Positions 1-64,000 of a stretch of 64,000 bases of DNA are shown here, in pieces. The first letter of the stretch is position 1. The number at the start of each line of letters is the position of its first letter. Made by a program: the position numbers and the translations under genes. The notes under the pieces were generated by a model. That model searched no databases. It was not told the DNA's origin and worked only from the letters and a program-made list of their open reading frames with translations. This DNA is from Turneriella parva DSM 21527 (GTDB taxonomy: Bacteria; Spirochaetota; Leptospiria; Turneriellales; Turneriellaceae), in contig NC_018020.1 of NCBI RefSeq assembly GCF_000266885.1, forward strand, positions 620,001 through 684,000, in the 5' to 3' direction.

Positions 1-729
1 TCAATGCTCGTCTTGCAGATAGATATCAGGGCATTTTGACCCGGCAAGGCAGGCAAGCGAGATATCAATTTCTTTCGCGACTGCTTTGACCTTTTCACGG
101 CCCTTTGCCCTCGCGAGCAAGGCTCTCGCGCGGTCTTTGGCGTCACCCACGCGCCCGATCATGCGCGCGCAAAAGATGCGTACCTGATTATCGGTGTTTT
201 CAAGACCGCCACCGAGAAACGCGAGGTCTTCGCCGGCAAACGCCTTGCTCGCAGGCACACCCTTGTCGGCGATCACCGAAAGCTCGTCGTACGTGATTTT
301 GGCGAGAAAGCGGTTATCGCGCGCTGCCCTCGCAGCATAGAACCGCTCTTCGTTCATGCGCACGACGACATCTTGCAGCGCCATCTGCACCGCAGGGTCT
401 TTTTCTTTTTTCAGCAGCAGCACGATGTATTTTTTGTGCACATAGTTGAGCTTCAGCTGATACAGCGAATCTGCACAGATTTTGCGCACACCCGAAATTC
501 TGTTCTCAAAGCAACCGAAGAGACTGCGCACGGCTTTTTGCCCAATAACCCGCGAAATATAGAAAAAAGTTTCATTGTGATTTTGAACTGCTTCGATTTC
601 TGCGAGGCTGACCGTCGCTAGCACGCGCCTGTCACCCGACCGAATTCGGCCGATAATTTGCTCAGGCGCGGCCGCACCGATAAGCTGAGTCACCGCAAGA
701 CATGCAATCAGTAATGTGCGCTGTTTCAA
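1..729 (-). CDS. exported protein with an internal duplication (HEAT-like)
   Basis: 242 aa. The first ~21 residues form a signal peptide (charged start, hydrophobic core, AAA before PEQ), so the protein should be periplasmic or surface exposed. It contains a tandem duplication: residues ~30-110 and ~136-220 align, for example RRVLATVSLAEIEAV with NRFLAKITYDELSVI, and each copy then has a helix with the pattern LEN..(S/Q)VR. The helical character suggests HEAT-like repeats, but no named family was recognised. It begins 3 nt after the DUF2135 gene and is the last gene of the alpha-2-macroglobulin operon within the window. Function unknown. The stop codon is at the very edge of the window. Confidence 0.75.
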   Translation of the reverse strand: MKQRTLLIACLAVTQLIGAAAPEQIIGRIRSGDRRVLATVSLAEIEAVQNHNETFFYISRVIGQKAVRSLFGCFENRISGVRKICADSLYQLKLNYVHKKYIVLLLKKEKDPAVQMALQDVVVRMNEERFYAARAARDNRFLAKITYDELSVIADKGVPASKAFAGEDLAFLGGGLENTDNQVRIFCARMIGRVGDAKDRARALLARAKGREKVKAVAKEIDISLACLAGSKCPDIYLQDEH

Positions 730-732
730 ATG

Positions 733-1452
733 TTAATCCACCTTAAATTTGCCGATCGTAATGCCTTCGCCGGTTTCGTGCAAGAGAGCGGGCATGACGA
801 GGCGCTTTTCACGCTCAGTACCTTCGTATAAAATTACGAGCACCTTGGCCATCGTCGGCTGTGCGCCGCCATAATATTGCACCTGTACCAGGTATTCACC
901 CGGCAGCGCGGCCTTCTGCGTAAAGGTCTCGGGGCCATAACCCGTGGTGATGTCGATGTCGAGCTCGCCGCCGATTTTCGAACGCCGGTTGCCATAGAAC
1001 ACGCGCTCGTTCGCTGGGTCGGTCACCCAAAGGTCGACGTCGGTGAAATTCGTGTCCCAGTACAAGATGACTTTGATGTCCATCGCTTCGTTGTTGGTGA
1101 CGAGTTTCAGCGCCGCGCTCGCTGTGCCGTTTTCGTTGTCGGCCTCAACCTTGATATAATTGGCGCCGCTGCCGAGCACAATCTCTTGTGAAAATTTTCT
1201 TTCAATGATCGGCAGGTGTCGCAGCACTCCGTTGTGGAAAAAGCGCACTTCTTCAATTTTCGGGGCGTTCGCGACTTCCCCTTCGATCTTCACGACCTTA
1301 AGCGCTGTCCAGCCGCTCGCGGGTGCCGAAATGGTAATCTCAGGCAGACCTGAAGCTTTGCGCTTACCGCCAGCGCCTTCGCTGCCTTTAGCCGAGATGA
1401 GGCCGAGCGAAACCAGGGTAAAGACAATCACCAGAGCGCGCAGTTTCGTCAT
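733..1452 (-). CDS. DUF2135 (YfaP-like) exported protein
   Basis: 239 aa with an N-terminal signal peptide. The C-terminal half carries the DUF2135 signature: a strand followed by WDTNFTDVDLWVTDP, then a FYGNRRSKIGGELDID segment and a closing EYLVQVQYYGG block. In enterobacteria the related yfaP lies in the same operon as the alpha-2-macroglobulin gene yfaS, and here it sits two genes downstream of an A2M gene. The start codon overlaps the VanW stop by 4 bp, implying translational coupling. Biochemical role unknown; periplasmic location is likely. Confidence 0.85.
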   Translation of the reverse strand: MTKLRALVIVFTLVSLGLISAKGSEGAGGKRKASGLPEITISAPASGWTALKVVKIEGEVANAPKIEEVRFFHNGVLRHLPIIERKFSQEIVLGSGANYIKVEADNENGTASAALKLVTNNEAMDIKVILYWDTNFTDVDLWVTDPANERVFYGNRRSKIGGELDIDITTGYGPETFTQKAALPGEYLVQVQYYGGAQPTMAKVLVILYEGTEREKRLVMPALLHETGEGITIGKFKVD

Positions 1453-2150
1453 CGCTGAAGATCCCCCTCAGATGCTGCATCAATCGGCAAGAAGGTATCT
1501 TGCGAAAGAATTTCTTTTTTCACCGGCGTCGCGTCGTGCGCAGTGTAAACCCGCAGCGTGCGCACCCTGAAACCGGGTTCGAGAGAACCGGGTATCTGGT
1601 CTTGCGCGACTTCGCGCTCGATGCGAATCGAAGCGCTCTCTGTGCCTTCGGCAAATAGTTCTGCTGTCAGATATTTGCCATGGCGTGTCAGCCTGAACGA
1701 AACAGGTGTAGAATGAGGATTTCGTACTTTCAGGTCTTTGCGACCGTAGTCGAGAGCGGCGTCTAGCCCCGGGGCAACATAGCGCACAACGCGCTGGTGC
1801 GGGTGGCGCTCCAGAATTTCGAGCCCTGCAGCAAGAGCGACATTGTAAACGATCGAAGACACCATACAGAGCCCGCCGCCGAATTCAGACAGGCTCACAC
1901 CATTGCCGCCAAAGACCGGTGCCATGCGGTAACCCGTCGCTGCGTTGCGGGGCCCGAGCGCGTCATTCAACGAGAACGTTGCGCCCGGCGCGATCGTGAT
2001 GGTTTTGAGCGTCGCGGCCGCACGGTCGAGATTCGCGGTGACGGGGTATGAGTAACGGGTAATCGGCAGCGTGACCTTTTTTTGCAGCGCAGAGAGGGTC
2101 GAAGCTGCGGTGAGTAAGATGAGGGTGAAAGGTATCAGTACTCGCATCAC
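1449..2150 (-). CDS. VanW-like exported protein
   Basis: 233 aa with a signal peptide (~20 residues). The core is the VanW domain: ATFSLNDALGPRN, then a GGGLCMVSSIVYNVAL block containing the conserved cysteine, then the ERHPHQ segment and a C-terminal beta region. VanW domains occur in cell-envelope proteins, some linked to glycopeptide resistance clusters, but their activity is not established. The start overlaps the A2M stop by 4 bp and the stop overlaps the DUF2135 start by 4 bp, so it belongs firmly to the A2M operon. A resistance role should not be assumed. Confidence 0.87.
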   Translation of the reverse strand: MMRVLIPFTLILLTAASTLSALQKKVTLPITRYSYPVTANLDRAAATLKTITIAPGATFSLNDALGPRNAATGYRMAPVFGGNGVSLSEFGGGLCMVSSIVYNVALAAGLEILERHPHQRVVRYVAPGLDAALDYGRKDLKVRNPHSTPVSFRLTRHGKYLTAELFAEGTESASIRIEREVAQDQIPGSLEPGFRVRTLRVYTAHDATPVKKEILSQDTFLPIDAASEGDLQR

Positions 2151-5100
2151 TCCACCTTTATCACTTCGGCGCCCGAAGAGCCATTGACCGTGTCGCGGTA
2201 CATGAGTTCGGCGCGCGAAGGCGGTATCAGGTAATTGCCTGCGTTGACCGCACGAATGCGGTAACGAAAAGTTTCGCTACCATAATAGTTCTCGGCATAG
2301 AAATAGATTTTGCTACCGGTGACGACGACATTGCGCCGGCCATAACTGTAATCAAAATCTGATTCGATGACAAAACCCGGCGGCACATTTTCATTGACAT
2401 AGAGGTAATTGCCCGACCCGCTGCCTGGGTTAACCTTCACAATCACATCGACCGCGTCGCCGACAACGAGGCTGCCGGTAAATTTTGAATTCTCGGCGTC
2501 TTTGCCGGCTTCGACGTAGTGCCGCTCAACCTTGATTCCATTTTCGGTGGCAACGAAATCGGTGGTTTTTTCGAAGCCTTTGACGTAGGCATAGACCTGC
2601 GCAATGCCATCGCCCTCGTAGCTGACTTTAATCGGTTTGCCAGAGCGAAATTCTGCCGGGCTGACCTTTACAACCCGCGGTTCGCCGAGATTCTGCTCTG
2701 CGCCCACTTCGACCGTTTCTGATTTTCCCGATGCATATTCAATCTTGATCTTTTGCGCAGCCGAAAGCTGCTTCACGTTCGCATTGAGGTACGCCAGAAT
2801 CGCGTAGACCGACACCGCGGTATCACGAGTTGAGACAAACTTACCCGATATATCGCGATTCGCGAGCAGCGCCGCAATGTATTCGGCAGAAAAGTCGGCC
2901 TTGCCATCGAGCGCGAGCGCCGTGAGCGCGATCGCGCTGTAGTGTGCGTCACTCGTGTTCGGGCGGTCAGACCCGAGGTCTTCGCTGAACCGACCGTCTT
3001 TCGCGCGCTTCAGCAGAATACCGCGCAGCTGCGAATATTCGACCATGCGGCGTTCAGCGAGCAGTGTCTGCGCCGACCAGCCGAGCGATTCGATGCGCGA
3101 GCTGCTCGCGAGCGCAACCGCGGCGTCGCTCACCGAAGCATCACCCTCGCCCGCACGGGTGAGAATATAGTTCGCGAAATACACAAACGATTCTTTCTGC
3201 GGGTAATCGTTTTCGTCGAGCGACGAAGATTTTTCGCCGCCGGTTTCGAGCAGCATATCTTTGAGCGCGGCGATTCCCTTTTTCAAACGAAAAGCGTCGA
3301 CTTCGTAACCTGCCTTACGCGCTTCGACGAGGCCATAGACCGCGTAAGCGGTCATCCAGTGGTTGATTGCGTGTTCTTCGGCGCTCTGCCACCAGCCCCA
3401 GCCGCCGCGTTTCTCATTCTGCAGCGCGAGCAGGTTCGCAATACCGGCCTTGATGTTCTGTGTCAGCCGCGCCTGCAGCTTTTCTGACTGCAGGTTGTGT
3501 TTCTTCATGAAGCGCAGAACCTCGATGTTCGGCAGAAAGCGGCTGGTCGTCTGCTCAACACAACCATGCGGATATTCGATCAGGTATTCGAGCGAACCCA
3601 TAACTGCGGCGCCGAGGTTAGGCACGACGCTGAATCCGTATTCTTTGATGACGAAATTCTTCGAGCCCAGATTCTTCGGCAATTCAAGCGTGAGTTCACC
3701 CTTCTGCGCACCCGGCTTTAGGATCAGGCCCGCGGTACTAAAGGTGTGGTCGAGCCCGGTTTCATGCACGGGCAACGGTTTTTCAAGGCTGTCTTTGAAA
3801 CGTTTATCTTTCGATTCGACAAAAAAGAGCACTTTACCGTCGGCGCTTTCTGCGTCGGCCGATGCCACCACCTCGAATGTCAAGAGCTGGCGCGGTTTGG
3901 CGGTGCCAGAGAACTTTGTTTTGCCCGAGAGCTTCAGCCCCTTGCCAACAAAATAGCCTTCGATTTCGAGTGGTTCATTGGTCAGATTCTGCACGATGCC
4001 TGTGACAGTGCCTTTCGAAGCCGTGTTCAGAAAGCGCGGCACAGAAAGCCGCGTTACCAGCTCTTTGGTTGAGATGAATTTGAGCGTCCCTGAGCCCACG
4101 CGGTCAGTCTTATCAGAAGCGATGCCGGTCGCGCGCCAGGTGGTCAGATTTCCCGGCAGAATGAAATCCACATTGCCTTTGCCTGCGCTGTCGGTTTCGA
4201 CATGTGCAGAAAAGAACGCGGTATCTCTGAACTTGGTGCGGTCGGCTTCGGGTTCGGGTGAGTCTTTCGAATCGCCCCCGGTAAAAACCTGCGGAAACGA
4301 ATAGCTGAGCCGTGTGCGGTTCGGCCGGCGGCCGTAGAAGAATTTCTCAATCGATGGCGCCAGGCGGTCTTGTACGAGATAGACGGCCTCATCGACCACC
4401 GCGAGACTCACCGACGCCGCGACACCTTTGCCCTCTGCATTGAGCGTGCGCACCGCAAGCTTCACCTTTTCGCCCGGGCGGTATTGCGGCTCTGCAGTCT
4501 GCATTTCGACTTTAATGAAGCGGCTCTGCGGCGAAACAAAAACGGGCAGCACGCTGCTCACCAGACGCCCATCGGCGACGAGGCTCGCTGAGATATAGAC
4601 GTTTGGCATGTGCGAAGCGCTCAGCTTCAGTTCATAGAGCGACGAATTACCCTTGAGACGCACAAGCCTGTGCTCGTAGATGCGGTCGCCTTCTGCGGTC
4701 AGCAGAATCTCTGCGTCTTTGATCGCCGAGGTAATCATAAAGCGCGCAGTTTCGCCGGGGTTGTAGAAGCGCTTATCTGCCTTCACTGAGAGTTCGGCTA
4801 GCGCTGGCCCCGCGAGCGCAAACGCAGAACCGGCGACCCAATAGAAGACACTCTCGCTGATTTCATTGCCTGCACTGTCTTTCACCGTCGCCGTCACCTG
4901 AAAATGCCCTTCGGTGGCGATGGTGAGCGGCACCTCGGCGACTCCCGCCGCATCGGTCTCTGCGGCGAGCTCGGTGACTTTGGTGTACTCGACTTCACCC
5001 GAAGCAGGACCTTCGTATTTGGTTTTCCATTTTTCCTGATAGATGGTGAGCTTTAACTTTTGGCCCATCGCGGGCTTTTCGGCCAGATCGATCAGCCGCG

Positions 5101-6550
5101 CGCGTAATGTTTCTGAAACGGCAGGCTGCAAAATGAACCTGTCTTGCCGCAGCGAAAGCACGAGTCCGCCGGCGAGCACCTTCACCTGGGCCTGCCCGCC
5201 GCCGCGGTCAACCTCTTGGTTCTGCGTGCCTTTTGCAATCACCGTCGCGCGAATAGTGAAGACGCTGCCTTTGTGTTCGTCAGAGGTTTTGATGACGAAA
5301 TCAAACTCGCCGTCTTTGTCGAGCGTGCCCCTGCCTTGATCGACAATGTCGCCACGGCCTCCCGAACGCCCGGGGCCCGCGATATCAAAAAACTTTTCTT
5401 CGCTGCGAATCTCGAATTCAGGTTTGCGGTAGATGCCCTTGTAGACCTCGTATTCGATTTCGGCGCCCTCGGGTATCGCCCCGTAGAGATAGCGCGAACG
5501 AATTTTGCCGCGAATCTTTGAACCGAAAATCACGGCGTTCTGGTCGGGCATTACCTCGACCAAAAGCGAAGGTTTCACATAGTCCTTGATCAAGACATTT
5601 GCCTGATGGCTTTCACCCGCGACGGTCAGCGTGATGGCTGCAAACCCGCCAGTCTCAGGTGGAGCTCTGAATGTACCGTTGCATTTGCCCCATTCGCCGA
5701 CTTTCAGCGTGCCCTTCTTCACCACTTTGCCGTCGGGAAGCGTGACACGGTATTCTGCCGAAGTATTGCTGAGCGCGGCGAGTGTGCCGTCGCCTTTGCG
5801 CTTTTTGAGCACAGCATACCATTCGATTACATCATTGCCCTTGTAGATCGGCCGGTCGCTGTCTATGAAAACCTGGTACTTGCTGTCGGGGTAAGGCGTT
5901 TGCCCTGAAAAGAGTTCGGCCTCTTGTTTGCCATCGGTCGCAGTGATGCGAATCTGGTCTCTGCTTATCTCGAAGTCTTTGAATGAAAGCAGCACAAGCC
6001 CGTTCGGGTCTGTCTTCAGAGATTTTGATTCGCTGCCCGAAGGTGAAGAGACTGTGACGTCGGTTGCGCCGCGGCTTTTACCTGTCACGAGGTTCACCGT
6101 CTGAATCAAGAGCTCGCTGTCGCTCTGCTTCGCGACAATGCCGATGTCTGAAACCAGCACCGTGCTCTTCGCCACGGTATCGCCGTCGAGTTTCGCGACG
6201 ATGAGATAATAACCCGGCTTCACCCCGTGCTTCAGCTGAAGATAATTAGCCCCGGTTTTTGCCTTGAACTTTGCTTTGAATGCTGCATTGCTTTCTTTAT
6301 ATTTCGCCTTGGCCAAAATCTGCTGGTATGATCGCGACCAAGGGTCGACGTTGTATTTTTCATAGTCTGTGCGACTGATACCGACGAGCATCACCTCGAG
6401 TTCTTTGCCGCCGCGCGCGAAGGCACTCAGGTAAAGCGGCGCCGAAGTCGCAATACTCCGCATTTGGGGATATATAGTCAGATAGTTGCCTGTTGCCGAA
6501 ACTCCCGTCACCGCGAGCAGCAAGAATACCAGCTGAACAAGGCGACGCAT
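2147..6550 (-). CDS. bacterial alpha-2-macroglobulin with intact thioester motif
   Basis: 1467 aa from the ATG at 6550. This start places a signal peptide (MRRLVQLVFLLLAVTG) first and leaves 16 bp after the AMMECR1 stop; a longer frame from 6649 lacks a signal sequence and overlaps that gene. The architecture is macroglobulin domains, a VVDEAVYLVQD-type A2M segment at about residue 715, and then the thioester site PHGCVEQT with Cys near residue 997, followed by the alpha-toroid (GWGWWQSAEEHAINHW) and a receptor-binding-like C-terminus. Bacterial A2Ms are periplasmic protease traps that covalently hold attackers through this thioester. No penicillin-binding protein 1C gene is adjacent. Confidence 0.93.
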   Translation of the reverse strand: MRRLVQLVFLLLAVTGVSATGNYLTIYPQMRSIATSAPLYLSAFARGGKELEVMLVGISRTDYEKYNVDPWSRSYQQILAKAKYKESNAAFKAKFKAKTGANYLQLKHGVKPGYYLIVAKLDGDTVAKSTVLVSDIGIVAKQSDSELLIQTVNLVTGKSRGATDVTVSSPSGSESKSLKTDPNGLVLLSFKDFEISRDQIRITATDGKQEAELFSGQTPYPDSKYQVFIDSDRPIYKGNDVIEWYAVLKKRKGDGTLAALSNTSAEYRVTLPDGKVVKKGTLKVGEWGKCNGTFRAPPETGGFAAITLTVAGESHQANVLIKDYVKPSLLVEVMPDQNAVIFGSKIRGKIRSRYLYGAIPEGAEIEYEVYKGIYRKPEFEIRSEEKFFDIAGPGRSGGRGDIVDQGRGTLDKDGEFDFVIKTSDEHKGSVFTIRATVIAKGTQNQEVDRGGGQAQVKVLAGGLVLSLRQDRFILQPAVSETLRARLIDLAEKPAMGQKLKLTIYQEKWKTKYEGPASGEVEYTKVTELAAETDAAGVAEVPLTIATEGHFQVTATVKDSAGNEISESVFYWVAGSAFALAGPALAELSVKADKRFYNPGETARFMITSAIKDAEILLTAEGDRIYEHRLVRLKGNSSLYELKLSASHMPNVYISASLVADGRLVSSVLPVFVSPQSRFIKVEMQTAEPQYRPGEKVKLAVRTLNAEGKGVAASVSLAVVDEAVYLVQDRLAPSIEKFFYGRRPNRTRLSYSFPQVFTGGDSKDSPEPEADRTKFRDTAFFSAHVETDSAGKGNVDFILPGNLTTWRATGIASDKTDRVGSGTLKFISTKELVTRLSVPRFLNTASKGTVTGIVQNLTNEPLEIEGYFVGKGLKLSGKTKFSGTAKPRQLLTFEVVASADAESADGKVLFFVESKDKRFKDSLEKPLPVHETGLDHTFSTAGLILKPGAQKGELTLELPKNLGSKNFVIKEYGFSVVPNLGAAVMGSLEYLIEYPHGCVEQTTSRFLPNIEVLRFMKKHNLQSEKLQARLTQNIKAGIANLLALQNEKRGGWGWWQSAEEHAINHWMTAYAVYGLVEARKAGYEVDAFRLKKGIAALKDMLLETGGEKSSSLDENDYPQKESFVYFANYILTRAGEGDASVSDAAVALASSSRIESLGWSAQTLLAERRMVEYSQLRGILLKRAKDGRFSEDLGSDRPNTSDAHYSAIALTALALDGKADFSAEYIAALLANRDISGKFVSTRDTAVSVYAILAYLNANVKQLSAAQKIKIEYASGKSETVEVGAEQNLGEPRVVKVSPAEFRSGKPIKVSYEGDGIAQVYAYVKGFEKTTDFVATENGIKVERHYVEAGKDAENSKFTGSLVVGDAVDVIVKVNPGSGSGNYLYVNENVPPGFVIESDFDYSYGRRNVVVTGSKIYFYAENYYGSETFRYRIRAVNAGNYLIPPSRAELMYRDTVNGSSGAEVIKVE

Positions 6551-6566
6551 AGGCCCGCCACACTTA

Positions 6567-7205
6567 TTAGCCACCGTATCCACCGTCAAATTTTTTAAAA
6601 AGCGCGATCGCTTTGCCGAACCTTTCGGCGTGAATTCTGAAATATTCACTGCCCTCGGCTTCGGCGCTGTTCTGCAGTTTCTGCGAGATCATTTTCAGTG
6701 CGTAGGCAGTCGTAAAGGCTTCACCGGGTAGCACCAGCTCTTCGCGGCCCCGCTGGCGCACCAGAATACCGTGCTGAATCGCGTTAATTTCGTATACATT
6801 CACGACCGGTTCGATGTGATCGACAAATGAAATGATGACAAGGTACTCGGCGTTTTTCCGTGGCCGAGCCGTGCGCGTATCGTGCATGAGCGCCATCGTC
6901 GTCCAGTGCGTGACTTCGTCATAGAGGTTCGCCCGCTGCGCCACGAGTGAGCCCATGCAACCCCTGAGACGGCGGGTTTTCTTATCAAAGATAGAAACGA
7001 ACATGCCCTTGCGGCTCGGCTGCGTTTTCAACAAGGCACGCGCCGGCGCATCTTCTATAATTGGGTCACCCGCAAGCATCGCGGCGACAACGCGTTCAGA
7101 AACCGATTCGAGCGCCGCGCGCATGTTCTCGGGGGTTTCAGCCGCGATGCCCCCTGTGCCTGCGAGGCAAAGAACAAGGATAAGACCCTTATGGCGCCAT
7201 AGCAT
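6567..7205 (-). CDS. exported AMMECR1-domain protein
   Basis: 212 aa from the ATG at 7205, chosen because it gives a compact signal peptide ending near AAETPEN; a longer frame from 7277 adds a non-hydrophobic stretch. The conserved AMMECR1 motif LRGCMGSL is at residues 80-87, with the preceding GMFVSIFDKKTRRL segment and the downstream LVIISFVDHIEPV strand typical of the family. AMMECR1 proteins have no settled function and are usually cytoplasmic, so the signal peptide is unusual. It is the first gene of the A2M operon, which suggests a periplasmic role connected with it. Confidence 0.82.
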   Translation of the reverse strand: MLWRHKGLILVLCLAGTGGIAAETPENMRAALESVSERVVAAMLAGDPIIEDAPARALLKTQPSRKGMFVSIFDKKTRRLRGCMGSLVAQRANLYDEVTHWTTMALMHDTRTARPRKNAEYLVIISFVDHIEPVVNVYEINAIQHGILVRQRGREELVLPGEAFTTAYALKMISQKLQNSAEAEGSEYFRIHAERFGKAIALFKKFDGGYGG

Positions 7206-7260
7206 GCAGTACAACCAAACGAATGCTTGCCGCGGTCGAGCCAAAACATGAGGCGATTGC

Positions 7261-7668
7261 GTGCTGCATTTTCTCACGGCGCCCGCTGCGTTACGTTTCT
7301 ATATCCTCATGAATCTGGCGGTGGGCTGCACTTCGCGCCAGATAACAGAAGGGCAGATCGAAAGTTGCCTCGCACGTACAGATACCGTGAGCCACGACAC
7401 TTCCCGCCGCGCTGCGATCGCATGGCTCGTCGCGTATGATCAGAAAGTCAAAGACACGCGCTGCTGCGCGCTCGAACCGCGCCCGAGTCTGCTCGCGAAA
7501 CGCCGCGATCTGAAAGAGCTGAACGACGAACTTCTGAACCGCATCGACGCGCTTGAAACAGGTTCAGATGCCGCGAGGCGCGCAGAACTATCGGCTGGCG
7601 ACAAGTGCTACCGCGCGCTGATCGATCTCTACCACGATGGTTTGTTTGCGGCACGATCGCAGCGCTGA
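7261..7668 (+). CDS. small putative lipoprotein, function unknown
   Basis: 135 aa from a GTG at 7261, preceded by GAGG at 6-7 nt spacing. A hydrophobic N-terminus ends in LAVGC at residues 19-23, which fits a loose spirochaete lipobox. The mature part is helical and charged (RRDLKELNDELLNRID) with additional cysteines. It is divergent from the A2M operon and convergent with the LytM gene, whose stop abuts this one. A shorter start at the ATG at 7309 would leave almost no signal sequence. No family recognised. Confidence 0.6.
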   Translation: MLHFLTAPAALRFYILMNLAVGCTSRQITEGQIESCLARTDTVSHDTSRRAAIAWLVAYDQKVKDTRCCALEPRPSLLAKRRDLKELNDELLNRIDALETGSDAARRAELSAGDKCYRALIDLYHDGLFAARSQR

Positions 7669-8841
7669 TCATTTCAGATAATTCAGCGGATCTTTCGGGT
7701 CTTTGCCTGAACGCACTTCGAAATGCAGATGCGGCCCGGTGGCCTTGCCGGTCTTGCCGACATAACCGATCACCTCACCCGTCTTTACCTGCTGCCCCTT
7801 ACGCGACTTAGTGCGCGACTGGTGGCAATAATAGGTGAACACGTTACCTGAATGCTGCACAATGATGTAATGGCCCCACCATTTATTTGAGGAGTTCTCA
7901 AATACCACTCCCTCTTTCGCCGCTTTTATCGGCTCGCCGACAGGCGCCATGATATCAATACCGCGGTGAAAGTCTCCGCTCTTTTTCGTCACCGGGTCGA
8001 TACGCGGGCCGAACTTTGAACTGACACGGCCATCGACGGGCACAGTGAACCCACCGGCGTTCACTGACGGCGGCTCTGGCGGCGGTTTCTGCCCGACAGC
8101 GCGCAGGTAGCCGTTAAACACCCAGCCCGTTCTGCCGCCATAATCGATTTCGGCCCAGAAGTCTTTGAGGCCGTCGACGGTGTCTTTTGCTTTTGAATAG
8201 CGCAGCACATCCACTTCGGCATCTGCCGGCACCAGAGCAATAAATTCACCCGCAAGCGAAGGCTCACTGCGCATGCGCAGGCCGGTCGTGATGTAGACGT
8301 ATTTCTTTTCTTTTTTCGCTGTCGACGGCACTGCCTGCTCGGGAATATTTTTCAGATACATCTGCGGTATATAACCTTCGCTGCCCGATGCAGTGCGCAC
8401 CATCACCCAGCCAAACTTCGGAGCGTTCGCGTCTCTCGTGTTGATCATCAAGACCACCTCGACCTTATCGCCAGGTTTCACCGTGTCGAGGTTCTGCGAG
8501 TCGCTTTCTGAATGCCAGGTCTTGAGCTTATACTGGCTCGTCACAATCGCATATACCTTCTTTGCTTCGGGAATTCCGGTCAGCTCGTTGTGGTCGACGA
8601 GCCTCATCTTCGCCGCGCTACGCGCCTCGATCGGCATCTGAATGCCCATGCCCGGTTTCAGCTGCTCAAGGTCTTTTTGAAATTCTGCAAAGCGCGCGAG
8701 CAACTTCTCGCGCTTTTTGTTGCTCTCGTCGAGCACCTGACCGGTTTTCGTCTGCGATTGTTTTCGAAGGTCTTCGAGTTCGAGCGCCGCCAACGCACCG
8801 CATGTGACAATAACCAACCCAGCATTCACCACGAATCGCAT
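7669..8841 (-). CDS. M23 (LytM) metallopeptidase with SH3-like domains
   Basis: 390 aa from the ATG at 8841, which starts the signal peptide MRFVVNAGLVIVTCGALA. A short coiled-coil follows (KKREKLLARFAEFQKDLEQL), then two SH3-like repeats (~85-155 and ~165-245), then the catalytic M23 domain. The zinc ligands are present: HRGID and GPHLHFEV, plus a YYCHQ histidine. The domain order matches cell-wall endopeptidases or their amidase-activating relatives; the complete HxxxD and HxH set argues for an active enzyme. It acts in the periplasm on peptidoglycan peptides. Divergent from folE2. Confidence 0.92.
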   Translation of the reverse strand: MRFVVNAGLVIVTCGALAALELEDLRKQSQTKTGQVLDESNKKREKLLARFAEFQKDLEQLKPGMGIQMPIEARSAAKMRLVDHNELTGIPEAKKVYAIVTSQYKLKTWHSESDSQNLDTVKPGDKVEVVLMINTRDANAPKFGWVMVRTASGSEGYIPQMYLKNIPEQAVPSTAKKEKKYVYITTGLRMRSEPSLAGEFIALVPADAEVDVLRYSKAKDTVDGLKDFWAEIDYGGRTGWVFNGYLRAVGQKPPPEPPSVNAGGFTVPVDGRVSSKFGPRIDPVTKKSGDFHRGIDIMAPVGEPIKAAKEGVVFENSSNKWWGHYIIVQHSGNVFTYYCHQSRTKSRKGQQVKTGEVIGYVGKTGKATGPHLHFEVRSGKDPKDPLNYLK

Positions 8842-8883
8842 AACGCCCTCTTCGCTGTGAGGTTGGCGGGTCAATCAGTTATA

Positions 8884-8922
8884 TTCGCCTCTTTTGGCGA
8901 CTGCGACGCCCAAAAAGGCGAA
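8884..8922. promoter_or_regulatory. 39-bp inverted repeat between the LytM gene and folE2
   Basis: Left arm TTCGCCTCTTTTGGCG (8884-8899) and right arm CGCCCAAAAAGGCGAA (8907-8922) are complementary at 14 of 16 positions around a 7-nt centre. It lies between two divergent starts, so it cannot be a terminator for either gene. It could be an operator or a transcript leader hairpin. It does not match a Zur box known to me. Confidence 0.45.
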
Positions 8923-8981
8923 ATGACGCGAGCAAGCTTGGACAAATTCAAAACTTTATGGCTGCTTGGTGCCGGTTTTAG

Positions 8982-8994
8982 TACAATTTGACCA
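8982..8994 (+). promoter_or_regulatory. candidate -10 element giving a leaderless folE2 mRNA
   Basis: TACAAT at 8982-8987 is followed after 6 nt by the folE2 ATG at 8994, so a standard start point would fall on the A of the start codon. No convincing Shine-Dalgarno precedes the ATG. No good -35 is seen at the expected distance, so the call is tentative. Confidence 0.35.
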
Positions 8995-9821
8995 TGAGTT
9001 CTGTGCAAACTGTGGCCACCGGCGCCACAGCGCCCTTGGTCGACGTGCAATCGAGCGCCGACACCCGCCGCATCGCAATCGACAAGGTAGGCATCAAGAG
9101 TATTCGTTACCCGATTCAGATTCGCGACAAAACGGGCGATACGCAGACAACCGTTGCCGAATTGAACATGTACGTCTATTTGCCGCAGCACTTCAAGGGC
9201 ACGCACATGTCGCGTTTCGTTGAAATTCTCGAGCGAAAAAAACACCTCGATGTGCCTGCGTTTAAGGCATTGTTACCCGAAATGCTCGAGCGCCTCGAGT
9301 CGCGTGCAGGCCAGATCGAAATGCGTTTTACGTACTTCGTCAATAAAACTGCGCCAGTAAGCGGAGTTCAAAGCCTTATGGATTATGACGTGACCTTCAT
9401 CGGCAAGTGTGAAGAAGGTATCACCGACCTGCAGATCAAAGTTGCCGTGCCCGTCACAAGCCTTTGCCCCTGCTCAAAAGAAATTTCGCAATACGGCGCG
9501 CACAACCAGCGCAGCCACATCACCATCACGGCGCGGCTCAGCGAATTTGCCGAAGGCCATAATACCCTGTGGATCGAAGATATTATTCGCATCGCAGAAG
9601 AGAGTGCGTCATGCGAGCTCTACGGGTTGCTCAAGCGCCCCGACGAAAAATACGTGACTGAGAAGGCTTACGAAAACCCGAAATTTGTCGAAGACCTCGT
9701 GCGCGACGTGGCGCATCGTCTAAACCTAGACGACCGCATCAGCCACTACATCGCCGAAGCCGAAAACTTCGAATCGATTCACAACCATTCGGCCTACGCA
9801 TTGATAGAGAAGCAAAAATAA
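8994..9821 (+). CDS. folE2: GTP cyclohydrolase FolE2 (type IB)
   Basis: 275 aa. It converts GTP to 7,8-dihydroneopterin triphosphate, the first step toward folate and queuosine. The family hallmark LCPCSKEIS followed by YGAHNQRS lies around residue 157, containing the active-site cysteine, and [12 protein letters not shown] is typical of the N-terminal half. Length matches the family. The start is the ATG at 8994; an in-frame TTG lies two codons upstream. FolE2 enzymes tolerate metals other than zinc and are often zinc-starvation backups for FolE; a FolE homologue is 6 kb away (14775-15320). Ends at a bidirectional terminator. Confidence 0.95.
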
Positions 9822-9848
9822 ACGGGGGCATTGCCCCCGTTTATTTTT
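9814..9848. terminator. bidirectional intrinsic terminator (folE2 / Cys-rich lipoprotein)
   Basis: A perfect 17-bp inverted repeat, AAAAATAAACGGGGGCA with its complement, separated by 1 nt. GC-rich core with A and T flanks on both sides, so it can end transcripts from both convergent genes. It absorbs the folE2 stop codon. Confidence 0.85.
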
Positions 9849-9849
9849 G

Positions 9850-10125
9850 CTATTTGCAGCCGCCTGACTTGCCGTCGGGTGCGATAAAGCAGGTTTTGCC
9901 TTCTGGGCACTTCTGCGTTTCTTTGAACTTATAGTCGCTGTACGAAGAGCAGAACTCGACCGCGTTGTTGTTGCAACGCATGCGCGCGCTGCTCGCGTCG
10001 AGGTCTTTGCAATCGCCACCAGAGCTCGATTCTTTGAGGTCTGCTTTGTCGATCTGGCCTTTCATTTTGCACGCGCCGGCCGAAAGCGCGAGCAGGGTTA
10101 CTGCAATGATCAGTTTCATTTTCAT
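9850..10125 (-). CDS. small cysteine-rich lipoprotein (paralogue of 11995-12231)
   Basis: 91 aa from the ATG at 10125. The N-terminal signal ends in a lipobox-like SAGAC. The mature domain has six cysteines with spacing C-x11-C-x7-C-x13-C-x5-C-x10-C followed by a terminal Lys, exactly the spacing of the lipoprotein encoded at 11995-12231. Shared residues include ARMRC, the GKTC/GQTC turn and GGCK at the end. It lies 58 bp downstream of the response regulator on the same strand. Probably an envelope-anchored disulfide-stabilised domain; no named family recognised. A longer in-frame start (10248) would remove the signal peptide from the N-terminus. Confidence 0.75.
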   Translation of the reverse strand: MKMKLIIAVTLLALSAGACKMKGQIDKADLKESSSGGDCKDLDASSARMRCNNNAVEFCSSYSDYKFKETQKCPEGKTCFIAPDGKSGGCK

Positions 10126-10183
10126 AGTCGGACACCCTGACCCGGCACAGGCAGAGCGGCAAGAAATAAAAAAGACCCGCGAA

Positions 10184-10816
10184 TTATTTGAGTTGAATGA
10201 TGCCAGCTCTGACGGCGTGCGCCACTGCCTGCCCACGGCTGTTGACATTCATTTTTTTATAAATTTTCTCTATGTGATGGCGTACAGTATGTGCGCTGAT
10301 ACCCAGTTCTTCTGCGATATCTTCGTATTTCAGGCCGAGCGAAATGAGGTTCAGCACTTCAAGCTCTCTGCCGGTCAGAGTCGTTTCGGCGAGCTTCGGG
10401 GTGTTCAGCTGCTTCAAGATCTTTTCGGCGACTCGCGGGGTGAGGGTCGACCCACCCTGGCAAATCACCTGCAATTCGCTGAGCAGGCGTTCATACGGGG
10501 TGTCTTTCATGATATAACCATTGGCGCCTGCCATAACGCAGGCGATAATGTCGCTCTCGTTCTCATAGGCGGTATACATCGCAATGCGCGCCTCAGGATA
10601 CATTTCGCGGAGCACCGTAATGGCTTCAGGCCCGCGCGAATCGGGCAGCGCAAGATCGAGAATAATCAGCACCGGTTTGAATGTATTTTTTTCAGCGCGC
10701 GCCGACTGTAAATCGAAATAGGCTGCGAGCAGCTTGTAATCCCCGGTTTTTTTGAGCAGCGTGGCCAGGGCATCTTGCACGTTGTGGTTATCTTCAATAA
10801 TAATGACATCGATCAT
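10184..10816 (-). CDS. NarL/FixJ-family response regulator
   Basis: 210 aa. The receiver domain has the acidic pair E8/D9, phospho-acceptor Asp54 (IILDLALPDS) and the conserved Lys in GYIMKD near residue 105. The C-terminal LuxR-type helix-turn-helix contains LTGRELEVLNLISLGLKYED and ISAHTVRHHIEKIYKKM. Its start overlaps the histidine kinase stop by 4 bp (ATGA), so the two are a cognate pair. It is a transcription factor whose targets are unknown; the flanking lipoprotein genes are the obvious candidates. Confidence 0.94.
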   Translation of the reverse strand: MIDVIIIEDNHNVQDALATLLKKTGDYKLLAAYFDLQSARAEKNTFKPVLIILDLALPDSRGPEAITVLREMYPEARIAMYTAYENESDIIACVMAGANGYIMKDTPYERLLSELQVICQGGSTLTPRVAEKILKQLNTPKLAETTLTGRELEVLNLISLGLKYEDIAEELGISAHTVRHHIEKIYKKMNVNSRGQAVAHAVRAGIIQLK

Positions 10817-11988
10817 TGTTTGCTCCTGAATTTGACGAAGAATACAGTACCATTTCGCGCTCGCCTTGAAAAGACTTTTGCGCCGATAAGCTGTGCCCTG
10901 AGGTAAATGTTTCTGAGGCCCGACCCGCGGCGATCGCCGGGCCAGCGAAAACCGATGCCGTTGTCACGAATGGTCAGGTAGCAATACTCCCGCCGTGTCG
11001 TGAGGGCGATTGTGACTTCTTTTGCGAGCGAATACTTCAGGATATTTGTCATCCACTCTGAAAAGATCGCCTGCAAATTGATGTTATCGTCGAGGCGCAG
11101 ATCGGGCCACGGGTTGTGCTTTACAACCGTAACCGAAATCTTGCCCGTTTGGTTGAGCCTCTCGGCGTAGCTTTTTGCATAGACTCCGAAGCGTTCAATT
11201 TCGCTTCTGGGCTCGAGTGCGGTAACGAGCGTTCGGGTACGGGCGATTACCGACTGCGCCAGTTCAAGCATCTGTTCGCGCGGCGTGTCGCCACGAAGTT
11301 GAAGCGATAACTGCATTAGATCGCCGCCGAGCGAATCGTGCAGATCGCGCGCCAGTTTAACCTTTTCATCAGAAATTTTACGTTGGTAGAGCAGCGCCTG
11401 GTCATGGCTGATGCGATAAAGGCTGCGTATGCGAACAATAGCCATCCACCAGGCGATCATATAGGCAGCGATATAGTTCAGAATAATTTCAGTGGCGCGG
11501 CCGTTCAAGAGCGTCAGCGAAACAAAGATCGCGACAGACGAGAAATAGGCGAGCGTCATAATGCGCACGTTGGTAAAAATGAATGTGCTGCCAAAGAGCG
11601 GCAAAAGACCGATCGTGGTGTAACGGCGCTGCCGGGCACTGAAGGCAATGTCTATCGACAGGCAGAGCAACAATACCACCAGATTCAGAAACGAAAACCA
11701 CTCGGCCCGGCTGCGCATGCGCGTTGAACCGAGCAGCAATACGAGGCACAAACTTGACGTCAGCAGCACCATAAGTCGCTGCGGCTGCCCTTCGAGCGCC
11801 GTTTCGCCAAAGCGCACCGTTAAAATGTGATAGACCGGAAAAACCACTAGGGTCAGCGCGCTCGATGCAACGCTGAGCACGAACGCCTGCTTCTGTAGCC
11901 AGCGGCGGTTGATTGTCGACGCAGCCTTTGAAACAGAATAGTCAGGCCACAAGATGCGGCTGATCGTTTGGTAGTTGAAACGGCGCAC
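10813..11988 (-). CDS. NarL-type sensor histidine kinase
   Basis: 391 aa from a GTG at 11988. The N-terminal ~185 residues hold about five or six membrane segments with no recognisable soluble sensor domain. Then come a HisKA_3 dimerisation region with the phospho-acceptor His217 in ARDLHDSLGGDL, and an HATPase region (NILKYSLAKEV, DNGIGF, GSGLRNIYLRAQLIGA). The N box is slightly divergent. The start lies 6 nt after the upstream Cys-rich lipoprotein gene, which suggests that the lipoprotein could act as the external sensing partner (inference). Confidence 0.92.
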   Translation of the reverse strand: MRRFNYQTISRILWPDYSVSKAASTINRRWLQKQAFVLSVASSALTLVVFPVYHILTVRFGETALEGQPQRLMVLLTSSLCLVLLLGSTRMRSRAEWFSFLNLVVLLLCLSIDIAFSARQRRYTTIGLLPLFGSTFIFTNVRIMTLAYFSSVAIFVSLTLLNGRATEIILNYIAAYMIAWWMAIVRIRSLYRISHDQALLYQRKISDEKVKLARDLHDSLGGDLMQLSLQLRGDTPREQMLELAQSVIARTRTLVTALEPRSEIERFGVYAKSYAERLNQTGKISVTVVKHNPWPDLRLDDNINLQAIFSEWMTNILKYSLAKEVTIALTTRREYCYLTIRDNGIGFRWPGDRRGSGLRNIYLRAQLIGAKVFSRRARNGTVFFVKFRSKQ

Positions 11989-11994
11989 TTAGGT

Positions 11995-12231
11995 TTACTT
12001 GCAGCCGCCGGTTTTTTCGTCTTCACCGATATAGCAGGTTTGGCCTGCGGCGCAGCCATTCGTCGCACGGTAGGCAAAGCCAGTGCCGGCATTGCAGTAC
12101 AAGAGCCGGTTGCCATCGCAGCGCATGCGGGCGCCCGTGGCACCTACATCCGCACACGAATTCGGGTCGCGCCTGGGCGAGCACCCCACAAAACCAAAGA
12201 CGAGAAGCACCACAATCGGTCGCATGCGCAT
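11995..12231 (-). CDS. small cysteine-rich lipoprotein (paralogue of 9850-10125)
   Basis: 78 aa. Short signal ending in FGFVGC (lipobox). The mature part carries the same six-cysteine pattern as the 9850-10125 product, C-x11-C-x7-C-x13-C-x5-C-x10-C-K, with ARMRC and GGCK conserved. It sits 6 nt upstream of the histidine kinase and 37 nt downstream of rlmB on the same strand. Family not recognised; an envelope redox or ligand-sensing role linked to the kinase is an inference from position only. Confidence 0.75.
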   Translation of the reverse strand: MRMRPIVVLLVFGFVGCSPRRDPNSCADVGATGARMRCDGNRLLYCNAGTGFAYRATNGCAAGQTCYIGEDEKTGGCK

Positions 12232-12268
12232 GTCTACTTGCCGCCGGTGAATGAGTGCGCTGCGCTGT

Positions 12269-13018
12269 CTATTCGATTTTCGCCGCGCGTGTTATCTCAT
12301 ACAGCGCGAGCGCTGTCGCAACGGAAACATTATAACTTTCAAGCCGTTCGCTGATGCGCAGCCGCCGGCGGTGCGTTGCCCTTTCGAGCGCGAGCCGGCT
12401 AATACCATGTTCAGAGCCAACCACCAGCAACACCGGGCCATTTGTGCCGTTTAGATCGGCCGCGTCACGCTCAGCAAAGAGTTCACCGGTTTTGTCCAGT
12501 GCAACGCGCGGAATCTCGGGCCGCTTGTCGTCGATGTATTGCATCAGAGAGGCGATGCTGCCCGTAAAACAAAGGGGTATTTCAAGCAGTGCACCTGCTG
12601 ATGCCTTGATCGCCGTTGGCCCGGCAGGCGCACTGTCTTTCTGCGGCAGAAAAATACCATGCACACCCAGCCCCAGCGCCGTGCGGCAAATGGCCCCGAG
12701 GTTTTGCGGGTCTTGCACGCCGTCGAGCGCGAGGTAGATGCCACCCACTGCTTCGACAAAATCCTGTTTGGTAAAAGTTTTGAGGTCGGTTTCGCCCTCG
12801 CGTTCGAGCACAATACCCTGGTGGTTCTTGGTGCCGGCGATGCTATTCAGCGCGCCGTAATCTTTGCGAATCACCTGCACGCTCGCCCGCTCGGCTTTTG
12901 CCAAGATCTTTTGCATGCGGCCGTCGTGCGCCTGCCTTGCAATAATAAGCTTATCGCCGGCTGCAAAGCCCGTCTTTTCAATCAGATCGCTGACTGCATG
13001 AAAGCCAATGACTAACAC
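12269..13018 (-). CDS. rlmB: TrmH-family rRNA 2'-O-methyltransferase (RlmB-like)
   Basis: 249 aa from a GTG at 13018. SPOUT methyltransferase with an N-terminal substrate-binding domain (residues 1-~75, ending NHQGIVLE) and the knot domain motifs: DGVQDPQNLGAICRTA, VVGSEHGISRL and LESYNVSVATALALYE. The last normally reads SLNVSVA in this family; here SYNVSVA replaces it. By similarity it methylates G2251 of 23S rRNA; assignment to RlmB rather than a sister TrmH enzyme is likely, not certain. It lies 30 nt after cysS, a frequent bacterial gene pair. Confidence 0.88.
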   Translation of the reverse strand: MLVIGFHAVSDLIEKTGFAAGDKLIIARQAHDGRMQKILAKAERASVQVIRKDYGALNSIAGTKNHQGIVLEREGETDLKTFTKQDFVEAVGGIYLALDGVQDPQNLGAICRTALGLGVHGIFLPQKDSAPAGPTAIKASAGALLEIPLCFTGSIASLMQYIDDKRPEIPRVALDKTGELFAERDAADLNGTNGPVLLVVGSEHGISRLALERATHRRRLRISERLESYNVSVATALALYEITRAAKIE

Positions 13019-13048
13019 CGCGCCGCTCCGCCGCGCAGTGTTATGCGC

Positions 13049-14476
13049 TTAGACCTTTTCAAGATGAGAACCACTTTTGGTATCCAGTATCTTGTAACCG
13101 GCGGCGAGCAGCTGGTCGCGCAGTGCGTCGGCACGTTTGAAATCTTTTGCCGCGCGTGCCGCATTGCGCTCGGCGAGAAGTTGCTGCAGGTCGTCGCCGA
13201 CCTGCGCCTTTGGCATCAGGTCGATGAGACCCAGAACCTGGTCAAAATACGTAAGCGTCTGCCGTATCACCTCGAGATCTGCACTCGAAAGCTGGTCATT
13301 TTTTGCGTCGATGTTTGTATTTGCGGCGCGAATGAATTCAAGCACCACTGCAAGCGCCCGGGGAGTATTGAGGTCGTCGGCGAGTTCTGCCATAAATTTC
13401 TCGCGCGCTTCTTTCGCCGTCGCGGCAAGCGTCGCATCGGCAGCCGCATCGATCTTTTGCAGCCGGTCGAGCCGCGCTAAAAGGCCGTAGAATTTCTCAA
13501 CCCCGGCTTCTGCCTGATGCAAAGCGTCGGCTGTATAATTCACCTTCTGGCTGTAATGCGCCGCGAGTAAAAAATAGCGAATAACTTCGGGCCGCCTGCC
13601 CTGAGCCAGCAGATCGCGCAGCGTGTAGAAATTGCCAGCTGACTTCGACATCTTCTTGTTGTCGACCAACAGGTGCTCGCAGTGCACCCAGTGCTTCACG
13701 AATCCATCGCCATAACCCGACTCGCTCTGCGCAATTTCATTTTCGTGGTGCGGAAAAATCAGATCAACCCCACCGGTGTGGATGTCGATTGCGCCTTTGA
13801 AGATTTCATGAATCATCGCCGAACATTCCAGGTGCCATCCGGGCCTGCCGTCACCGTGACTTGAGTGCCAGTGCACCCCCTCTTTGCCCTCGGCTTTCCA
13901 GAGCACAAAGTCGCGCACGTCGTCTTTGTCGTATTCGTCGGTATTGTAGCGGGTGCCGGTCTTGTTTTTTTCGAGATCGATGCGCGAAAGTTTGCCGTAA
14001 TCTTTTTTCTCGCTGATACGGTAATACACCGAGCCGTCTTGCTCGTATGCGACACCTTGCGCAATCAACCGATCGACGAGATCGAGCATCGCCGGTATAT
14101 AATCGGTCGCCCGCGGATGAAAATCAAACTTGCAGACATTGAGGGTCTTGAGGTCTGCAAAAAAAGCTTCTGTGTATGGCTCTGTGTAAGCCGCCAGCGC
14201 CTGCTTCAGATCGGCGTATTTTCCCGGTTCTTTTTCAGAGAGGGCAATTGCACCTTTAATCGTCTTGTCGTCGACATCGGTTAAGTTCATCGCGTGCTGA
14301 ACCTGGTAACCCGCCAGGCGCAGCGTGCGGTTCAGAACGTCGGCAAACAGGTAGCTGCGAAAATTACCGATGTGTGCATAGTTATAAACCGTCGGCCCGC
14401 AGGAGTAAATCTTTACTTCTCGCGAAGAGACAGTCTCTTTCTGCTTGGATAGTGTATTAAATAACTGGATGTGCAT
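13049..14476 (-). CDS. cysS: cysteinyl-tRNA synthetase
   Basis: 475 aa class I synthetase that charges tRNA-Cys. Visible motifs are the zinc cysteine and signature in [15 protein letters not shown] (HIGN near residue 37), the WHLECSAM zinc-binding segment, [18 protein letters not shown], and KKMSKS near residue 275 for ATP binding. The C-terminal anticodon-binding helical domain is present ([20 protein letters not shown]). Length is typical. First protein gene of the minus-strand run cysS-rlmB-lipoprotein-kinase-regulator-lipoprotein. A hairpin separates it from tRNA-Pro. Confidence 0.97.
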
Positions 14477-14493
14477 AACAATGCGGGGGTTGC

Positions 14494-14542
14494 TAAGGGG
14501 GCAAAGGCGTTTGCCCGCAAACGCCGTAGGCCGCCCCCTTAA
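14494..14542 (-). terminator. nested hairpin between tRNA-Pro and cysS
   Basis: Outer stem AAGGGGGC (14495-14502) pairs with 14533-14540. Inner stem GGCGTTTG (14506-14513) pairs with CAAACGCC (14518-14525) around CCCG. It lies 3' of tRNA-Pro on its strand and probably ends or processes that transcript. There is no clear T tract, so intrinsic termination is uncertain. Confidence 0.4.
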
Positions 14543-14549
14543 GAAACCT

Positions 14550-14621
14550 TCGGGCTGACTGGATTTGAACCAGCGACCCCACGCCCCCCAGGCGTGTGCG
14601 CTACCACTGCGCCACAGCCCG
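14550..14621 (-). tRNA. tRNA-Pro (anticodon GGG)
   Basis: 72 nt including discriminator A. The acceptor stem CGGGCUG/CAGCCCG is a perfect 7 bp, starting C1-G72 with A73 as usual for tRNA-Pro. The D stem is GCGC/GCGC. The anticodon stem CACGC/GCGUG carries loop CUGGGGG, giving GGG (reads CCC/CCU). The T arm is GCUGG-UUCAAAU-CCAGU. CCA is not encoded: the next bases are AGG. Confidence 0.93.
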
Positions 14622-14653
14622 CGATAGAGCCGAAGTTTTGACGCTTCGGACTG

Positions 14654-14672
14654 CCGTTTGCAAACGGGCTTT
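14654..14672 (+). terminator. short GC hairpin followed by T run
   Basis: CCGTTTG/CAAACGG (14654-14667), then GCTTTTT on the + strand. It resembles an intrinsic terminator facing folE, but no + strand gene precedes it, so it may instead block stray transcription or be one of several dyads filling the tRNA-Pro/folE gap. Confidence 0.3.
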
Positions 14673-14692
14673 TTGACATGGCGTCAATCATT

Positions 14693-14742
14693 ATGATAGC
14701 ATGGATGGAACCCGCTGACGCGGGTTCCATCCATGCTATCAT
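14693..14742. repeat. perfect 50-bp palindrome upstream of folE
   Basis: Two 23-nt arms (14693-14715 and 14720-14742) are perfectly complementary around TGAC. The outer part is AT-rich (ATGATAGCATGG) and the inner part GC-rich (GGAACCCGC). It ends about 32 bp before the folE ATG. Much longer than a normal terminator, without a T tract; it may be a small palindromic mobile repeat or a 5'-leader hairpin. Confidence 0.7.
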
Positions 14743-14774
14743 TGTCATTATATCTAAACAAGCAATAGCGGCGT

Positions 14775-15320
14775 ATGCTGATAAAGGATTGGCTTGCTGC
14801 CAATATCACCAAAGATGTCCGGGCGCTCGATTGGTTCGACGATGCAGAGGCCGAGCCGCGCATACGCAAGGCCTATCAAGAACTGCTGAGCGGCTATTCG
14901 ATCGACCCCTCAACCTTGCTCAAGACTACCCGCGAAATCGGCAAAAATGAAAAATTCACCGGCAGTGTAACCGTGCGCGACATCAACTATTTTTCGATCT
15001 GCGCGCACCACTTTCTGCCTTTCTACGGAAAGGTTGACATCACGTACGAGCCCGGTGAGATTATTATCGGCTTGGGTAAGTTTCCCCGATTGGTGCAGGC
15101 ATATTCACGCCGCTTTCAGATTCAAGAAGATATGGTGAAAGAGATCGCTGAAGAAATCATGACCTCGGGCAAAGCCCGTGGCGTTTACGTGAAATCGACG
15201 GGTAGACACATGTGCATGTGCAGCCGTGGCCCATCAGACCACACAGCAGAGACAGACACAGAATTCGCGATGGGCACTCTGCTCGAGCGTTACCTGCAGC
15301 CCCCTGGCAGAGCGAGGTAA
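14775..15320 (+). CDS. folE: GTP cyclohydrolase I FolE (type IA)
   Basis: 181 aa. It makes 7,8-dihydroneopterin triphosphate from GTP. Zinc ligands are visible as C76 and H79 in SICAHHFLPF and C147 in RHMCMCSRG, with the GKVDITYEPGEIIIGL and RRFQIQEDMVKEIA family segments. Length matches the catalytic core with a short N-terminus. It leads a tight three-gene run with a metallophosphoesterase (13 nt) and a nucleotidyltransferase. Together with folE2 at 8994-9821, the window encodes both isozyme types. Confidence 0.95.
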   Translation: MLIKDWLAANITKDVRALDWFDDAEAEPRIRKAYQELLSGYSIDPSTLLKTTREIGKNEKFTGSVTVRDINYFSICAHHFLPFYGKVDITYEPGEIIIGLGKFPRLVQAYSRRFQIQEDMVKEIAEEIMTSGKARGVYVKSTGRHMCMCSRGPSDHTAETDTEFAMGTLLERYLQPPGRAR

Positions 15321-15333
15321 GTAAAACGAAAAA

Positions 15334-16344
15334 ATGACCGTTGTTTACCTCACAGACATTCACGACAACTTCGCCGGTGTCAGCAGCGTACTGAACCAGA
15401 CTTCTGCCGACCTGTATATTCTTTCGGGTGACCTCACCTACCATGCTTTCGGCAGCGACGAAAATTTGTTTCGCTTTATCGAGCTGCAAGAGAAAATCAA
15501 GGCACTCTCAGAAAAGGGGATATCCCCCTCAAAGACATTGCACCTCGCCGAAGACCTCAAAGGAGGATTAAAAGTCGATCTGCTCTCTGCCGCCGAGAGC
15601 AAAGAATACCGCGAACTTGCCGCAGAGGCCCACCTCGAGCTGCGCCGCAAATATGAAACGCTGAACAAGGCCGTCGTCGCGACGCAGAAGACCTGCTTTA
15701 TTATTCCCGGCAACTACGACATCTCGCTCGACGGCACCGCAGTCGCCAAATACAGTCTGCACCAGAAGACAGCAGAATTTGATGGACTAAAATTTGCCGG
15801 ATATGGCAGCGCGCCGGTTTTCACTCCGGGTATTCCCGAAGAGCTCGCGGTGCCGTTTGAAGAAGCGGGCAGCGGCGCGAAAATGATCAGCAAGCCGCGT
15901 GATTTTCTCACCGAAGCCAAGGCCGATATTTTCGTACTCCACAACCCCGCGTATGGCACACTCGACAAATTGCCGCGTTACGGCCACTGCGGCTCTCATG
16001 GGCTCAGGGAAGCCATCGACGAAGTTGCGCCGCGCCTTGTGCTCTCGGGCCATGTGCATGAGAGCTATGGCCTCTTAAAGCTCGGCACGACTTTTTTTCT
16101 GAATCCATCGAACTTTGGCGCCGTCGAAGCGATGGAAGGTAAGCAGCCCGGTGGGTATTTCGCTACATTTCAGCTGCAGGTTGACGGCGATGGCCAGAAA
16201 TACCTGCGCGAAGTCACCTGGAAACGTCTGGTCTCGGGCAACATTCGCGAAATCTGCAATATCAAAATCGACAAGAAGAATCGCGCCACTGAGACTGTCA
16301 ACGACGCCGACGAATATGCCGCGATGGGAAAATTCTTGCTCTGA
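15334..16344 (+). CDS. calcineurin-like metallophosphoesterase
   Basis: 336 aa. The dimetal site is mostly intact: D8-x-H10 (TDIH), GD at residue ~34 (LSGDLT), a GNYD variant of GNHD at residue ~131, FVLHNP, and GHVH at residue ~235. A helical insert (residues ~45-120) separates the second and third motifs. Family members hydrolyse phosphomono- or diesters; the substrate is unknown. It is 13 nt after folE and 2 nt before a nucleotidyltransferase, so it may act on pterin or nucleotide intermediates (inference). The Tyr in GNYD replaces the usual His. Confidence 0.85.
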   Translation: MTVVYLTDIHDNFAGVSSVLNQTSADLYILSGDLTYHAFGSDENLFRFIELQEKIKALSEKGISPSKTLHLAEDLKGGLKVDLLSAAESKEYRELAAEAHLELRRKYETLNKAVVATQKTCFIIPGNYDISLDGTAVAKYSLHQKTAEFDGLKFAGYGSAPVFTPGIPEELAVPFEEAGSGAKMISKPRDFLTEAKADIFVLHNPAYGTLDKLPRYGHCGSHGLREAIDEVAPRLVLSGHVHESYGLLKLGTTFFLNPSNFGAVEAMEGKQPGGYFATFQLQVDGDGQKYLREVTWKRLVSGNIREICNIKIDKKNRATETVNDADEYAAMGKFLL

Positions 16345-16346
16345 CC

Positions 16347-17030
16347 ATGCGCAACCCCTTCCCGGAAAACGAGACGTTTCGCAAGTTTCTGGGTTTAAAA
16401 GACTACTTTAGAAATTTCACGACCAAAGAGACTATGCAACGCACGCGCGAACTGGCGCGCGCGGCAAGGCTCATTCAGTCGACGGGAGAAAAGATATCGT
16501 TTGACCTGCTCGGGTCAGTCAACTTTGGCATGGCGGTTGAAAATTCAGACGTCGACATCGTCATGTATCTCGACTGCGGCCATGACGAAGAGGCCCGCTA
16601 CGACAACACACCGATGCTGCGCATTTACGAATCGCTCTTTTTCGCAACGATTCTGAAAGAAATCAGCCATAACCCGTTCAAACTGCAGATCGTCGATTTT
16701 ATCAACCTGCGCCGCCTCGACCGTGCGATTAAAGAACCCGGCTTTGACGACGACATTCTCGCGCGTTTTGTATTTTACCGCACCATCTGCCGCGGTGTCA
16801 ACAAGCTACCCATACGCAAATATGAGCAGGCAATTTCAGGCAACAAAGAACTCTTTAAGCGCATCGAAGAGCACCTGACAATGGCACTCGTCGAATTTAC
16901 GCGCTCGTCGAGCCACCGCATGTCTTTTAATAAATACATATCGCGACTGAAAGAGCAGGATATTAAAATACCGCCTTCGATGCTCGAAAAAATTCAGGAA
17001 TATCTGAACATGTCTGATAAACCGGGGTAA
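16347..17030 (+). CDS. nucleotidyltransferase-fold protein
   Basis: 227 aa. The pol-beta-type nucleotidyltransferase signature is seen at residues ~53-70: DLLGSVNFGMAVENSDVDIV, i.e. GS followed by the DxD carboxylates. Downstream are an LQIVDFI strand carrying the third acidic residue and a helical C-terminal half. Substrate unknown. Starts 2 nt after the metallophosphoesterase stop, so the two are very probably co-translated. Not a CCA-adding enzyme or an obvious toxin-antitoxin component by sequence. Confidence 0.78.
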   Translation: MRNPFPENETFRKFLGLKDYFRNFTTKETMQRTRELARAARLIQSTGEKISFDLLGSVNFGMAVENSDVDIVMYLDCGHDEEARYDNTPMLRIYESLFFATILKEISHNPFKLQIVDFINLRRLDRAIKEPGFDDDILARFVFYRTICRGVNKLPIRKYEQAISGNKELFKRIEEHLTMALVEFTRSSSHRMSFNKYISRLKEQDIKIPPSMLEKIQEYLNMSDKPG

Positions 17031-17048
17031 AGCCGGCTTATGTGCGCG

Positions 17049-17078
17049 AGCGTGAACACGTTAACGCGAGTTCACGCT
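17049..17078. terminator. hairpin between the nucleotidyltransferase and lysA
   Basis: AGCGTGAAC (17049-17057) and GTTCACGCT (17070-17078) form a 9-bp stem between convergent genes. T-poor flanks make the termination mode uncertain. Confidence 0.5.
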
Positions 17079-17085
17079 TAGGCAA

Positions 17086-18363
17086 TTAATTTACCACTTC
17101 GTTTGCCAGCAGCTGCTCGAGCGTTTGCGGCTTGCGAATAATGCGGATTTCACCCTTTTCTGTCAGCAACACCTCTGGTATAAGTAGACGCGAATTAAAT
17201 GTTGAGCTCATCACCGAACCGTAGGCGCCGGCATAACCAATCGCGAGCCAGTCTTTTTCGGCAAGTTCAGTCAATTCACGGGCGTGCGCAAAAGTATCGG
17301 TTGATTCGCATACAGGCCCGACAATGTCATAGACCAGTTTTTTCTCCCGGCGCTGCACTGGCAGAATCGGATGGTATGCCTCGTAGAGCATTGGGCGAAT
17401 CAGGTCGTTCATCGCCGCATCGATGATCGCAATTATTTTGCCGGTGCGCTGCTTCAGATGCCGCACTTGAGACGCAAGAATGCCCAGCGGCGCCGAGATA
17501 AAACGCCCTGGCTCGAAATGTATTTCAGTTTCGCTCGCAAATATGCCCTGCACCGCCTTGGCCAGAGCAGCAAAGTCAAAATTAACAGCGTTGCCTTCGA
17601 GCTGCTGGTAATTGACGCCAAAACCACCGCCCAATGAAACGTACTCGGGTTTGGCTCCGAGAGCTTCGCTGGCGATATTGAATTTCTGCCTGAGGTATTC
17701 AGCAGTTTTGAGGTAGGGCCCGACGTCGAAAATCTGTGAACCGATGTGCGCCTGCAGCCCCACCAACCGCAAAGACGGTGATGCTTTCACGATCTTCAGC
17801 GCCTCGGCGAAATCTGCTTCGCTCAGCCCAAATTTGTTTTCTTCTTTGCCTGTGGTAATGTGGCGGTGCGTGTCGACCTCGACGTCGGGGTTGAGCCTGA
17901 AACTGACCGAACCCACGACTGATTTTTCAGCAGCAATGCGCGCGATGTCGCTGAGCTCGGCGATGCTCTCGACGTGAAAGCTGCGAATGCCGAGGTCAAG
18001 GCCCACCGCAATTTCAGCCTCGCTCTTGCCAACGCCCGCGAATACGATCTTGCCAGGCGCGAAACCGGCTTTGAGCGCGCGGTAAAGTTCGCCGCCCGAG
18101 ACGACGTCGGCGCCGAAACGTTCATGCGCCGCGATCAGCGACAGCAGCGACAAGTTGGATTGTGACTTTACAGAAAAGTAGAACTTACAGCCCGGCAGCC
18201 CCTGCTCAAGCAGCTTAACACGCTCGCTGAGCAGTGCCTCTTGGTAGACCCAAAAAGGACCAGTGTAATGATGCTTTTCGGCCAGCTCTTTCGCAGCGCG
18301 CGCCAGCAGTGTGGCCGTATCATGACCATGCCAGATGAGTTGATTATTTTGGTATGAGAACAT
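17086..18363 (-). CDS. lysA: diaminopimelate decarboxylase
   Basis: 425 aa PLP enzyme of fold type III that converts meso-diaminopimelate to lysine. The PLP lysine is K66 in YFSVKSQSN. Further family marks are FGADVVSGGE, HIGSQIFD, SLGGGFGVNY, EPGRFISAPLG and the active-site GPVCESTDTFA with the catalytic cysteine. Length fits the family. A related ornithine/arginine-type decarboxylase is less likely given the CES motif and overall length. It is separated from the upstream peroxiredoxin gene by a 14-bp hairpin. Confidence 0.92.
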   Translation of the reverse strand: MFSYQNNQLIWHGHDTATLLARAAKELAEKHHYTGPFWVYQEALLSERVKLLEQGLPGCKFYFSVKSQSNLSLLSLIAAHERFGADVVSGGELYRALKAGFAPGKIVFAGVGKSEAEIAVGLDLGIRSFHVESIAELSDIARIAAEKSVVGSVSFRLNPDVEVDTHRHITTGKEENKFGLSEADFAEALKIVKASPSLRLVGLQAHIGSQIFDVGPYLKTAEYLRQKFNIASEALGAKPEYVSLGGGFGVNYQQLEGNAVNFDFAALAKAVQGIFASETEIHFEPGRFISAPLGILASQVRHLKQRTGKIIAIIDAAMNDLIRPMLYEAYHPILPVQRREKKLVYDIVGPVCESTDTFAHARELTELAEKDWLAIGYAGAYGSVMSSTFNSRLLIPEVLLTEKGEIRIIRKPQTLEQLLANEVVN

Positions 18364-18370
18364 GTGGTAT

Positions 18371-18407
18371 CAATAGTTGGTTGCAGCAGCGCCGCAACCA
18401 ACTATTG
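18371..18407 (-). terminator. 14-bp perfect hairpin after the peroxiredoxin gene
   Basis: CAATAGTTGGTTGC (18371-18384) and its exact complement (18394-18407) enclose a 9-nt loop, just 3' of the peroxiredoxin stop (18414) and 5' of lysA. No T tract is seen. Confidence 0.6.
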
Positions 18408-18413
18408 AATTGT

Positions 18414-19004
18414 TTATTTCGCGACTTTTGCGAAGTATTCTTTTGAACCCTTCGTGTCGGCTTTCATTGAAGACGCACCGGGTGTCCAGTTTGCGGGGCA
18501 AACTTCGCCTGGGTGAGATTCGGCAAATTGGTCTGCCTGTACTGTGCGCAGAACTTCGTCGATGTTACGGCCAACGTTGTTGTTATTCACAGTCGCTGAT
18601 TTCAGCACGCCGTTACCATCGATGATGAACACACCGCGCAGTGCGATGCCAGCTTCTTCGATCAGCACACCATAGCTGCGCGCGATGTCTTTTGTGATGT
18701 CTGCCAGAATCGGGTATTTGATTTCGCCGATACCGCCTTTGTCACGGGGCACTTCGGTCCACGCCAGGTGGCTGAACTTGCTGTCTACCGAGCAGCCGAT
18801 AACCTGCGCACCGAGTTTTTCGAACTCTGCCGCTTTGTCAGAGAATGCAATAATCTCTGTCGGGCACACGAAGGTAAAGTCGAGCGGATAGAAAAAGAGC
18901 ACAACATATTTGCCCTTATAGTCGCTGAGTGAAACATCTTTAAAATCTTTGCCTACGAGCGCAGTCGCCTTGAACTCGGGGGCTTTCTTACCAATCATTA
19001 ACAT
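18414..19004 (-). CDS. typical 2-Cys peroxiredoxin (AhpC/Prx1 class)
   Basis: 196 aa thiol peroxidase of the cytoplasm. Peroxidatic Cys47 lies in DFTFVCPTE and resolving Cys169 in GEVCPANW. It also carries a GGIG loop and a C-terminal YF motif (KEYFAKVAK), the pair associated with hyperoxidation-sensitive 2-Cys enzymes; this is known for eukaryote-like Prx and some bacteria. The ATG at 19004 has AAGGAG 5-6 nt upstream. A 19-bp perfect dyad and a TATAAT lie just upstream, suggesting repressor control. Confidence 0.95.
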
Positions 19005-19015
19005 AGAAACTCCTT

Positions 19016-19050
19016 ATTATACTTAGTCTTTTATTTTACTTCGTAAAATA
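19016..19050 (-). promoter_or_regulatory. peroxiredoxin promoter with 19-bp operator-like dyad
   Basis: TATAAT occupies 19021-19016 on the minus strand. TATTTTAC-nnn-GTAAAATA (19032-19050) is a perfect inverted repeat overlapping the expected -35 position. The dyad differs from the 7-1-7 PerR box and the Fur box. The TATAAT directly abuts the Shine-Dalgarno (AAGGAG), so the start point predicted from it would leave only a few leader nucleotides. Confidence 0.5.
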
Positions 19051-19087
19051 TAGCTGATCTCACGATTCTTGGCCACAAAAGTAAACG

Positions 19088-19126
19088 CATTAGGTTACCG
19101 AAGGCTACGCCTTCGGTAACCTAATG
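19088..19126 (-). terminator. 18-bp perfect hairpin 3' of tRNA-Arg
   Basis: CATTAGGTTACCGAAGGC (19088-19105) and its exact complement (19109-19126) enclose TAC. It is followed on the minus strand by a T-rich stretch (CGTTTACTTTTG). Probable terminator for tRNA-Arg. Confidence 0.7.
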
Positions 19127-19132
19127 CTCGTG

Positions 19133-19206
19133 TGCGGCTGGCAGGAGTCGAACCTGCTACCCTTTGGTTCGAAGCCAAATACTCTATCCAGATGAGCTAC
19201 AGCCGC
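19133..19206 (-). tRNA. tRNA-Arg (anticodon UCG)
   Basis: 74 nt including discriminator A. Acceptor GCGGCUG/CAGCCGC, D arm GCUC...GAGU, anticodon stem UUUGG/CCAAA with loop CUUCGAA (anticodon UCG, reading CGA), T arm GCAGG-UUCGACU-CCUGC. CCA is not encoded. Its first 17 nt are repeated in inverted orientation immediately upstream (19212-19228). Confidence 0.95.
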
Positions 19207-19228
19207 TTTCGGCGGCTGTAGCTCATCT
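19190..19228. repeat. inverted copy of the tRNA-Arg 5' end
   Basis: The first 17 nt of tRNA-Arg (19190-19206 on the + strand) and 19212-19228 form a perfect 17-bp inverted repeat with loop TTTCG. A precursor starting upstream could therefore pair its leader with the acceptor and D-arm strand of the tRNA. Confidence 0.8.
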
Positions 19229-19308
19229 ATGTGACGAACTATGGCCGCGATTGCTTAGATAAATTTCTGTTTTTTAGACACGCGGTCAATGAAAACAGAT
19301 GTGGCAAA

Positions 19309-19722
19309 TTAACCGCCGCTGTTCTTGTTCGGTGCGCTGCAGATTGTTTTGAAAAGATCTTCGCTGCCGGGCTCGGCTTTCCATAAGGGGCGGCCTTTGG
19401 GGTCACGCAGGGCATAAGACTTGCCGCTGAGCTTCAGCTGTACGACCAGCGCGGTTGCATCGCTCTGAACGAGCAGCTTCGCCTCGATTTCAGAACCGAT
19501 TTTTATATCAATCTGGCGCTGCAGCAGATACCATTTGGGTGCAAGGTGCAGATTGATAACACCTTTGTCTTTGGTCGAAAGCATCGCGTGCAAGACGTAA
19601 TCCATCGATTTGCCGCAATAGTCTTCTTCGACGCTGACAACCTTGCCGCTGACACTCAGTTTCTTACCCACGGCGAGCAGAGGTAGCGTAAGCAGCAGAA
19701 TCAAGAACGATATTCTCTTCAT
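19309..19722 (-). CDS. small exported protein, function unknown
   Basis: 137 aa from the ATG at 19722, which gives a clean signal peptide MKRISFLILLLTLPLLAVG; an upstream in-frame start at 19755 adds 11 residues with no signal character. The mature protein is beta-rich (KLSVSGKVVSVEEDYCG, IGSEIEAKLLVQSD), with two cysteines that could pair. Divergent from pyrE. No family recognised; the alternating strands suggest a small periplasmic OB-like or barrel domain, unproven. Confidence 0.7.
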   Translation of the reverse strand: MKRISFLILLLTLPLLAVGKKLSVSGKVVSVEEDYCGKSMDYVLHAMLSTKDKGVINLHLAPKWYLLQRQIDIKIGSEIEAKLLVQSDATALVVQLKLSGKSYALRDPKGRPLWKAEPGSEDLFKTICSAPNKNSGG

Positions 19723-19817
19723 ATACCATTTACGGTAGTTCAGGCTGCACAGCAACCATAACGCAGCGCAGCGATTATGGTCTTTTCGCCGCGTCTAAAC
19801 CCGCGTTAGTGTCGGCG

Positions 19818-20405
19818 ATGAGCGATCTGGCCGCCGACAAAGCCCTGTTAAAAGAAGCAATCCGCAAATTTTCTTATCGCGAAAACCATGCCGAGCCGTT
19901 CACACTGGCGTCAGGCAAAAAGAGCCCGTATTATTTCGACCTGAAACAGACGCTGCTACAGCCGAAATACCTGGCCCTTGCCGGCCGTATTGTTTCGCAG
20001 ATCATTGCGCAGCACTACCAGGGCAAGGTCATCGCCGCGGGGCTCACGATGGGGGCCGACCCCATCATCTATTCAGCAGTTCTAGCGGTCGACTACGCAC
20101 CCGGCGCGGGCAAACCTGAACTCGTACCCGCGATTGTGCGCAAAGAAGCCAAAGACCACGGCACGGGCAAGAAGATTGAGATGCTCAAGGGTATCGACAC
20201 GGCTACCCCCTGCGTCATGGTCGACGACGTGATCACGACCGCAGGCTCTACGCTCAAGGCCTTCGCGGCGATGCGCGAAGCGGGTTTCGCGATCAAGCAT
20301 GCGGTGTGCATACTTGACCGGGGCGAAGGCGGCGCCGCAGCGCTCGCCGAAAACGGCGTTACCCTGCTTTCGGTTTTCACAGCCGAAGAATTTAAGGAGC
20401 GCTAA
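19818..20405 (+). CDS. pyrE: orotate phosphoribosyltransferase
   Basis: 195 aa from the ATG at 19818 (an in-frame GTG lies at 19809). It joins orotate to PRPP to make OMP in de novo pyrimidine synthesis. The PRPP loop CVMVDDVITTAGSTLKA is at residues ~133-149, and the N-terminal FTLASGKKSPYYFDLK segment is family specific. Followed after 2 nt by a membrane protein gene. Confidence 0.94.
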   Translation: MSDLAADKALLKEAIRKFSYRENHAEPFTLASGKKSPYYFDLKQTLLQPKYLALAGRIVSQIIAQHYQGKVIAAGLTMGADPIIYSAVLAVDYAPGAGKPELVPAIVRKEAKDHGTGKKIEMLKGIDTATPCVMVDDVITTAGSTLKAFAAMREAGFAIKHAVCILDRGEGGAAALAENGVTLLSVFTAEEFKER

Positions 20406-20407
20406 CG

Positions 20408-20917
20408 ATGAAGATTCTGTTTCGCAACCTCGGCTACGCGCTGCTTCTCACGATTATCAGCGTGTTCGTGAACCATGCACTCGGCTTCAATACAGAGCGT
20501 CACGACATCGGCGATTATTCGCGCCATACCGTGACGGTGATCTTCTGGTGTTCGATATTTCTGACAATCGTGCAGATTCGTGCTGTTTCGGGCGATGACC
20601 ATAATTTTCTGACCGCGTTTCGTCTCGGCTTTTTCTATTCGGCGTTTTATTCGGCAGCCTTTGCCCTGTTCATGATTTTCTACCAGCGCGTGATCAACCC
20701 CCAGTTCTACCCAACCTATCGTAAATTTTTCGAAGACCGTCTGGTTACGGCAAAACTTTCGCCAGACCTGATCGCGTCGCGCATGCGCCAGTTCGACATG
20801 AGCTTCAACGGTGATTTCCCGACTTATGTTTTACTGTTCTTGTACATGGCGATGGGCGGAGCTATTCTGTCGGCGATTGCAGCAGCAATATTCAGAAACC
20901 CGGTGAAGAATGGCTGA
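20408..20917 (+). CDS. DUF4199-like small membrane protein
   Basis: 169 aa with four predicted membrane segments (residues ~8-27, ~45-62, ~75-95, ~137-160). The long loop between segments 3 and 4 (YPTYRKFFEDRLVTAKL) resembles the DUF4199 family, whose role is unknown. It starts 2 nt after pyrE and overlaps the next gene by 8 bp, so it is probably cotranscribed with pyrE. Confidence 0.7.
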   Translation: MKILFRNLGYALLLTIISVFVNHALGFNTERHDIGDYSRHTVTVIFWCSIFLTIVQIRAVSGDDHNFLTAFRLGFFYSAFYSAAFALFMIFYQRVINPQFYPTYRKFFEDRLVTAKLSPDLIASRMRQFDMSFNGDFPTYVLLFLYMAMGGAILSAIAAAIFRNPVKNG

Positions 20918-21284
20918 AGCGCGGTTCTACGGTAATAGTGATGATGAGTTCTTTTCACTAAACCGAAAAAGCACGGGCCCTGCAGAGAAAGTGATACTGA
21001 TTGCAGGCTATACGCGTGCCGGCAAAGAACAGTTTAGCCGCGAAATTGCTGTGGCGGCCAAAGATTTACAGGCGCTTGCCACCTGGTTAGACGATTTCTG
21101 GAACGAAGCGCCCCCGGTTCAACTCGCCGAGGGATTCATTCGCTTCGTCTACTCGCACCGCGAACATATAGGCGAAGGCTATTACAATATCGAATTTGAC
21201 GGCAAAAAGATTCTGCAGGTCTATGAGCAGCTTGGCACCTCAAACACCTTTCGCGCCAGCCAGATTCGCTCGCTCTTGAACTGA
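20910..21284 (+). CDS. small protein of unknown function
   Basis: 124 aa, soluble and acidic, overlapping the DUF4199 gene by 8 bp and ending 1 nt before the EamA gene. The early VILIAGYTRAGKEQFSREIA segment looks like a strand-turn-helix. GYTRAGKEQ resembles a P-loop only loosely (GxxxxGK without the following S/T), so nucleotide binding is not claimed. Coupled translation with its neighbours supports it being a real gene. Function unknown. Confidence 0.65.
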   Translation: MAEARFYGNSDDEFFSLNRKSTGPAEKVILIAGYTRAGKEQFSREIAVAAKDLQALATWLDDFWNEAPPVQLAEGFIRFVYSHREHIGEGYYNIEFDGKKILQVYEQLGTSNTFRASQIRSLLN

Positions 21285-21285
21285 C

Positions 21286-22152
21286 ATGCAAAATGCCTGG
21301 CTGCTTCTGATCGTCAGCGCCGTGCTCTGGGGCGGCGTTTTTCATGTGATCAAATACCCGCTGTCGGTGGCGCCGCCGTTCGTCGTGATTTTCGTGCGCT
21401 TTGCCCTCACGGTACTTCTGCTTTCGCCATGGCTCATCGCGCGCCACAACTACCGGCGCGCATTCAACCGTGAAAATCTGGGAGATTTGATCTTTCTCGC
21501 ACTCGTCGGCATATGCGCGTACAACACCTTCTTTACCTATGGCATGGCGCTGTCAGAACCCGCGACGGGGTCGCTGATTATTGCGGCCAACCCCGCGATG
21601 ACAACCTTCATTTCGCGCCTCTGGAAAAAAGAAATCATTTCGCCGATTCGCTGGGTGGGCATTGCGCTCGCTTTCTTCGGTCTCGTGTTTATCGTCTTTG
21701 AAGGCAGCGCGGCGAATCTCGGCCGATTGCAACTTGGCGCCGGCAACCTGATTTTACTCGGCGCTCCGTTTGTGTGGGCAATCTATTCGATCAAGAGCCG
21801 CGAAGTCTTACAGCGCGTGCCGACCATGGTATTCACGCCCGCGGTGCTGCTGCTCTCGCTGCCACTGCAGGGTTTTGCCGCTTTGTTGCAGCTCGACGGT
21901 TTTGCCTGGGCGGGTGAGGCGAAATTCTGGTGGCCCGTCGTCTTTCTCGGCGTTATGGCGACCGGCGTCGCCTACCTCTGCTGGAACAAGGGCATTGAAC
22001 TTCTCGGTGCAGCCCGCGGTTCGGTTTTTATCAACCTGATTCCCGTGACGGCGATCGTCATCTCATGGGTCTTGGGCCACCCGCTGCATGCATTCCACTT
22101 TATAGGCGGATCGATAGTCGTACTCGGTGTTATTCTCGCTTCGCGAAAATAA
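21286..22152 (+). CDS. EamA/DMT-family permease
   Basis: 288 aa with about ten membrane segments in two EamA repeats (residues ~1-140 and ~150-288). Typical marks are LWGGVFHVIKYPLS at the N-terminus and SEPATGSLIIAANPAM in the middle of repeat 1, with VMATGVAYLCWNKGIELLGA in repeat 2. Family members export metabolites or amino acids; the substrate cannot be told from sequence. Its 3' end overlaps the convergent acyl-CoA synthetase gene by 23 bp. Confidence 0.88.
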   Translation: MQNAWLLLIVSAVLWGGVFHVIKYPLSVAPPFVVIFVRFALTVLLLSPWLIARHNYRRAFNRENLGDLIFLALVGICAYNTFFTYGMALSEPATGSLIIAANPAMTTFISRLWKKEIISPIRWVGIALAFFGLVFIVFEGSAANLGRLQLGAGNLILLGAPFVWAIYSIKSREVLQRVPTMVFTPAVLLLSLPLQGFAALLQLDGFAWAGEAKFWWPVVFLGVMATGVAYLCWNKGIELLGAARGSVFINLIPVTAIVISWVLGHPLHAFHFIGGSIVVLGVILASRK

Positions 22153-23971
22153 CACTCTTGAACTCACGGCGAATGAATTCGCGGCGGGGCTTCAATGTCT
22201 GTGTCAACTCGGCGCCGCGGTGAAAGCGCCGGGGCAGCACGTGAATTCGTGTCGGCCGCGCCGCTGCAGACAAACCTGAGTCGATGAGCAGTCTCTCAAA
22301 TTCTTTCTGGTAGAGGCCCTTGGCAACACCCGCAAGAAGCGGCAACCAGAAGTCACCGTGCTTTTCAGGCCTTTCGGCATATTCGGCAAGTGCCGGGGCA
22401 TACGAATGCTGCGCGAGCCACTGCAACAACTCATGAAAATCGGGCACCACAAGCGCGACCGGTGTTCTGTCACCGCTCTCGGTAACTACAACCCAACCGA
22501 CGAACCGGCTGCCGCGCAAGACATTCTCGACAAGTTCAGGAAACACCCTCTCTCCGGTCGCGACACGAAACGCATTGATTTTGCGACCGACAACTACCAG
22601 GTTACCGCGCGAGTCGAGCGAGCCGATATCGCCAGTCTTGTATTGCAGTGGCGGCTGCGGATTACTCTTCAATGCCTGCATGTCGGCAAAATAACCGGCG
22701 AACACGTTGGGCCCGGTCACACAGATCTCGCCGAGCAACGCTGCACCCGAACCCGAATTTTCGAGTGCTTCGATCGTCACGTGCACCCCGGGCAATACCC
22801 TGCCGACCGCACCGGGAAAGTTGCGCGTCGGCCTTCTGAGCGCCGTAACACATTGTTCGGTTGAACCATAACCTTCAAGTACCTGAAACCCCAACGCTCT
22901 GAGCGTTTCGTCGACTACCAGGGGCAGCGGGGCATCACCCATGATGGCGTACCTAAGCGTCGGGCTCACACGCCGGCGAATTGCACGAAAAATCGTGCGC
23001 TGCAAGACCCAGCGTACAGGCAAGAGGTATGCGAGTTTGACAATGGCAAAGATCGAAGGTGTCTGTTTGTCATAGCGGGTGCGGCTGAACCAGTACTCGA
23101 ATATGCGGTCAGTTTTGATCACAGTGCGAATCGCAGAACGCAGAATAATCCTCATTTTGCTTTTTTCGATCTGCGATATAATCTGCCGATAAACAGCTTC
23201 CCAGATTTCGGGAAAGCTCGGAAACACCGTTACCCCCGAAGTTTTAAGGGCACCTGCCAGAGCCGGTATTGAAGAGTAGACGACCGAGCCGCCGGTCGCA
23301 ATGGCAACGTATTCGACAAGTCGGGCATAAAGGTGCCACGAGGGCAAACACGAGAGAAAAACATCGCTGCGCCTCAGCTTCAGTACGCGCGGAATAACAC
23401 GCATCGCATGCAAAAACGAACGCTGTAAAACCGGCACTTGCTTGGCCACGCCCGTTGTGCCCGAGGTTGCGATGATGGCAGAAACGGCAATTGTACGTTC
23501 GCTCAATAGCCTTTGATTGCCCACACCTGACTCGAATATGTTGCCGAGGGTGGTTGCGTTGGGCTCGGTACCCGAAGCCACAATCAATGCCAAAGATCGC
23601 TGCACGATGCGCAGCGAAAGCAGCTGGCCCGCGGCAGCCGTATCGAGCACGATGATCACCTTGCTGCCCGTTTTTTCGGCGAGCGCGGCTATTTCATTCG
23701 CGGGCTTAGCCGATTCAACAGGAAACTCAACCGCGCCGATTGCCTGAATTGACAGGCTGACGATCAGCCACCATCGACTCTGATCGGCCACCACAATGAT
23801 CGCCTCGTGCTGCGATACATGCAGTTCGTGTTGCAGATAGCGAGCAAGCGACAGCACACGCTGGTGCACTTCGGCATAGCTAAGACTCTCACCTTCGGCA
23901 GTAAGGCAGACACTCGCGGGAAATCGGCGCGCAGAATCGCAGAACTTTCGATAGACAGAATGGTCGTGCAC
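22130..23971 (-). CDS. AMP-forming acyl-CoA synthetase (long-chain type)
   Basis: 613 aa ANL-superfamily enzyme. The P-loop is IIATSGTTGVAKQVPV (a slightly divergent TSGTTGxPKG with Ala for Pro). Also present are GYGSTEQCVTA (A5), YKTGDIGSLDSRGNLVV (A7) and GRKINAFRVATGERVFPE (A8 lysine region). Size and the final motifs fit FadD-like long-chain fatty acyl-CoA ligases. It would activate fatty acids for beta-oxidation, which Leptospira-type organisms rely on for carbon. Overlaps the EamA gene tail to tail. Confidence 0.88.
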   Translation of the reverse strand: MHDHSVYRKFCDSARRFPASVCLTAEGESLSYAEVHQRVLSLARYLQHELHVSQHEAIIVVADQSRWWLIVSLSIQAIGAVEFPVESAKPANEIAALAEKTGSKVIIVLDTAAAGQLLSLRIVQRSLALIVASGTEPNATTLGNIFESGVGNQRLLSERTIAVSAIIATSGTTGVAKQVPVLQRSFLHAMRVIPRVLKLRRSDVFLSCLPSWHLYARLVEYVAIATGGSVVYSSIPALAGALKTSGVTVFPSFPEIWEAVYRQIISQIEKSKMRIILRSAIRTVIKTDRIFEYWFSRTRYDKQTPSIFAIVKLAYLLPVRWVLQRTIFRAIRRRVSPTLRYAIMGDAPLPLVVDETLRALGFQVLEGYGSTEQCVTALRRPTRNFPGAVGRVLPGVHVTIEALENSGSGAALLGEICVTGPNVFAGYFADMQALKSNPQPPLQYKTGDIGSLDSRGNLVVVGRKINAFRVATGERVFPELVENVLRGSRFVGWVVVTESGDRTPVALVVPDFHELLQWLAQHSYAPALAEYAERPEKHGDFWLPLLAGVAKGLYQKEFERLLIDSGLSAAARPTRIHVLPRRFHRGAELTQTLKPRREFIRREFKSVIFAKRE

Positions 23972-23990
23972 GGTGAGAAATCAATTCTTA

Positions 23991-24022
23991 GGCCAGCTTC
24001 GCCTGTAAAGCCGAAGCTGGCC
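23991..24022 (-). terminator. hairpin after copA
   Basis: GGCCAGCTTCG (23991-24001) pairs with CGAAGCTGGCC (24012-24022), loop 10 nt. It lies between the copA stop and the acyl-CoA synthetase start on the same strand, and plausibly ends the copper operon. Confidence 0.6.
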
Positions 24023-24029
24023 GATGCAG

Positions 24030-26219
24030 CTAGCGCAGCTTCACCCGCTGCAACCGCAACGCATTGAGCGTCACCGATACCGAACTGAGCGCCATCGCGG
24101 CACCCGCTAGCCACGGCGCCAGAAACCCCGCTGCCGCCACCGGAATGCCGATGGTGTTATAGGCAAGTGCCCAGAACAGGTTCTGCCGAATATTGCGCAT
24201 CGTGAGCCGCGACATGCGAACCGCGCGCACCAGGCCCTTGAGATCGCTGCCCAGAAGCGCCACATCGGCCGTTTCGATCGCGATGTCCGAACCACCGCCC
24301 ATTGCGATACCGACGTCTGCTGCGGCCAAAGCTGGGGCGTCATTTATTCCATCCCCAACCATTCCCACATGTCTATCGCCGGCTTTAAGCTCAGCAATGA
24401 TGCCTGCCTTACCTTCTGGCTTCACGCCCGCGTAATAGCGGTCGATACCGGCTTTCGCTGCAATCGCCGCCGCGGTGCGCTCGTTGTCGCCGGTGATCAT
24501 CACGGTTTCGACGCCGAGCTCTTTGAGTTCAGCAATCACGGCGCGTGCTTCAGGGCGAATTTCGTCGGCAATTGCGATGAGTCCGGCAATCGTCGCGTTA
24601 CGGACAACTGCCACGACTGTCTGGCCTTCAGCTTCGAGCGCGGCGGTTTTTTCGGCGAACGCGGCGAGATCAAGACCACGCTCGGCGATGAAGCGGGGTG
24701 AGCCGATCAGCACCGGCGTGCCCGAGAACATCGCCTCGACACCGCCACCGGGCGAGACACGAAAGTTCTGCACTTCGGCGAGGGTGAGCTTGCGCTCGTT
24801 CGCGGCGGCAACCACTGCCTGTGCCAGCGGGTGTTCGCTCAACTGCTCGACCGACGCCGCCATAGCCAAAAACTCCGCTTCGTTTTCGCCAGTGACGATC
24901 GCCGTCACCTTGGGCTCGCCGCGGGTAATCGTGCCGGTCTTGTCGAGTGCGATGATCTGCACGCCACCTGCATGCTCGAGGTGCACCCCGCTGCGAAAGA
25001 GAACCCCCGCCTCGGCCGCACGGCCCGAACCCGCCATGATCGATGTCGGTGTCGCGAGGCCGAGCGCACACGGGCAGGCAATTACGAGCACCGCAATAGC
25101 ATTCTCGAGCGCCCGGGCAAAGTTGCCGGTATCGACAATGAAGTACCAGGCGACAAATGTGGCAACGGCAACCAGCAGCACAGTCGGAGTGAAAACCGCG
25201 GAGACACGGTCGGCAAAACGCTGTATCGGCGCGCGCGCACCTTGCGCCTCTTTGACTGCCCGCACAATGCGCGCGAGTGTCGCATCTTTGCCGACCTTTT
25301 CGGCGCGAATGCGCAGTGACCCGAGTTGGTTGAGGGTGGCGCCGATAACGGCATCACCTGCCTTCTTCTCAACGGGCATACTTTCACCCGTGATCATGGC
25401 CTCGTTTACCGCAGACGCTCCGTCGATGACAGTGGCATCCACCGGGATAATTTCACCGGGTTTCACGCGCACAACATCACCGACGCGCACCTTTTCGATC
25501 GGTACTTCGAGCACTGCCCCGTCGCGTTCGACGAAGGCGCTCTTCGCCTGCAGGTGCATCAGCTTGCTGATCGCCGAAGAGGTTTTACCCTTCGCGCGCG
25601 CCTCGAGCAGCTTGCCCAAAAGAATCAGCGTAATGAGGACTGCGCTGGTTTCATAGTAAAGCTGCGCGTGTCCCCCGTGCTGCAAGGTCATCCACAAGCT
25701 ATAGAAGAAAGCGGCTGACGTGCCCAATGAGACCAGAGTATCCATATTGGCACTCTTGTCTAAAAGCGCACGCCAGGCGCCGGCGTAGAAGCGCGCACCG
25801 ATAATGAACTGCACCGGCGCGGCGAGCACAAGCTGAAACCACGGGTTCATAAGAATCGCGGGCATCGGCAAAAAAGAGATGCCAAGGTGCGCGACCATGG
25901 TGTAGGCCAATGGCAGCGACAGAAATGCCGAGACGAGCCACAGGCGAAATGTGTGCACGTACTCGCGGTAGCGTTCTGCGGCGCGCTGGTCGCTTTCTTC
26001 TTCTTTTTGTTCTGCCGCGCCGTAGCCCAGCTGCTCGACTTTACCGATCAGCTGCGGCAATTCACAGACGGCCTCGTCATACTCGACCGAAGCCGTCTCC
26101 ATCGCGAAGTTGACCGTCGCCGACTGCACACCGGGAAGTTTGCTTAAACCTTTCTCAATCCGCAGCGCGCAGTTGGCGCAGGTCATGCCCGAAATATCGA
26201 GCGTCTTTTGCTGGCTCAT
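24030..26219 (-). CDS. copA: copper-exporting P1B-type ATPase
   Basis: 729 aa. One N-terminal heavy-metal domain with GMTCANC (C14, C17), eight membrane segments, the transmembrane CPC motif ([12 protein letters not shown]), actuator TGES, phosphorylation site DKTGT, and hinge [20 protein letters not shown]. The CPC plus a Met/Ser-rich membrane segment 8 indicates Cu(I) export to the periplasm. It starts 7 nt after copZ, the matching chaperone gene, so they form an operon. Confidence 0.95.
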
Positions 26220-26226
26220 ATTGGCC

Positions 26227-26430
26227 TCAATTTTTCACCGAGTAGCCATTCTCTTCGATGGCCTCGCGGATTTTCGCCAGCTGGTCGGTGCTCTCGTCAT
26301 AGGTGATGTGCGCTACGGCGGCCACACGGTCGGCTTTGCCCGTGGCGCCGGCATCGCGAATAACCTCTTCGACCGTGCGCTCGCAGTGCCCGCAGGTCAT
26401 GCCCTCAATTTTAAGTTCTATTTCTTTCAT
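26227..26430 (-). CDS. copZ: copper chaperone (HMA domain)
   Basis: 67 aa, a single heavy-metal-associated domain with GMTCGHC (C13, C16). It delivers Cu(I) to the N-terminal domain of CopA. AAGGGGG precedes the ATG at short spacing. A small dyad CGGCA-C-TGCCG lies upstream at 26455-26465 and could be part of a metal-responsive operator, but it matches no box I know. Confidence 0.92.
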
Positions 26431-26579
26431 ATATCCCCCTTACGAACAGACACCCGGCACTGCCGAATATTACAGTCAATTCGCGGGTACTTCACATTTT
26501 TTTTCTGCTATCCGGTGTAATGCACAGTTGTGGCTTTTAAGTCTTTCCAAAATATGCCCCGTATGCCCTCTGGAGGCAG

Positions 26580-27332
26580 ATGCGCTGGCGCCTCTTACCT
26601 ATCATTTTCGCCTGGCCATTGACTGCGGGCTTTTCGCTCGATATATTTGTCTTTAACCCAGAAAGCAAATCGGGCCAGACGCAGTCCGCGCGGGTGAGTC
26701 TCGTGCGCTTTATGGCGGCAGAGGGCATCGAAGCGCAGGTGTCTCTTTTTGCCAACGCCATCGACTTTGAGCGCGCCGTCGCCAGAGCGAAGCCCGACTA
26801 TGCAATCGTCGCATCGTATTATTACAGCGCCGCCGCAAAAGACATGCAATGGCGGGCGCTGCTTTCAGGGCATCGCAACGGCGAAGAAGCTTTTCGCAAG
26901 GTCTTTATGGTCGATCAGTCGGTGGGCAAAGCGGCAGATCTGAAAAACAAAGCGGTAGCAACGACTTCTTTTGGTGCCGCGACCTTTAGTTTTGTCAGCG
27001 CACAGTTCTTGCAGCCGCTCGGTCTCAATGCCTCGCAGGTGCGATTGATCACAGTCTCGAAAGATATCGATGGCCTTATGGCTCTCGCGGTCGGCCAGGT
27101 GAAAGGTGCGATTGTGACTCAAGACAGCATTGAAAAACTGAAGTCGATCAACGGCGCAGCGCTCGAGTCGATGAAAGAGCTGCGCAGGTTGCCTGCGATT
27201 CAATACCCCAAGTTGGTACAGTTTCAGCAGGCACAGGACACGGCAAAATTACGCCAGGCATTTCGCCGGCTGACGCTCAGCAGCGAAGGTGCCGATTTTC
27301 TGCGCTACCTGGGCATCACGGGATTTCAATAG
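26580..27332 (+). CDS. PhnD-like periplasmic substrate-binding protein
   Basis: 250 aa with a signal peptide (MRWRLLPIIFAWPLTAGF). The fold matches PhnD/SsuA-type binding proteins: an early F-NPES strand-turn, DYAIVASYYYSAAAK, LKNKAVATTSFGAATFSFVSAQFL and a C-terminal hinge. No ABC permease or ATPase gene is nearby; instead it heads a three-gene run with a second binding protein and a HAMP-SpoIIE phosphatase. That context suggests ligand sensing rather than import (inference). Ligand unknown. GGAGG lies 3 nt from the ATG. Confidence 0.8.
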   Translation: MRWRLLPIIFAWPLTAGFSLDIFVFNPESKSGQTQSARVSLVRFMAAEGIEAQVSLFANAIDFERAVARAKPDYAIVASYYYSAAAKDMQWRALLSGHRNGEEAFRKVFMVDQSVGKAADLKNKAVATTSFGAATFSFVSAQFLQPLGLNASQVRLITVSKDIDGLMALAVGQVKGAIVTQDSIEKLKSINGAALESMKELRRLPAIQYPKLVQFQQAQDTAKLRQAFRRLTLSSEGADFLRYLGITGFQ

Positions 27333-27340
27333 GAGTGAGT

Positions 27341-28273
27341 ATGCATACGTTATTGCGCGCATTAGCAATCTGCCTGCCGATGGTACTAAACGCGGCGACT
27401 AAACCCGTCTATGTATTTGTCACCGACAGCGACATACGCCAGTTTGAACAGGTCGTGCAGGGTTTCGCCGAAAGTTATCCGCAGGCTTCGATTGAGCGCA
27501 TTAACCTCGACGGCAAACCTGATAAGGCAGCCGTAAGGGCATTCGTCGCACGGCACAAACCCGCGATGATCATCGCGCTCGGCAGCATTGCCGCCACGAC
27601 AGCCGCCTCACTCGACGGCAAGACTCCGGTCATATTTGGTATGGTATTGAACCACCGCCGCTATGCGCAGCTAAAAAAAGCGCACGTCGCGGGTGTGTCG
27701 ATGGAGATTCCCGCGCAGGCATGGCTTACGCAGTTTCGGCTGCTCTACCCTGACCTGAAGGCCATTGCCGTGCCTTACAACCCCGACGCTTCGGCTGAAA
27801 TCGTGCGCGACGCAACGGCCGCTGCCCAGAACCTGAAAATAGGTGTGTGGGGCGTGCCACTCGCAGACCCAAATACCGTTGGTTCAAGATTAGAAGCCGA
27901 AAAGCCTGAAAACTTTAATGCGCTTTGGATGGTCGCCGACTTCAAACTCTATTACAACGAATCGACTGCCTTTGGCCAGCTGCTCGAGTTTTCGCTGCTG
28001 ACGCGCAAACCGCTGATGGGTGCATCGGAAGCATTTGTCAAAGCCGGCGCGCTCTTCTCGGTATCTATCAACTACCAAACCCTCGGGTCGCAGCTCGCAC
28101 TGGTTTCCCGGCAGATTCTCGAAGACAAACTGACGCCGGCCGCAATCGGTATTCAGGCGCCGATTGGCACGTTTACTGTTGTTAACAAGAAGACTGGCCG
28201 CGAGATATTCGGCGATAATTTCAACGAAGACCTGTTTGGCAATGCCGACAAGGTTTATCCCGAAGAAGAGTAA
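27341..28273 (+). CDS. ABC_sub_bind (DUF534) periplasmic binding protein
   Basis: 310 aa from the ATG at 27341, which has AGGAG 5 nt upstream; an in-frame GTG at 27335 overlaps that ribosome site. Signal peptide of ~20 residues. The type I binding-protein fold is seen in VFVTDSDIRQFEQVV, ALGSIAATTAA, TPVIFGMVLN and a C-terminal PLMGASEAFVKAGALFSV. Family members usually serve tryptophan/tyrosine-type importers, but no transport genes are linked. It precedes the phosphatase gene by 3 nt. Confidence 0.85.
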   Translation: MHTLLRALAICLPMVLNAATKPVYVFVTDSDIRQFEQVVQGFAESYPQASIERINLDGKPDKAAVRAFVARHKPAMIIALGSIAATTAASLDGKTPVIFGMVLNHRRYAQLKKAHVAGVSMEIPAQAWLTQFRLLYPDLKAIAVPYNPDASAEIVRDATAAAQNLKIGVWGVPLADPNTVGSRLEAEKPENFNALWMVADFKLYYNESTAFGQLLEFSLLTRKPLMGASEAFVKAGALFSVSINYQTLGSQLALVSRQILEDKLTPAAIGIQAPIGTFTVVNKKTGREIFGDNFNEDLFGNADKVYPEEE

Positions 28274-28276
28274 TAC

Positions 28277-29974
28277 GTGCTGAATAGCTTTTACCGAATA
28301 CGCAACTTTTACCGCAACCTGAAGATCAGGTACAAGTTTTTTCTGACTATGGCAGTCGTGCTCATGATCGCCGTGCCCGCGCTCTCTTATGTCTTTATCA
28401 GCCAGTCTGAACAGCTGCTGATTAAATCGCTCGAAGAGCGCATTGAGCTTTTGAACAGTAACTTTTCGATTCTGACGCGCAACAGCCTGCAAGAGAATAG
28501 TTTTTCTTTTTTGCAGGGTATGGTGCGCGATGCTGCTTTGCGGCAAAAAGAAGTACGGGCGCTGGTCATCGTGAATGCCCGCGGCACGATCATCGCGACG
28601 AACAATGAGAACGATTATCCGCTGTTCGGCGATCTGCGTTCCATGCACCCTGGCGACCTTTTTCGCGGCGGCAAGAATGTGCTGCGGCGGCTCAAGCGCG
28701 AGGGGGTCATCGAAAGCATGCACCTGATACACGCGGCTGCACCCACCGAAGTCGCCGAGAAGACAGAAAGCCGCGAGATTGTCGCCACCCTTTACGTCGT
28801 CGTCACAACCGATTTTCTCGAAAACTCGGTGCGCAATCTCTGGCTCTATTCGCTGTTGCTCACGCTCGTTTTCACGACCCTCGCGTTTTTCACCGCCTAC
28901 CGCGCCGGGCTGCACCTCGCGCGCCCGATCACGCGCCTCGCGCAAGACGTTCAACAGATCGCGTCAGGAAATCTTGCAGTGAAGATTGAGCCCGGCAACA
29001 AAGACGAGATCGGGCAGCTGATATCCGATGTCGAGCGCATGCAGGCATCGATTCTGCGCATGCTGTTCGAGGTCAACGAAGGCAAAGAAAAAATACAGGA
29101 ATACGCAGACCACCTCGAAGACATGGTCAAAGAGCAGACCGCAGAGCTGCGCGAGACGCTCGAACAGGTACAGGCGCTTAAGAACCAGCAAGACGCGGAT
29201 TATTACCTCACAACACTGCTCGTCGAACCATTGCGGGTCAACCTTGCGAACAACAAGAACGTCAACGTGCAGTTTGTCGTGCGCCAGAAGAAACGGTTTC
29301 CGTTCAGGCAATGGACAGTCGAAATCGGCGGGGATATATGCATCGCCCATAGCATCGAGCTCAGGGGCAGCCAATTCACAGTTTTTATGAACGGCGACGC
29401 GATGGGCAAATCAATTCAGGGCGCAGGCGGCGCGCTGGTACTCGGCGCAGTGTTTCAGTCGATTATTGAACGCACGCGCATGACTGAGAACGTCAAGAGC
29501 CTGCCACCCGCAGAATGGATCAAAGCGACGTTTCTTGAGCTATCCAAAGTATTTTTGAGTTTCGACGGGGCCACGTATGCTTCGCTCGTGCTGGGCGCGG
29601 TCGATGAAGAAACCGGCGACATGTTTCACATTAACGCCGACCACCCCCGCATCGTGCACTATCGCGGCGGTCAGGCAGAATTCATCGATTCAGAATTTCG
29701 TCTCAGGCGCCTCGGCTTTCAGATACCCGAAGATACGGTGGTCGTGCGGCAAACGAGACTTCTGCCGGGTGACATCGTGATCGCGGGCTCAGACGGCCGC
29801 GACGACATCATTCTCGGCAGTGTGGAAAACAATACCGAGATCAACGAAGATGAAGGTCTGTTTTTGCGCCACGTGACGGCGACGCAGGGCAATCTGAATG
29901 AAATTCTGAACCGCATCGTTGATTCGGGCCAGCTGACCGACGACCTCTCGCTGCTGCGCATTCACTTCCATTGA
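28277..29974 (+). CDS. membrane sensor with HAMP and SpoIIE-type PP2C phosphatase domains
   Basis: 565 aa from a GTG. Membrane segment 1 (residues ~21-42), a periplasmic domain (~43-190), membrane segment 2 (~191-213), a HAMP domain (ARPITRLAQDVQQIASGNL), a coiled-coil linker, then a PP2C/SpoIIE domain. Metal-site residues appear as GGD (GGDICIAH), the Asp of NGDAMGKSIQGAGG, and SDGRDD. The middle motif differs from the usual DxxGHG, though the metal Asp is kept. It should dephosphorylate STAS-type anti-sigma antagonists; a STAS gene lies at 49022. The periplasmic domain may read the binding proteins encoded just upstream. Confidence 0.85.
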   Translation: MLNSFYRIRNFYRNLKIRYKFFLTMAVVLMIAVPALSYVFISQSEQLLIKSLEERIELLNSNFSILTRNSLQENSFSFLQGMVRDAALRQKEVRALVIVNARGTIIATNNENDYPLFGDLRSMHPGDLFRGGKNVLRRLKREGVIESMHLIHAAAPTEVAEKTESREIVATLYVVVTTDFLENSVRNLWLYSLLLTLVFTTLAFFTAYRAGLHLARPITRLAQDVQQIASGNLAVKIEPGNKDEIGQLISDVERMQASILRMLFEVNEGKEKIQEYADHLEDMVKEQTAELRETLEQVQALKNQQDADYYLTTLLVEPLRVNLANNKNVNVQFVVRQKKRFPFRQWTVEIGGDICIAHSIELRGSQFTVFMNGDAMGKSIQGAGGALVLGAVFQSIIERTRMTENVKSLPPAEWIKATFLELSKVFLSFDGATYASLVLGAVDEETGDMFHINADHPRIVHYRGGQAEFIDSEFRLRRLGFQIPEDTVVVRQTRLLPGDIVIAGSDGRDDIILGSVENNTEINEDEGLFLRHVTATQGNLNEILNRIVDSGQLTDDLSLLRIHFH

Positions 29975-30006
29975 TTTTTCTGGCGGCAAGCCGCCAGAAA
30001 AATCAA
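29971..30006. terminator. bidirectional terminator overlapping two stop codons
   Basis: TTGATTTTTCTGGCGG and its exact complement (16 bp) enclose CAAG. T-rich on both sides of the GC core; it includes the stop codons of both convergent genes. Confidence 0.85.
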
Positions 30007-32096
30007 AATTTGTATCCGGCGGTCAGCCAGATGCTGCGCCCCTCGAGCGGGTGCTGCGTCGGGTAATAACCGCCGTCTGCCGTGCGTATGCCAGGGTCGA
30101 ACACCAGTTGATTGAAAAGATTTCTCACCATCAACTGCAGATAGAAACCCTGCACCCCGACATTCTCCCACCGAATATTCGCGTGCAGCAGAATGTAGCC
30201 CGGCACGCTGCGCACCGGATTCATCGCAATCGTCTCGCGCTCGTGCACGTAGTTGACGCGCATGTGCAGCGATAGGTCTTTCATCAAATAATAGGTCGTA
30301 CCGACATTGAAGTGGTGCGGAGCGATGTTGGGCATACGGTCGCCTGCTGCCGTAGCGGGGGTGGTGGCGATCGTCGCCGGCAGGTCAAAATAGCGCCCGG
30401 TCGTGTAGGTGTAGTTCGCAAACACATTGAGGTCGCGCATAAGCTGCAGGTCACTTTGAAACTCGACGCCGATAATCTCTGCGTTACCGACATTCTGGTT
30501 TTGGTTGTAAAACCCGGTTGTCGGCTTCGCCGTGCTGGTCTGCACCTCTAAAAGCAGCGAGGTGATGCGGTTGTAATAACTCTGAATACCGAAGTAATAC
30601 TTCTTTTTTAGTCGATAGCCTGCGCCCAGTTCAAAGGCCATGAGCCGTTCAGGGCGAAGCCCGGTGTTCGCGAGCCTGTTGCTCGTGGCGTTGAAAAGCT
30701 CCCATGCGGTGGGGGCGCGAAAGCCGGTGCTCGCGAGCAGTTTGAATGTCAGATCTTCGACAGGGCTCAAGACTGCGCCCAAACGCGGTGTATGCGAATT
30801 ACCCGAAATGGTATTGTGGTCGAATCTATATCCCCCTGTGAGCGCCAGCATGCCAATCGGTTTATAGACCTGCTGAATGTACGTGCCGTAGTTCTGGTAG
30901 TCATATCGTGTCGTTGCACCATAACCCGTCGGCACAACCGAATGGTTCACCTCGAAGCCGAGCGTCGTGTTGGCGCGGTCGCTGTGGTTGTAGGTAAGTT
31001 TCTCGCGCACTTCATAAGCATAGTCGGGCCGAGAGTACGACGTATAATAGACCAGGTCACCGGGCCGTTGATACAACGTAGGCCCTTCTTTGCCCGTCTG
31101 CGCCGTCTGGTCGTGGCTTGAACTCAAGACATCGGTATGGCGCACGATCACCTCGCTGTCGAGGCTCAGCTGTTTTGTGAACTCGTTGATGTAGCCGAGG
31201 GCAAACGAGTTGCTGCGAAAATCCCATGCTGAACCGCCGACACCGCCGGCAGTTGTGTCGATACTCTGCGTCGCGTTGGCGAACGTGCCAAGGCCCTGCA
31301 GGTATTGCCAGTTTACTGTCTGAAAACGCAGATTACCTTTGGTGAATTTTGCAGAGATATTGTACGTATCTTCTTTCGAGTTGTCATAGACGGGCGACCA
31401 GTAATAACCCTTGCCCTGGGCATCGAGATTCTGCACGTTACGAAAGTCAGGCCCTTTTGTATTGTAATAATATCCACTCAGGCTGTACTTCACATCGGCC
31501 GCGCGGCCGCGCGTGTAGAGACTTAGAGCTCCCCCTAAGTTTGTGAAAGAATTGTTGTAAGAACCGCCGGTGAGCGCGACCTCTGAGCCTTGGTCCTGAT
31601 CGTTCATGATGACATTGATAATGCCATTGAAGGCGTTCGCCCCGTAGAGCGCCGAGGCGGGCCCCGCAAGAATTTCGATGCGCTTCACATTGTGCAGCGG
31701 AAAGCGCAGGCTGCCTGCGAGCATCGCGTTTTCAGAAATGTTGTTATCGGGCACACCGTCGATGTAGAGCAGACTACGCTGGTTATTGCCGACAAGGCCG
31801 CGCTGGTGTACCACTTCGGGAAAAGTACCGTAGGTGTGCTGAAAGTCGAATCCGGGAACGTCGTGCAACGCTTCTGAAAGTGTGCGGTAGCCGCGTTCAC
31901 GAATGTCTTTGTCGGTAATGACGTAGACTGCGGCCGGCGCTTCTTTGAGTTTCACTTCGCTGCGCGTGACGGTCACGACGACCTGATTTTCGAGATAATA
32001 ATAACCGAGTTCTTCGGTGGCGTTGGTTTCTTGCGCCTGAAGGAACTGCGCACCCAAGACGGCGAAAACAATTGCAAACCAACGAATGCACCGCAT
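30003..32096 (-). CDS. TonB-dependent outer-membrane receptor
   Basis: 697 aa with a signal peptide. The plug domain contains AAVYVITDKDIRERGYRTL, GLVGNNQRSLLYIDGVP and VKRIEILAGPASALYGANAF. The remainder is a 22-strand-type barrel ending in the outer-membrane signature GYKF. No TonB box is obvious. The substrate is unknown: siderophore, cobalamin or other. It is divergent from a second outer-membrane protein gene across a 130-bp gap that contains a hairpin and a B12-box-like motif on the opposite strand. Confidence 0.93.
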   Translation of the reverse strand: MRCIRWFAIVFAVLGAQFLQAQETNATEELGYYYLENQVVVTVTRSEVKLKEAPAAVYVITDKDIRERGYRTLSEALHDVPGFDFQHTYGTFPEVVHQRGLVGNNQRSLLYIDGVPDNNISENAMLAGSLRFPLHNVKRIEILAGPASALYGANAFNGIINVIMNDQDQGSEVALTGGSYNNSFTNLGGALSLYTRGRAADVKYSLSGYYYNTKGPDFRNVQNLDAQGKGYYWSPVYDNSKEDTYNISAKFTKGNLRFQTVNWQYLQGLGTFANATQSIDTTAGGVGGSAWDFRSNSFALGYINEFTKQLSLDSEVIVRHTDVLSSSHDQTAQTGKEGPTLYQRPGDLVYYTSYSRPDYAYEVREKLTYNHSDRANTTLGFEVNHSVVPTGYGATTRYDYQNYGTYIQQVYKPIGMLALTGGYRFDHNTISGNSHTPRLGAVLSPVEDLTFKLLASTGFRAPTAWELFNATSNRLANTGLRPERLMAFELGAGYRLKKKYYFGIQSYYNRITSLLLEVQTSTAKPTTGFYNQNQNVGNAEIIGVEFQSDLQLMRDLNVFANYTYTTGRYFDLPATIATTPATAAGDRMPNIAPHHFNVGTTYYLMKDLSLHMRVNYVHERETIAMNPVRSVPGYILLHANIRWENVGVQGFYLQLMVRNLFNQLVFDPGIRTADGGYYPTQHPLEGRSIWLTAGYKF

Positions 32097-32154
32097 GCGG
32101 AAGCCTAAGCGGGCACCACGCCTGCGTCAACGGCTTTTCGGCAATTGACTTGCC

Positions 32155-32226
32155 GTGAAATCGCTTTCGCGATTTCACGATAAGAGACACGGAATGCGCG
32201 TAAGACTTTGCGCAGGAGACCGACTC
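32155..32226 (+). promoter_or_regulatory. leader with hairpin and B12-box-like motif
   Basis: A perfect hairpin GTGAAATCGC-TTTC-GCGATTTCAC (32155-32178) is followed by GGAATGCGCG and then GCAGGAGACC, 7-9 nt before the ATG at 32227. CAGGAGACC matches the core of the cobalamin-riboswitch B12 box, but the upstream aptamer elements are not clearly present. AGGAG also serves as the ribosome site. Confidence 0.25.
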
Positions 32227-33054
32227 ATGAGCATGATCTGGAATAAAAAATACGGTGTCATAATGGTGCTGCTGGCAGTTTCATGCCAGACCCTCGCCGC
32301 CGCGTGGGTACGCGCGCCGGGTGAAACACTGATGGCCTTGGGTGTGAGTTATACATCCGCCAACAAGGTTTACGACGATGCGGGCAACACCCCCGGCATA
32401 CCGCGCTTTACAGAAATTGCAACAAACTTCTACGGCGAGCATGGCGTCAGCGAAAGGTTAACGCTCGGCGCGATGCTGCCCGTGCTCAACCTGCATTCGG
32501 CAGAAAACACCACGCTGCTTGCGAATGAGCGACGCCATACCGGCATCGGCGACAGCGTTGCGAGCGGCCAGTATTTGCTCGTTCAGGGGCCGGTGCTCGT
32601 CAGTGCGGGGCTCGACCTCGGCCTGCCGACCGGCAACAAGAACGCTGCGATTGCTACCGGTGACGGTGAATTCAGCTTCATGCCAAAAGTTTCAGCCGCT
32701 GGCGGATTTCAGATCGGTCTGCCGGTTTTTTACCTGCTCTCGACCGGTTACCATAAGCGTACTGTCGGTTTTTCTGATGAGATCTATGGCCAACTCATGG
32801 GGGGATTTCGTGCGTCTTTCGTCACCTTCATCTTCAGTCTCGAGGCAAGGCAGTCTTTAAAAAACGGTGACGCAGGTTTGCTCAGCACAAACCCGCTTTA
32901 CTACAACAATGCGAGCTTTTTCAGCTACGCACCGGGCATTGTGCTGCATGCCGGCGAACGTCTGGCATTCAATCTGTTTTACAAGAGTGGCTTTCTGGTG
33001 CGCAACATTCTCGGCGCCCCATCGATCAGCGCGGGTGTGAGTTATGTTTTTTGA
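32227..33054 (+). CDS. putative outer-membrane beta-barrel protein
   Basis: 275 aa from the ATG at 32227, which has AGGAG at suitable spacing; an in-frame start at 32155 would add a charged stretch before the signal peptide. Signal peptide about MSMIWNKKYGVIMVLLAVS. Alternating strands with glycine-rich turns (GLDLGLPTGNKN, GVSERLTLGAMLPV) and a terminal ISAGVSYVF fit the transporter-like barrel family seen in aromatic-degradation and metal clusters. Divergent from the TonB receptor, so the two may share a substrate (inference). Confidence 0.75.
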   Translation: MSMIWNKKYGVIMVLLAVSCQTLAAAWVRAPGETLMALGVSYTSANKVYDDAGNTPGIPRFTEIATNFYGEHGVSERLTLGAMLPVLNLHSAENTTLLANERRHTGIGDSVASGQYLLVQGPVLVSAGLDLGLPTGNKNAAIATGDGEFSFMPKVSAAGGFQIGLPVFYLLSTGYHKRTVGFSDEIYGQLMGGFRASFVTFIFSLEARQSLKNGDAGLLSTNPLYYNNASFFSYAPGIVLHAGERLAFNLFYKSGFLVRNILGAPSISAGVSYVF

Positions 33055-33099
33055 CCTTCGAGTATGTTCACGCGTACCATGAAGCCCTGAACGCCTGAA

Positions 33100-34284
33100 T
33101 TAAACTCGCGAGAGCCGCAGCGTCTCGCGTGCAATCATCATCTCTTCGTCGGTGTCGATCACATACGCAGCGACCGAGTTCGGCGCGCTGATTAATCCTT
33201 CTGCCGAAGGAGACTGATTTCTTTCAGCCGAAAGGGTAATGCCCAGGTGTTCGAGACCAGACGCAATGCGCCGGCGTATCTCAGGCGAATTCTCGCCGAT
33301 GCCACCTGTAAAAACAATTGCATGCGGCATACCCCAGGTGAGGTATGCACCCAGGTATTTTTTCGCCCGCGCACAGAAGATATCTCTCGCGAGCGCAGCC
33401 TGCTCATCGCCGGCATCGGCGCGGCTCAAAAGCTCGCGCATGTCGCTTACACCGCTCAGCCCCAAAAGACCAGACTTCTTGTTGAGCTGCGACTCCACTT
33501 CGCCGGCAGTGAAGCCGGTGGCCTGCTGCAAGAACAGCGGCACCGAAGGGTCAAGATCTCCGCTGCGCGTGCCCATGACAAGCCCCTCGAGCGGGGTGAA
33601 GCCCATGCTCGTGTCGATACTCTGGCCATTTCGCACCGCGCAGACACTCGCGCCGTTACCCAGATGCAGCGAGATGGCGTTGAAATGTGCGTAATCGATC
33701 TGCATGACCTTTGCGCATTCGCGCGTCACATATTCGTGCGAAGTGCCGTGAAAGCCGTAGCGGCGAATGCCGTGTTGCTCTGAAAGTTTGCGGTCAATCG
33801 CATAAGTCGACGCGACAGCCGGCATCGTCTGGTGAAACGCGGTATCAAAAACCGCAACCTGCGGCAACGCTGTCACACGCCGGCAGTGCTCGATGCCCGC
33901 GAGGTTAGCCGGGTTGTGCAGCGGCGCAAAGACCACCATGCGCTGAATGGCCGCGATGACATCTGTCTCGACGACAACCGGGGCAGAATACGCCGTGCCG
34001 CCGTGCACGACACGGTGGCCTACGGCCAGCAGCTCATCGGTGCGGCAAATACCGGTGGAAGCGAGTTCTGAGAACAGGCGGTCTAATACCTGAGGCACGC
34101 TGAGCGAACCGATCGCTACCTCGGCAAGAGTCTTGCCACCCGCCTTGAGCACAAGCGAAGCATCGGCCTTGCCGATTTTGTCGGCGAGCGCCTTGGCTGT
34201 GCGCACGGGCACACCGGCTTCGATAACAAAGACATCCGCCTTGATCGTCGAAGAACCCGAGTTGATGACGAGGAGCTTTTTCAT
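33100..34284 (-). CDS. ackA: acetate kinase (acetate/propionate kinase family)
   Basis: 394 aa. It interconverts acyl phosphate plus ADP with the acid plus ATP. N-terminal VINSGSSTIKAD, GHRVVHGG, YGFHGTSHEYV with the active-site His, GNGASVCAV and FTGGIGENSPEIR are all present. The length fits acetate kinase rather than the ~355-residue butyrate kinase. The upstream gene encodes a phosphotransacylase, giving the second half of the acyl-CoA to ATP route. A hairpin repeat directly abuts the ATG, so no normal Shine-Dalgarno is visible. Confidence 0.93.
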   Translation of the reverse strand: MKKLLVINSGSSTIKADVFVIEAGVPVRTAKALADKIGKADASLVLKAGGKTLAEVAIGSLSVPQVLDRLFSELASTGICRTDELLAVGHRVVHGGTAYSAPVVVETDVIAAIQRMVVFAPLHNPANLAGIEHCRRVTALPQVAVFDTAFHQTMPAVASTYAIDRKLSEQHGIRRYGFHGTSHEYVTRECAKVMQIDYAHFNAISLHLGNGASVCAVRNGQSIDTSMGFTPLEGLVMGTRSGDLDPSVPLFLQQATGFTAGEVESQLNKKSGLLGLSGVSDMRELLSRADAGDEQAALARDIFCARAKKYLGAYLTWGMPHAIVFTGGIGENSPEIRRRIASGLEHLGITLSAERNQSPSAEGLISAPNSVAAYVIDTDEEMMIARETLRLSRV

Positions 34285-34371
34285 GCGTTCGCTTCGAGCA
34301 CCTCAGCGAACGCTCCGTGAGGTCGCGCCCTGCGGTGCTCAAAGGCGTGCCCTGAGGTGCTCGAAGGGCAC
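34285..34371. repeat. cluster of three small hairpin repeats (core TTCGAGCACCTCA)
   Basis: Unit 1 (34285-34313): core TTCGAGCACCTCA between GCGTTCGC and GCGAACGC. Unit 2 (34326-34347): degenerate core TGCGGTGCTCAAA between CGCC-type arms. Unit 3 (34347-34371): core TGAGGTGCTCGAA (reverse complement of unit 1) between GTGCCC and GGGCAC. The core is kept while the arms change together. Unit 1 touches the ackA start codon. Confidence 0.8.
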
Positions 34372-34374
34372 CGG

Positions 34375-35316
34375 TCAAAAATGCACTTTGCCAATTTTTA
34401 CTCTCTTTTGCGCATTCGCCCCTGCGACGTAGACCGCGCAGGCCATGCCCATGAGCTTAGACTGCTTTGAGTCAGAGCGCGAAGGCAAAATCACCGGCGC
34501 TTTGGCACCGAAAATGAGCCCCGCGGTGGTACCGCCGGTAATATGCGCAAAGGCCTTCGCAACCGCATTGCCCGAAACGATGTCGGGCATCAGCAGAATG
34601 TCAGCGTTACCCGCAACCACCCCGCCGATCTTCTTATATTTCGCAGCAAGAGGATTTATAGCGTTATCGAGTGCGAGCGGCCCGTCGACAATGCCGCCAT
34701 GAAACTGGTTACGGTCGCTCATCTTGGCAAGCAGCGCTGCATCGATCGTCGATTGAATACCGGGCGTCACAACCTCGACCGCCGAAACGGCCGCCACTTT
34801 GGGTTTTTCGATATCGAATATCTGCGCCAGCGCCACAGTGTTACTGATGATGCGCGCTTTTTCTTCGAGCGAAGGCGCAATATTCATGGCCCCATCGGTG
34901 ATGAAGAGCAACCGCCCGAGATGCGTCGCCTCAAGTATAAAGACGTGGTTGAGCAAATTGTCGGCGCGCAGACCTACTTCTTTGTTGAGCACGCACCGCA
35001 GAAAATCGTCGCTGTGAATATACCCCTTCATGAAAATCTGCGCTTTGTTTTCGCTCACGAGCTGCACTGCCGCAAGCCCGGCTTTCATCGGGTCTGCCAC
35101 GTTGATAATTTCAACGCCCGCGAGGCTGATACCTTCTTTCTCGGCCGTTGACTTAATGACTGCTTCGTCGCCCACGAGCACGCACTCGGCAATATTCTTC
35201 TCGCGCGCCATTTGCACGGCATGCAGAGTTTCAGAATCAGTACCTGACGCCACCGCAATCTTCTGCATCGGGTATGAATGAATCTTTTCTTCAACCTGAG
35301 TAAAACTTGTAATCAT
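34375..35316 (-). CDS. phosphate acetyl/butyryltransferase
   Basis: 313 aa. It transfers acyl groups between CoA and phosphate. The family pattern is clear: VASGTDSETLHAV, IFMKGYIHSDDFLR, ITDGAMNIAPSLEEKA, DGPLALDNAI, ADILLMPDIVSGNAVAKA and ITGGTTAGLIFGAKAPVIL near the C-terminus. It resembles the Ptb branch without an added MaoC domain. Paired with ackA downstream (90 bp, containing hairpin repeats), it forms an acyl-CoA to ATP module. Acyl preference (C2 versus C4) cannot be told from sequence. Confidence 0.9.
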   Translation of the reverse strand: MITSFTQVEEKIHSYPMQKIAVASGTDSETLHAVQMAREKNIAECVLVGDEAVIKSTAEKEGISLAGVEIINVADPMKAGLAAVQLVSENKAQIFMKGYIHSDDFLRCVLNKEVGLRADNLLNHVFILEATHLGRLLFITDGAMNIAPSLEEKARIISNTVALAQIFDIEKPKVAAVSAVEVVTPGIQSTIDAALLAKMSDRNQFHGGIVDGPLALDNAINPLAAKYKKIGGVVAGNADILLMPDIVSGNAVAKAFAHITGGTTAGLIFGAKAPVILPSRSDSKQSKLMGMACAVYVAGANAQKRVKIGKVHF

Positions 35317-35501
35317 GAATCCCCTTGTGGCGTGAACGGCCGCTCCATAGACTCAAAACAAGGCCCATGCCGTAAAGCCCACGCGTGGGAATAGGCGACA
35401 AAATTGTCTTCAAATGAATATGCAGAGTGTCTCGTATACCCCCGATGGCACCTGAAAGCCGGGCGTGTTCGCTGAATCGCCCTAACGCAAGGAGCAGCCG
35501 C

Positions 35502-37556
35502 ATGTTCTTGATTCTTTTGAATTTCCGTCGCCTCTCGAAGCTGTTCGCATTGGCTGCAATTTTGGTCGGCGACCTTGCGGCCGCCGATGTCTTTAAGCTC
35601 GAAAACCATTCTTACCCCGTTGGCCAAAAAACGCTGACAGGCCTGGAGTCAGGCACTATCAACCAGGGATTGATGGTGAAGGTTCTCAAGAATGGCCAAC
35701 CCGCTGCAAATGAACTTGTTCGCTTCCATTTGAGCAATGCCGCAGGAAAGAATGCCGAAGTGAGCCCGTTAGAAGGGCGCACAGACAAAGATGGTATCAT
35801 TAAAGCAACGCTCAGGATCGGTGATGCCCCTGGCGAGTACCTGGTCGAAGCTTTTCACAATGGCAAACTGGAAACACCCCCCATCCAGATTCGCACCAAG
35901 GCCCTGCGCGGTGGCTGGATCTTTTTTCTGGTTCTTGGCCTCTTTGGCGGCATGGCAATTTTTCTCTTCGGTATGGACGTAAGCTCCGAAGGTCTGCAAA
36001 AGGCCGCCGGCGACAAGATGCGCGTCATTTTGGGCAAGCTGACGAACACGCCCGTCATGGGGGTTCTGGTCGGTACGGTGACTACCGCTGCGATACAGAG
36101 TTCAACCGCAACGACCGTTATGGTGATTGGTTTCGTGAGTTCGACGCTGATGACGCTCAAACAGGCAATCGGTGTGATTTTCGGCTGTAACATTGGTACA
36201 ACCGTAACAGTACAGCTGATTGCGTTCAACATCAACGAATATGCGCCGTTGCTGATTGCGCTGGGCTTCTTTGTTTCAGTCATCTTTGGCGCGAAATCTC
36301 AGGCCCTCAAATTCGGGGGCGAGATTATTTTCGGCTTCGGTCTGATCTTCTTTGGTATGGGACTGATGAGCGAGGCGATGAGCCCCATGCGCTCAGTGCC
36401 CGCATTTACGAACCTGCTCGCCTCGTTCGGCGAAAACCCGTTTCTCGGCTTGCTCGTCGCAACCGTCTTTACCGGCCTGATTCACAGCAGCGGCGCCGCG
36501 ATCGGTATTTCAATCGCACTGGCCACGCAGGGTATTCTGACCCTTAAAGCTGCAATCGTCATCGCGTTCGGCGCGAACATCGGCACGACAGTCACCGCGA
36601 TGATCGGCAGCATGAAGGCCAACCGCGACGGCAAACGCGTTGCGCTGATTCATTTCATTTTTAACACAGTCGGCGTGCTTGTCTTTATGCCCTTTATCGG
36701 GCAGTTTACTGAGCTCATGAAATACCTGTCTGACAAGATGGAACCCGGCAATATTTCGCGCGCCATTGCGAACTCGCACATGTTCTTCAACGGCATCAAC
36801 ACCATCATCTTCTTGCCGTTCGTTGGACTGCTCGAGAAAGCTGTTCGAGCGATTATCAAAGACACCGGCCCGGCACCCACTGTCTTTAAGCCACAATTCA
36901 TACAACCCAGTGATATCAAGTCGTCCAGTCTTTCGCTCGAGCAGACGCGCCGCGAACTCATGCGCGCAGGCCAGATTGTCTTTGATACCGTGAAGGACCT
37001 GGGCAACCTCTTTAATCCGCAGGCAGCGGTGGTAGCTGAAAGTCATATTGAAACGACGAACCGCCAGGTTGCGATCTTGTCAGATGCCATCAAACTCTAC
37101 CTGCGCGACCTGACCAAGCTGACACTCACGAACAATGAATCGCGCGAAGCCACGTATTACCTCCACCTCGCTGAAGACATGCGGCAGCTGGCCAACTCAC
37201 TCCAGATGGAGGTGCTGCCCGTCATGAAAGGAGCTACCGACAAGTACAGCACGTTCAACGAAAACCAGAAAAAAGACCTGGAATTCCTGCTCAGCAAGAT
37301 CGCCGAACTTCTCGAGAAGAACCTGCAGGCGTTTGAAACGAAGAACATACCACTGGCCGAAGAATCGGGCCTGCTCTACAAGAAACTAAAATTCATGTCA
37401 AAAAAAGTCCAGAGCCAGAACCTCGAAAGTCTGCTTTCGGCCACCGACCAGGACAGTGCCGCAATGAACACGTTCGTCGACGTGCTCGACGGGCTGCGTA
37501 TCGCTGCAACCGATGTACACCAGATCAGCAAAACGATTCTAGAAAATCAGGATTAA
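35502..37556 (+). CDS. Na+/phosphate cotransporter with Ig-like N-terminus and PhoU-like tail
   Basis: 684 aa from the ATG at 35502, with AAGGAG 7 nt upstream. Signal-like segment (~1-28), then an Ig/Big-1-like domain (~35-125: NGQPAANELVRFHLSN, TDKDGIIKATLRIGDAPGEYLVEAF), then the NptA core with two inverted repeats carrying the QSS motifs (TAAIQSSTATT and GLIHSSGAAIG) and GANIGTTVTAM, then a helical PhoU-like C-terminal region (~490-684). It imports phosphate with sodium. The extracytoplasmic Ig-like domain is unusual for the family. Followed by a cNMP-binding gene 3 nt away. Confidence 0.9.
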   Translation: MFLILLNFRRLSKLFALAAILVGDLAAADVFKLENHSYPVGQKTLTGLESGTINQGLMVKVLKNGQPAANELVRFHLSNAAGKNAEVSPLEGRTDKDGIIKATLRIGDAPGEYLVEAFHNGKLETPPIQIRTKALRGGWIFFLVLGLFGGMAIFLFGMDVSSEGLQKAAGDKMRVILGKLTNTPVMGVLVGTVTTAAIQSSTATTVMVIGFVSSTLMTLKQAIGVIFGCNIGTTVTVQLIAFNINEYAPLLIALGFFVSVIFGAKSQALKFGGEIIFGFGLIFFGMGLMSEAMSPMRSVPAFTNLLASFGENPFLGLLVATVFTGLIHSSGAAIGISIALATQGILTLKAAIVIAFGANIGTTVTAMIGSMKANRDGKRVALIHFIFNTVGVLVFMPFIGQFTELMKYLSDKMEPGNISRAIANSHMFFNGINTIIFLPFVGLLEKAVRAIIKDTGPAPTVFKPQFIQPSDIKSSSLSLEQTRRELMRAGQIVFDTVKDLGNLFNPQAAVVAESHIETTNRQVAILSDAIKLYLRDLTKLTLTNNESREATYYLHLAEDMRQLANSLQMEVLPVMKGATDKYSTFNENQKKDLEFLLSKIAELLEKNLQAFETKNIPLAEESGLLYKKLKFMSKKVQSQNLESLLSATDQDSAAMNTFVDVLDGLRIAATDVHQISKTILENQD

Positions 37557-37559
37557 TAT

Positions 37560-38021
37560 ATGGACATTCAAAAACTACTCGGCGAATTTGAACTTTTCAA
37601 GGGTCTTTCAGAAACCGAGCTCGCGCTCATCGGGGCTAAGGCTTTCAAGGTCGAATTTGCCGAGAACGAAGAGATCTTTCACGAACAGAGCACCGAGTCA
37701 GACCTGTATATTCTCACCGAAGGACGCGTGCAGATTATCGGCGCACTCGGCAAAACCGACAGTGCGACGATACACACCATTTTGCCGGGTAAACTCTTTG
37801 GCGAATTTGCCTTTATCGACGGCCAGCCGCGTTCTGCGACTGCGGTTGCGATACAGAAAACAACAGTCTTCAAGATACCGAGCGCAACGCTCTATGAAAT
37901 ATTCGAGCAAGACAACCACATGGGTTATATCACGATGCGCAACCTCGCGCGCATTCTGGCCCGGCGCATTCGCCAGACCGCGCATGAACTGCGCTCAAGC
38001 CTAATGTGGGAAAGACACTAA
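37560..38021 (+). CDS. cyclic-nucleotide-binding domain protein
   Basis: 153 aa, a single cNMP-binding domain. N-terminal LFKGLSETELALI helix, E-IFHEQ strand, and the phosphate-binding cassette LFGEFAFIDGQPRSATA near residues 80-96 with the Glu and Arg used to hold cyclic nucleotides. No DNA-binding domain follows, so it is not a Crp transcription factor. It starts 3 nt after the Na/Pi transporter gene and probably regulates or partners it. Confidence 0.88.
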   Translation: MDIQKLLGEFELFKGLSETELALIGAKAFKVEFAENEEIFHEQSTESDLYILTEGRVQIIGALGKTDSATIHTILPGKLFGEFAFIDGQPRSATAVAIQKTTVFKIPSATLYEIFEQDNHMGYITMRNLARILARRIRQTAHELRSSLMWERH

Positions 38022-38022
38022 C

Positions 38023-38055
38023 GCATAATGAACGGGCAACACACGTTCATTATGC
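38023..38055. terminator. bidirectional hairpin between the cNMP gene and the aldolase
   Basis: GCATAATGAACG (38023-38034) and its complement (38044-38055) form 12 bp with a 9-nt loop. It includes the aldolase stop codon. Confidence 0.6.
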
Positions 38056-39111
38056 TACTGTCACGTCTTTGCAGAGGTAGACGTCTTGAATTGCGTTCAA
38101 GAGCGCCACGCCTTCTTTCATCGGCTTCTGGAATGCCTTGCGGCCCGAGATGAGGCCCATGCCGCCGGCTCGCTTGTTGATGACTGCAGTTGTGATTGCT
38201 TCTGCCATGTCGGTTGCACCTTTTGATTCGCCGCCCGAGTTAATGAGTCCCATGCGGCCCATATAGCAGTTCGCGACCTGATAACGCGTCAGGTCGATCG
38301 GGTTGTCGCTGGTGAGGTCTGAATAGACCTTTGCATGCGTTTTGCCGAACTTGAGCGCATTGTAACCGCCGTTGTTCGTGGGCAGCTTCTGCTTAATGAT
38401 GTCTGCCTGTATGGTAACGCCGAGGTGGTTTGCCTGGCTCGAAAGGTCTGCCGACGTATGGTAATCCACACCATCTTTTTTGAACTCGCCGTTGCGCAAG
38501 TAGCACCAGAGAATTGTTGCGAGGCCGAGTTCGTGCGCGCGCTCGAACGCCTGCGCCACTTCGACAATCTGGCGCGCTGACTCATCTGAGCCAAAGTAGA
38601 TGGTCGCGCCGACCGCGACTGCACCCAGTGCGGCGGCTTCTTCGACTGAGCCGAACATGATCTGGTCGAATTTGTTGGGGTATGACAAGAACTCGTTATG
38701 GTTAATCTTGACGATGAACGGTATCTTATGCGCATATTTGCGTGAAACCGCTGCGAGCACACCGTAGGTCGACGCAACGGCGTTGCAGCCGCCTTCGATT
38801 GCGAGCTTCACGATATTTTCGGGGTCGAAATAGATCGGGTTGGGGGCAAAAGACGCGCCAGCGGAGTGTTCAATGCCCTGGTCAACGGGCAGAATCGAAA
38901 CATAGCCAGTATTCGCCAGACGGCCATGGCCGATAATCGACTGAATTGAGCGCAATACATTGTTATTGCGGTTCGTTTGCGCGTAGATCGTATCGACGAC
39001 GTCGCCCGTAGGCAGGTGCAAAGCTTCTTTATGAATCGTCTCGCACTTGTGTATCAAAAGGCCTGCATGCGGGCCGAGTTGCTGTTCAATGTCGTTGAGG
39101 GTGAGTGCCAT
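38050..39111 (-). CDS. fbaB: class I fructose-bisphosphate aldolase (FbaB type)
   Basis: 353 aa from the ATG at 39111. Bacterial/archaeal class I aldolase of the DhnA family. Seen are LPVDQGIEH near the N-terminus, [30 protein letters not shown], and [16 protein letters not shown] with the C-terminal [15 protein letters not shown]. It cleaves fructose 1,6-bisphosphate through a Schiff-base lysine. The length is typical of E. coli FbaB. A longer in-frame start at 39144 is unlikely, as the family begins near the later Met. Confidence 0.9.
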
Positions 39112-39162
39112 GGGAAAGGGTATATATTTATGACAGGGCGGCAAGCGCGATGCACATTGCGC

Positions 39163-39528
39163 TTATTTCATATCAAGATACTTTACCGGCACGAGTCGGT
39201 GTCCCAACATATCAACCGCAACCGGAATCGCCTCAAGCAATGTGTAGCCGATAAGCGGCTCATCGAGGCCGTCAATGAAAGCGATATCTGCGCTTGTAGG
39301 TCTGAAATCCGCGACCTGTACGATGAAGCCTGCCCCTATCTTCACGGGCACAAACCACGCAGCGGTCACGCTTTCGGCGTCGTAGAGCTCCGTTGACTTA
39401 AAGATATTCTTGTATTTCGAGGGCAACGCCATGATGGAAGCGCCCATGTCGACAAGGGCATCCACCTCGACTTTTTCGTCTTTATTGACAAACGATTGAA
39501 TTTTGACACGCTGAACGATACGACCCAT
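39163..39528 (-). CDS. retropepsin-like (clan AA) protein with altered active site
   Basis: 121 aa. The layout matches single-domain clan AA aspartic proteases: ALVDMGASIMALPSKY at residues ~24-39, a middle beta region, then IGYTLLEAIPVAVDMLGHRLVPV near the C-terminus. The catalytic D(T/S)G triplet is DMG here: Asp27 is kept but the hydroxyl residue that supports it is Met28. It may be an inactive or much altered peptidase. Soluble, no signal peptide. The aldolase gene follows downstream. Confidence 0.75.
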   Translation of the reverse strand: MGRIVQRVKIQSFVNKDEKVEVDALVDMGASIMALPSKYKNIFKSTELYDAESVTAAWFVPVKIGAGFIVQVADFRPTSADIAFIDGLDEPLIGYTLLEAIPVAVDMLGHRLVPVKYLDMK

Positions 39529-39567
39529 GGTTGAATCCGACTCGGCAAAAACGGCCCGTCAACTGAA

Positions 39568-39978
39568 TTATCTGAGCACGAACATACCGAACACCGCCAG
39601 AAAAAGATAGAACGCAATCGTGGCGGCGCCCGGGTAATCTTTTGCAATGCGCTGCCCGGCGAAGAGTTTCAGCAGCGTGACAGCACAGAGCATCAGCCCC
39701 CAGAACGCGGGCATAATCGAAATGCCCGCGAACACGTAGACCACACCCACCGCGCAGAGTGCCGCAGACAATAGCTCAAGAATCGTTATCGCAATCAGAG
39801 CTGGTTTCACCACGCCTTTCAGAATCGTCTTGCTGAAATGCGCAGTCATCCATTCGAGGTTGCCGCGAAAATCGAAGACTTTATCGAGCCCCGACTGCGT
39901 GAACAAAATTACCATGAGAAGCGGTACCAGCGAGCGCACAAGGCCAAGCTGCCAGAAGGGGTCGTTTAAAAATTCCAT
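39568..39978 (-). CDS. DoxX-like membrane protein
   Basis: 136 aa with four membrane segments (~12-32, ~55-78, ~83-103, ~112-134). The loop after segment 1 (FTQSGLDKVFDF) matches DoxX/DoxD-like proteins; GLDK-type motifs are common in that family. Function is not established in bacteria of this kind. It is 39 bp upstream of the retropepsin-like gene on the same strand. Confidence 0.75.
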   Translation of the reverse strand: MEFLNDPFWQLGLVRSLVPLLMVILFTQSGLDKVFDFRGNLEWMTAHFSKTILKGVVKPALIAITILELLSAALCAVGVVYVFAGISIMPAFWGLMLCAVTLLKLFAGQRIAKDYPGAATIAFYLFLAVFGMFVLR

Positions 39979-40038
39979 GTGGCAGCGGCCGCGCGATCTG
40001 CCGCTGTGTCAAGCCATGCGCCTCTGCCGCCCGGCGAT

Positions 40039-40872
40039 TCAGATGCCCAGCAGACGTTCGACTGTCTGCAAAGTGAGTGCACGGTCTTCAAATGGTAGCA
40101 GATGCCCGGTGCCGGGTAAGCGTATCAATGAGGATTTCTCATTGTTACGCACAATACGCCGGGCGACGCGGGTCGGGCACACATTCGAATGCGGTGGCAG
40201 CACGAAGTGTGTCTCGGCGCGAATTTTTCCCAGTTTAAAAAGGTGGCCGTAGTTCGTCTGCGAGAAGATTTGCGCCTCGACCTCGGGCAGGCAGCACAGT
40301 ATCGCTCCTTCTGCATCTTCTTTGATACAATAGTCGACGTATGCCCTCACCGCTTCTCTCTGCCAGTTTTTGTTCGCCGGATGCCGCATGAAAATTTTGA
40401 GTGCCTGGTCTTTGTTCTTGAAGTCGGCGCGGCGACCGAGCGCGGTGCGCGCCATCGGGTTGCCAAAAAGTTTCACGTAGGTGATCGCGAGAAACCCGAG
40501 CACGACCGGGTCGAACAGAATGAGTTTTTCCAAGCGGTTCAGGTCTTGAATCGCCGCGCGCACGAGGCTGCCGCCGCCGAGCGAATGGCCGATCGCCGAA
40601 ACCTTTTGCCAGCCCCTGTGGTCAAAGAACGCGAGAATCTGGTCGCTGAAGAAATTCCACGAATTGAAATCGAGCGTGCTGTCTGATTCGCCGTGACCGG
40701 CAAAATCGAGGGCACAGACATGATAACGCTGGCTCAGAGATTCGATCAGGTAGTCGTACATACCCGCAGCGTAGCCATTGGCATGCGCGATAAAGAGTTT
40801 GGGAGAACTTTCGCGGCCTGCTTCGAGGTATGAAAGCTTGAGGCCCGAAAATCTGAAATGCGAACGACGCAT
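40039..40872 (-). CDS. alpha/beta-hydrolase
   Basis: 277 aa from the ATG at 40872; an in-frame TTG lies 9 nt upstream. The oxyanion strand is LFIAHANGYAAG, the nucleophile elbow GHSLGG (Ser near residue 97), and the catalytic His in PGTGHLLPFED, with the DFAGHGESD strand in the expected place. Typical small esterase/lipase-like enzyme; substrate unknown. No signal peptide. Divergent from the thioredoxin-like gene. Confidence 0.88.
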   Translation of the reverse strand: MRRSHFRFSGLKLSYLEAGRESSPKLFIAHANGYAAGMYDYLIESLSQRYHVCALDFAGHGESDSTLDFNSWNFFSDQILAFFDHRGWQKVSAIGHSLGGGSLVRAAIQDLNRLEKLILFDPVVLGFLAITYVKLFGNPMARTALGRRADFKNKDQALKIFMRHPANKNWQREAVRAYVDYCIKEDAEGAILCCLPEVEAQIFSQTNYGHLFKLGKIRAETHFVLPPHSNVCPTRVARRIVRNNEKSSLIRLPGTGHLLPFEDRALTLQTVERLLGI

Positions 40873-40944
40873 ATGCCACAATTCACCGGGCTGACAGGGT
40901 GCAATTACTCATTTACGGTGCGTCTTTCTGTCAAACTCGCGCTT

Positions 40945-41712
40945 ATGGACGTTGGCGCAAAAGATTTTGAAGTAAGAGTGATCATCGAGTCTCAGACGCG
41001 CCCCGTGCTCGTCGACTTCTGGGCAGAATGGTGCGGCCCGTGCAAGGTTCTCACCCCAACGCTCGAGGCGCTCGAAGCCGAATACGCCGGCAAGTTCGCG
41101 CTTGCCAAAGTCAATACAGAGACCGAGCCCACGCTCGCGCAGGCGTTTCAGATTCGCAGCATTCCCGACGTGCGTATATTCAAAGACGGTAAAGTTGTCG
41201 GTGGCTTCGTCGGCGCGCAACCCGCTGCCGCGATTCGCAACATTCTCGACGAGCACATTCCCTCGGCGGAGTTTGAGTCTCTGCTCGCACTTGCTGCGAA
41301 CAAACCTGCAGAGGCCTTGCCGGCACTGCAGCAGGGCAATACCAAAGGCAGGCGGCGGGACGATGCCGCGTGGGCCATTGTGCGCGGTGCGCTGCAGCAA
41401 CCTCAGGTGGATTTATCGCTTCTACGCGCTGCTGTGACCGAAATTGCCGAGTTTGGCTCAGCCCACTCCGAAGCCCGCGGTGCGCTCTTGGCATACCTTG
41501 ACGCAAATATTGATTCCAAGACCCTGCGCGCACTCGTCGAAGGCGAAGAGGCCACGGCAACGGGCTACCTCGAAAATCTGCTCGAAAAGATCGAAGCAAG
41601 CAAGAACCACGCAACAGAAAAAGGCCTCATGATTGCGGCGTTTCACCTGCTCGGCAACGAAAATCCGCTGACGCTCGATTTCAGACGCAAATTATCCCGC
41701 GCATTGTATTAA
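40945..41712 (+). CDS. thioredoxin-TPR protein (CnoX/YbbN-like)
   Basis: 255 aa from the ATG at 40945. An N-terminal thioredoxin domain with active site WCGPC (29-33), then a helical C-terminal region (~115-255) resembling the TPR-like repeats of YbbN/CnoX chaperedoxins. E. coli CnoX lacks a redox CxxC, whereas this protein keeps both cysteines, so it may be a true oxidoreductase as well as a holdase. Cytoplasmic. An earlier in-frame start at 40858 has no domain support. Ends in a strong palindromic terminator. Confidence 0.87.
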   Translation: MDVGAKDFEVRVIIESQTRPVLVDFWAEWCGPCKVLTPTLEALEAEYAGKFALAKVNTETEPTLAQAFQIRSIPDVRIFKDGKVVGGFVGAQPAAAIRNILDEHIPSAEFESLLALAANKPAEALPALQQGNTKGRRRDDAAWAIVRGALQQPQVDLSLLRAAVTEIAEFGSAHSEARGALLAYLDANIDSKTLRALVEGEEATATGYLENLLEKIEASKNHATEKGLMIAAFHLLGNENPLTLDFRRKLSRALY

Positions 41713-41746
41713 TTTTGGGAGTTGAGCAAGCTCAACTCCCAAAATT
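41711..41746. terminator. 16-bp palindromic terminator after the thioredoxin gene
   Basis: AATTTTGGGAGTTGAG and its exact complement enclose CAAG (41727-41730). The stop codon of the thioredoxin gene enters the left arm. T run present in both directions. It lies about 45 bp before the peptidase start. Confidence 0.85.
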
Positions 41747-41790
41747 CATTTATACATGACGGGCGGTCTTGCCCGCAGGCACAGGTAGCC

Positions 41791-42885
41791 ATGCGTTGGT
41801 CAGTAGCAATCGGAGAATTCAAGGGTATCAAGGTCTATATACACTGGACCTTTCTTTTATTACTCTTCTACATTGGTTTTGCCAACTACCGCCAGACAGG
41901 CAGCACCGATCAACTCTTGCTCTCGCTTGCTTATATTCTCACCCTTTTTGCCTGCGTCGTGCTGCATGAATTTGGCCATGCGTTGACAGCGAAGCGCTTC
42001 GGCATCAAAACGCGCGACATTACACTTTTCCCGATCGGTGGCATGGCCCGCATGGAGAAAATGCCCGATTCGCCGAAACAAGAATTGCTCGTGGCGATTG
42101 CCGGGCCGATGGTCAATGTCGTGATCGCCGGTGCCCTGTTTGCCTACATGCATTTTTCACCCACGGTTTACACGATTGGTTTTCCCAGAGGGCCGATGAC
42201 GGCTGAGATGTTTATCCCCACTCTTTTTCTGGTGAATGTGGTGATGGCGGTCTTCAACCTGATACCGGCTTTTCCGATGGATGGCGGTCGGGTGTTTCGC
42301 GCATTGCTCGCGATGAAACTCGAGCGCACGCGCGCGACGCAAGTCGCGGCGAATGTCGGTCAGGTGCTCGCGATTGGCTTTGTGTTTCTGGGCCTCTTCT
42401 ATAACATCTGGCTTGTATTCATCGGCATCTTTATCTACCTCGGCGCAGGCGCTGAGGCAAGTCAAGAATACGTGAAGCGCGACCTTTCGGCCCACCGAGT
42501 CGGTCACCTGCTGATGACGAAGTTTACACTGCTGCGCGCCGAAGCTCCGCTTTCGACCGCGCTCGCCGCGCTGCTCGACAGCCAGGAACGTGAGTTTCTT
42601 GTCACCGAAAACGGCGAAGTCGCCGGAGTGCTGACGCGAGACGCGATGCTCGCGGGGCTCAACCAATTCGGGCAGAGTGTCGCGATCGGCCAGATCATGC
42701 GCCGCGAGATACAATACCTGCCGCCGCAACTGCCGCTCACCGAGGCGCTGCAGATTCTGACAGAATCTAACCTGCCGCTGCTGCCCGTTGGGTACCCGGG
42801 TCAACTGCTCGGCGTTATCGATCTAGAAAATATCAGCGAGTTTCTATTGATTCAAAAGGCAACGCAGCCACCTCAGGCAAGTTAA
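41791..42885 (+). CDS. site-2 protease family M50 with CBS domains
   Basis: 364 aa from the ATG at 41791. Intramembrane zinc protease with HEFGH (59-63) and the second metal motif NLIPAFPMDGGRVF in the fourth or fifth membrane segment. Two CBS domains follow (~235-360), as in SpoIVFB-like and archaeal Rv-type S2P proteins. It probably releases a membrane-bound regulator by cutting it within the bilayer, with CBS-mediated nucleotide control (family knowledge). Target not identifiable. Ends 40 bp before der. Confidence 0.9.
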   Translation: MRWSVAIGEFKGIKVYIHWTFLLLLFYIGFANYRQTGSTDQLLLSLAYILTLFACVVLHEFGHALTAKRFGIKTRDITLFPIGGMARMEKMPDSPKQELLVAIAGPMVNVVIAGALFAYMHFSPTVYTIGFPRGPMTAEMFIPTLFLVNVVMAVFNLIPAFPMDGGRVFRALLAMKLERTRATQVAANVGQVLAIGFVFLGLFYNIWLVFIGIFIYLGAGAEASQEYVKRDLSAHRVGHLLMTKFTLLRAEAPLSTALAALLDSQEREFLVTENGEVAGVLTRDAMLAGLNQFGQSVAIGQIMRREIQYLPPQLPLTEALQILTESNLPLLPVGYPGQLLGVIDLENISEFLLIQKATQPPQAS

Positions 42886-42891
42886 TAACTC

Positions 42892-42920
42892 TTGACATTC
42901 CCTTGACCGAGTGCTATAAA
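42892..42920 (+). promoter_or_regulatory. near-consensus sigma70-type promoter for der
   Basis: TTGACA at 42892-42897, a 17-nt spacer, then TATAAA at 42915-42920. The der ATG begins at 42926, only 5 nt after the -10 element, so transcription would start at or within 1 nt of the ATG. This predicts a leaderless mRNA; there is no Shine-Dalgarno. Confidence 0.75.
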
Positions 42921-42925
42921 AACCC

Positions 42926-44281
42926 ATGCCCGCGATTGCAATTATTGGCCGCCAGAACGTGGGCAAAAGCTCTCTTTTTAATGTGCTGCTCGGCCACCGC
43001 AAGAGCATCATTTACAACCAGCCAGGCGTCACGCGCGACCTCATTACCGAAAAGGTTCCGTGGGGTGAAGGCACCTGGACACTCACTGATTTTCCCGGGT
43101 TCGAGAGCGAAAAAAAAATTAAAGATGATGCACTGACTCTCGCAGCGATTCGCGCGGCCGAAAAGCAGCTCGAAAAGTTTAACCTCTTGCTGTTCGTCGT
43201 CAAACGCGGTGGGCTCACAACCTATGAACAAGATCTCGCGAGCCGTCTGCGCCGCGCGAAAAAACCCGTGTGGCTCGTCGTCAATTTCATCGACGACCCG
43301 CAGCTCGAGGCCGAAGCGAGTGAATTCTACCGGCTCGGTTTTCCCGAACTCTTTTTCGTCTCGGCGCTCAACCACCGTAACATCGGCGAGTTGCGCGAAC
43401 GCATTCAGGCGCAGTTCAAGTCGGGCAGCAAGAAGGTAGATCTACCCCGAACCGAAGACGGCGATCATAATGATACTGCCGACGACGTGCTCAAACCTGA
43501 CCTAAAATTGGCGATTCTCGGCAAACCCAACGCAGGCAAGAGCACCCTGTTCAATACGCTCACCGGCAAAGAACGCGCGCTCATCTCACCCGTGGCCGGC
43601 ACGACCCGCGACAGCATCAACGAATTCTTTCATTTCGAGGGCAAGCTCATCGAAGTCGTCGACACCGCAGGCCTAAGGCGCCAGCGCAATGTCGTCGAAG
43701 ACGTCGAATCGATTAGCGTCAAGCGCGCGCGTGAGGCGCTTGAAGCCTGCGAGGTCGTCTTTCTCGTGATGGACTACAAAGAGAATCTCGATAAGCAGAA
43801 CAAGACACTCTTTGCCCTGATCGCCGAGGCCGGCAAACCCCTGATAGCGCTCATCAATAAGTACGATCAATTTCGCGAAGACAAAGAGCTCAAGGCCGAA
43901 GTCGCGGTCGAAGTCGAAAAATCGCAAAAAGCCTTTTGGAAGTTTCCCTGGTTTTTTGTTAGTGCCGAGACGGGTGAAAATTGCGTTAAAGCAATCACCA
44001 AAGCCTTTGAGTTGCGCCGTCAGGTGGTCGAAAAAATCGGCACGCCCAAACTGAACGCAATTTTGAAAGAGCTCGCGAAGAGCCATGTGCTCGCCAACCA
44101 AAACATTAAGCTCAAATACATTACGCAGGGCAATCCGTTGAATCGGTTTATTCTGTTCACGAATAAACCGGTAACCATGCCGGTGCGCCGGCACCTGAAC
44201 AATGAGCTGCGCAAACGCCTCGGCATGACCGAAGTGCCGATTCTTTTACAGGTGCGCACTGAAGAAAGAAAGAAAAAATAA
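42926..44281 (+). CDS. der: ribosome-assembly GTPase Der (EngA)
   Basis: 451 aa with two GTPase domains in tandem. The first P-loop is GRQNVGKSSLFN (residues ~8-19) with DFPGFE as G3; the second is GKPNAGKSTLFNTLTG with DTAGLRRQ and NKYD. A C-terminal KH-like domain follows (LKYITQGNPL, LNNELRKRLGM). Der helps late 50S subunit assembly. First-domain G3 DFPG replaces the usual DTGG. Promoter TTGACA-17-TATAAA lies directly upstream. Confidence 0.95.
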   Translation: MPAIAIIGRQNVGKSSLFNVLLGHRKSIIYNQPGVTRDLITEKVPWGEGTWTLTDFPGFESEKKIKDDALTLAAIRAAEKQLEKFNLLLFVVKRGGLTTYEQDLASRLRRAKKPVWLVVNFIDDPQLEAEASEFYRLGFPELFFVSALNHRNIGELRERIQAQFKSGSKKVDLPRTEDGDHNDTADDVLKPDLKLAILGKPNAGKSTLFNTLTGKERALISPVAGTTRDSINEFFHFEGKLIEVVDTAGLRRQRNVVEDVESISVKRAREALEACEVVFLVMDYKENLDKQNKTLFALIAEAGKPLIALINKYDQFREDKELKAEVAVEVEKSQKAFWKFPWFFVSAETGENCVKAITKAFELRRQVVEKIGTPKLNAILKELAKSHVLANQNIKLKYITQGNPLNRFILFTNKPVTMPVRRHLNNELRKRLGMTEVPILLQVRTEERKKK

Positions 44282-44283
44282 CC

Positions 44284-45357
44284 TCAACGGGCATCGCCTT
44301 CTCCCAAGGGCAGAAAGGGGGCAGATTCGGTCTGACTCTCTGTCCACGGTTGAGGCGTGTGGGGCGTCGGCGCGAAAACGCGCGGTATTTCCGTTTTTAT
44401 AATGAGGCTCTTTGCCTGTGCGTCAGCTTCTTGTGCGAGCGCCTTGTCGAACAGCCAATCAGTCACGGCCATGCGCGCCGCGAGATCGCGCGTTTCTGCG
44501 AGCATCTGCTCGCGCGCATGCGCGAACTCATGGTATGCCTTGTCTTGCGAGAGTTGAAATGCGCTCTTGACGTCGGCGAGACCCAGCGAGACCGAAGGCC
44601 TGCCTGTATAGGTTGAGTGCGCGAGCCCCGTGGCATTGCCGACCCGCACGCGCCATGTAGCGTGCGCGGTATGAAAGTCGCTCAGGTAGTTGCGTATAAA
44701 CTCGAGAAACTCGACAGGCGACAGCATCGCGTTTGAAACGTCTTTTGCCATCGTGACCATGTCGCCGAAGAGACTGCCCTGATCAAAGTCTTTGATGATG
44801 ATAACGGCGAGCTGCCGGTGCTGCCGCCTTTCGGCGCGCAGCAGCGAGAAGATTTTCTCGCGACTTTCGGCGACGCGGCCCTTGAGGCCGGGCATATCCT
44901 GGTCGAAGACGACAAGCCCTGCGCCATGCTTCAGTTCTTTCATGAGGCCCTGCGACGAATCAACCGAAACGGCGTTAAAACCGAACAGAGTAAAGATCCT
45001 CATTGCCTGGCGTTTCAAGACCTCGGGTAAAAACGCGAGTACAACCTCGCCAAAAACCGCGGTGGATTGCAGCTGCAGAAAAACCTCAGCGGCTGTTTGA
45101 AACTCTGCGAGCCGCAAGATTGCCACGTGGCCCTGGTCGTGCGCGGCGCGCGAGGCGACGGCGAGGCTCGGGCCGCAACAGACAAGCAGGTCGTGCGGCC
45201 GCAGATCGGCGAGTTCGTATGGGTGATGAAAAAAGGCGGTGGCCGCTGGCTTTAAGCGCTCGTGCACAACGGCAATCGCGCTGATCGTTTCGCGGTCTGC
45301 AGCCGAGGCCTGGTAGAAGACAAAGCGCTCGAATGCGTAGGCCATGAGATGAGACAT
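44284..45357 (-). CDS. cytoplasmic protein of unknown function with receiver-like segment
   Basis: 357 aa, no signal peptide or membrane segment. The middle part (~110-230) has alternating strands and helices with VVFDQDMPGLKGRVAESR, reminiscent of the phospho-acceptor loop of a CheY-type receiver, but a clear acidic pair and conserved lysine are not seen. The C-terminal third is helical (AFQLSQDKAYHEFAHAREQM) and ends in a proline-rich tail. Convergent with der, 2 nt apart. No family recognised. Confidence 0.7.
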   Translation of the reverse strand: MSHLMAYAFERFVFYQASAADRETISAIAVVHERLKPAATAFFHHPYELADLRPHDLLVCCGPSLAVASRAAHDQGHVAILRLAEFQTAAEVFLQLQSTAVFGEVVLAFLPEVLKRQAMRIFTLFGFNAVSVDSSQGLMKELKHGAGLVVFDQDMPGLKGRVAESREKIFSLLRAERRQHRQLAVIIIKDFDQGSLFGDMVTMAKDVSNAMLSPVEFLEFIRNYLSDFHTAHATWRVRVGNATGLAHSTYTGRPSVSLGLADVKSAFQLSQDKAYHEFAHAREQMLAETRDLAARMAVTDWLFDKALAQEADAQAKSLIIKTEIPRVFAPTPHTPQPWTESQTESAPFLPLGEGDAR

Positions 45358-45478
45358 AATACTTAAGGCTTTTTCACGCCGTCAACCACTTGGTCGGGGC
45401 GAACTATCGTTCACTAACAGTCTGCCGAAACTGGCTAAATCAGCTATACGACCTGTCTCACCCGTTCGAGCCGGACGC

Positions 45479-46426
45479 ATGCATGCCCACCACAAATTGC
45501 TGAGTATATTTCTGGTAGCCTGCACTGCGACGCACGCAGCGACAGTTGTAACTGCCAAAGAGCGTATCGAAGGTACTATTCTCGCACAAGATGACAAAAC
45601 GGTCACCATCAAACGCGCGAAAGGCGAGAAGAAAATCGCGCGCGACCAAATTGTTCAGATTTTTGATGATAACGGCGAGCTCGTGTGGGTGTCGCCAGCC
45701 CTAAAAGGTCCCGAGACAACACAGACAGCAGAAGCAACGGCGACAGCAGAAAAGCCACTGACGCACTCGATTATCATCGACGGCATCGTCGGCAGCTCGA
45801 GCGGCGGCTTTTACTCTGAAGAGGAAAAGTTCGTAGACGCGTTGGGCATCTATAAGGTCTACTCAGACGGTTCACGCCAACAGGCAAAACAGACGATGAT
45901 GTCAGTCGGCTTTGGCATCAACTATCAATATGCAGGCTCGGCACGGTGGGCAACGCTATTTACGTATATGTTTCGATCGACTTCACACAGCATCTATACT
46001 GGTGATGGTCAAAAATACAACCGCGAAGAGTTGTCTTCGCAAACAATTACAAACCGGCACACAGCGCTCATCGGAAAAGAGCTGCGCTTCTACCCGGCAG
46101 ACGGGCTCAGCACCATTGACCTAATCGGTCAAATCGGCTATGAATTCGGAAACTACCGGCCTCTGGCAACTTATGTCGATTACCGAACTAAGCTGACACC
46201 CGTGCCCGTAGCATATCCCGGACCGACCGACATCACTGTTCAGGGCCCTACTGCACGCCTCGGCGGTGGCGTGACTTTCCGATTTAGCCCAACGTGGCAG
46301 ATGCGCTTGCTTGCATTTTACCAGGGCACATATTCAATGGCCTCTGAAAAGATATGGAATGCGGTAGACAAGAACGTCTTTATCCATGATTTTTACGGTG
46401 TCTTTTCGGTAGGCTATAGCTTCTGA
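45479..46426 (+). CDS. outer-membrane beta-barrel protein
   Basis: 315 aa. Signal peptide to about residue 20 (HAHHKLLSIFLVACTATHA). A short domain (~22-70: RIEGTILAQDDKTVTIKRAK) precedes a threonine/alanine-rich linker, then eight or more amphipathic strands ending in GVFSVGYSF with a terminal Phe, the outer-membrane insertion signal. The N-terminal part resembles a small SH3/OB-type domain with the pattern seen in Leptospira surface proteins. Function unknown. Ends in a palindromic terminator. Confidence 0.75.
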   Translation: MHAHHKLLSIFLVACTATHAATVVTAKERIEGTILAQDDKTVTIKRAKGEKKIARDQIVQIFDDNGELVWVSPALKGPETTQTAEATATAEKPLTHSIIIDGIVGSSSGGFYSEEEKFVDALGIYKVYSDGSRQQAKQTMMSVGFGINYQYAGSARWATLFTYMFRSTSHSIYTGDGQKYNREELSSQTITNRHTALIGKELRFYPADGLSTIDLIGQIGYEFGNYRPLATYVDYRTKLTPVPVAYPGPTDITVQGPTARLGGGVTFRFSPTWQMRLLAFYQGTYSMASEKIWNAVDKNVFIHDFYGVFSVGYSF

Positions 46427-46428
46427 TA

Positions 46429-46459
46429 ATTCACCGGCAGCCACTGGCTGCCGGTGAAT
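46429..46459 (+). terminator. 15-bp perfect palindrome after the barrel gene
   Basis: ATTCACCGGCAGCCA and its exact complement are separated by 1 nt. It begins 3 nt after the stop codon of the beta-barrel gene. Confidence 0.75.
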
Positions 46460-46495
46460 AACTTTACACCCTGTTTGCGACGCACAAAAGGACGC

Positions 46496-47494
46496 ATGGC
46501 GCGTACTGAATTTCTCTTCGATAAGAACCAAGAACCTCACCTCGGCCGCACGGCTGCGATATTGAAAAAGCATCCCGAGATGCGCAAATTCATCGGCAAG
46601 AAGAACCCGTGGAGCGCGGTCGTCATTCTTTTCACCGTCGCGCTGCAGCTCACCATTGCCTGGTTTTTGCGCGAGCAAGAATGGTACATTATTCTGCCCG
46701 CAGCATGGCTCGTCGGCACGATCATCAACCACAGCTACATCGGCCTGCTGCACGACGCCTCGCACGGCCTCATCTTTCGCGGCAAATTCTGGAACGACGT
46801 TTTTGGCCTCATTGTCAATGCCCCGATGCTCGTGCCGTCTTACGTCTCATTCAAAAAATACCACATGAAGCACCATGCGTTTCAGGGTGTCTATGAACTC
46901 GATGCGGATTTACCGGCGTTATGGGAGGTAAAGGCCGTAAAGAATATCTGGTACCGTAAAATGCTATGGCTCGCTTTTTACCCCCTCATTCAAACGCTGC
47001 GCACGATGCGTGTGCGCGAAGTTGCCTTTTTTGACGGCTGGGTGCTCGCAAACTGGGTCACCACCTTTGCGACGGATTTTCTTGTTTTCTATTTCATGGG
47101 CCCCATGGCGTTTCTTTACGTCGCCGCGTCGTTCTGGTTCGGCTTCGGTCTTTCGATCGTCGGCGGCAGGTTGATTCAAGAACACTACATGGTCGCCGAA
47201 CCACAAGAGACCTACAGCTACTACGGCCCGCTCTCGCTCGTCTCTTGCCACGTCGGGTACCACAACGAGCACCACGACTTTCCGTCTGCGGCATGGAACT
47301 ACCTGCCGCAGATTCGTGCTGCCGCGCCTGAGTTCTACAATAACATCAAGTACCACACCTCATGGGGCGCACTCGTTCTGAAGTTCATCTTCGACAAAAA
47401 CATGTCTCTCGCCAACCGCGTCGTACGCAAAGAACGCGGCGGCGTGGGCTTGGATGATGAAGTTATTCCTGATGTAAGAATTGCGAATGCGTGA
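46496..47494 (+). CDS. DEGS-like fatty acid/sphingolipid desaturase
   Basis: 332 aa from the ATG at 46496 with AAAGGA 5 nt upstream. Membrane di-iron desaturase with three His boxes: HDASH (86-90), HMKHH (123-127) and HNEHH (256-260). The stretch ETYSYYGPLSL followed by GYHNEHHDFP, and the N-terminal EPHLGRTAAILKKHPEMRK, closely follow eukaryotic dihydroceramide delta-4 desaturases (DEGS). The first box differs from the HEIAH of DEGS. It may introduce a double bond into a sphingoid base or an ordinary acyl chain. Followed by hairpin repeats and purB. Confidence 0.88.
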   Translation: MARTEFLFDKNQEPHLGRTAAILKKHPEMRKFIGKKNPWSAVVILFTVALQLTIAWFLREQEWYIILPAAWLVGTIINHSYIGLLHDASHGLIFRGKFWNDVFGLIVNAPMLVPSYVSFKKYHMKHHAFQGVYELDADLPALWEVKAVKNIWYRKMLWLAFYPLIQTLRTMRVREVAFFDGWVLANWVTTFATDFLVFYFMGPMAFLYVAASFWFGFGLSIVGGRLIQEHYMVAEPQETYSYYGPLSLVSCHVGYHNEHHDFPSAAWNYLPQIRAAAPEFYNNIKYHTSWGALVLKFIFDKNMSLANRVVRKERGGVGLDDEVIPDVRIANA

Positions 47495-47495
47495 G

Positions 47496-47554
47496 GCAGC
47501 CTTCGAGCACCTCAGGCTGCGCCTGCCGCGTTCGCTGAGGCGCTCGAAGCGAAC
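47496..47554. repeat. inverted pair of small hairpin repeats (same core as at 34285)
   Basis: Unit 1 (47496-47520): core TTCGAGCACCTCA between GCAGCC and GGCTGC. Unit 2 (47530-47554): core TGAGGCGCTCGAA between GTTCGC and GCGAAC. The cores match those near 34.3 kb while the stems are different and self-complementary. Located between the desaturase and purB. Confidence 0.8.
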
Positions 47555-47571
47555 ACCGTAGGCCAAAGACT

Positions 47572-48876
47572 ATGATCGACCGCTACTCCACTCCCGAAAT
47601 TCGCCGCCTTTGGTCGCTGCAGCGCAAATTTGAAGTCTGGCGCGATATTGAAATTGCGGCATGTGAATACTGGCACACGAAGGGAAACATCACCGACGCC
47701 GAGCTGAACGATATTCGCACAAAATCTACCTTTACTGTTGAACGCATCAACGAAATCGAAGCGGAAATTCATCACGATGTGATTGCCTTCTTGACGGCGC
47801 TCGCTGAAAATATTGGGCCAGCTTCGCGGCACGTGCACTTTGGTCTGACATCTTCTGATGTCGGCGACACGGCGCAGATGCTGCTGATTGTCGAAGCGGG
47901 CGAATTGATTCGCAAAGCAATGCGCGGGCTTTTGCAGTCGCTCTACAAAATCTCTGTAGACCACAAAGATCTTGTGGTTGCCGGCCGCACGCATGGGGTC
48001 CATGCCGAGCCGACGACTCTGGGGCTGAAGTTTTTGGGGCATTACGCTGAACTGAGCCGCGCCGATGCACGCCTCGCGCACGCCATCGAAGACTGCCGCT
48101 ACGGAAAAATTTCGGGCGCGGTGGGCACGTACTCGCAGATGCCGCCCGAACTTGAGGCGTATGTGCTCGGCAAATTTGGCCTGAAGCCAGAAACCGTCAG
48201 CACACAGGTTATCCCCCGTGATCGCCATGCATACTTTCTGCAGGCGATTGCGCTGACGGGCCAGGCGCTTTACCGCCTGATGCAAGAGATTCGCCTGCTA
48301 CAGCGAACCGAAGGCCGTGAGGTTGAAGAACCTTTTCAAAAGGGGCAAAAAGGTTCGAGCGCGATGCCGCATAAGCGCAACCCTATTCTCGCCGAGCGCA
48401 TCTGCGGCCTCGCGCGTGTGCTTTCGGGTTATGCAACCACTGCAGAATTCAACATACCACTCTGGCACGAACGCGATATTTCGCATTCGGGAGCCGAACG
48501 TGTCATCTTGCCCGATGCGACAGCGCTCATCGAATATATGCTGCTCAGGTCGAAGTTTGTCATCGAGAATCTGCAGGTTCACCCCAAAAACATCGAGCGC
48601 GTGCTCGACGCGACGCATGGCCTGTTATTTTCTTCGCGCGCATTGCTCACCGTCACCGCGCAGACGGCCATGAGCCGTGAAGATGCCTATGCAATCGTGC
48701 AGTCGGCGGCGATGGCAACCTGGGAAAACCCCGGTTCGGGCAACCTGCGCTCACGGTTAGAAGCGCATGAAGCTCTGAAAGCAATACCCAAGGCTGAATG
48801 GGATAATGTTTTCGATGCCAGATCGTTTCTGGCGCATGTCGATACGATTTTTGCAAGGGTCGCGAACCCAAATTAG
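47572..48876 (+). CDS. purB: adenylosuccinate lyase
   Basis: 434 aa of the fumarase/aspartase superfamily. It removes fumarate in two steps of purine synthesis (SAICAR and adenylosuccinate). The signature loop GSSAMPHKRNPI (~residue 260) carries the catalytic serine; HFGLTSSDVGDTAQ and GRTHGVHAEPTTLG are family specific. Starts with MIDRYSTPEIRRLWS, typical of PurB. Isolated from other pur genes here. Confidence 0.96.
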   Translation: MIDRYSTPEIRRLWSLQRKFEVWRDIEIAACEYWHTKGNITDAELNDIRTKSTFTVERINEIEAEIHHDVIAFLTALAENIGPASRHVHFGLTSSDVGDTAQMLLIVEAGELIRKAMRGLLQSLYKISVDHKDLVVAGRTHGVHAEPTTLGLKFLGHYAELSRADARLAHAIEDCRYGKISGAVGTYSQMPPELEAYVLGKFGLKPETVSTQVIPRDRHAYFLQAIALTGQALYRLMQEIRLLQRTEGREVEEPFQKGQKGSSAMPHKRNPILAERICGLARVLSGYATTAEFNIPLWHERDISHSGAERVILPDATALIEYMLLRSKFVIENLQVHPKNIERVLDATHGLLFSSRALLTVTAQTAMSREDAYAIVQSAAMATWENPGSGNLRSRLEAHEALKAIPKAEWDNVFDARSFLAHVDTIFARVANPN

Positions 48877-48888
48877 TTTCTTCGAAAT

Positions 48889-49003
48889 CGTCGCCCTTCG
48901 ACAGGCTCAGGGTGACGATAAGGCAGGTTCTATGTGTTTCCGGTTGTGCTTTCGGCTGGCCTAAAAGGACCGAGGTTGTCACCCTGAGCTTGTCGAAGGG
49001 TGA
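48889..49003. repeat. inverted pair of hairpin repeats with TTCGACNNGCTCA core
   Basis: Unit 1 (48889-48917): core TTCGACAGGCTCA between CGTCGCCC and GGGTGACG. Unit 2 (48979-49003): core TGAGCTTGTCGAA between TCACCC and GGGTGA. The 60-nt spacer has no gene. The same 13-nt layout TTCGA-N5-TCA as the repeats at 34.3 and 47.5 kb; this version resembles palindromic repeats widespread in bacteria. Confidence 0.82.
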
Positions 49004-49021
49004 GCCCGCTTCTCGAACGAA

Positions 49022-49357
49022 TCAGACCGGATATTTTGTCTTAAACTCGTCTTCGGTGATAAAAGAAAAGAAGTTCATTAAGCCGGCGACCTTGAAGATC
49101 TTTTCGATCATCGGTTTAATGCCGGTCAGATGCACCGTGCCGCTCTGTGCCTGCACCGCGTTCACGATCTTGATCAGTACGCCAATACCGCTCGAGTCGA
49201 TATAGCTCACATCATTCAGCTGCAGAATGACTTTTTCGCCGGTTTTCAGGGGAATCGAGTCTGTCTGACTCTTGAGCTCGACAGAAGTGTACATATCGAG
49301 GCTGCCCTTGAGGTAGACGACATAATATCCCTGTTTTTCGTGCAGCTTTATATCCAT
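49022..49357 (-). CDS. STAS-domain anti-sigma factor antagonist
   Basis: 111 aa, one STAS domain. The phosphorylation loop is YIDSSGIGVLI with Ser55/Ser56 after Asp54, and the C-terminal half includes VHLTGIKPMIEKIFKVAGL. Such SpoIIAA-like proteins release a sigma factor or act in a partner-switching pathway when dephosphorylated by SpoIIE-type phosphatases such as the one at 28277-29974. No anti-sigma kinase gene is adjacent. Divergent from the 49440 gene. Confidence 0.92.
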   Translation of the reverse strand: MDIKLHEKQGYYVVYLKGSLDMYTSVELKSQTDSIPLKTGEKVILQLNDVSYIDSSGIGVLIKIVNAVQAQSGTVHLTGIKPMIEKIFKVAGLMNFFSFITEDEFKTKYPV

Positions 49358-49439
49358 TCCATTTCCCCTAACTCAGCAATGCGATGCAAATATCGTTTAC
49401 ACTACATATATGCATCTGTCACGTCGATAATAGAGTACC

Positions 49440-50087
49440 ATGAGACGCCAAGCATTTATTTTGTTTCTGCTGACCCTATGCTTGCCATTTGGCATCGCAC
49501 ACGCGCAGATGAACGGGACAGGCGATCTCAGCCACCCGACTGTCGATGAACTGCATTTGAAGCTGAATGAGCTGGTGAGCCGCTTCAAGGCAGACGAAGA
49601 CCAGAAGCGCAAGAATGCCGAACAGGCCAAAGTGAAGGGCGACAAACCCCAGAACACCGGGCCATCCGACGAGTTTCGCATCGTTCTGCAACGCGGCGGC
49701 ATGCGTACAGCGGGCGACAGGGACAACCCGGTCGTTCTTGAAGAAGTCATCATGAAAATGGCGGGCAGCAACGTTGTCGCGATTGAATTGAAATACGAAG
49801 AGGCGGCACTGCGCCGGCAGTTTATTCACAAACGGTCTATCAAGAACGACGACATCAAAAAGACCAGTTACGGCCATATCAACCTCTATTACCACGCCGA
49901 AGGCGACGTTTCGAAATCTGAGGTTCTCGTGAACATGAGCTCTACCGACCGCGCCAAACTGCTCGCGATCTATATCGACGGGCTGCTTCGGGCGATTCGC
50001 GACCTCGACGACCGCGTGCTTGCGGCGAAGAAATTTGCCGGTAAAAAAATGAACAATGCGCTCAACATGGGCGTTCGCATACGCTAG
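49440..50087 (+). CDS. exported protein of unknown function
   Basis: 215 aa with a signal peptide (MRRQAFILFLLTLCLPFGIAHA). A charged helical segment follows (HLKLNELVSRFKADEDQKRK), then a mixed beta region. No cysteine after the signal, so it is a soluble periplasmic or surface protein rather than a lipoprotein. It ends immediately before the start of the next membrane gene. A GATAAT at 49426-49431 lies close to the ATG, possibly another short-leader promoter. No family recognised. Confidence 0.7.
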   Translation: MRRQAFILFLLTLCLPFGIAHAQMNGTGDLSHPTVDELHLKLNELVSRFKADEDQKRKNAEQAKVKGDKPQNTGPSDEFRIVLQRGGMRTAGDRDNPVVLEEVIMKMAGSNVVAIELKYEEAALRRQFIHKRSIKNDDIKKTSYGHINLYYHAEGDVSKSEVLVNMSSTDRAKLLAIYIDGLLRAIRDLDDRVLAAKKFAGKKMNNALNMGVRIR

Positions 50088-50879
50088 ATGCTGAAAGCTC
50101 AGGCTTTTATTCTCGGCAATGCCGCCGCAATGGCAGTCATTGGTTATATTCTCGTCGCGCTCAACAAAGACTCACTCGGTGCGGTGGCGATCACCACGTA
50201 CATCGGCATCGTCGTCATGGCCGTTTCACTGAAGCTTTCAGGCTATCTGATACCCCGTCCGCCGGCACCGACTGACCCTGCTGTCAAACAATATGGCGAC
50301 GTGATGGATTGGGCGATGCTGCTTTTCGTCTGGCCCAGCTTTGCCGCGCCGCTGATCGTATTGCCCTATCTCATCGGCAGCGTGACTCTGATTTTTGCCC
50401 TGTTCGCTGTCGGCATCGGCCTCTTTGCCGTCATTGGCATCTGGGGCGTCAAGATCAGCGCCGACCGCATCAATGGCAAGCGCCGGCATGCGAAGTGGTT
50501 TTATTTTATTCCCTCTTTACTCTACACGATACCGGCGCTGATCATCGGTTACTTTGTCGTGGCGAATTTTTCAGAGAACATTACGGTGATGCGCATCGCC
50601 AACGCCGGCGGGCTCGTTCTCGGCGGCTTCTTCAGCTTCTATTGCATCAAGCTCGCGCTCTTCGACCTATTCACGTACGACGTGCGCCGCTACGCTGTGT
50701 TTGATCTGTTGCCGCTCGTGCTGGTGCTCATCTTTGTACCGTTGGTCGCCGAAATCGCGCTGCCGCTTTTTGCAGGCCAGGTAGACCAGATGTACCTGCT
50801 CTATACGCTGAGCATTTTTGCGCTCACAGTCACGCAGGTTTTGGGCGTGCTCTCGGTAACGCGCCGCGCAAAGTTTTGA
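50088..50879 (+). CDS. multi-pass membrane protein of unknown function
   Basis: 263 aa with about eight predicted membrane segments, separated by short loops. The loop PRPPAPTDPAVKQYGDVMDW is the only sizeable hydrophilic stretch. The ATG directly follows the stop codon of the upstream exported-protein gene, so the two are probably made together. No transporter or enzyme motif was recognised. Confidence 0.7.
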   Translation: MLKAQAFILGNAAAMAVIGYILVALNKDSLGAVAITTYIGIVVMAVSLKLSGYLIPRPPAPTDPAVKQYGDVMDWAMLLFVWPSFAAPLIVLPYLIGSVTLIFALFAVGIGLFAVIGIWGVKISADRINGKRRHAKWFYFIPSLLYTIPALIIGYFVVANFSENITVMRIANAGGLVLGGFFSFYCIKLALFDLFTYDVRRYAVFDLLPLVLVLIFVPLVAEIALPLFAGQVDQMYLLYTLSIFALTVTQVLGVLSVTRRAKF

Positions 50880-50920
50880 ATGACAACCTGTAACATGTCT
50901 TTGTCTCACCGCTCAGCTTA

Positions 50921-52051
50921 GTGAGTAACGAACTTTCGCCACAGACACGAATTGTTGTCGCACCGCAGAACTTTTCGTTCAGCGATTTTGCGCTTGAGAA
51001 CGGCGATCGTCTCGCCGAGGTCAACATTGCGTATGAGACCTATGGCAAACTGAACAGCGACAAGTCGAATGCGATTCTGATCGAACATGCATTCTCGGGC
51101 GACGCGCACGCCGCGTTTTATCATGAGAATGAAACCCGCCCCGGCTGGTGGGACAAAATGATCGGCCCGGGCAAGGCCTTCGACACCAATCGTTTTTTTG
51201 TGATCTGCTCAAACGTGCTGGGCGGCTGCGCTGGCTCAACCGGCCCTTCGTCGATTAACCCCGAAACGGGCAAAGAGTACGCGCTCGATTTTCCGCAAAT
51301 CACGATCAAAGACATGGTCGGCGCGCAGAAGCGTCTCACCGAGCATCTCGGCATCGAAAAACTCTACAGCGTCGCCGGCGGATCAATGGGCGGTATGCAG
51401 GTTTTGCAGTGGCTGGTGAGTTACCCCCACGCGATGAAATCGGCGATACCGATCGCAACCACGGCGCGCCATTCGCCGCAGCAAATTGCGTTCAATGAGG
51501 TCGGCAGGCAGGCAATCATGGCCGACCCAAAGTGGAACAGCGGCAACTATTACGGCGTTGAAATACCCAAAGCGGGCCTGTCGGTAGCGCGCATGGTCGG
51601 CCACATTACTTACATGAGCGAAAAGTCAATGGCAGAAAAGTTCGGTCGCCGCCAGAAATCTGACCAGGATACCACCAAGTTTCACGCCGACTTTGAGGTC
51701 GAAGGCTACCTGAGAAACCGGGGCGATTTTTTCGTTCGCCGCTTCGACGCCAACTCTTACCTCTATATCAGCAAAGCGATGGATCTTTTCGACGTATCGG
51801 ACGGCAGGCACCTGAGTGAAAAATTTTACGAGCTTGAAGCCAAGCTGCTGGTTCTGGCGTTCAAGTCGGACTGGCTGTACCCGGCTTACCAGTCGCTCGA
51901 CATCGTGTCAGCGTGTAAGGTCGCCGGTGTGCCCGTGTCTTATATAGAGATAGAAGCCAATTATGGCCACGACTCGTTTTTGGTCGAAACCGAAAAACAA
52001 TCGCAGCTCGTGCGGCATTTCTTGACACGCGTCGACGAGCAGATCAGCTGA
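50921..52051 (+). CDS. metX: homoserine O-acetyltransferase
   Basis: 376 aa from a GTG. Alpha/beta-hydrolase-fold enzyme that activates homoserine for methionine synthesis. The N-terminal IAYETYGKLNSDKSNAIL, nucleophile GGSMGGMQVLQW (~residue 150), and C-terminal ANYGHDSFLVE with the catalytic His match MetX. Leptospira metX enzymes are acetyltransferases; succinyl specificity cannot be excluded from sequence. metW follows 14 nt downstream, the usual pair. Confidence 0.95.
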   Translation: MSNELSPQTRIVVAPQNFSFSDFALENGDRLAEVNIAYETYGKLNSDKSNAILIEHAFSGDAHAAFYHENETRPGWWDKMIGPGKAFDTNRFFVICSNVLGGCAGSTGPSSINPETGKEYALDFPQITIKDMVGAQKRLTEHLGIEKLYSVAGGSMGGMQVLQWLVSYPHAMKSAIPIATTARHSPQQIAFNEVGRQAIMADPKWNSGNYYGVEIPKAGLSVARMVGHITYMSEKSMAEKFGRRQKSDQDTTKFHADFEVEGYLRNRGDFFVRRFDANSYLYISKAMDLFDVSDGRHLSEKFYELEAKLLVLAFKSDWLYPAYQSLDIVSACKVAGVPVSYIEIEANYGHDSFLVETEKQSQLVRHFLTRVDEQIS

Positions 52052-52065
52052 ATCAGACAGAACTT

Positions 52066-52674
52066 ATGGAAATCCCCATTCAAGAGCTGCAGACAGAGCG
52101 CATCGACTACCGCATCATCTTGACGTTGGTCGAGCCCAAGAGCCGGGTGCTCGACATGGGTTGCGGCGATGGCGAACTGCTCTATCTGCTCAACAAGAAT
52201 CTGGCAACGCGATCGCAAGGCATCGAAATCGACCATGACCAGATTGTGCAGTCCGTCGAGCGGGGTATTAACGTGCTCTTAGGCGACCTCGACAGCGGCC
52301 TCACGGATTTTAAGGACAATTCGTTCGATTACGTGATTTTGAACAATGCATTACAAGAGCTGCGTTACCCCGATGATGTGATTAAAGATGCGCTGCGCGT
52401 CGGTCGCCGCCTGATTGTGGGTTTTCCGAATTTTGCCTATTACAAGGCACGGCTGCAGTTTTTCTTTTCTGGCCGAACACCCGTGACACCGTCATTGCCC
52501 TTCGCCTGGTACGAAAGCCCAAATTTACATCTGCTGACGATTGACGATTTTAAAGAATATTGCCGCAAACGCAAATACCGCATTATCAGCGAGCGTTATG
52601 TGAGAAACCAGAAAGAAATCAGCCTGCGCCCTAACCTGCTCGCGCAGTGGGGCATCTTCATGATCACGCGCTGA
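52066..52674 (+). CDS. metW: methionine biosynthesis protein MetW
   Basis: 202 aa SAM-methyltransferase fold. The glycine-rich motif VLDMGCGDGELL (residues 28-39), LGDLDSGL and FPNFAYYKARLQFFFSGRTP are MetW hallmarks. MetW accompanies MetX and is needed for its activity in several bacteria. The downstream glycosyltransferase-like gene begins 14 nt later. Confidence 0.94.
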   Translation: MEIPIQELQTERIDYRIILTLVEPKSRVLDMGCGDGELLYLLNKNLATRSQGIEIDHDQIVQSVERGINVLLGDLDSGLTDFKDNSFDYVILNNALQELRYPDDVIKDALRVGRRLIVGFPNFAYYKARLQFFFSGRTPVTPSLPFAWYESPNLHLLTIDDFKEYCRKRKYRIISERYVRNQKEISLRPNLLAQWGIFMITR

Positions 52675-52688
52675 TTAGCCGAAACTTC

Positions 52689-54188
52689 ATGCTAAGCCGA
52701 ATCGCAAATACCATAAAAAGTCTTTACGAAAACCACACGCTGGCTCTCGCTCTGGGGCTTGCCTTCATCATTCGCAGTGTCGCGGCATATAGTAACTACG
52801 GGCCGTTTGCGGTCGACGACTACCTGAATGTCATCGAACCGGCATTGCGTTACTTGATGCTCGGCGAAAAGCCCGAGATACCTGCGCTGCGCTTTGAAAT
52901 TCTGCCCTACGCATTTGCGTGGTTCATGAAGCCGCTCTATCTGATAGGTGTCAAACGCGCCGACTATCTCGTCAGCTGCGCCTATTTTATCATGGGCATC
53001 ATTTCGCTGCTGCAGATAGTTGCAATGCACCGCATCGGCTCCCTCGTGCTCAAGCCTGCAGCTCAGCGAATGATGACGCTCTTTGCAGCGACCTGGGCGA
53101 TTGCCCCGCTATTTACCAACAGCGCCGATATCGCAGGGCCTTCTTATATCTGCCTTACATTTGCGGTTTTGTATCTGCTGCGGGCAACGCACCGAACTGC
53201 GGGCGAATTTCGCGATGAGGATCTATCTTTTCTTCGCGCGCCGCTCGTGTGGTGCGGTTTTTTTCTCTCGTTCGCAATTTTCTTTCGCTTTTCCCTGGCG
53301 CCTCTGTACTTTGCACTCGGCGGCTATCTGGTGTTTGCACTGCCCAAAGGCGGGCGACTCAGGGGGCTGCTGCAATTCGGCATCGGTGGCGCGATGACTG
53401 CTGTGCTCATGTCTTTGCTCGAACTACTGAACGGTAAAATGCCGTTCAGCACCGCACTCGAGTTTGTGAAGTATAATTTCGACGCACACATTGCGACGCA
53501 GAGTTATGGCAGCATGCCGTGGCATATGTACCTCGGCATCATTCTGCTTTTTCCGATTCCGGTGTTGGCATTTGTATTCTGGTGGCCGATGCTCAAGGCT
53601 GCACGCCGGTTCATGGGACCGACAGTGCTGTTTCTCGCGTTTTTGGTTTCGCATTCGGCGATTGCCTTCAAGCTCGAACGTTATGTGATTCCGGTGGTGC
53701 CGATCATGATGCTGTGGCTCTTTGCGGGCATCGAAGCATATGCCGACCGGCGCTTCATGCGCATTGCTGTCATTTTACTTTTTACCTTAAACACACTTTT
53801 TATAGCGCCGGTGGCGCTCACGATGCTGCAGCGTGCGGGGGTCGACGGCGCGATCTACGCCGGCAGCCTCAAGCCGCCGCAGATCGTGTATGGCATCGAC
53901 CCATGGCGTTGGGGATATTATGGGTTAAAAAGACCCTCACCCGAATTTGTGCCTACGCTCGCAGAACTTGAAAAATCCGCCCTGGAAAAAAACTGGCCCA
54001 GATTCAGCGTCTACCGCTTTTTGTATTTCACCGAAGCGGAAAAACAGCGACTCAAACAGAAGGGCATCTCGTGCCGGCTGGCAAAGGCCTTCAAACCCGA
54101 TTTTCTCGAGCGCATTTCGATTAAGCTGAACCCTGCGATGAACTTTCGCCGCAATGACACGACAGTTTACGAGTGCACGCGCCTGTAA
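52689..54188 (+). CDS. GT-C-type membrane glycosyltransferase (mannosyltransferase-like)
   Basis: 499 aa from the ATG at 52689; an earlier in-frame start inside metW is unlikely. About ten membrane segments. The first loop carries VDDYLNVIEPALRYLM, with acidic residues as in GT-C enzymes, and a later loop has AFKLERYVIPVVPIMM, similar to the (K)xERF-xxP motif of the ALG9/PIG-B (GT22) family. It may use a polyprenyl-phosphate sugar to build a glycolipid or glycan; donor and acceptor are unknown. Follows metXW. Confidence 0.75.
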   Translation: MLSRIANTIKSLYENHTLALALGLAFIIRSVAAYSNYGPFAVDDYLNVIEPALRYLMLGEKPEIPALRFEILPYAFAWFMKPLYLIGVKRADYLVSCAYFIMGIISLLQIVAMHRIGSLVLKPAAQRMMTLFAATWAIAPLFTNSADIAGPSYICLTFAVLYLLRATHRTAGEFRDEDLSFLRAPLVWCGFFLSFAIFFRFSLAPLYFALGGYLVFALPKGGRLRGLLQFGIGGAMTAVLMSLLELLNGKMPFSTALEFVKYNFDAHIATQSYGSMPWHMYLGIILLFPIPVLAFVFWWPMLKAARRFMGPTVLFLAFLVSHSAIAFKLERYVIPVVPIMMLWLFAGIEAYADRRFMRIAVILLFTLNTLFIAPVALTMLQRAGVDGAIYAGSLKPPQIVYGIDPWRWGYYGLKRPSPEFVPTLAELEKSALEKNWPRFSVYRFLYFTEAEKQRLKQKGISCRLAKAFKPDFLERISIKLNPAMNFRRNDTTVYECTRL

Positions 54189-54281
54189 GTGGGTGAAGCG
54201 GCGCTCACCGGCGCGAGGCCTCTTATTCGCTTAACTTAAACTTGACGCACCGATTGACTTTGCTCTTACGAGACTAAGGTT

Positions 54282-54665
54282 ATGGATTCTGCTGAAATTG
54301 AAAGCCTGAAGAAAGAAAACGCGTCGCTGCGCCAGACCTTACGCGGCTACGAGACCGTGGTGAGGCTGAACGACGAAGAAATCAGCCAGCTCGAGCAAAT
54401 GGTTGCGATGTACGAGCGTATTATCGAATACAGCCGTGTCGAGCTGCTGCAGGTGCGCGAAGAGCAAAGGGCGACCGAAAAACTCTCGGGTCTTACAGTT
54501 GAAGAACTCAAGAGTGCCAAACAGACGGTCGAAGCGTCTGAAAATGTCTCTCGTATGAGCCGTGATGAACTGATCGATGCGATGACGCGCATCAAAGAAC
54601 TCGAAATGGAGAATAAGCGCCTCAAAGAACAGCGTCTCGCTGCCGGCGAAAAACTGAACTCGTAA
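54282..54665 (+). CDS. coiled-coil protein
   Basis: 127 aa, almost entirely heptad-patterned helix (IESLKKENASLRQTL, RIKELEMENKRLKEQ), highly charged, no signal peptide or membrane segment. Its stop codon directly abuts the start of the TPR gene, so the two are coupled. It may be a scaffold or oligomerisation partner for the TPR/Mrr-like protein. Function unknown. Confidence 0.8.
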   Translation: MDSAEIESLKKENASLRQTLRGYETVVRLNDEEISQLEQMVAMYERIIEYSRVELLQVREEQRATEKLSGLTVEELKSAKQTVEASENVSRMSRDELIDAMTRIKELEMENKRLKEQRLAAGEKLNS

Positions 54666-56024
54666 ATGGATGACCTGATCAGCGTATTACTGCTCGGTGG
54701 TATCATCGGGGTGGTCGGCATTTTCGCGTACTATGTCGTGCGCACCTACCTTGTGCCCAAGCGCGTCGAAGAGCTGGCAGAAATGATCAAGCAGGGGCAC
54801 ACAGGCCCTGCGATCAGCAAGCTCACGAAAATGATCGAAGAAAACGAACGCGACCCCTATTTGCATTTTCTGCTCGGCGAAGCCTATTCGAAACAAAACG
54901 ATTTGCAGGGCGCTGCCAATGAATACCGACAGACGATCAAAATTGGTAAATGGGGAGCTCAGGTCAAAGAAGCGGCGGTGCGATCTCGCCTTGCGAAGAT
55001 CTACATGACGAACCGCAACTACGACGAGGCAAAAAAAGAGTACCTAATTCTCACGCGCCTCGACGGTACCAACAACGAAAACTTTTACCAGGTGGGTGTA
55101 CTGTTCGAAACCGCCGGGCTCAACGACAAGGCGCTGCCCTATTTCAAACAATCGGCGAAACTCAAACCGACACACGCCGATTCGTTTCATCACATCGGCA
55201 TTATCGAATATAATTTCGGCAACGTGAACGACGCCAAAATGGCGCTCACCGAAGCCGTCAAACTGAACGGCAACCTGCACGGAGCGCACTATTACCTCGG
55301 CATGTGCCTCAAGAACCAGAAAGATTATGACTGGGCGGTGAAAGAATTCGAACTCGCGAGCAAAGACGAAAATTTTAAGGGACGCGCGCTACTCGCCAAA
55401 GGCCTCTGCCTCATGGAAAAAGGCCAGTTACCCACTGCTCAGGTAGAACTCGAAAAGGGATTACTGACTGCACCCAAAGGTTCAGAACTCGAGCTGAATC
55501 TTCGCTATGCAATCGGCGCCTGCGCCGAGCGTAAGCGTGACTTTCACACGGCGATCGCCAACTGGGAAAGAATCACCGATGTGAACCCAAAGTTTCGCGA
55601 TGTCGCTGAAAAGCTCAAGGCCTACGAAGAATTCAGAACCGACGATACAATCAAAGACTTTATGATCGCGCCGCCGGGTAAGTTTGAAGCGCAGACACGA
55701 GCCATCGTCGAAGCGATGACGTTTAAGGTCGTCGACCTCAATGTCGTCGACGATTCAGAAGTTCATATTCTCGCAACTGAAGAAGAAGGCAATCGCCGAA
55801 ACAGCAAGAAGTCAAACCGTCTGATCTATATTCTGCGCACGACCGACCTCGTGCCTGAACGCACGGTGCGGCAGCTGCACGAAGAGATGCGCAGTAAAGG
55901 CGCGAATAAAGGCGCGTGTATCAGCACTTCAGATTTCTCGAGCCAGGCGCATGCATTCATTCAATCGCGCCCGATTGAACTCTATGACCGCAAGCAGCTG
56001 ATTGCCCTGCTGCGCGCCATTTAA
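54666..56024 (+). CDS. membrane-anchored TPR protein with degenerate Mrr-like C-terminal domain
   Basis: 452 aa. An N-terminal membrane segment (~5-25) and TPR repeats (~50-310) resemble the layout of LapB/YciM. The C-terminal ~110 residues follow the Mrr restriction-endonuclease fold: a strand, VHILATE, LIYILRTTD, VRQLHEEMRSKGANKGACIST, SDFSSQAHAF and IELYDRKQL. The PD-(D/E)xK residues are missing: the acidic DIIA position reads EVHILA and the QxK position reads YILRT. So it is probably a binding module, not a nuclease. Confidence 0.8.
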   Translation: MDDLISVLLLGGIIGVVGIFAYYVVRTYLVPKRVEELAEMIKQGHTGPAISKLTKMIEENERDPYLHFLLGEAYSKQNDLQGAANEYRQTIKIGKWGAQVKEAAVRSRLAKIYMTNRNYDEAKKEYLILTRLDGTNNENFYQVGVLFETAGLNDKALPYFKQSAKLKPTHADSFHHIGIIEYNFGNVNDAKMALTEAVKLNGNLHGAHYYLGMCLKNQKDYDWAVKEFELASKDENFKGRALLAKGLCLMEKGQLPTAQVELEKGLLTAPKGSELELNLRYAIGACAERKRDFHTAIANWERITDVNPKFRDVAEKLKAYEEFRTDDTIKDFMIAPPGKFEAQTRAIVEAMTFKVVDLNVVDDSEVHILATEEEGNRRNSKKSNRLIYILRTTDLVPERTVRQLHEEMRSKGANKGACISTSDFSSQAHAFIQSRPIELYDRKQLIALLRAI

Positions 56025-56026
56025 CC

Positions 56027-57457
56027 GTGGCAGGTGCGTCACAAGAATTTGCCTCGCTGCTCAGAGGTATTTCAACTAGTGAACTTGAAGCATTGAAGGC
56101 CTTGCCTTGGCAGGCCGAGAAGATTGCAGGTGAAGCGGTCGCTGCAAAAATCGAACCCGGGCTCGGCGTCACCGCTCTTGCGGGCGCGCTGCCTTTTCTT
56201 GAAACGCGAATCGATCGCCGCGAATATGCCGGTTACCAGTGGCTCAAGAGCGAACAGCTCGCGGGCTTTCTCGCGCTGAATCGCGCTCTGCTTCGGTGCT
56301 ACCTGCAGGCTGCACGCGCCGAACGCCTCACGCTCGTCGGCAATCTGTCACAGGCCCGCCTCTATCAGGTATCGACTGAAACCGTCGGCATGTCTGCTGC
56401 ATCGTTTGCGGTATTTCTCGCGCAGCGCGTCAAAGCGACTGGTGCAGGCGAAACGCTGCTCGTCGATCTCGATACCACAAACCAATTTGTGTTTCCCCTG
56501 CTGCGCCTGCCAGAAGCACCGCCGGTTCTCACTGAACAGCTACAGAAACCGTCATCTTTCAAAGCCGACCTGCAGAGATGCATTCTGAAACTGGCGAATG
56601 GCCTCAGCTACCTCAATATGCAGGCGACGAGCCTCAGGCCTTTCAGCGACGCAGAACTCGCGCGCATCGTCGGCACGCTCGATGCAGATTTCGATAGCGT
56701 CATCATCTATTCAGGTCGGCTGAAGAGCGCCTGGCTGTCGGCAAATGCCGAACAGAATTATGCCATTACCGATGGTTCATACAAATCAGAACTCGCAGCC
56801 CTCATTCGCCACTCAGGGGGATTGCACACCGTACTCATGGCGCCCGGCCGCGACAAATACCAGCCGCACCTCAACGAAGAATTTGCACGCCTGCCCGACC
56901 CGACTCTGTGGCAAGAACCTGCGCCCCACCTGAATGTTCTGCAAGAAACCATTGAACAGTTTGTGTCTGCGCGCAGGCTGACGCTCGGCGCACGCCGCAC
57001 CTCGCCAATGACTCTCGACATTCTCTGGGGAATCAACCTTTATTTTCACTACGCCCGTGAAGATGAGACCGCAGCCGATAAGATTTTGAACAAGCTGCAA
57101 AAGAAAATGAGCGCGCGTTATCCTGGTTCATCATTTTTCAGCCAGCGCTCTGCTCTCAAGGCAATATCGATTCTGCCGCAGCGCGCCGCCACCACGCTGC
57201 TTTCAGTCAATTCAAACCCGATGATCGTCAGCCTGCCGCGCTCAGCCGAGCTGCGCGCTCTGGCGATATTTCCCGCGGGGGTAATACCGGCCGTGAACCA
57301 TGGGCTGACGCGCATCGCCGCGGCTGGCGCCGCAACTGCCGACGACCTGATGACACTTGCGGCCCGCAGTGGTTTCAACCAGGTGTTGAAATCTGCACGC
57401 ATCACGCTGCAAAAGCCGAACGCACTCGCCGCCGTGCTCGAGCAGGTGCAGCCATGA
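56027..57457 (+). CDS. ParA/MinD-like protein lacking a Walker A lysine
   Basis: 476 aa from a GTG 2 nt after the TPR gene. The segment TETVGMSAASFAVFLAQRV followed by LLVDLDTTNQFVFPLL copies the P-loop-helix-DLD layout of ParA/MinD ATPases, and FDSVIIYSG matches the later DxxIIDxP strand. The GKGGxGKT lysines and glycines are replaced, so ATP hydrolysis is doubtful. The C-terminal half is helical with no recognised domain. Inference: a pseudo-ATPase built on the SIMIBI fold, perhaps a partner of the TPR protein. Overlaps the lipoprotein start by 4 bp. Confidence 0.65.
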   Translation: MAGASQEFASLLRGISTSELEALKALPWQAEKIAGEAVAAKIEPGLGVTALAGALPFLETRIDRREYAGYQWLKSEQLAGFLALNRALLRCYLQAARAERLTLVGNLSQARLYQVSTETVGMSAASFAVFLAQRVKATGAGETLLVDLDTTNQFVFPLLRLPEAPPVLTEQLQKPSSFKADLQRCILKLANGLSYLNMQATSLRPFSDAELARIVGTLDADFDSVIIYSGRLKSAWLSANAEQNYAITDGSYKSELAALIRHSGGLHTVLMAPGRDKYQPHLNEEFARLPDPTLWQEPAPHLNVLQETIEQFVSARRLTLGARRTSPMTLDILWGINLYFHYAREDETAADKILNKLQKKMSARYPGSSFFSQRSALKAISILPQRAATTLLSVNSNPMIVSLPRSAELRALAIFPAGVIPAVNHGLTRIAAAGAATADDLMTLAARSGFNQVLKSARITLQKPNALAAVLEQVQP

Positions 57458-57981
57458 AATTCAAGCCCGTTCTGGTATGCCTGGCTCTTTCGGCGTGTTC
57501 GGGCCGCGTGCCGACATTCAGCCTGCAGGGTTATTATTTCATCGGCGCAAGCGACGAAAAGAACGCCGTTGCTGAAAATGGCAGGTTGATGCAGGCCGTA
57601 AGCGAAATTGTGCTCGCCATTTATGAGAAGCAGCCCGCAAAACTTATGCAATATGTGCATGCGCAAGAAGGCGCCATAATTGACGCCAAGGCATTCGTGA
57701 CTCAGGCCCAGGTCGGTCAGGCGCTCGAAGATGAAAACTCGATGCTCTACCGCGTACTGTGGGACGACGCGTATTGGAAAAAGACCTCGCCAGAAGAGAC
57801 AATCAGAAGTTACCGCACCCTCTTCGGCAAGGCCGGCGAAATTCGCGTAGGGCTGTTCTATTATTCGGCGACCGAGTGCGAAGCGCGGCTCGATTTTAAG
57901 GGCCGCCCCCCAATGGGCATCATGGCAAACCTTGTGCTGCGAAAACGCGGCGAACGCTGGTACATGATGAATTTTTTCTAA
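57454..57981 (+). CDS. lipoprotein of unknown function
   Basis: 175 aa. The signal ends in LALSAC (lipobox) at about residue 15. The mature part is mixed alpha/beta with a helical middle (EIVLAIYEKQPAKLMQYVH) and ends in ERWYMMNFF, resembling NTF2-like or SnoaL-type small domains in Leptospira lipoproteins. Fourth gene of the coiled-coil/TPR/ParA-like cluster; its start overlaps the preceding stop by 4 bp. Family not recognised with confidence. Confidence 0.75.
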   Translation: MKFKPVLVCLALSACSGRVPTFSLQGYYFIGASDEKNAVAENGRLMQAVSEIVLAIYEKQPAKLMQYVHAQEGAIIDAKAFVTQAQVGQALEDENSMLYRVLWDDAYWKKTSPEETIRSYRTLFGKAGEIRVGLFYYSATECEARLDFKGRPPMGIMANLVLRKRGERWYMMNFF

Positions 57982-58007
57982 CGGTTTCCTGAAAAAGGAA
58001 ACCGTTA
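57979..58007 (+). terminator. 12-bp hairpin at the end of the lipoprotein gene
   Basis: TAACGGTTTCCT (57979-57990) and its complement (57996-58007) enclose GAAAA; the stop codon TAA is the first part of the left arm. It immediately precedes the larger branched element. Confidence 0.7.
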
Positions 58008-58167
58008 GCAGACTCCCGGAACCGAAAAAGCGAAAAGCAGCAAAGTCGCTTGCCCATCAAGCGACGACGCGCTTTAGCAGTCGTTTGCTCTTGCAAACGA
58101 CGTGACCCGTCTTCGGGTCTCAGCTTCGGTGGCTTTTCGCTTTTTCAGGGGTTTTCCGGAGTCTGCT
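58007..58167. other. branched palindromic element (closing stem with three internal hairpins)
   Basis: Outer arms 58007-58020 and 58155-58167 (one bulge) and 58024-58038 with 58132-58146 (15 perfect bp) form a long closing stem. Inside are three hairpins: GTCGCTTG-CCCAT-CAAGCGAC (58045-58065), GTCGTTTGC-TCTT-GCAAACGAC (58080-58101) and GACCCG-TCTT-CGGGTC (58104-58119). The element lies between two convergent genes. It could be a structured RNA, a processing site, or a small mobile palindrome. No similarity to a named RNA was recognised. Confidence 0.6.
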
Positions 58168-58188
58168 CTGAAGATCTACTCTTACCGC

Positions 58189-59598
58189 CTACGCGAGTTT
58201 ATTGTAAATCTTCTTAACTATGAAAACATAGCTGAAATAGGCCGCATAGGGTACCGCACTTGCGACAAGCCCCACCATAACAGCCGGATAGATGTCGGTG
58301 CTGAATCCCTGAGTTTTGGCGAAAGTTGCCCAGAGTTGCCAGGCTGTGAATCCACTGATCATGCTGATGACTGCAACCGCAGCCGACGACTGTTGACGCC
58401 AGAAGCCGACGAGAAACGGCACGAGCAGCGCGACAAGGCCGATAGACGACGACTCGGTCACGAGCCCATGAATGTGGCGGTGTGCGAGCGCCATCTGCAG
58501 CGCCCAAAGCGCGATGAGCACCGTGCTCACTCGTGCGAGCAACAGCGTTTTTTGCGGGTCGCGCACGATTTTTCTGAGCAGGTTTTCGCTGACCAGAACA
58601 GATGGTGCGAGCAGCGCACCGCTCGCGGTGCTGAGTATCGCCGAAACGAGCGCGCCGAAGAAGATGATCTGCACCCAGACCGGGGTCTTGCTCAAGATCA
58701 GCTGCGGTAGCAAGAACTGCATGTCCCTCGGTAACTCGGCCGGTGCCAGAAGTTTGACCGCGGTCAGCCCGAGAAAAAGCGGAATCATGGCGACCGTCAG
58801 GTAAAGAAACCCGGCGACGATCGAAGACGTCGCGGCGACAGACGCGCTGCGCGAAGCCATAATGCGCTGAAAGACATCTTGCCCGGGCACAGACCCGAGG
58901 CCCAGCACACACCACAGCGAAATGTAGTGAAGCCAGTTGATTTTGCCCTGCGGCAAGAGCGAAAAGTGCGTCGGCGGCGCTTTGGCGAGTACGTTGCTGA
59001 ATCCGCCGGCCTGATCGCTGAGAATAAAAAACACGGCAGTCAGGCCCAGAACAATGATTGTCATCTGCAGAGTGTCAGTCATCGAAACAGCCCACATGCC
59101 ACCCATCGTGGTGTAGAGCGCGACGAGCGCCGCCATGATCACGACAGAAACTTCGAGCGATGCGCCAGTGATCGTGTGCAAGACGATGCCCAGTGCCAGA
59201 AACTGCGCGGCGACCCAACTGATGTACGAGAACGAGAGTAAGACCGAAGATACAACTTCGGCGGTGACACCGAAACGAACACGGTAAAAGTCGCTGAACG
59301 TTGTCAGGTTCATTGCGTAGAGCCTGCGGGCGAACACCGCGCCGACGATAATGAGGCAGAGCGCCGCGCCGAACGGTTCTTCGATGACGCCATAGAACCC
59401 GTCGCGCACAAAGTTTGCCGACGAGGCGAGAATTGTTTCAGAACCGAACCAGGTTGCGAATACGGTCGACGTCGCCATGAAGAACGGCAGATTCTTGCCC
59501 GCCAGAGCGAAGTCGCGCTCGTTCTTCACGCGGCGCGCAGCCCAAACGCCAATGAAGAGCGTCAGTGCAAGATAAGATATGACCCCGCCGACAAGCAC
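58189..59598 (-). CDS. sodium:solute symporter (SSS family)
   Basis: 469 aa with about 13 membrane segments. Family segments include NERDFALAGKNLP, FATWFGSETILASSANFVRDG, TTFSDFYRVRFG and TTMGGMWAVSMTD. Members of this family import sugars, proline, pantothenate or acetate-type solutes with sodium; none is identified here. Its start lies 1 nt after the preceding small gene. The 3' end is followed by the branched palindromic element. Confidence 0.9.
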   Translation of the reverse strand: MLVGGVISYLALTLFIGVWAARRVKNERDFALAGKNLPFFMATSTVFATWFGSETILASSANFVRDGFYGVIEEPFGAALCLIIVGAVFARRLYAMNLTTFSDFYRVRFGVTAEVVSSVLLSFSYISWVAAQFLALGIVLHTITGASLEVSVVIMAALVALYTTMGGMWAVSMTDTLQMTIIVLGLTAVFFILSDQAGGFSNVLAKAPPTHFSLLPQGKINWLHYISLWCVLGLGSVPGQDVFQRIMASRSASVAATSSIVAGFLYLTVAMIPLFLGLTAVKLLAPAELPRDMQFLLPQLILSKTPVWVQIIFFGALVSAILSTASGALLAPSVLVSENLLRKIVRDPQKTLLLARVSTVLIALWALQMALAHRHIHGLVTESSSIGLVALLVPFLVGFWRQQSSAAVAVISMISGFTAWQLWATFAKTQGFSTDIYPAVMVGLVASAVPYAAYFSYVFIVKKIYNKLA

Positions 59599-59599
59599 G

Positions 59600-60094
59600 T
59601 TAAGCCGGTGTCAGCAGAAAAAAGAAGTTATCTCCCTCGCCTGTCGGCTCGTTGAAACCGCCAATACCGATCGCGTGCAGGTTGCTGAGCGGCTTGATCT
59701 CATCGTAGAGCAATGCACGCACAAAACCAGGCAGGCTCGCCTGGTCGTAGCGCAGCGTCAGCGCGTCAGTGTTGCGCCACTGCGATTTCTCTTCGGTGAG
59801 CCTGAACTCGCCGGCCGCGAATGTGGGGTGAAAAAAATACCAGATACCTGTGCCGTCGGCATGAAAGGTGATACCAAATGGAGTGACCTCAAAGAGCAGC
59901 CATTGCGACACGAGGTTAAAGGGTTTATATGAACCCGAATGCTCGATGCGTTTCAGCCAAGTACCGCGATAACTGCCTGGCTCAAGCCGCAGCGAGGCAT
60001 CGGTATTCGAAAACAGATTCTCGAGTTCGTGCGTCTCGTACGATTTGAACTCGGCAATGAGCGCTTCGGTGTCGGTGAGCCTTGCAGATGGCAT
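59600..60094 (-). CDS. small protein of unknown function
   Basis: 164 aa, soluble, no signal peptide. Beta-rich middle (WLLFEVTPFGITFHADG, GIWYFFHPTFAAGEF) and a C-terminal glycine-rich GIGGFNEPTGEGDNFFFLL. It starts 3 nt after the hydroxyacyl-CoA dehydrogenase stop, and its stop is 1 nt before the symporter start, so the three genes form one transcript. No family recognised. Confidence 0.7.
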   Translation of the reverse strand: MPSARLTDTEALIAEFKSYETHELENLFSNTDASLRLEPGSYRGTWLKRIEHSGSYKPFNLVSQWLLFEVTPFGITFHADGTGIWYFFHPTFAAGEFRLTEEKSQWRNTDALTLRYDQASLPGFVRALLYDEIKPLSNLHAIGIGGFNEPTGEGDNFFFLLTPA

Positions 60095-60097
60095 GCG

Positions 60098-61003
60098 TCA
60101 ACTTCCGTAAACGTAGAAACCGCGGCCACTTTTTTGCCCAAGATGACCGGCCTCGACTTTTTTTCTGAGCAGCATGCACGGTCGGTACTTCGGGTCTTGG
60201 TAGTTTTCGTAAAGCGTCTGGGTGACTGCAAAAACCACGTCGAGACCGATGAAGTCTGCAAGCTGCAGCGGCCCCATCGGAAAATTATACCCGAGTTTCA
60301 TCGAAGTGTCGATGTCTTCGGCAGACATGAGCCCCTCTTGCAGCGCGAAGATCGCTTCGTTCATGAGCACGATGCCAAGGCGCGAAGTGATAAAGCCCGG
60401 TGCGTCTTTGCAGATAACAGGGGTCTTTTCGAGCCGAATCGCGAGTTCACGCGCGAGTGCGAGCGCCGAAGGTTCGGTTGCTTCGGTGGTAATGATCTCG
60501 AGTAGCTTCATCACTCGGGGAGGATTAAAAAAGTGCAGGCCCACGACCCGCCCCTGGCGTTTCGGGTTTACCGCCGCCGAGAGAGCAGTGATCGAAAGCG
60601 ACGAGGTGTTGCTCGCAAAAAGCGACGTGTCGTGCGCGCGCAGATCGAACTCGGCAAAAATCTTCTTCTTGAGTTCGATGTTCTCGGTAACGGCCTCAAG
60701 CATCAGGTCGTATTGCAGCTGTGCCTTGCCAAACCCACCGAGAATGTTAAGCCGGCCCTCAATCGAGACAAAGGGTTTACCGGCCTTTTCATCGCGCTCT
60801 TTGTCTTTCGCCGACCACTTTTCAAAGTTCTCGGCCGCCTGCGCACGCACTTTCTCGTTGGTGTCCATGACGTCGACCTGCGCTTCGGGGTATGCACGCG
60901 CGAAAATATAACCAATACCGGCGCCCATCGCCCCGCCGCCTGCGATGAGTATTTTCTGTAGAGAAGCACTTTCAGCCACTTGTGCTGAGTCTTGTCGAAG
61001 CAT
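60098..61003 (-). CDS. 3-hydroxyacyl-CoA dehydrogenase (PaaH/Hbd type)
   Basis: 301 aa from the ATG at 61003. NAD-binding Rossmann motif ILIAGGGAMGAGIG, catalytic-domain GRVVGLHFFNPP and signature DAPGFITSRLGIVLMNEA, then MKLGYNFPMGPLQLADFIGLD. It oxidises 3-hydroxybutyryl- or related acyl-CoA in beta-oxidation or butyrate metabolism. The region before SLQKIL lies over a hairpin-repeat unit and the start codon is within its stem; longer in-frame starts up to 61105 have no family support. Confidence 0.9.
   Translation of the reverse strand: MLRQDSAQVAESASLQKILIAGGGAMGAGIGYIFARAYPEAQVDVMDTNEKVRAQAAENFEKWSAKDKERDEKAGKPFVSIEGRLNILGGFGKAQLQYDLMLEAVTENIELKKKIFAEFDLRAHDTSLFASNTSSLSITALSAAVNPKRQGRVVGLHFFNPPRVMKLLEIITTEATEPSALALARELAIRLEKTPVICKDAPGFITSRLGIVLMNEAIFALQEGLMSAEDIDTSMKLGYNFPMGPLQLADFIGLDVVFAVTQTLYENYQDPKYRPCMLLRKKVEAGHLGQKSGRGFYVYGS
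60983..61002. repeat. hairpin-repeat unit overlapping a start codon
   Basis: A 14-nt core TGAGTCTTGTCGAA (close to TGAGCTTGTCGAA at 48.98 kb) between TGC and GCA. The two right-hand bases of GCA are part of the start codon of the dehydrogenase gene on the opposite strand. Confidence 0.5.
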
Positions 61004-61136
61004 GCGACAGAGCCCGATGCTCATTTGCGGCGACACGCGATTTTCAATAGGACCGCGCTGCGAGTCGCTAACGCTACCTATGAGCTCAGAAGTGTGAAAT
61101 GGCATGACTTGCAGCGCGGCCCTTTGGGGAGTATGC

Positions 61137-61787
61137 TTACCCCTTCAGTTTAAATGACTTTCGATGAAAGGCCGTCAGACCGTGTTCGGCAATTGCATCG
61201 CGGTGCTTTTGCGTGCCATAGCCTGCGTTACCAGCCAGATCGTATCGCGAAAACCGGTCGGCCGCACGGGCGATAAGGGCATCGCGCCTCACTTTGGCGA
61301 TCACCGAGGCTGCAGACACGGGAAAATACCTGAGGTCGGCTTTGGTTTCTGTATCTAGCCTCGGCATGGGTTTAGCCATGCCCAATACGGGATATTTAAA
61401 CCTGTAGTTACCGTCGGCGATTATTCTGACGGCTTCGGGGTGCATCGAGGCTGCGCGCAATAATGACTGCACCGCCCGGTAGATACCATATTGAATCGCG
61501 CGGTTGATATTGTGCCTGTCGATATAGCGCACCGCGATATGTGCTGTCGCGTGCGGCAGGTTTGCGGCAATTTTGGGCGCGAGTTCTTCACGCCGTTTTG
61601 CAGACAGCAGTTTTGAGTCGGTAACCTGCCCGGCCCAAGCTTCTGTTTCGAGCGCGGCGAGACTTGCCTGTGTCACCATCACCGCGCCAACTGTCACCGG
61701 CCCAAAGAGGCAGCCGCGCCCGACCTCGTCGACCCCTATGATCGCCTGCCAGGTCTTGCCGGTTTCGTCAAAAAAAAACCGCGCCAG
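61137..61787 (-). CDS. rnhB: ribonuclease HII with non-standard start
   Basis: It cleaves RNA-DNA junctions at ribonucleotides. Catalytic residues are GVDEVGRG (Asp and Glu) followed by GPVTVGAVMV, TDSKLLSAKRREEL, ADGNY and ASVIAKVRRDALI. No ATG, GTG or TTG lies upstream of DEVGRG in this frame back to the in-frame stop within rplS; the first GTG, at 61697, falls after the catalytic Asp/Glu. A CTG at 61787 would give 17 residues before GVDEVGRG, close to the usual length; ATC or ATA at 61742/61739 are alternatives. The start is therefore uncertain. Confidence 0.82.
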   Translation of the reverse strand: MARFFFDETGKTWQAIIGVDEVGRGCLFGPVTVGAVMVTQASLAALETEAWAGQVTDSKLLSAKRREELAPKIAANLPHATAHIAVRYIDRHNINRAIQYGIYRAVQSLLRAASMHPEAVRIIADGNYRFKYPVLGMAKPMPRLDTETKADLRYFPVSAASVIAKVRRDALIARAADRFSRYDLAGNAGYGTQKHRDAIAEHGLTAFHRKSFKLKG

Positions 61788-61796
61788 AGCGCGGTT
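61770..61796 (-). terminator. intrinsic terminator of rplS, overlapping rnhB 5' end
   Basis: On the minus strand AACCGCGC-TCTG-GCGCGG is followed by nine T. It is a textbook intrinsic terminator 26 bp after the rplS stop, and its U tract codes in frame for the rnhB N-terminal FFF. Confidence 0.9.
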
Positions 61797-61821
61797 CTTA
61801 TCGGCAAACTGTGTTGCTGTT

Positions 61822-62274
61822 TTACGCAGGTGTTTCGGCCGCGGCAGGTGCTTCGGCTGCTGGTGCTGCTTTCGGCTTGGCTGCCTTGTACGCCTGAGCC
61901 GCCGCGAAGAGCGAGTCTTTCACCGGCTTGCGCACGATTTCTTTCAGACGGCTGCCCTTGCCCGACTTGTCGCGCAGGTAGTAGAGTTTCGCACGGCGCA
62001 CTTTGCTCGAGCGGATCTTTTCTACCTTTTCAACCGTGGGGGCATACAGGGGAAAAATACGCTCAACGCCCACGTCAAAGCTCACGCGGCGCACGGTGAA
62101 GGTCTTGCCTGCACCCTGGTTCTGAATGGCGATCACGAGGCCTTCGTAGATCTGAATACGCTCTTTCGCGCCTTCTTTGATTTTATAGTGTACTTTGACC
62201 GTATCGCCGACTGAAAAGTCGACCGGGCGGTTCACCACGTCGTAGTGGAGTTTCTGGAGAATCTGATTCAGCAT
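61822..62274 (-). CDS. rplS: 50S ribosomal protein L19
   Basis: 150 aa. The L19 core (~1-115) has [55 protein letters not shown] and [18 protein letters not shown]. The final ~30 residues are an alanine/proline/lysine tail ([17 protein letters not shown]) not found in most L19 proteins. Ribosomal protein at the 30S-50S interface. Followed by a strong terminator and then rnhB. Confidence 0.97.
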
Positions 62275-62335
62275 CCGTCTTTGTTAAGGGTTGAGACAGG
62301 GCGTCAACGCTTGTTGAACTCAATGGCGGCATGTC

Positions 62336-63265
62336 TCAGATGGTCGTTATTGGGGTAGCGCACGCGGCCATCTGATTTCGACCCCGCTCTTTTGCGCAGT
62401 ACAGCCAATGGTCTGCGGCGGCCACAGCCGTCTGCAGATCGTCATCGGGACTGCATTGGTTCACCCCAAAACTCATGGTTACGGTAAGCCCCCCGGCCGA
62501 AACGGGCTCGGTGGCCACAGAAAGGCGCAGCCGTTCGGCCAATCGCATGGCCGCCGCAAGATCAGTTTCGGGCAGAATTACCAGAAATTCTTCACCGCCC
62601 CACCTACCGGCAAAATCTGCGATGCGCTTGGCCCCATTCATACGGGCGGCAACGGTGCGTAACACCTGATCACCCATGTTATGACCGAAACGGTCATTCA
62701 CTTGTTTAAAGTGGTCTATATCACCGATGATGAGGCTCAGGGGCCGTTCATACCGCCGGGCTATATGCAATTGCCGGCGCAATTCTGCCTCTATCCGCCT
62801 GCGGTTGGCAAGGCCTGTCAAAATGTCTGTGGTCGCCTGCCGCTTCAGTGCCCGGTGCATTCGTATCTTTTCTGTCACGTCAGTATAGACCCACACATGA
62901 CCACGGTAATCTGATGCGATGAATATGGGATAATAATGTCTCTCAAGCCAGCGCCCATCTTTTAGAGAAAATACTTCTCACTTAACAGGCCGCTTTTCGG
63001 CGAGGCGGGTCTCAATGCTCTGCAGGAATATTTCGGGTTCAACAAAAGCCTCTTTCGCGGCTGAGGCTGAAACTTCGCAGGGAATACTTGCGAACTCAGT
63101 CGCCGATAGACCAATGTTGAAAAGGTTTAGGAATGCCTGATTGACGAAACTGACCTGCCGGTTTTCGTCTTCCAGTAGAATTGCGAGGTGCAGCTGATCG
63201 AGCAAGCCTGTGAACCGGTGCTGACCAAGGCGCAGGTTAGCAAGTAATAAGCTGTCTGATTCCAT
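62336..63265 (-). pseudogene. PAS-GGDEF diguanylate cyclase gene interrupted by in-frame TGA
   Basis: The upstream part (63265-62981; a longer frame reaches 63376) encodes a PAS domain (LDQLHLAILLEDENRQVSFV). A TGA at 62980-62978 stops it after KRPVK, and the same frame continues without shift as EVFSLKDGRWLERHYYPI, GHVWVYTDVTE, then a GGDEF domain with DILTGLANRRR, GDIDHFKQVNDRFGHNMGD and GRWGGEEF. Joined, this is an ordinary PAS-GGDEF c-di-GMP synthase. A single base change to TGA is the simplest explanation; the GGDEF part could still be translated from the GTG at 62896. Confidence 0.8.
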
Positions 63266-63397
63266 ATGAATGATTGGACGACTTTTCGTCTGCGTTAACG
63301 ACACGAACGGCGCAGAATAGCGCGGCCCCGGCGCTGACCAACGCGGCGGGCTAGAGCATGGGTATGTATGAATCAAACTGGCTATGGATTTTCTATG

Positions 63398-64000
63398 CTA
63401 GCGCAGCAACCCAGGCTCTTCAGCGAATATCTCACGCAGGGCATCGACAAACGGACGGTTTTGAAATCCTAAATCATGCGCGGCTTTTTCGCTGCTGATT
63501 TTGATACCGAGGCCCACGGGTATCTTGAAGACCCGCGCACCTTTGCCCGAGGCCTCGTGCCACGCCGACAAAAAATCGGCGAAATCACGCGTGTCGCCGC
63601 TGGTGTTATAAGCCTGCCCGATTGCCTTTTCGCTTTCGAGCGAAGCAACGACTGCATCGGCGACGTCGCCTGCGTAAACAAGCGGCCAGCCGATCGCTGG
63701 CAGGGGCAGAAAAGGCAGCTTCATCGCCAGTTTGAAGTAAGGCATAATATTCTCATCGCGCGCGCCATAGACTCCCGATGGGCGCAGCGTCGTTAGGCCA
63801 ATGCCGTACTGCGTCGCGAGCCGCCACGCGAGCTCTTCGCTCAGTTGCTTCGTCGCGCGGTACGCGCCGCCTTCGCGCTTTTCACCGTTCAGCTGCTCTG
63901 ACGTTTCGTTAATTTCATACGCGAGCGTAAACTTGTAGAGCCCAATCGTGCTGATATGCACCGCGCGCCTGATGTTATGCTTCTGCATTGCGTTGAAAAC
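63398..64000 (-). CDS. NAD-dependent epimerase/dehydratase, N-terminus beyond window
   Basis: The reading frame runs off the right edge, so the N-terminal NAD-binding GxxGxxG is not visible. The seen part (~200 aa) has VHISTIGLY, YRATKQLSEELA with the YxxxK pair, LRPSGVYGARDENIMPY and a C-terminal QNRPFVDALREIF. These match extended short-chain dehydrogenases acting on nucleotide sugars or steroids. An internal ATG at 63988 is not the true start because the coding pattern continues upstream. Confidence 0.85.
   Translation of the reverse strand, partial: VFNAMQKHNIRRAVHISTIGLYKFTLAYEINETSEQLNGEKREGGAYRATKQLSEELAWRLATQYGIGLTTLRPSGVYGARDENIMPYFKLAMKLPFLPLPAIGWPLVYAGDVADAVVASLESEKAIGQAYNTSGDTRDFADFLSAWHEASGKGARVFKIPVGLGIKISSEKAAHDLGFQNRPFVDALREIFAEEPGLLR

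Follow-up and report, generated by a model that had tools for sequence, protein, structure and literature searches.

A conserved operon core of Turneriella parva with predicted degenerate nuclease, ParA-like and patatin-like domains, probably encoding an undescribed complex

Do adjacent genes that keep enzyme-like folds without the catalytic residues encode a working complex, or are they the remains of former enzymes? A first-pass annotation raised this question for a stretch of 64,000 nucleotides of the Turneriella parva DSM 21527 genome (the window; positions 620,001 to 684,000 of NC_018020.1), in which it described a cluster of four genes joined by 0-2 nt gaps or a 4-bp overlap. The coordinates confirm this arrangement. 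The four ORFs are contiguous, with junctions of 0 nt, 2 nt and then a 4-bp overlap, and the features are as follows (positions in the window).

54282..54665, + strand: ORF1, 127-aa coiled-coil protein, cluster c2
54666..56024, + strand: ORF2, 452-aa membrane-anchored TPR protein with a C-terminal pseudo-Mrr domain
55623..56021, + strand: pseudo-Mrr region in ORF2, aa 320-452, PD-(D/E)xK residues gone
56027..57457, + strand: ORF3, 476 aa, GTG start, predicted degenerate CNB + ParA + patatin pseudoenzyme
56027..56340, + strand: predicted CNB-like (cyclic-nucleotide-binding-like) degenerate domain of ORF3, approximately aa 1-105
56327..56880, + strand: predicted ParA/MinD-like domain of ORF3, approximately aa 101-285, P-loop gone, hhVD.D A'-type motif retained
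56882..57454, + strand: predicted pseudo-patatin remnant of ORF3, aa ~286-476
57454..57981, + strand: ORF4, 175-aa lipoprotein, cluster c3
57980..58006, + strand: inverted repeat AACGGTTTCC-n7-GGAAACCGTT at the operon end, read from the sequence, a possible terminator without a T-tract

The operon probably encodes an undescribed complex rather than representing gene decay, because selection on it is strong and its core genes stay linked in spirochaete families that are only distantly related. Searches of Pfam, NCBIfam and PADLOC matched the cluster to no described system, and the literature on BB0261, on spirochaete TPR/Mrr proteins and on patatin pseudoenzymes with CNB domains did not describe the locus, in agreement with the first-pass annotation, which had recognised no known system.

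ORF2 had been proposed to be a TPR protein with an Mrr-like domain lacking the PD-(D/E)xK residues, and the profile searches supported this. Pfam identified TPRs in ORF2, and residues 337-449 matched Mrr_cat (PF04471) with 51.1 bits (E 1.8e-13; Pfam cut-off 21); a match to NA-iREase1 was also observed at 30.4 bits (Pfam cut-off 27). The catalytic positions are replaced, the motif D by His367 and (Q/E)xK by YIL (388-390), and both parts of the motif occurred together in none of about 42 orthologous Mrr domains. By HMM, ORF2 belongs to the same fold family as the Mrr restriction endonuclease domain PF04471 and the NACHT-associated inactive REase PF22722, but its clade lacks PD-(D/E)xK, is fused to membrane-anchored TPRs and has no restriction or NACHT context. 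A PDB search with the Mrr profile as query returned weak RPB5 matches alone. The AF2 model of ORF2 contained a confident TPR solenoid (residues ~31-310, pLDDT 70-93), and its Mrr part was too poor to use.

One transmembrane helix was found at the N-terminus of ORF2 (residues 4-26) and an LSAC lipobox in ORF4, which bears out the membrane protein and the lipoprotein of the original description. The further suggestion that the machine works across the inner membrane did not hold. According to the positive-inside charge rule, the C-terminus is predicted to be cytoplasmic in 61 of 64 ORF2 homologues, and the predicted anchor is N-out/C-in with just ~3 residues outside. The TPR and Mrr parts are therefore predicted to lie on the cytoplasmic side; moreover, the lipoprotein is missing from most relatives of the cluster.

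For ORF3, the profile comparisons identify a three-domain pseudoenzyme composed of CNB-like, ParA and patatin parts. The domains were assigned one by one with hhalign and shuffled controls along a profile chain, A4-A5-A2-A3, in which A4 is the Turneriella side, A5 the intermediate and A2 the distant orthologues. In the distant orthologues, all three domains were shown by independent PDB and profile matches. The CNB profile of A4 scored 45 against A5 and 33 against A2 (shuffled maxima 15 and 17), and the CNB of A2 scored 80 against intact CNB-patatin paralogues (shuffled maximum 19). The ParA part of Turneriella ORF3 (~100-285) scored 42 against that of the distant orthologues (shuffled maximum 21), which in turn match the ParA-family protein PF-32 in the PDB (3k9g, E 2e-7); with the GK[ST] motif absent, this agrees with the first-pass description of a ParA/MinD-like protein lacking Walker A lysines. 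The patatin part of the distant orthologues scored 97 against intact CNB-patatin enzymes (shuffled maximum 21). No direct hhalign match was obtained between the A4 C-terminus and the A2 patatin profile, and the proposed pseudo-patatin identity in Turneriella is a two-step chain via A5, with scores of 41 for the A4 C-terminus against the A5 patatin region (shuffled maximum 21.5) and 35 for A5 against intact patatin (shuffled maximum 16). A Pfam search with Turneriella ORF3 by itself gave no match, a PDB search with the A5 profile found nothing, and the AF2 model of ORF3, built from two sequences, had a pLDDT of 36. Since the AF2 models were too poor, the fold relationships of ORF3 and of the Mrr domain rest on sequence profiles.

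The catalytic residues of ORF3 were lost to different extents. The GK[ST] P-loop is gone from Turneriella ORF3 in the alignment, whereas 29 of the 37 distant ORFs retain it and 8 lack it, so the ATPase loss is lineage-specific; the signature Lys is not conserved. ORF3 shares a profile relationship and an hhhD A'-type motif with ParA/MinD (SIMIBI) ATPases such as Borrelia PF-32, but it lacks the signature Lys of the deviant Walker A KGGxGK[ST], and its domain is embedded between CNB and patatin. All 37 of 37 distant copies have lost the patatin catalytic Asp. No ORF3 orthologue combines GxSxG with DG[GA], and the oxyanion GGGxR is missing too. A Ser persists at the nucleophile position in some distant copies. 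The order of CNB followed by patatin is that of the NTE/PNPLA6-like CNB-patatin phospholipases, including one of T. parva (C1:2049373-2051229), with only a predicted remnant left in Turneriella; ORF3 differs from them in lacking the catalytic Asp and the oxyanion-hole glycines and in its ParA-like middle domain, for which hhalign detected no homology to the central part of the intact CNB-patatin enzymes. An assignment of this part as an NTE middle domain was rejected, as the profile comparison gave no support. With a degenerate CNB, ParA and patatin in ORF3, the locus would hold at least three dead enzyme folds. The first-pass annotation was right that a nuclease and an ATPase fold are present, stripped and strongly conserved, but it missed the patatin as a third fold and the CNB.

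We surveyed the gene order, on whose conservation the first-pass annotation had staked its reading, and found it conserved across families, far beyond chance; with the Mrr and ParA relationships supported by profiles as well, neither of the outcomes that it had named as refuting was observed. At least 217 of the 296 Spirochaetota genomes encode a TPR-pseudo-Mrr protein, mostly without ORF3, and relatives are also found in small Borrelia-like and Treponema pallidum-like genomes. An ORF3 orthologue lies directly downstream of the TPR-pseudo-Mrr gene at every Turneriellales locus examined. The same holds for 43 of the 44 distant genomes, with gaps of 2-92 nt between the matches; in the 44th, TPR-Mrr is absent among the matches listed. 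By its occurrence pattern ORF3 would be a dependent partner of TPR-Mrr, since it adjoins TPR-Mrr while TPR-Mrr mostly occurs without it. In most Turneriellales, and also in the distant families f12, f31, f35, f41 and f46, ORF1 orthologues immediately precede TPR-Mrr; they were seen only alongside ORF3, with none in the fetched loci without it. ORF4 orthologues were found in 9 of 18 genomes of the order and after the TPR-Mrr gene of one Leptospiraceae genome (L174). Hence, of the proposed four-gene unit, ORF1-ORF2-ORF3 stands as the operon core, but the lipoprotein is mainly an addition at the order level. A contig scan with ORF3 as query found one close relative only.

The genes of the locus are under purifying selection. 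All four frames are open and dN/dS is 0.01-0.08 where measurable (0.021 for ORF1, with dS near saturation), values that are approximate because dS is near or beyond saturation. The pseudo-Mrr domain is the most conserved stretch, with 132/132 aligned residues identical to a sister species at a dS of ~1.2 (dN/dS 0.005), as expected of a binding surface.

The domain identities, the loss of catalytic residues, the predicted topology, the conserved operon core and the purifying selection, all computed here, point to a membrane-anchored, cytoplasm-facing scaffold or adaptor complex of former enzymes, a reading to which we give about an even chance; the physical complex, the action of ORF3 through ORF2, the lipid or nucleotide binding and the process served are our interpretation. 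ORF2 would be tethered in the inner membrane by its N-terminal helix, and its TPR solenoid and pseudo-Mrr domain would form a cytoplasmic docking platform. ORF3, with its CNB-like, ParA-like and pseudo-patatin parts, would be the dedicated partner of ORF2, and ORF1 a small coiled-coil subunit that may bridge or oligomerise. The ancestral ORF3 was probably an adaptor close to the membrane, switched by nucleotide through its ParA GK[ST], and its patatin fold may have bound a lipid or a protein but not hydrolysed it. The nucleotide switch would also have been lost in Turneriella, leaving a constitutive structural adaptor, and ORF4 would contribute an envelope lipoprotein in this order.

DNA binding is established for the Mrr fold family, and ParA proteins attach to both DNA and membranes. 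The pseudo-Mrr domain could thus bind but not cut DNA and the ParA-like partner position the complex on the nucleoid, so that the operon would tether the chromosome at the inner membrane. The predicted cytoplasmic platform and the GK[ST] kept in 29 of the 37 distant ORFs are consistent with this, but it leaves the CNB and patatin parts without a role, and the canonical ParA signature lysine is missing in ORF3 and most copies elsewhere; we consider it unlikely. Somewhat more doubtful is that ORF3, as a dead paralogue of an NTE/PNPLA6-like enzyme, controls that enzyme or membrane-lipid turnover by competing for a substrate or partner. The T. parva paralogue is intact, with a GTSMG nucleophile elbow and DGG, and the CNB and patatin domains are homologous between both families in the same order. 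However, this paralogue is unlinked to the locus, and among the matches listed there is no full-length CNB-patatin enzyme in the distant ORF3-carrying genomes or in genera g2-g5 of the same family, so phospholipase regulation cannot be the general function.

The spirochaete flagellar motor and collar are rich in TPR proteins, and TPR proteins without known function occur phylum-wide, which would fit ORF2 as a motor or collar component. A Borrelia-like homologue lies near a lytic transglycosylase gene, and according to PMC8517470 the peptidoglycan lytic enzyme BB0259 is required for flagellar assembly. This reading is nevertheless improbable. By gene order, FlcA, FlcB, FlcC and BB0236 map to Borrelia loci other than the TPR-Mrr gene (PMC8609358), and signal peptides are present in FlcB and FlcC, while the ORF2 TPR is predicted to be cytoplasmic. 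The collar proteins FlcA, FlcB and BB0236 are, like ORF2, spirochaete TPR proteins, but they are periplasmic and have no Mrr domain (PMC8609358). The NCBIfam FlcA match covers the TPR only (29.5 versus a cut-off of 300), and the annotated neighbourhoods contain no flagellar gene.

Defence systems often contain Mrr, NA-iREase-like and patatin domains. For an anti-phage or mobile-element module, PADLOC models run across the operon gave only weak PDC-S02 matches, mostly to the Mrr-like part, and no known anti-phage system. The distribution is vertical and phylum-wide with conserved order, scans of viral contigs and plasmids found no relatives, the catalytic residues are all lost, and purifying selection is very strong, making such a module highly improbable. 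Decaying pseudogenes, which the several domains without catalytic residues might suggest, are refuted by the four open frames, the low dN/dS, the dead Mrr being best conserved and the order kept across families.

The scaffold or adaptor reading may extend further, although we hold this only tentatively and think it less than likely: an inner-membrane machine specific to spirochaetes, present in or close to the ancestors of several families, in which a TPR-pseudo-nuclease hub has a CNB-ParA-pseudophospholipase partner. Lineages would have dropped catalysis successively, first phospholipase and then ATPase, while keeping the complex, and the result would be a pseudoenzyme scaffold of a new class that organises the envelope or the nucleoid. 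If the scaffold or adaptor reading itself is true, automatic "restriction endonuclease" labels on these genes misstate their activity. A conserved, uncharacterised membrane complex is then found across spirochaetes, and it would offer a graded natural series from enzyme to scaffold, from the intact CNB-patatin through a form whose patatin is dead and whose P-loop is intact to the state in which both are dead.

The region analyzed (G000:C1:620001-684000) belongs to a genome of 4,409,302 bases in two contigs. Families are given by code (f12 and so on), and the names Turneriellales, Leptospiraceae and Borrelia-like were assigned to groups on the basis of relatedness and genome size. Re-reading the ORF positions in the sequence bore out the four contiguous ORFs described in the first-pass annotation, with the junctions it had claimed:

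54282-54665: ORF1, coiled-coil protein of 127 aa
54666-56024: ORF2, membrane TPR protein of 452 aa with a C-terminal pseudo-Mrr domain
56027-57457: ORF3, protein of 476 aa
57454-57981: ORF4, lipoprotein of 175 aa

The Mrr-like domain of ORF2 had been said to lack the PD-(D/E)xK residues, and this held. Its Pfam matches to Mrr_cat (51.1 bits) and NA-iREase1 (30.4 bits) were above the curated cut-offs, and in the alignment the catalytic D and K are gone from ORF2 and from all of the approximately 42 orthologous domains. A second TPR-Mrr gene, found within some of the same loci as the first, forms a clade whose 12 aligned domains retain GVD and have VRR in place of QxK.

A single-query search found TPR-pseudo-Mrr relatives in at least 217 of 296 Spirochaetota genomes, and a profile re-test found them in 13 of 15 genomes. 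In distant families, ORF3 orthologues follow the TPR-Mrr gene. Of 44 distant genomes, 43 have the two side by side on the same strand with gaps of 2-92 nt; in the other, the orthologue lies in an incomplete assembly. Most Turneriellales, and also families f12, f31, f35, f41 and f46, have an ORF1 orthologue 5' of the TPR-Mrr gene; f2, f3 and f23 do not, and the fetched loci lacking ORF3 yielded none. Of the 18 genomes of the order, 9 contain ORF4 relatives. One Leptospiraceae locus (L174:5087-7184) has a TPR-Mrr gene followed by an ORF4-like lipoprotein gene, with neither ORF1 nor ORF3.

Other TPR-Mrr neighborhoods were also observed. In family f6 (L069, L070, L071), a GAF-SpoIIE phosphatase-type gene (Pfam match on L069) and a STAS-like gene come after it, possibly a partner-switching context, and in L070 and L071 a large glycoside-hydrolase-like protein is also encoded 3'. 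The second-clade genes (GVDFLA...VWVRRW; L073-L079, L135-L140) lie a few genes 3' of the first, close to STAS and large hydrolase-like genes. In the window, a 111-aa ORF (49022-49357, minus strand) clusters with STAS-domain proteins adjoining TPR-Mrr genes in other families. Families including f11 and f22 (L085, L086, L089, L090, L091) have a calcineurin-like phosphoesterase-type gene next (cluster c13; Pfam match on L089). In Borrelia-like genomes of 0.9-1.0 Mb, the homologue (L166:7114-8484, L167:6511-7926), probably BB0261 from gene order, is flanked by an SLT transglycosylase on one side and an M23/LysM peptidase on the other.

Neither ORF3 nor ORF4 alone had a significant match in Pfam or NCBIfam. 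In one distant ORF3 orthologue, the N-terminus matched Pfam cNMP_binding at 27.8 bits, barely above the 27.5 cut-off, and the C-terminus matched Patatin below the cut-off. A profile of seven distant orthologues (A2) matched, from N- to C-terminus, cyclic-nucleotide-binding (CNB) domains (5h5o), ParA-family PF-32 (3k9g, E 2e-7) and the patatin PlpD (5fqu). The domains were then compared by hhalign, with 30 column-shuffled controls per comparison.

hhalign comparisons of ORF3 domains (value; shuffled maximum)
A2 CNB with CNB of intact CNB-patatin proteins: 80; 19
A2 patatin with intact patatin: 97; 21
A2 ParA with middle of intact CNB-patatin proteins: 15; 18 (unsupported)
A4 (Turneriella) CNB with other Turneriellales (A5): 45; 15
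A4 ParA with other Turneriellales: 77; 18
A4 C-terminus with other Turneriellales: 41; 21.5
A4 ParA with A2 ParA: 42; 21
A4 C-terminus with A2 patatin: 11; 18 (direct relationship unsupported)

Based on these domain-wise and whole-length comparisons, Turneriella ORF3 is by sequence a worn-down CNB, ParA and patatin protein, with the patatin assignment made through the intermediate A5; protein relationships throughout are sequence-based. Among 37 distant ORF3 ORFs (a set counting two genes twice), GK[ST] is retained in 29, the patatin catalytic Asp is gone in all 37, and the Ser position is variable, with Ser in some. T. parva also has an intact protein encoded in its genome:

G000:C1:2049373-2051229 (L143:502-2364): CNB-patatin (NTE-like) protein of 620 aa with motifs GGGGAR, GTSMG and DGG

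Compared with the sister genome G202, where dS is high and dN/dS values are thus approximate, ORF1 is 91% identical (dN/dS 0.021), ORF2 97% (0.011), with its last 132 aa identical (0.005), and the first 252 aa of ORF3 81% (0.083). The remainder of ORF3 (72%) and ORF4 (81%) have saturated dS. Despite the approximate values, this comparison excluded gene decay.

An N-terminal hydrophobic helix was present in 64 of 66 TPR-Mrr proteins, followed by positive charges in 61, which predicts a cytoplasmic TPR/Mrr part. Since ORF3 and ORF1 carry no evident export signal, the operon core is predicted to sit on the cytoplasmic face.

Searches of domain libraries and open-access literature found no description of the whole assembly. 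The strict dependence of ORF3 on TPR-Mrr, the TPR hub and a non-catalytic domain held under extreme constraint lead us to infer that the products would form a scaffold/adaptor complex; readings as a DNA tether, a phospholipase regulator, a flagellar component or a defence system rank lower. All parts of this proposed complex are degenerate representatives of families already known, and the whole would be a pseudoenzyme scaffold in kind.
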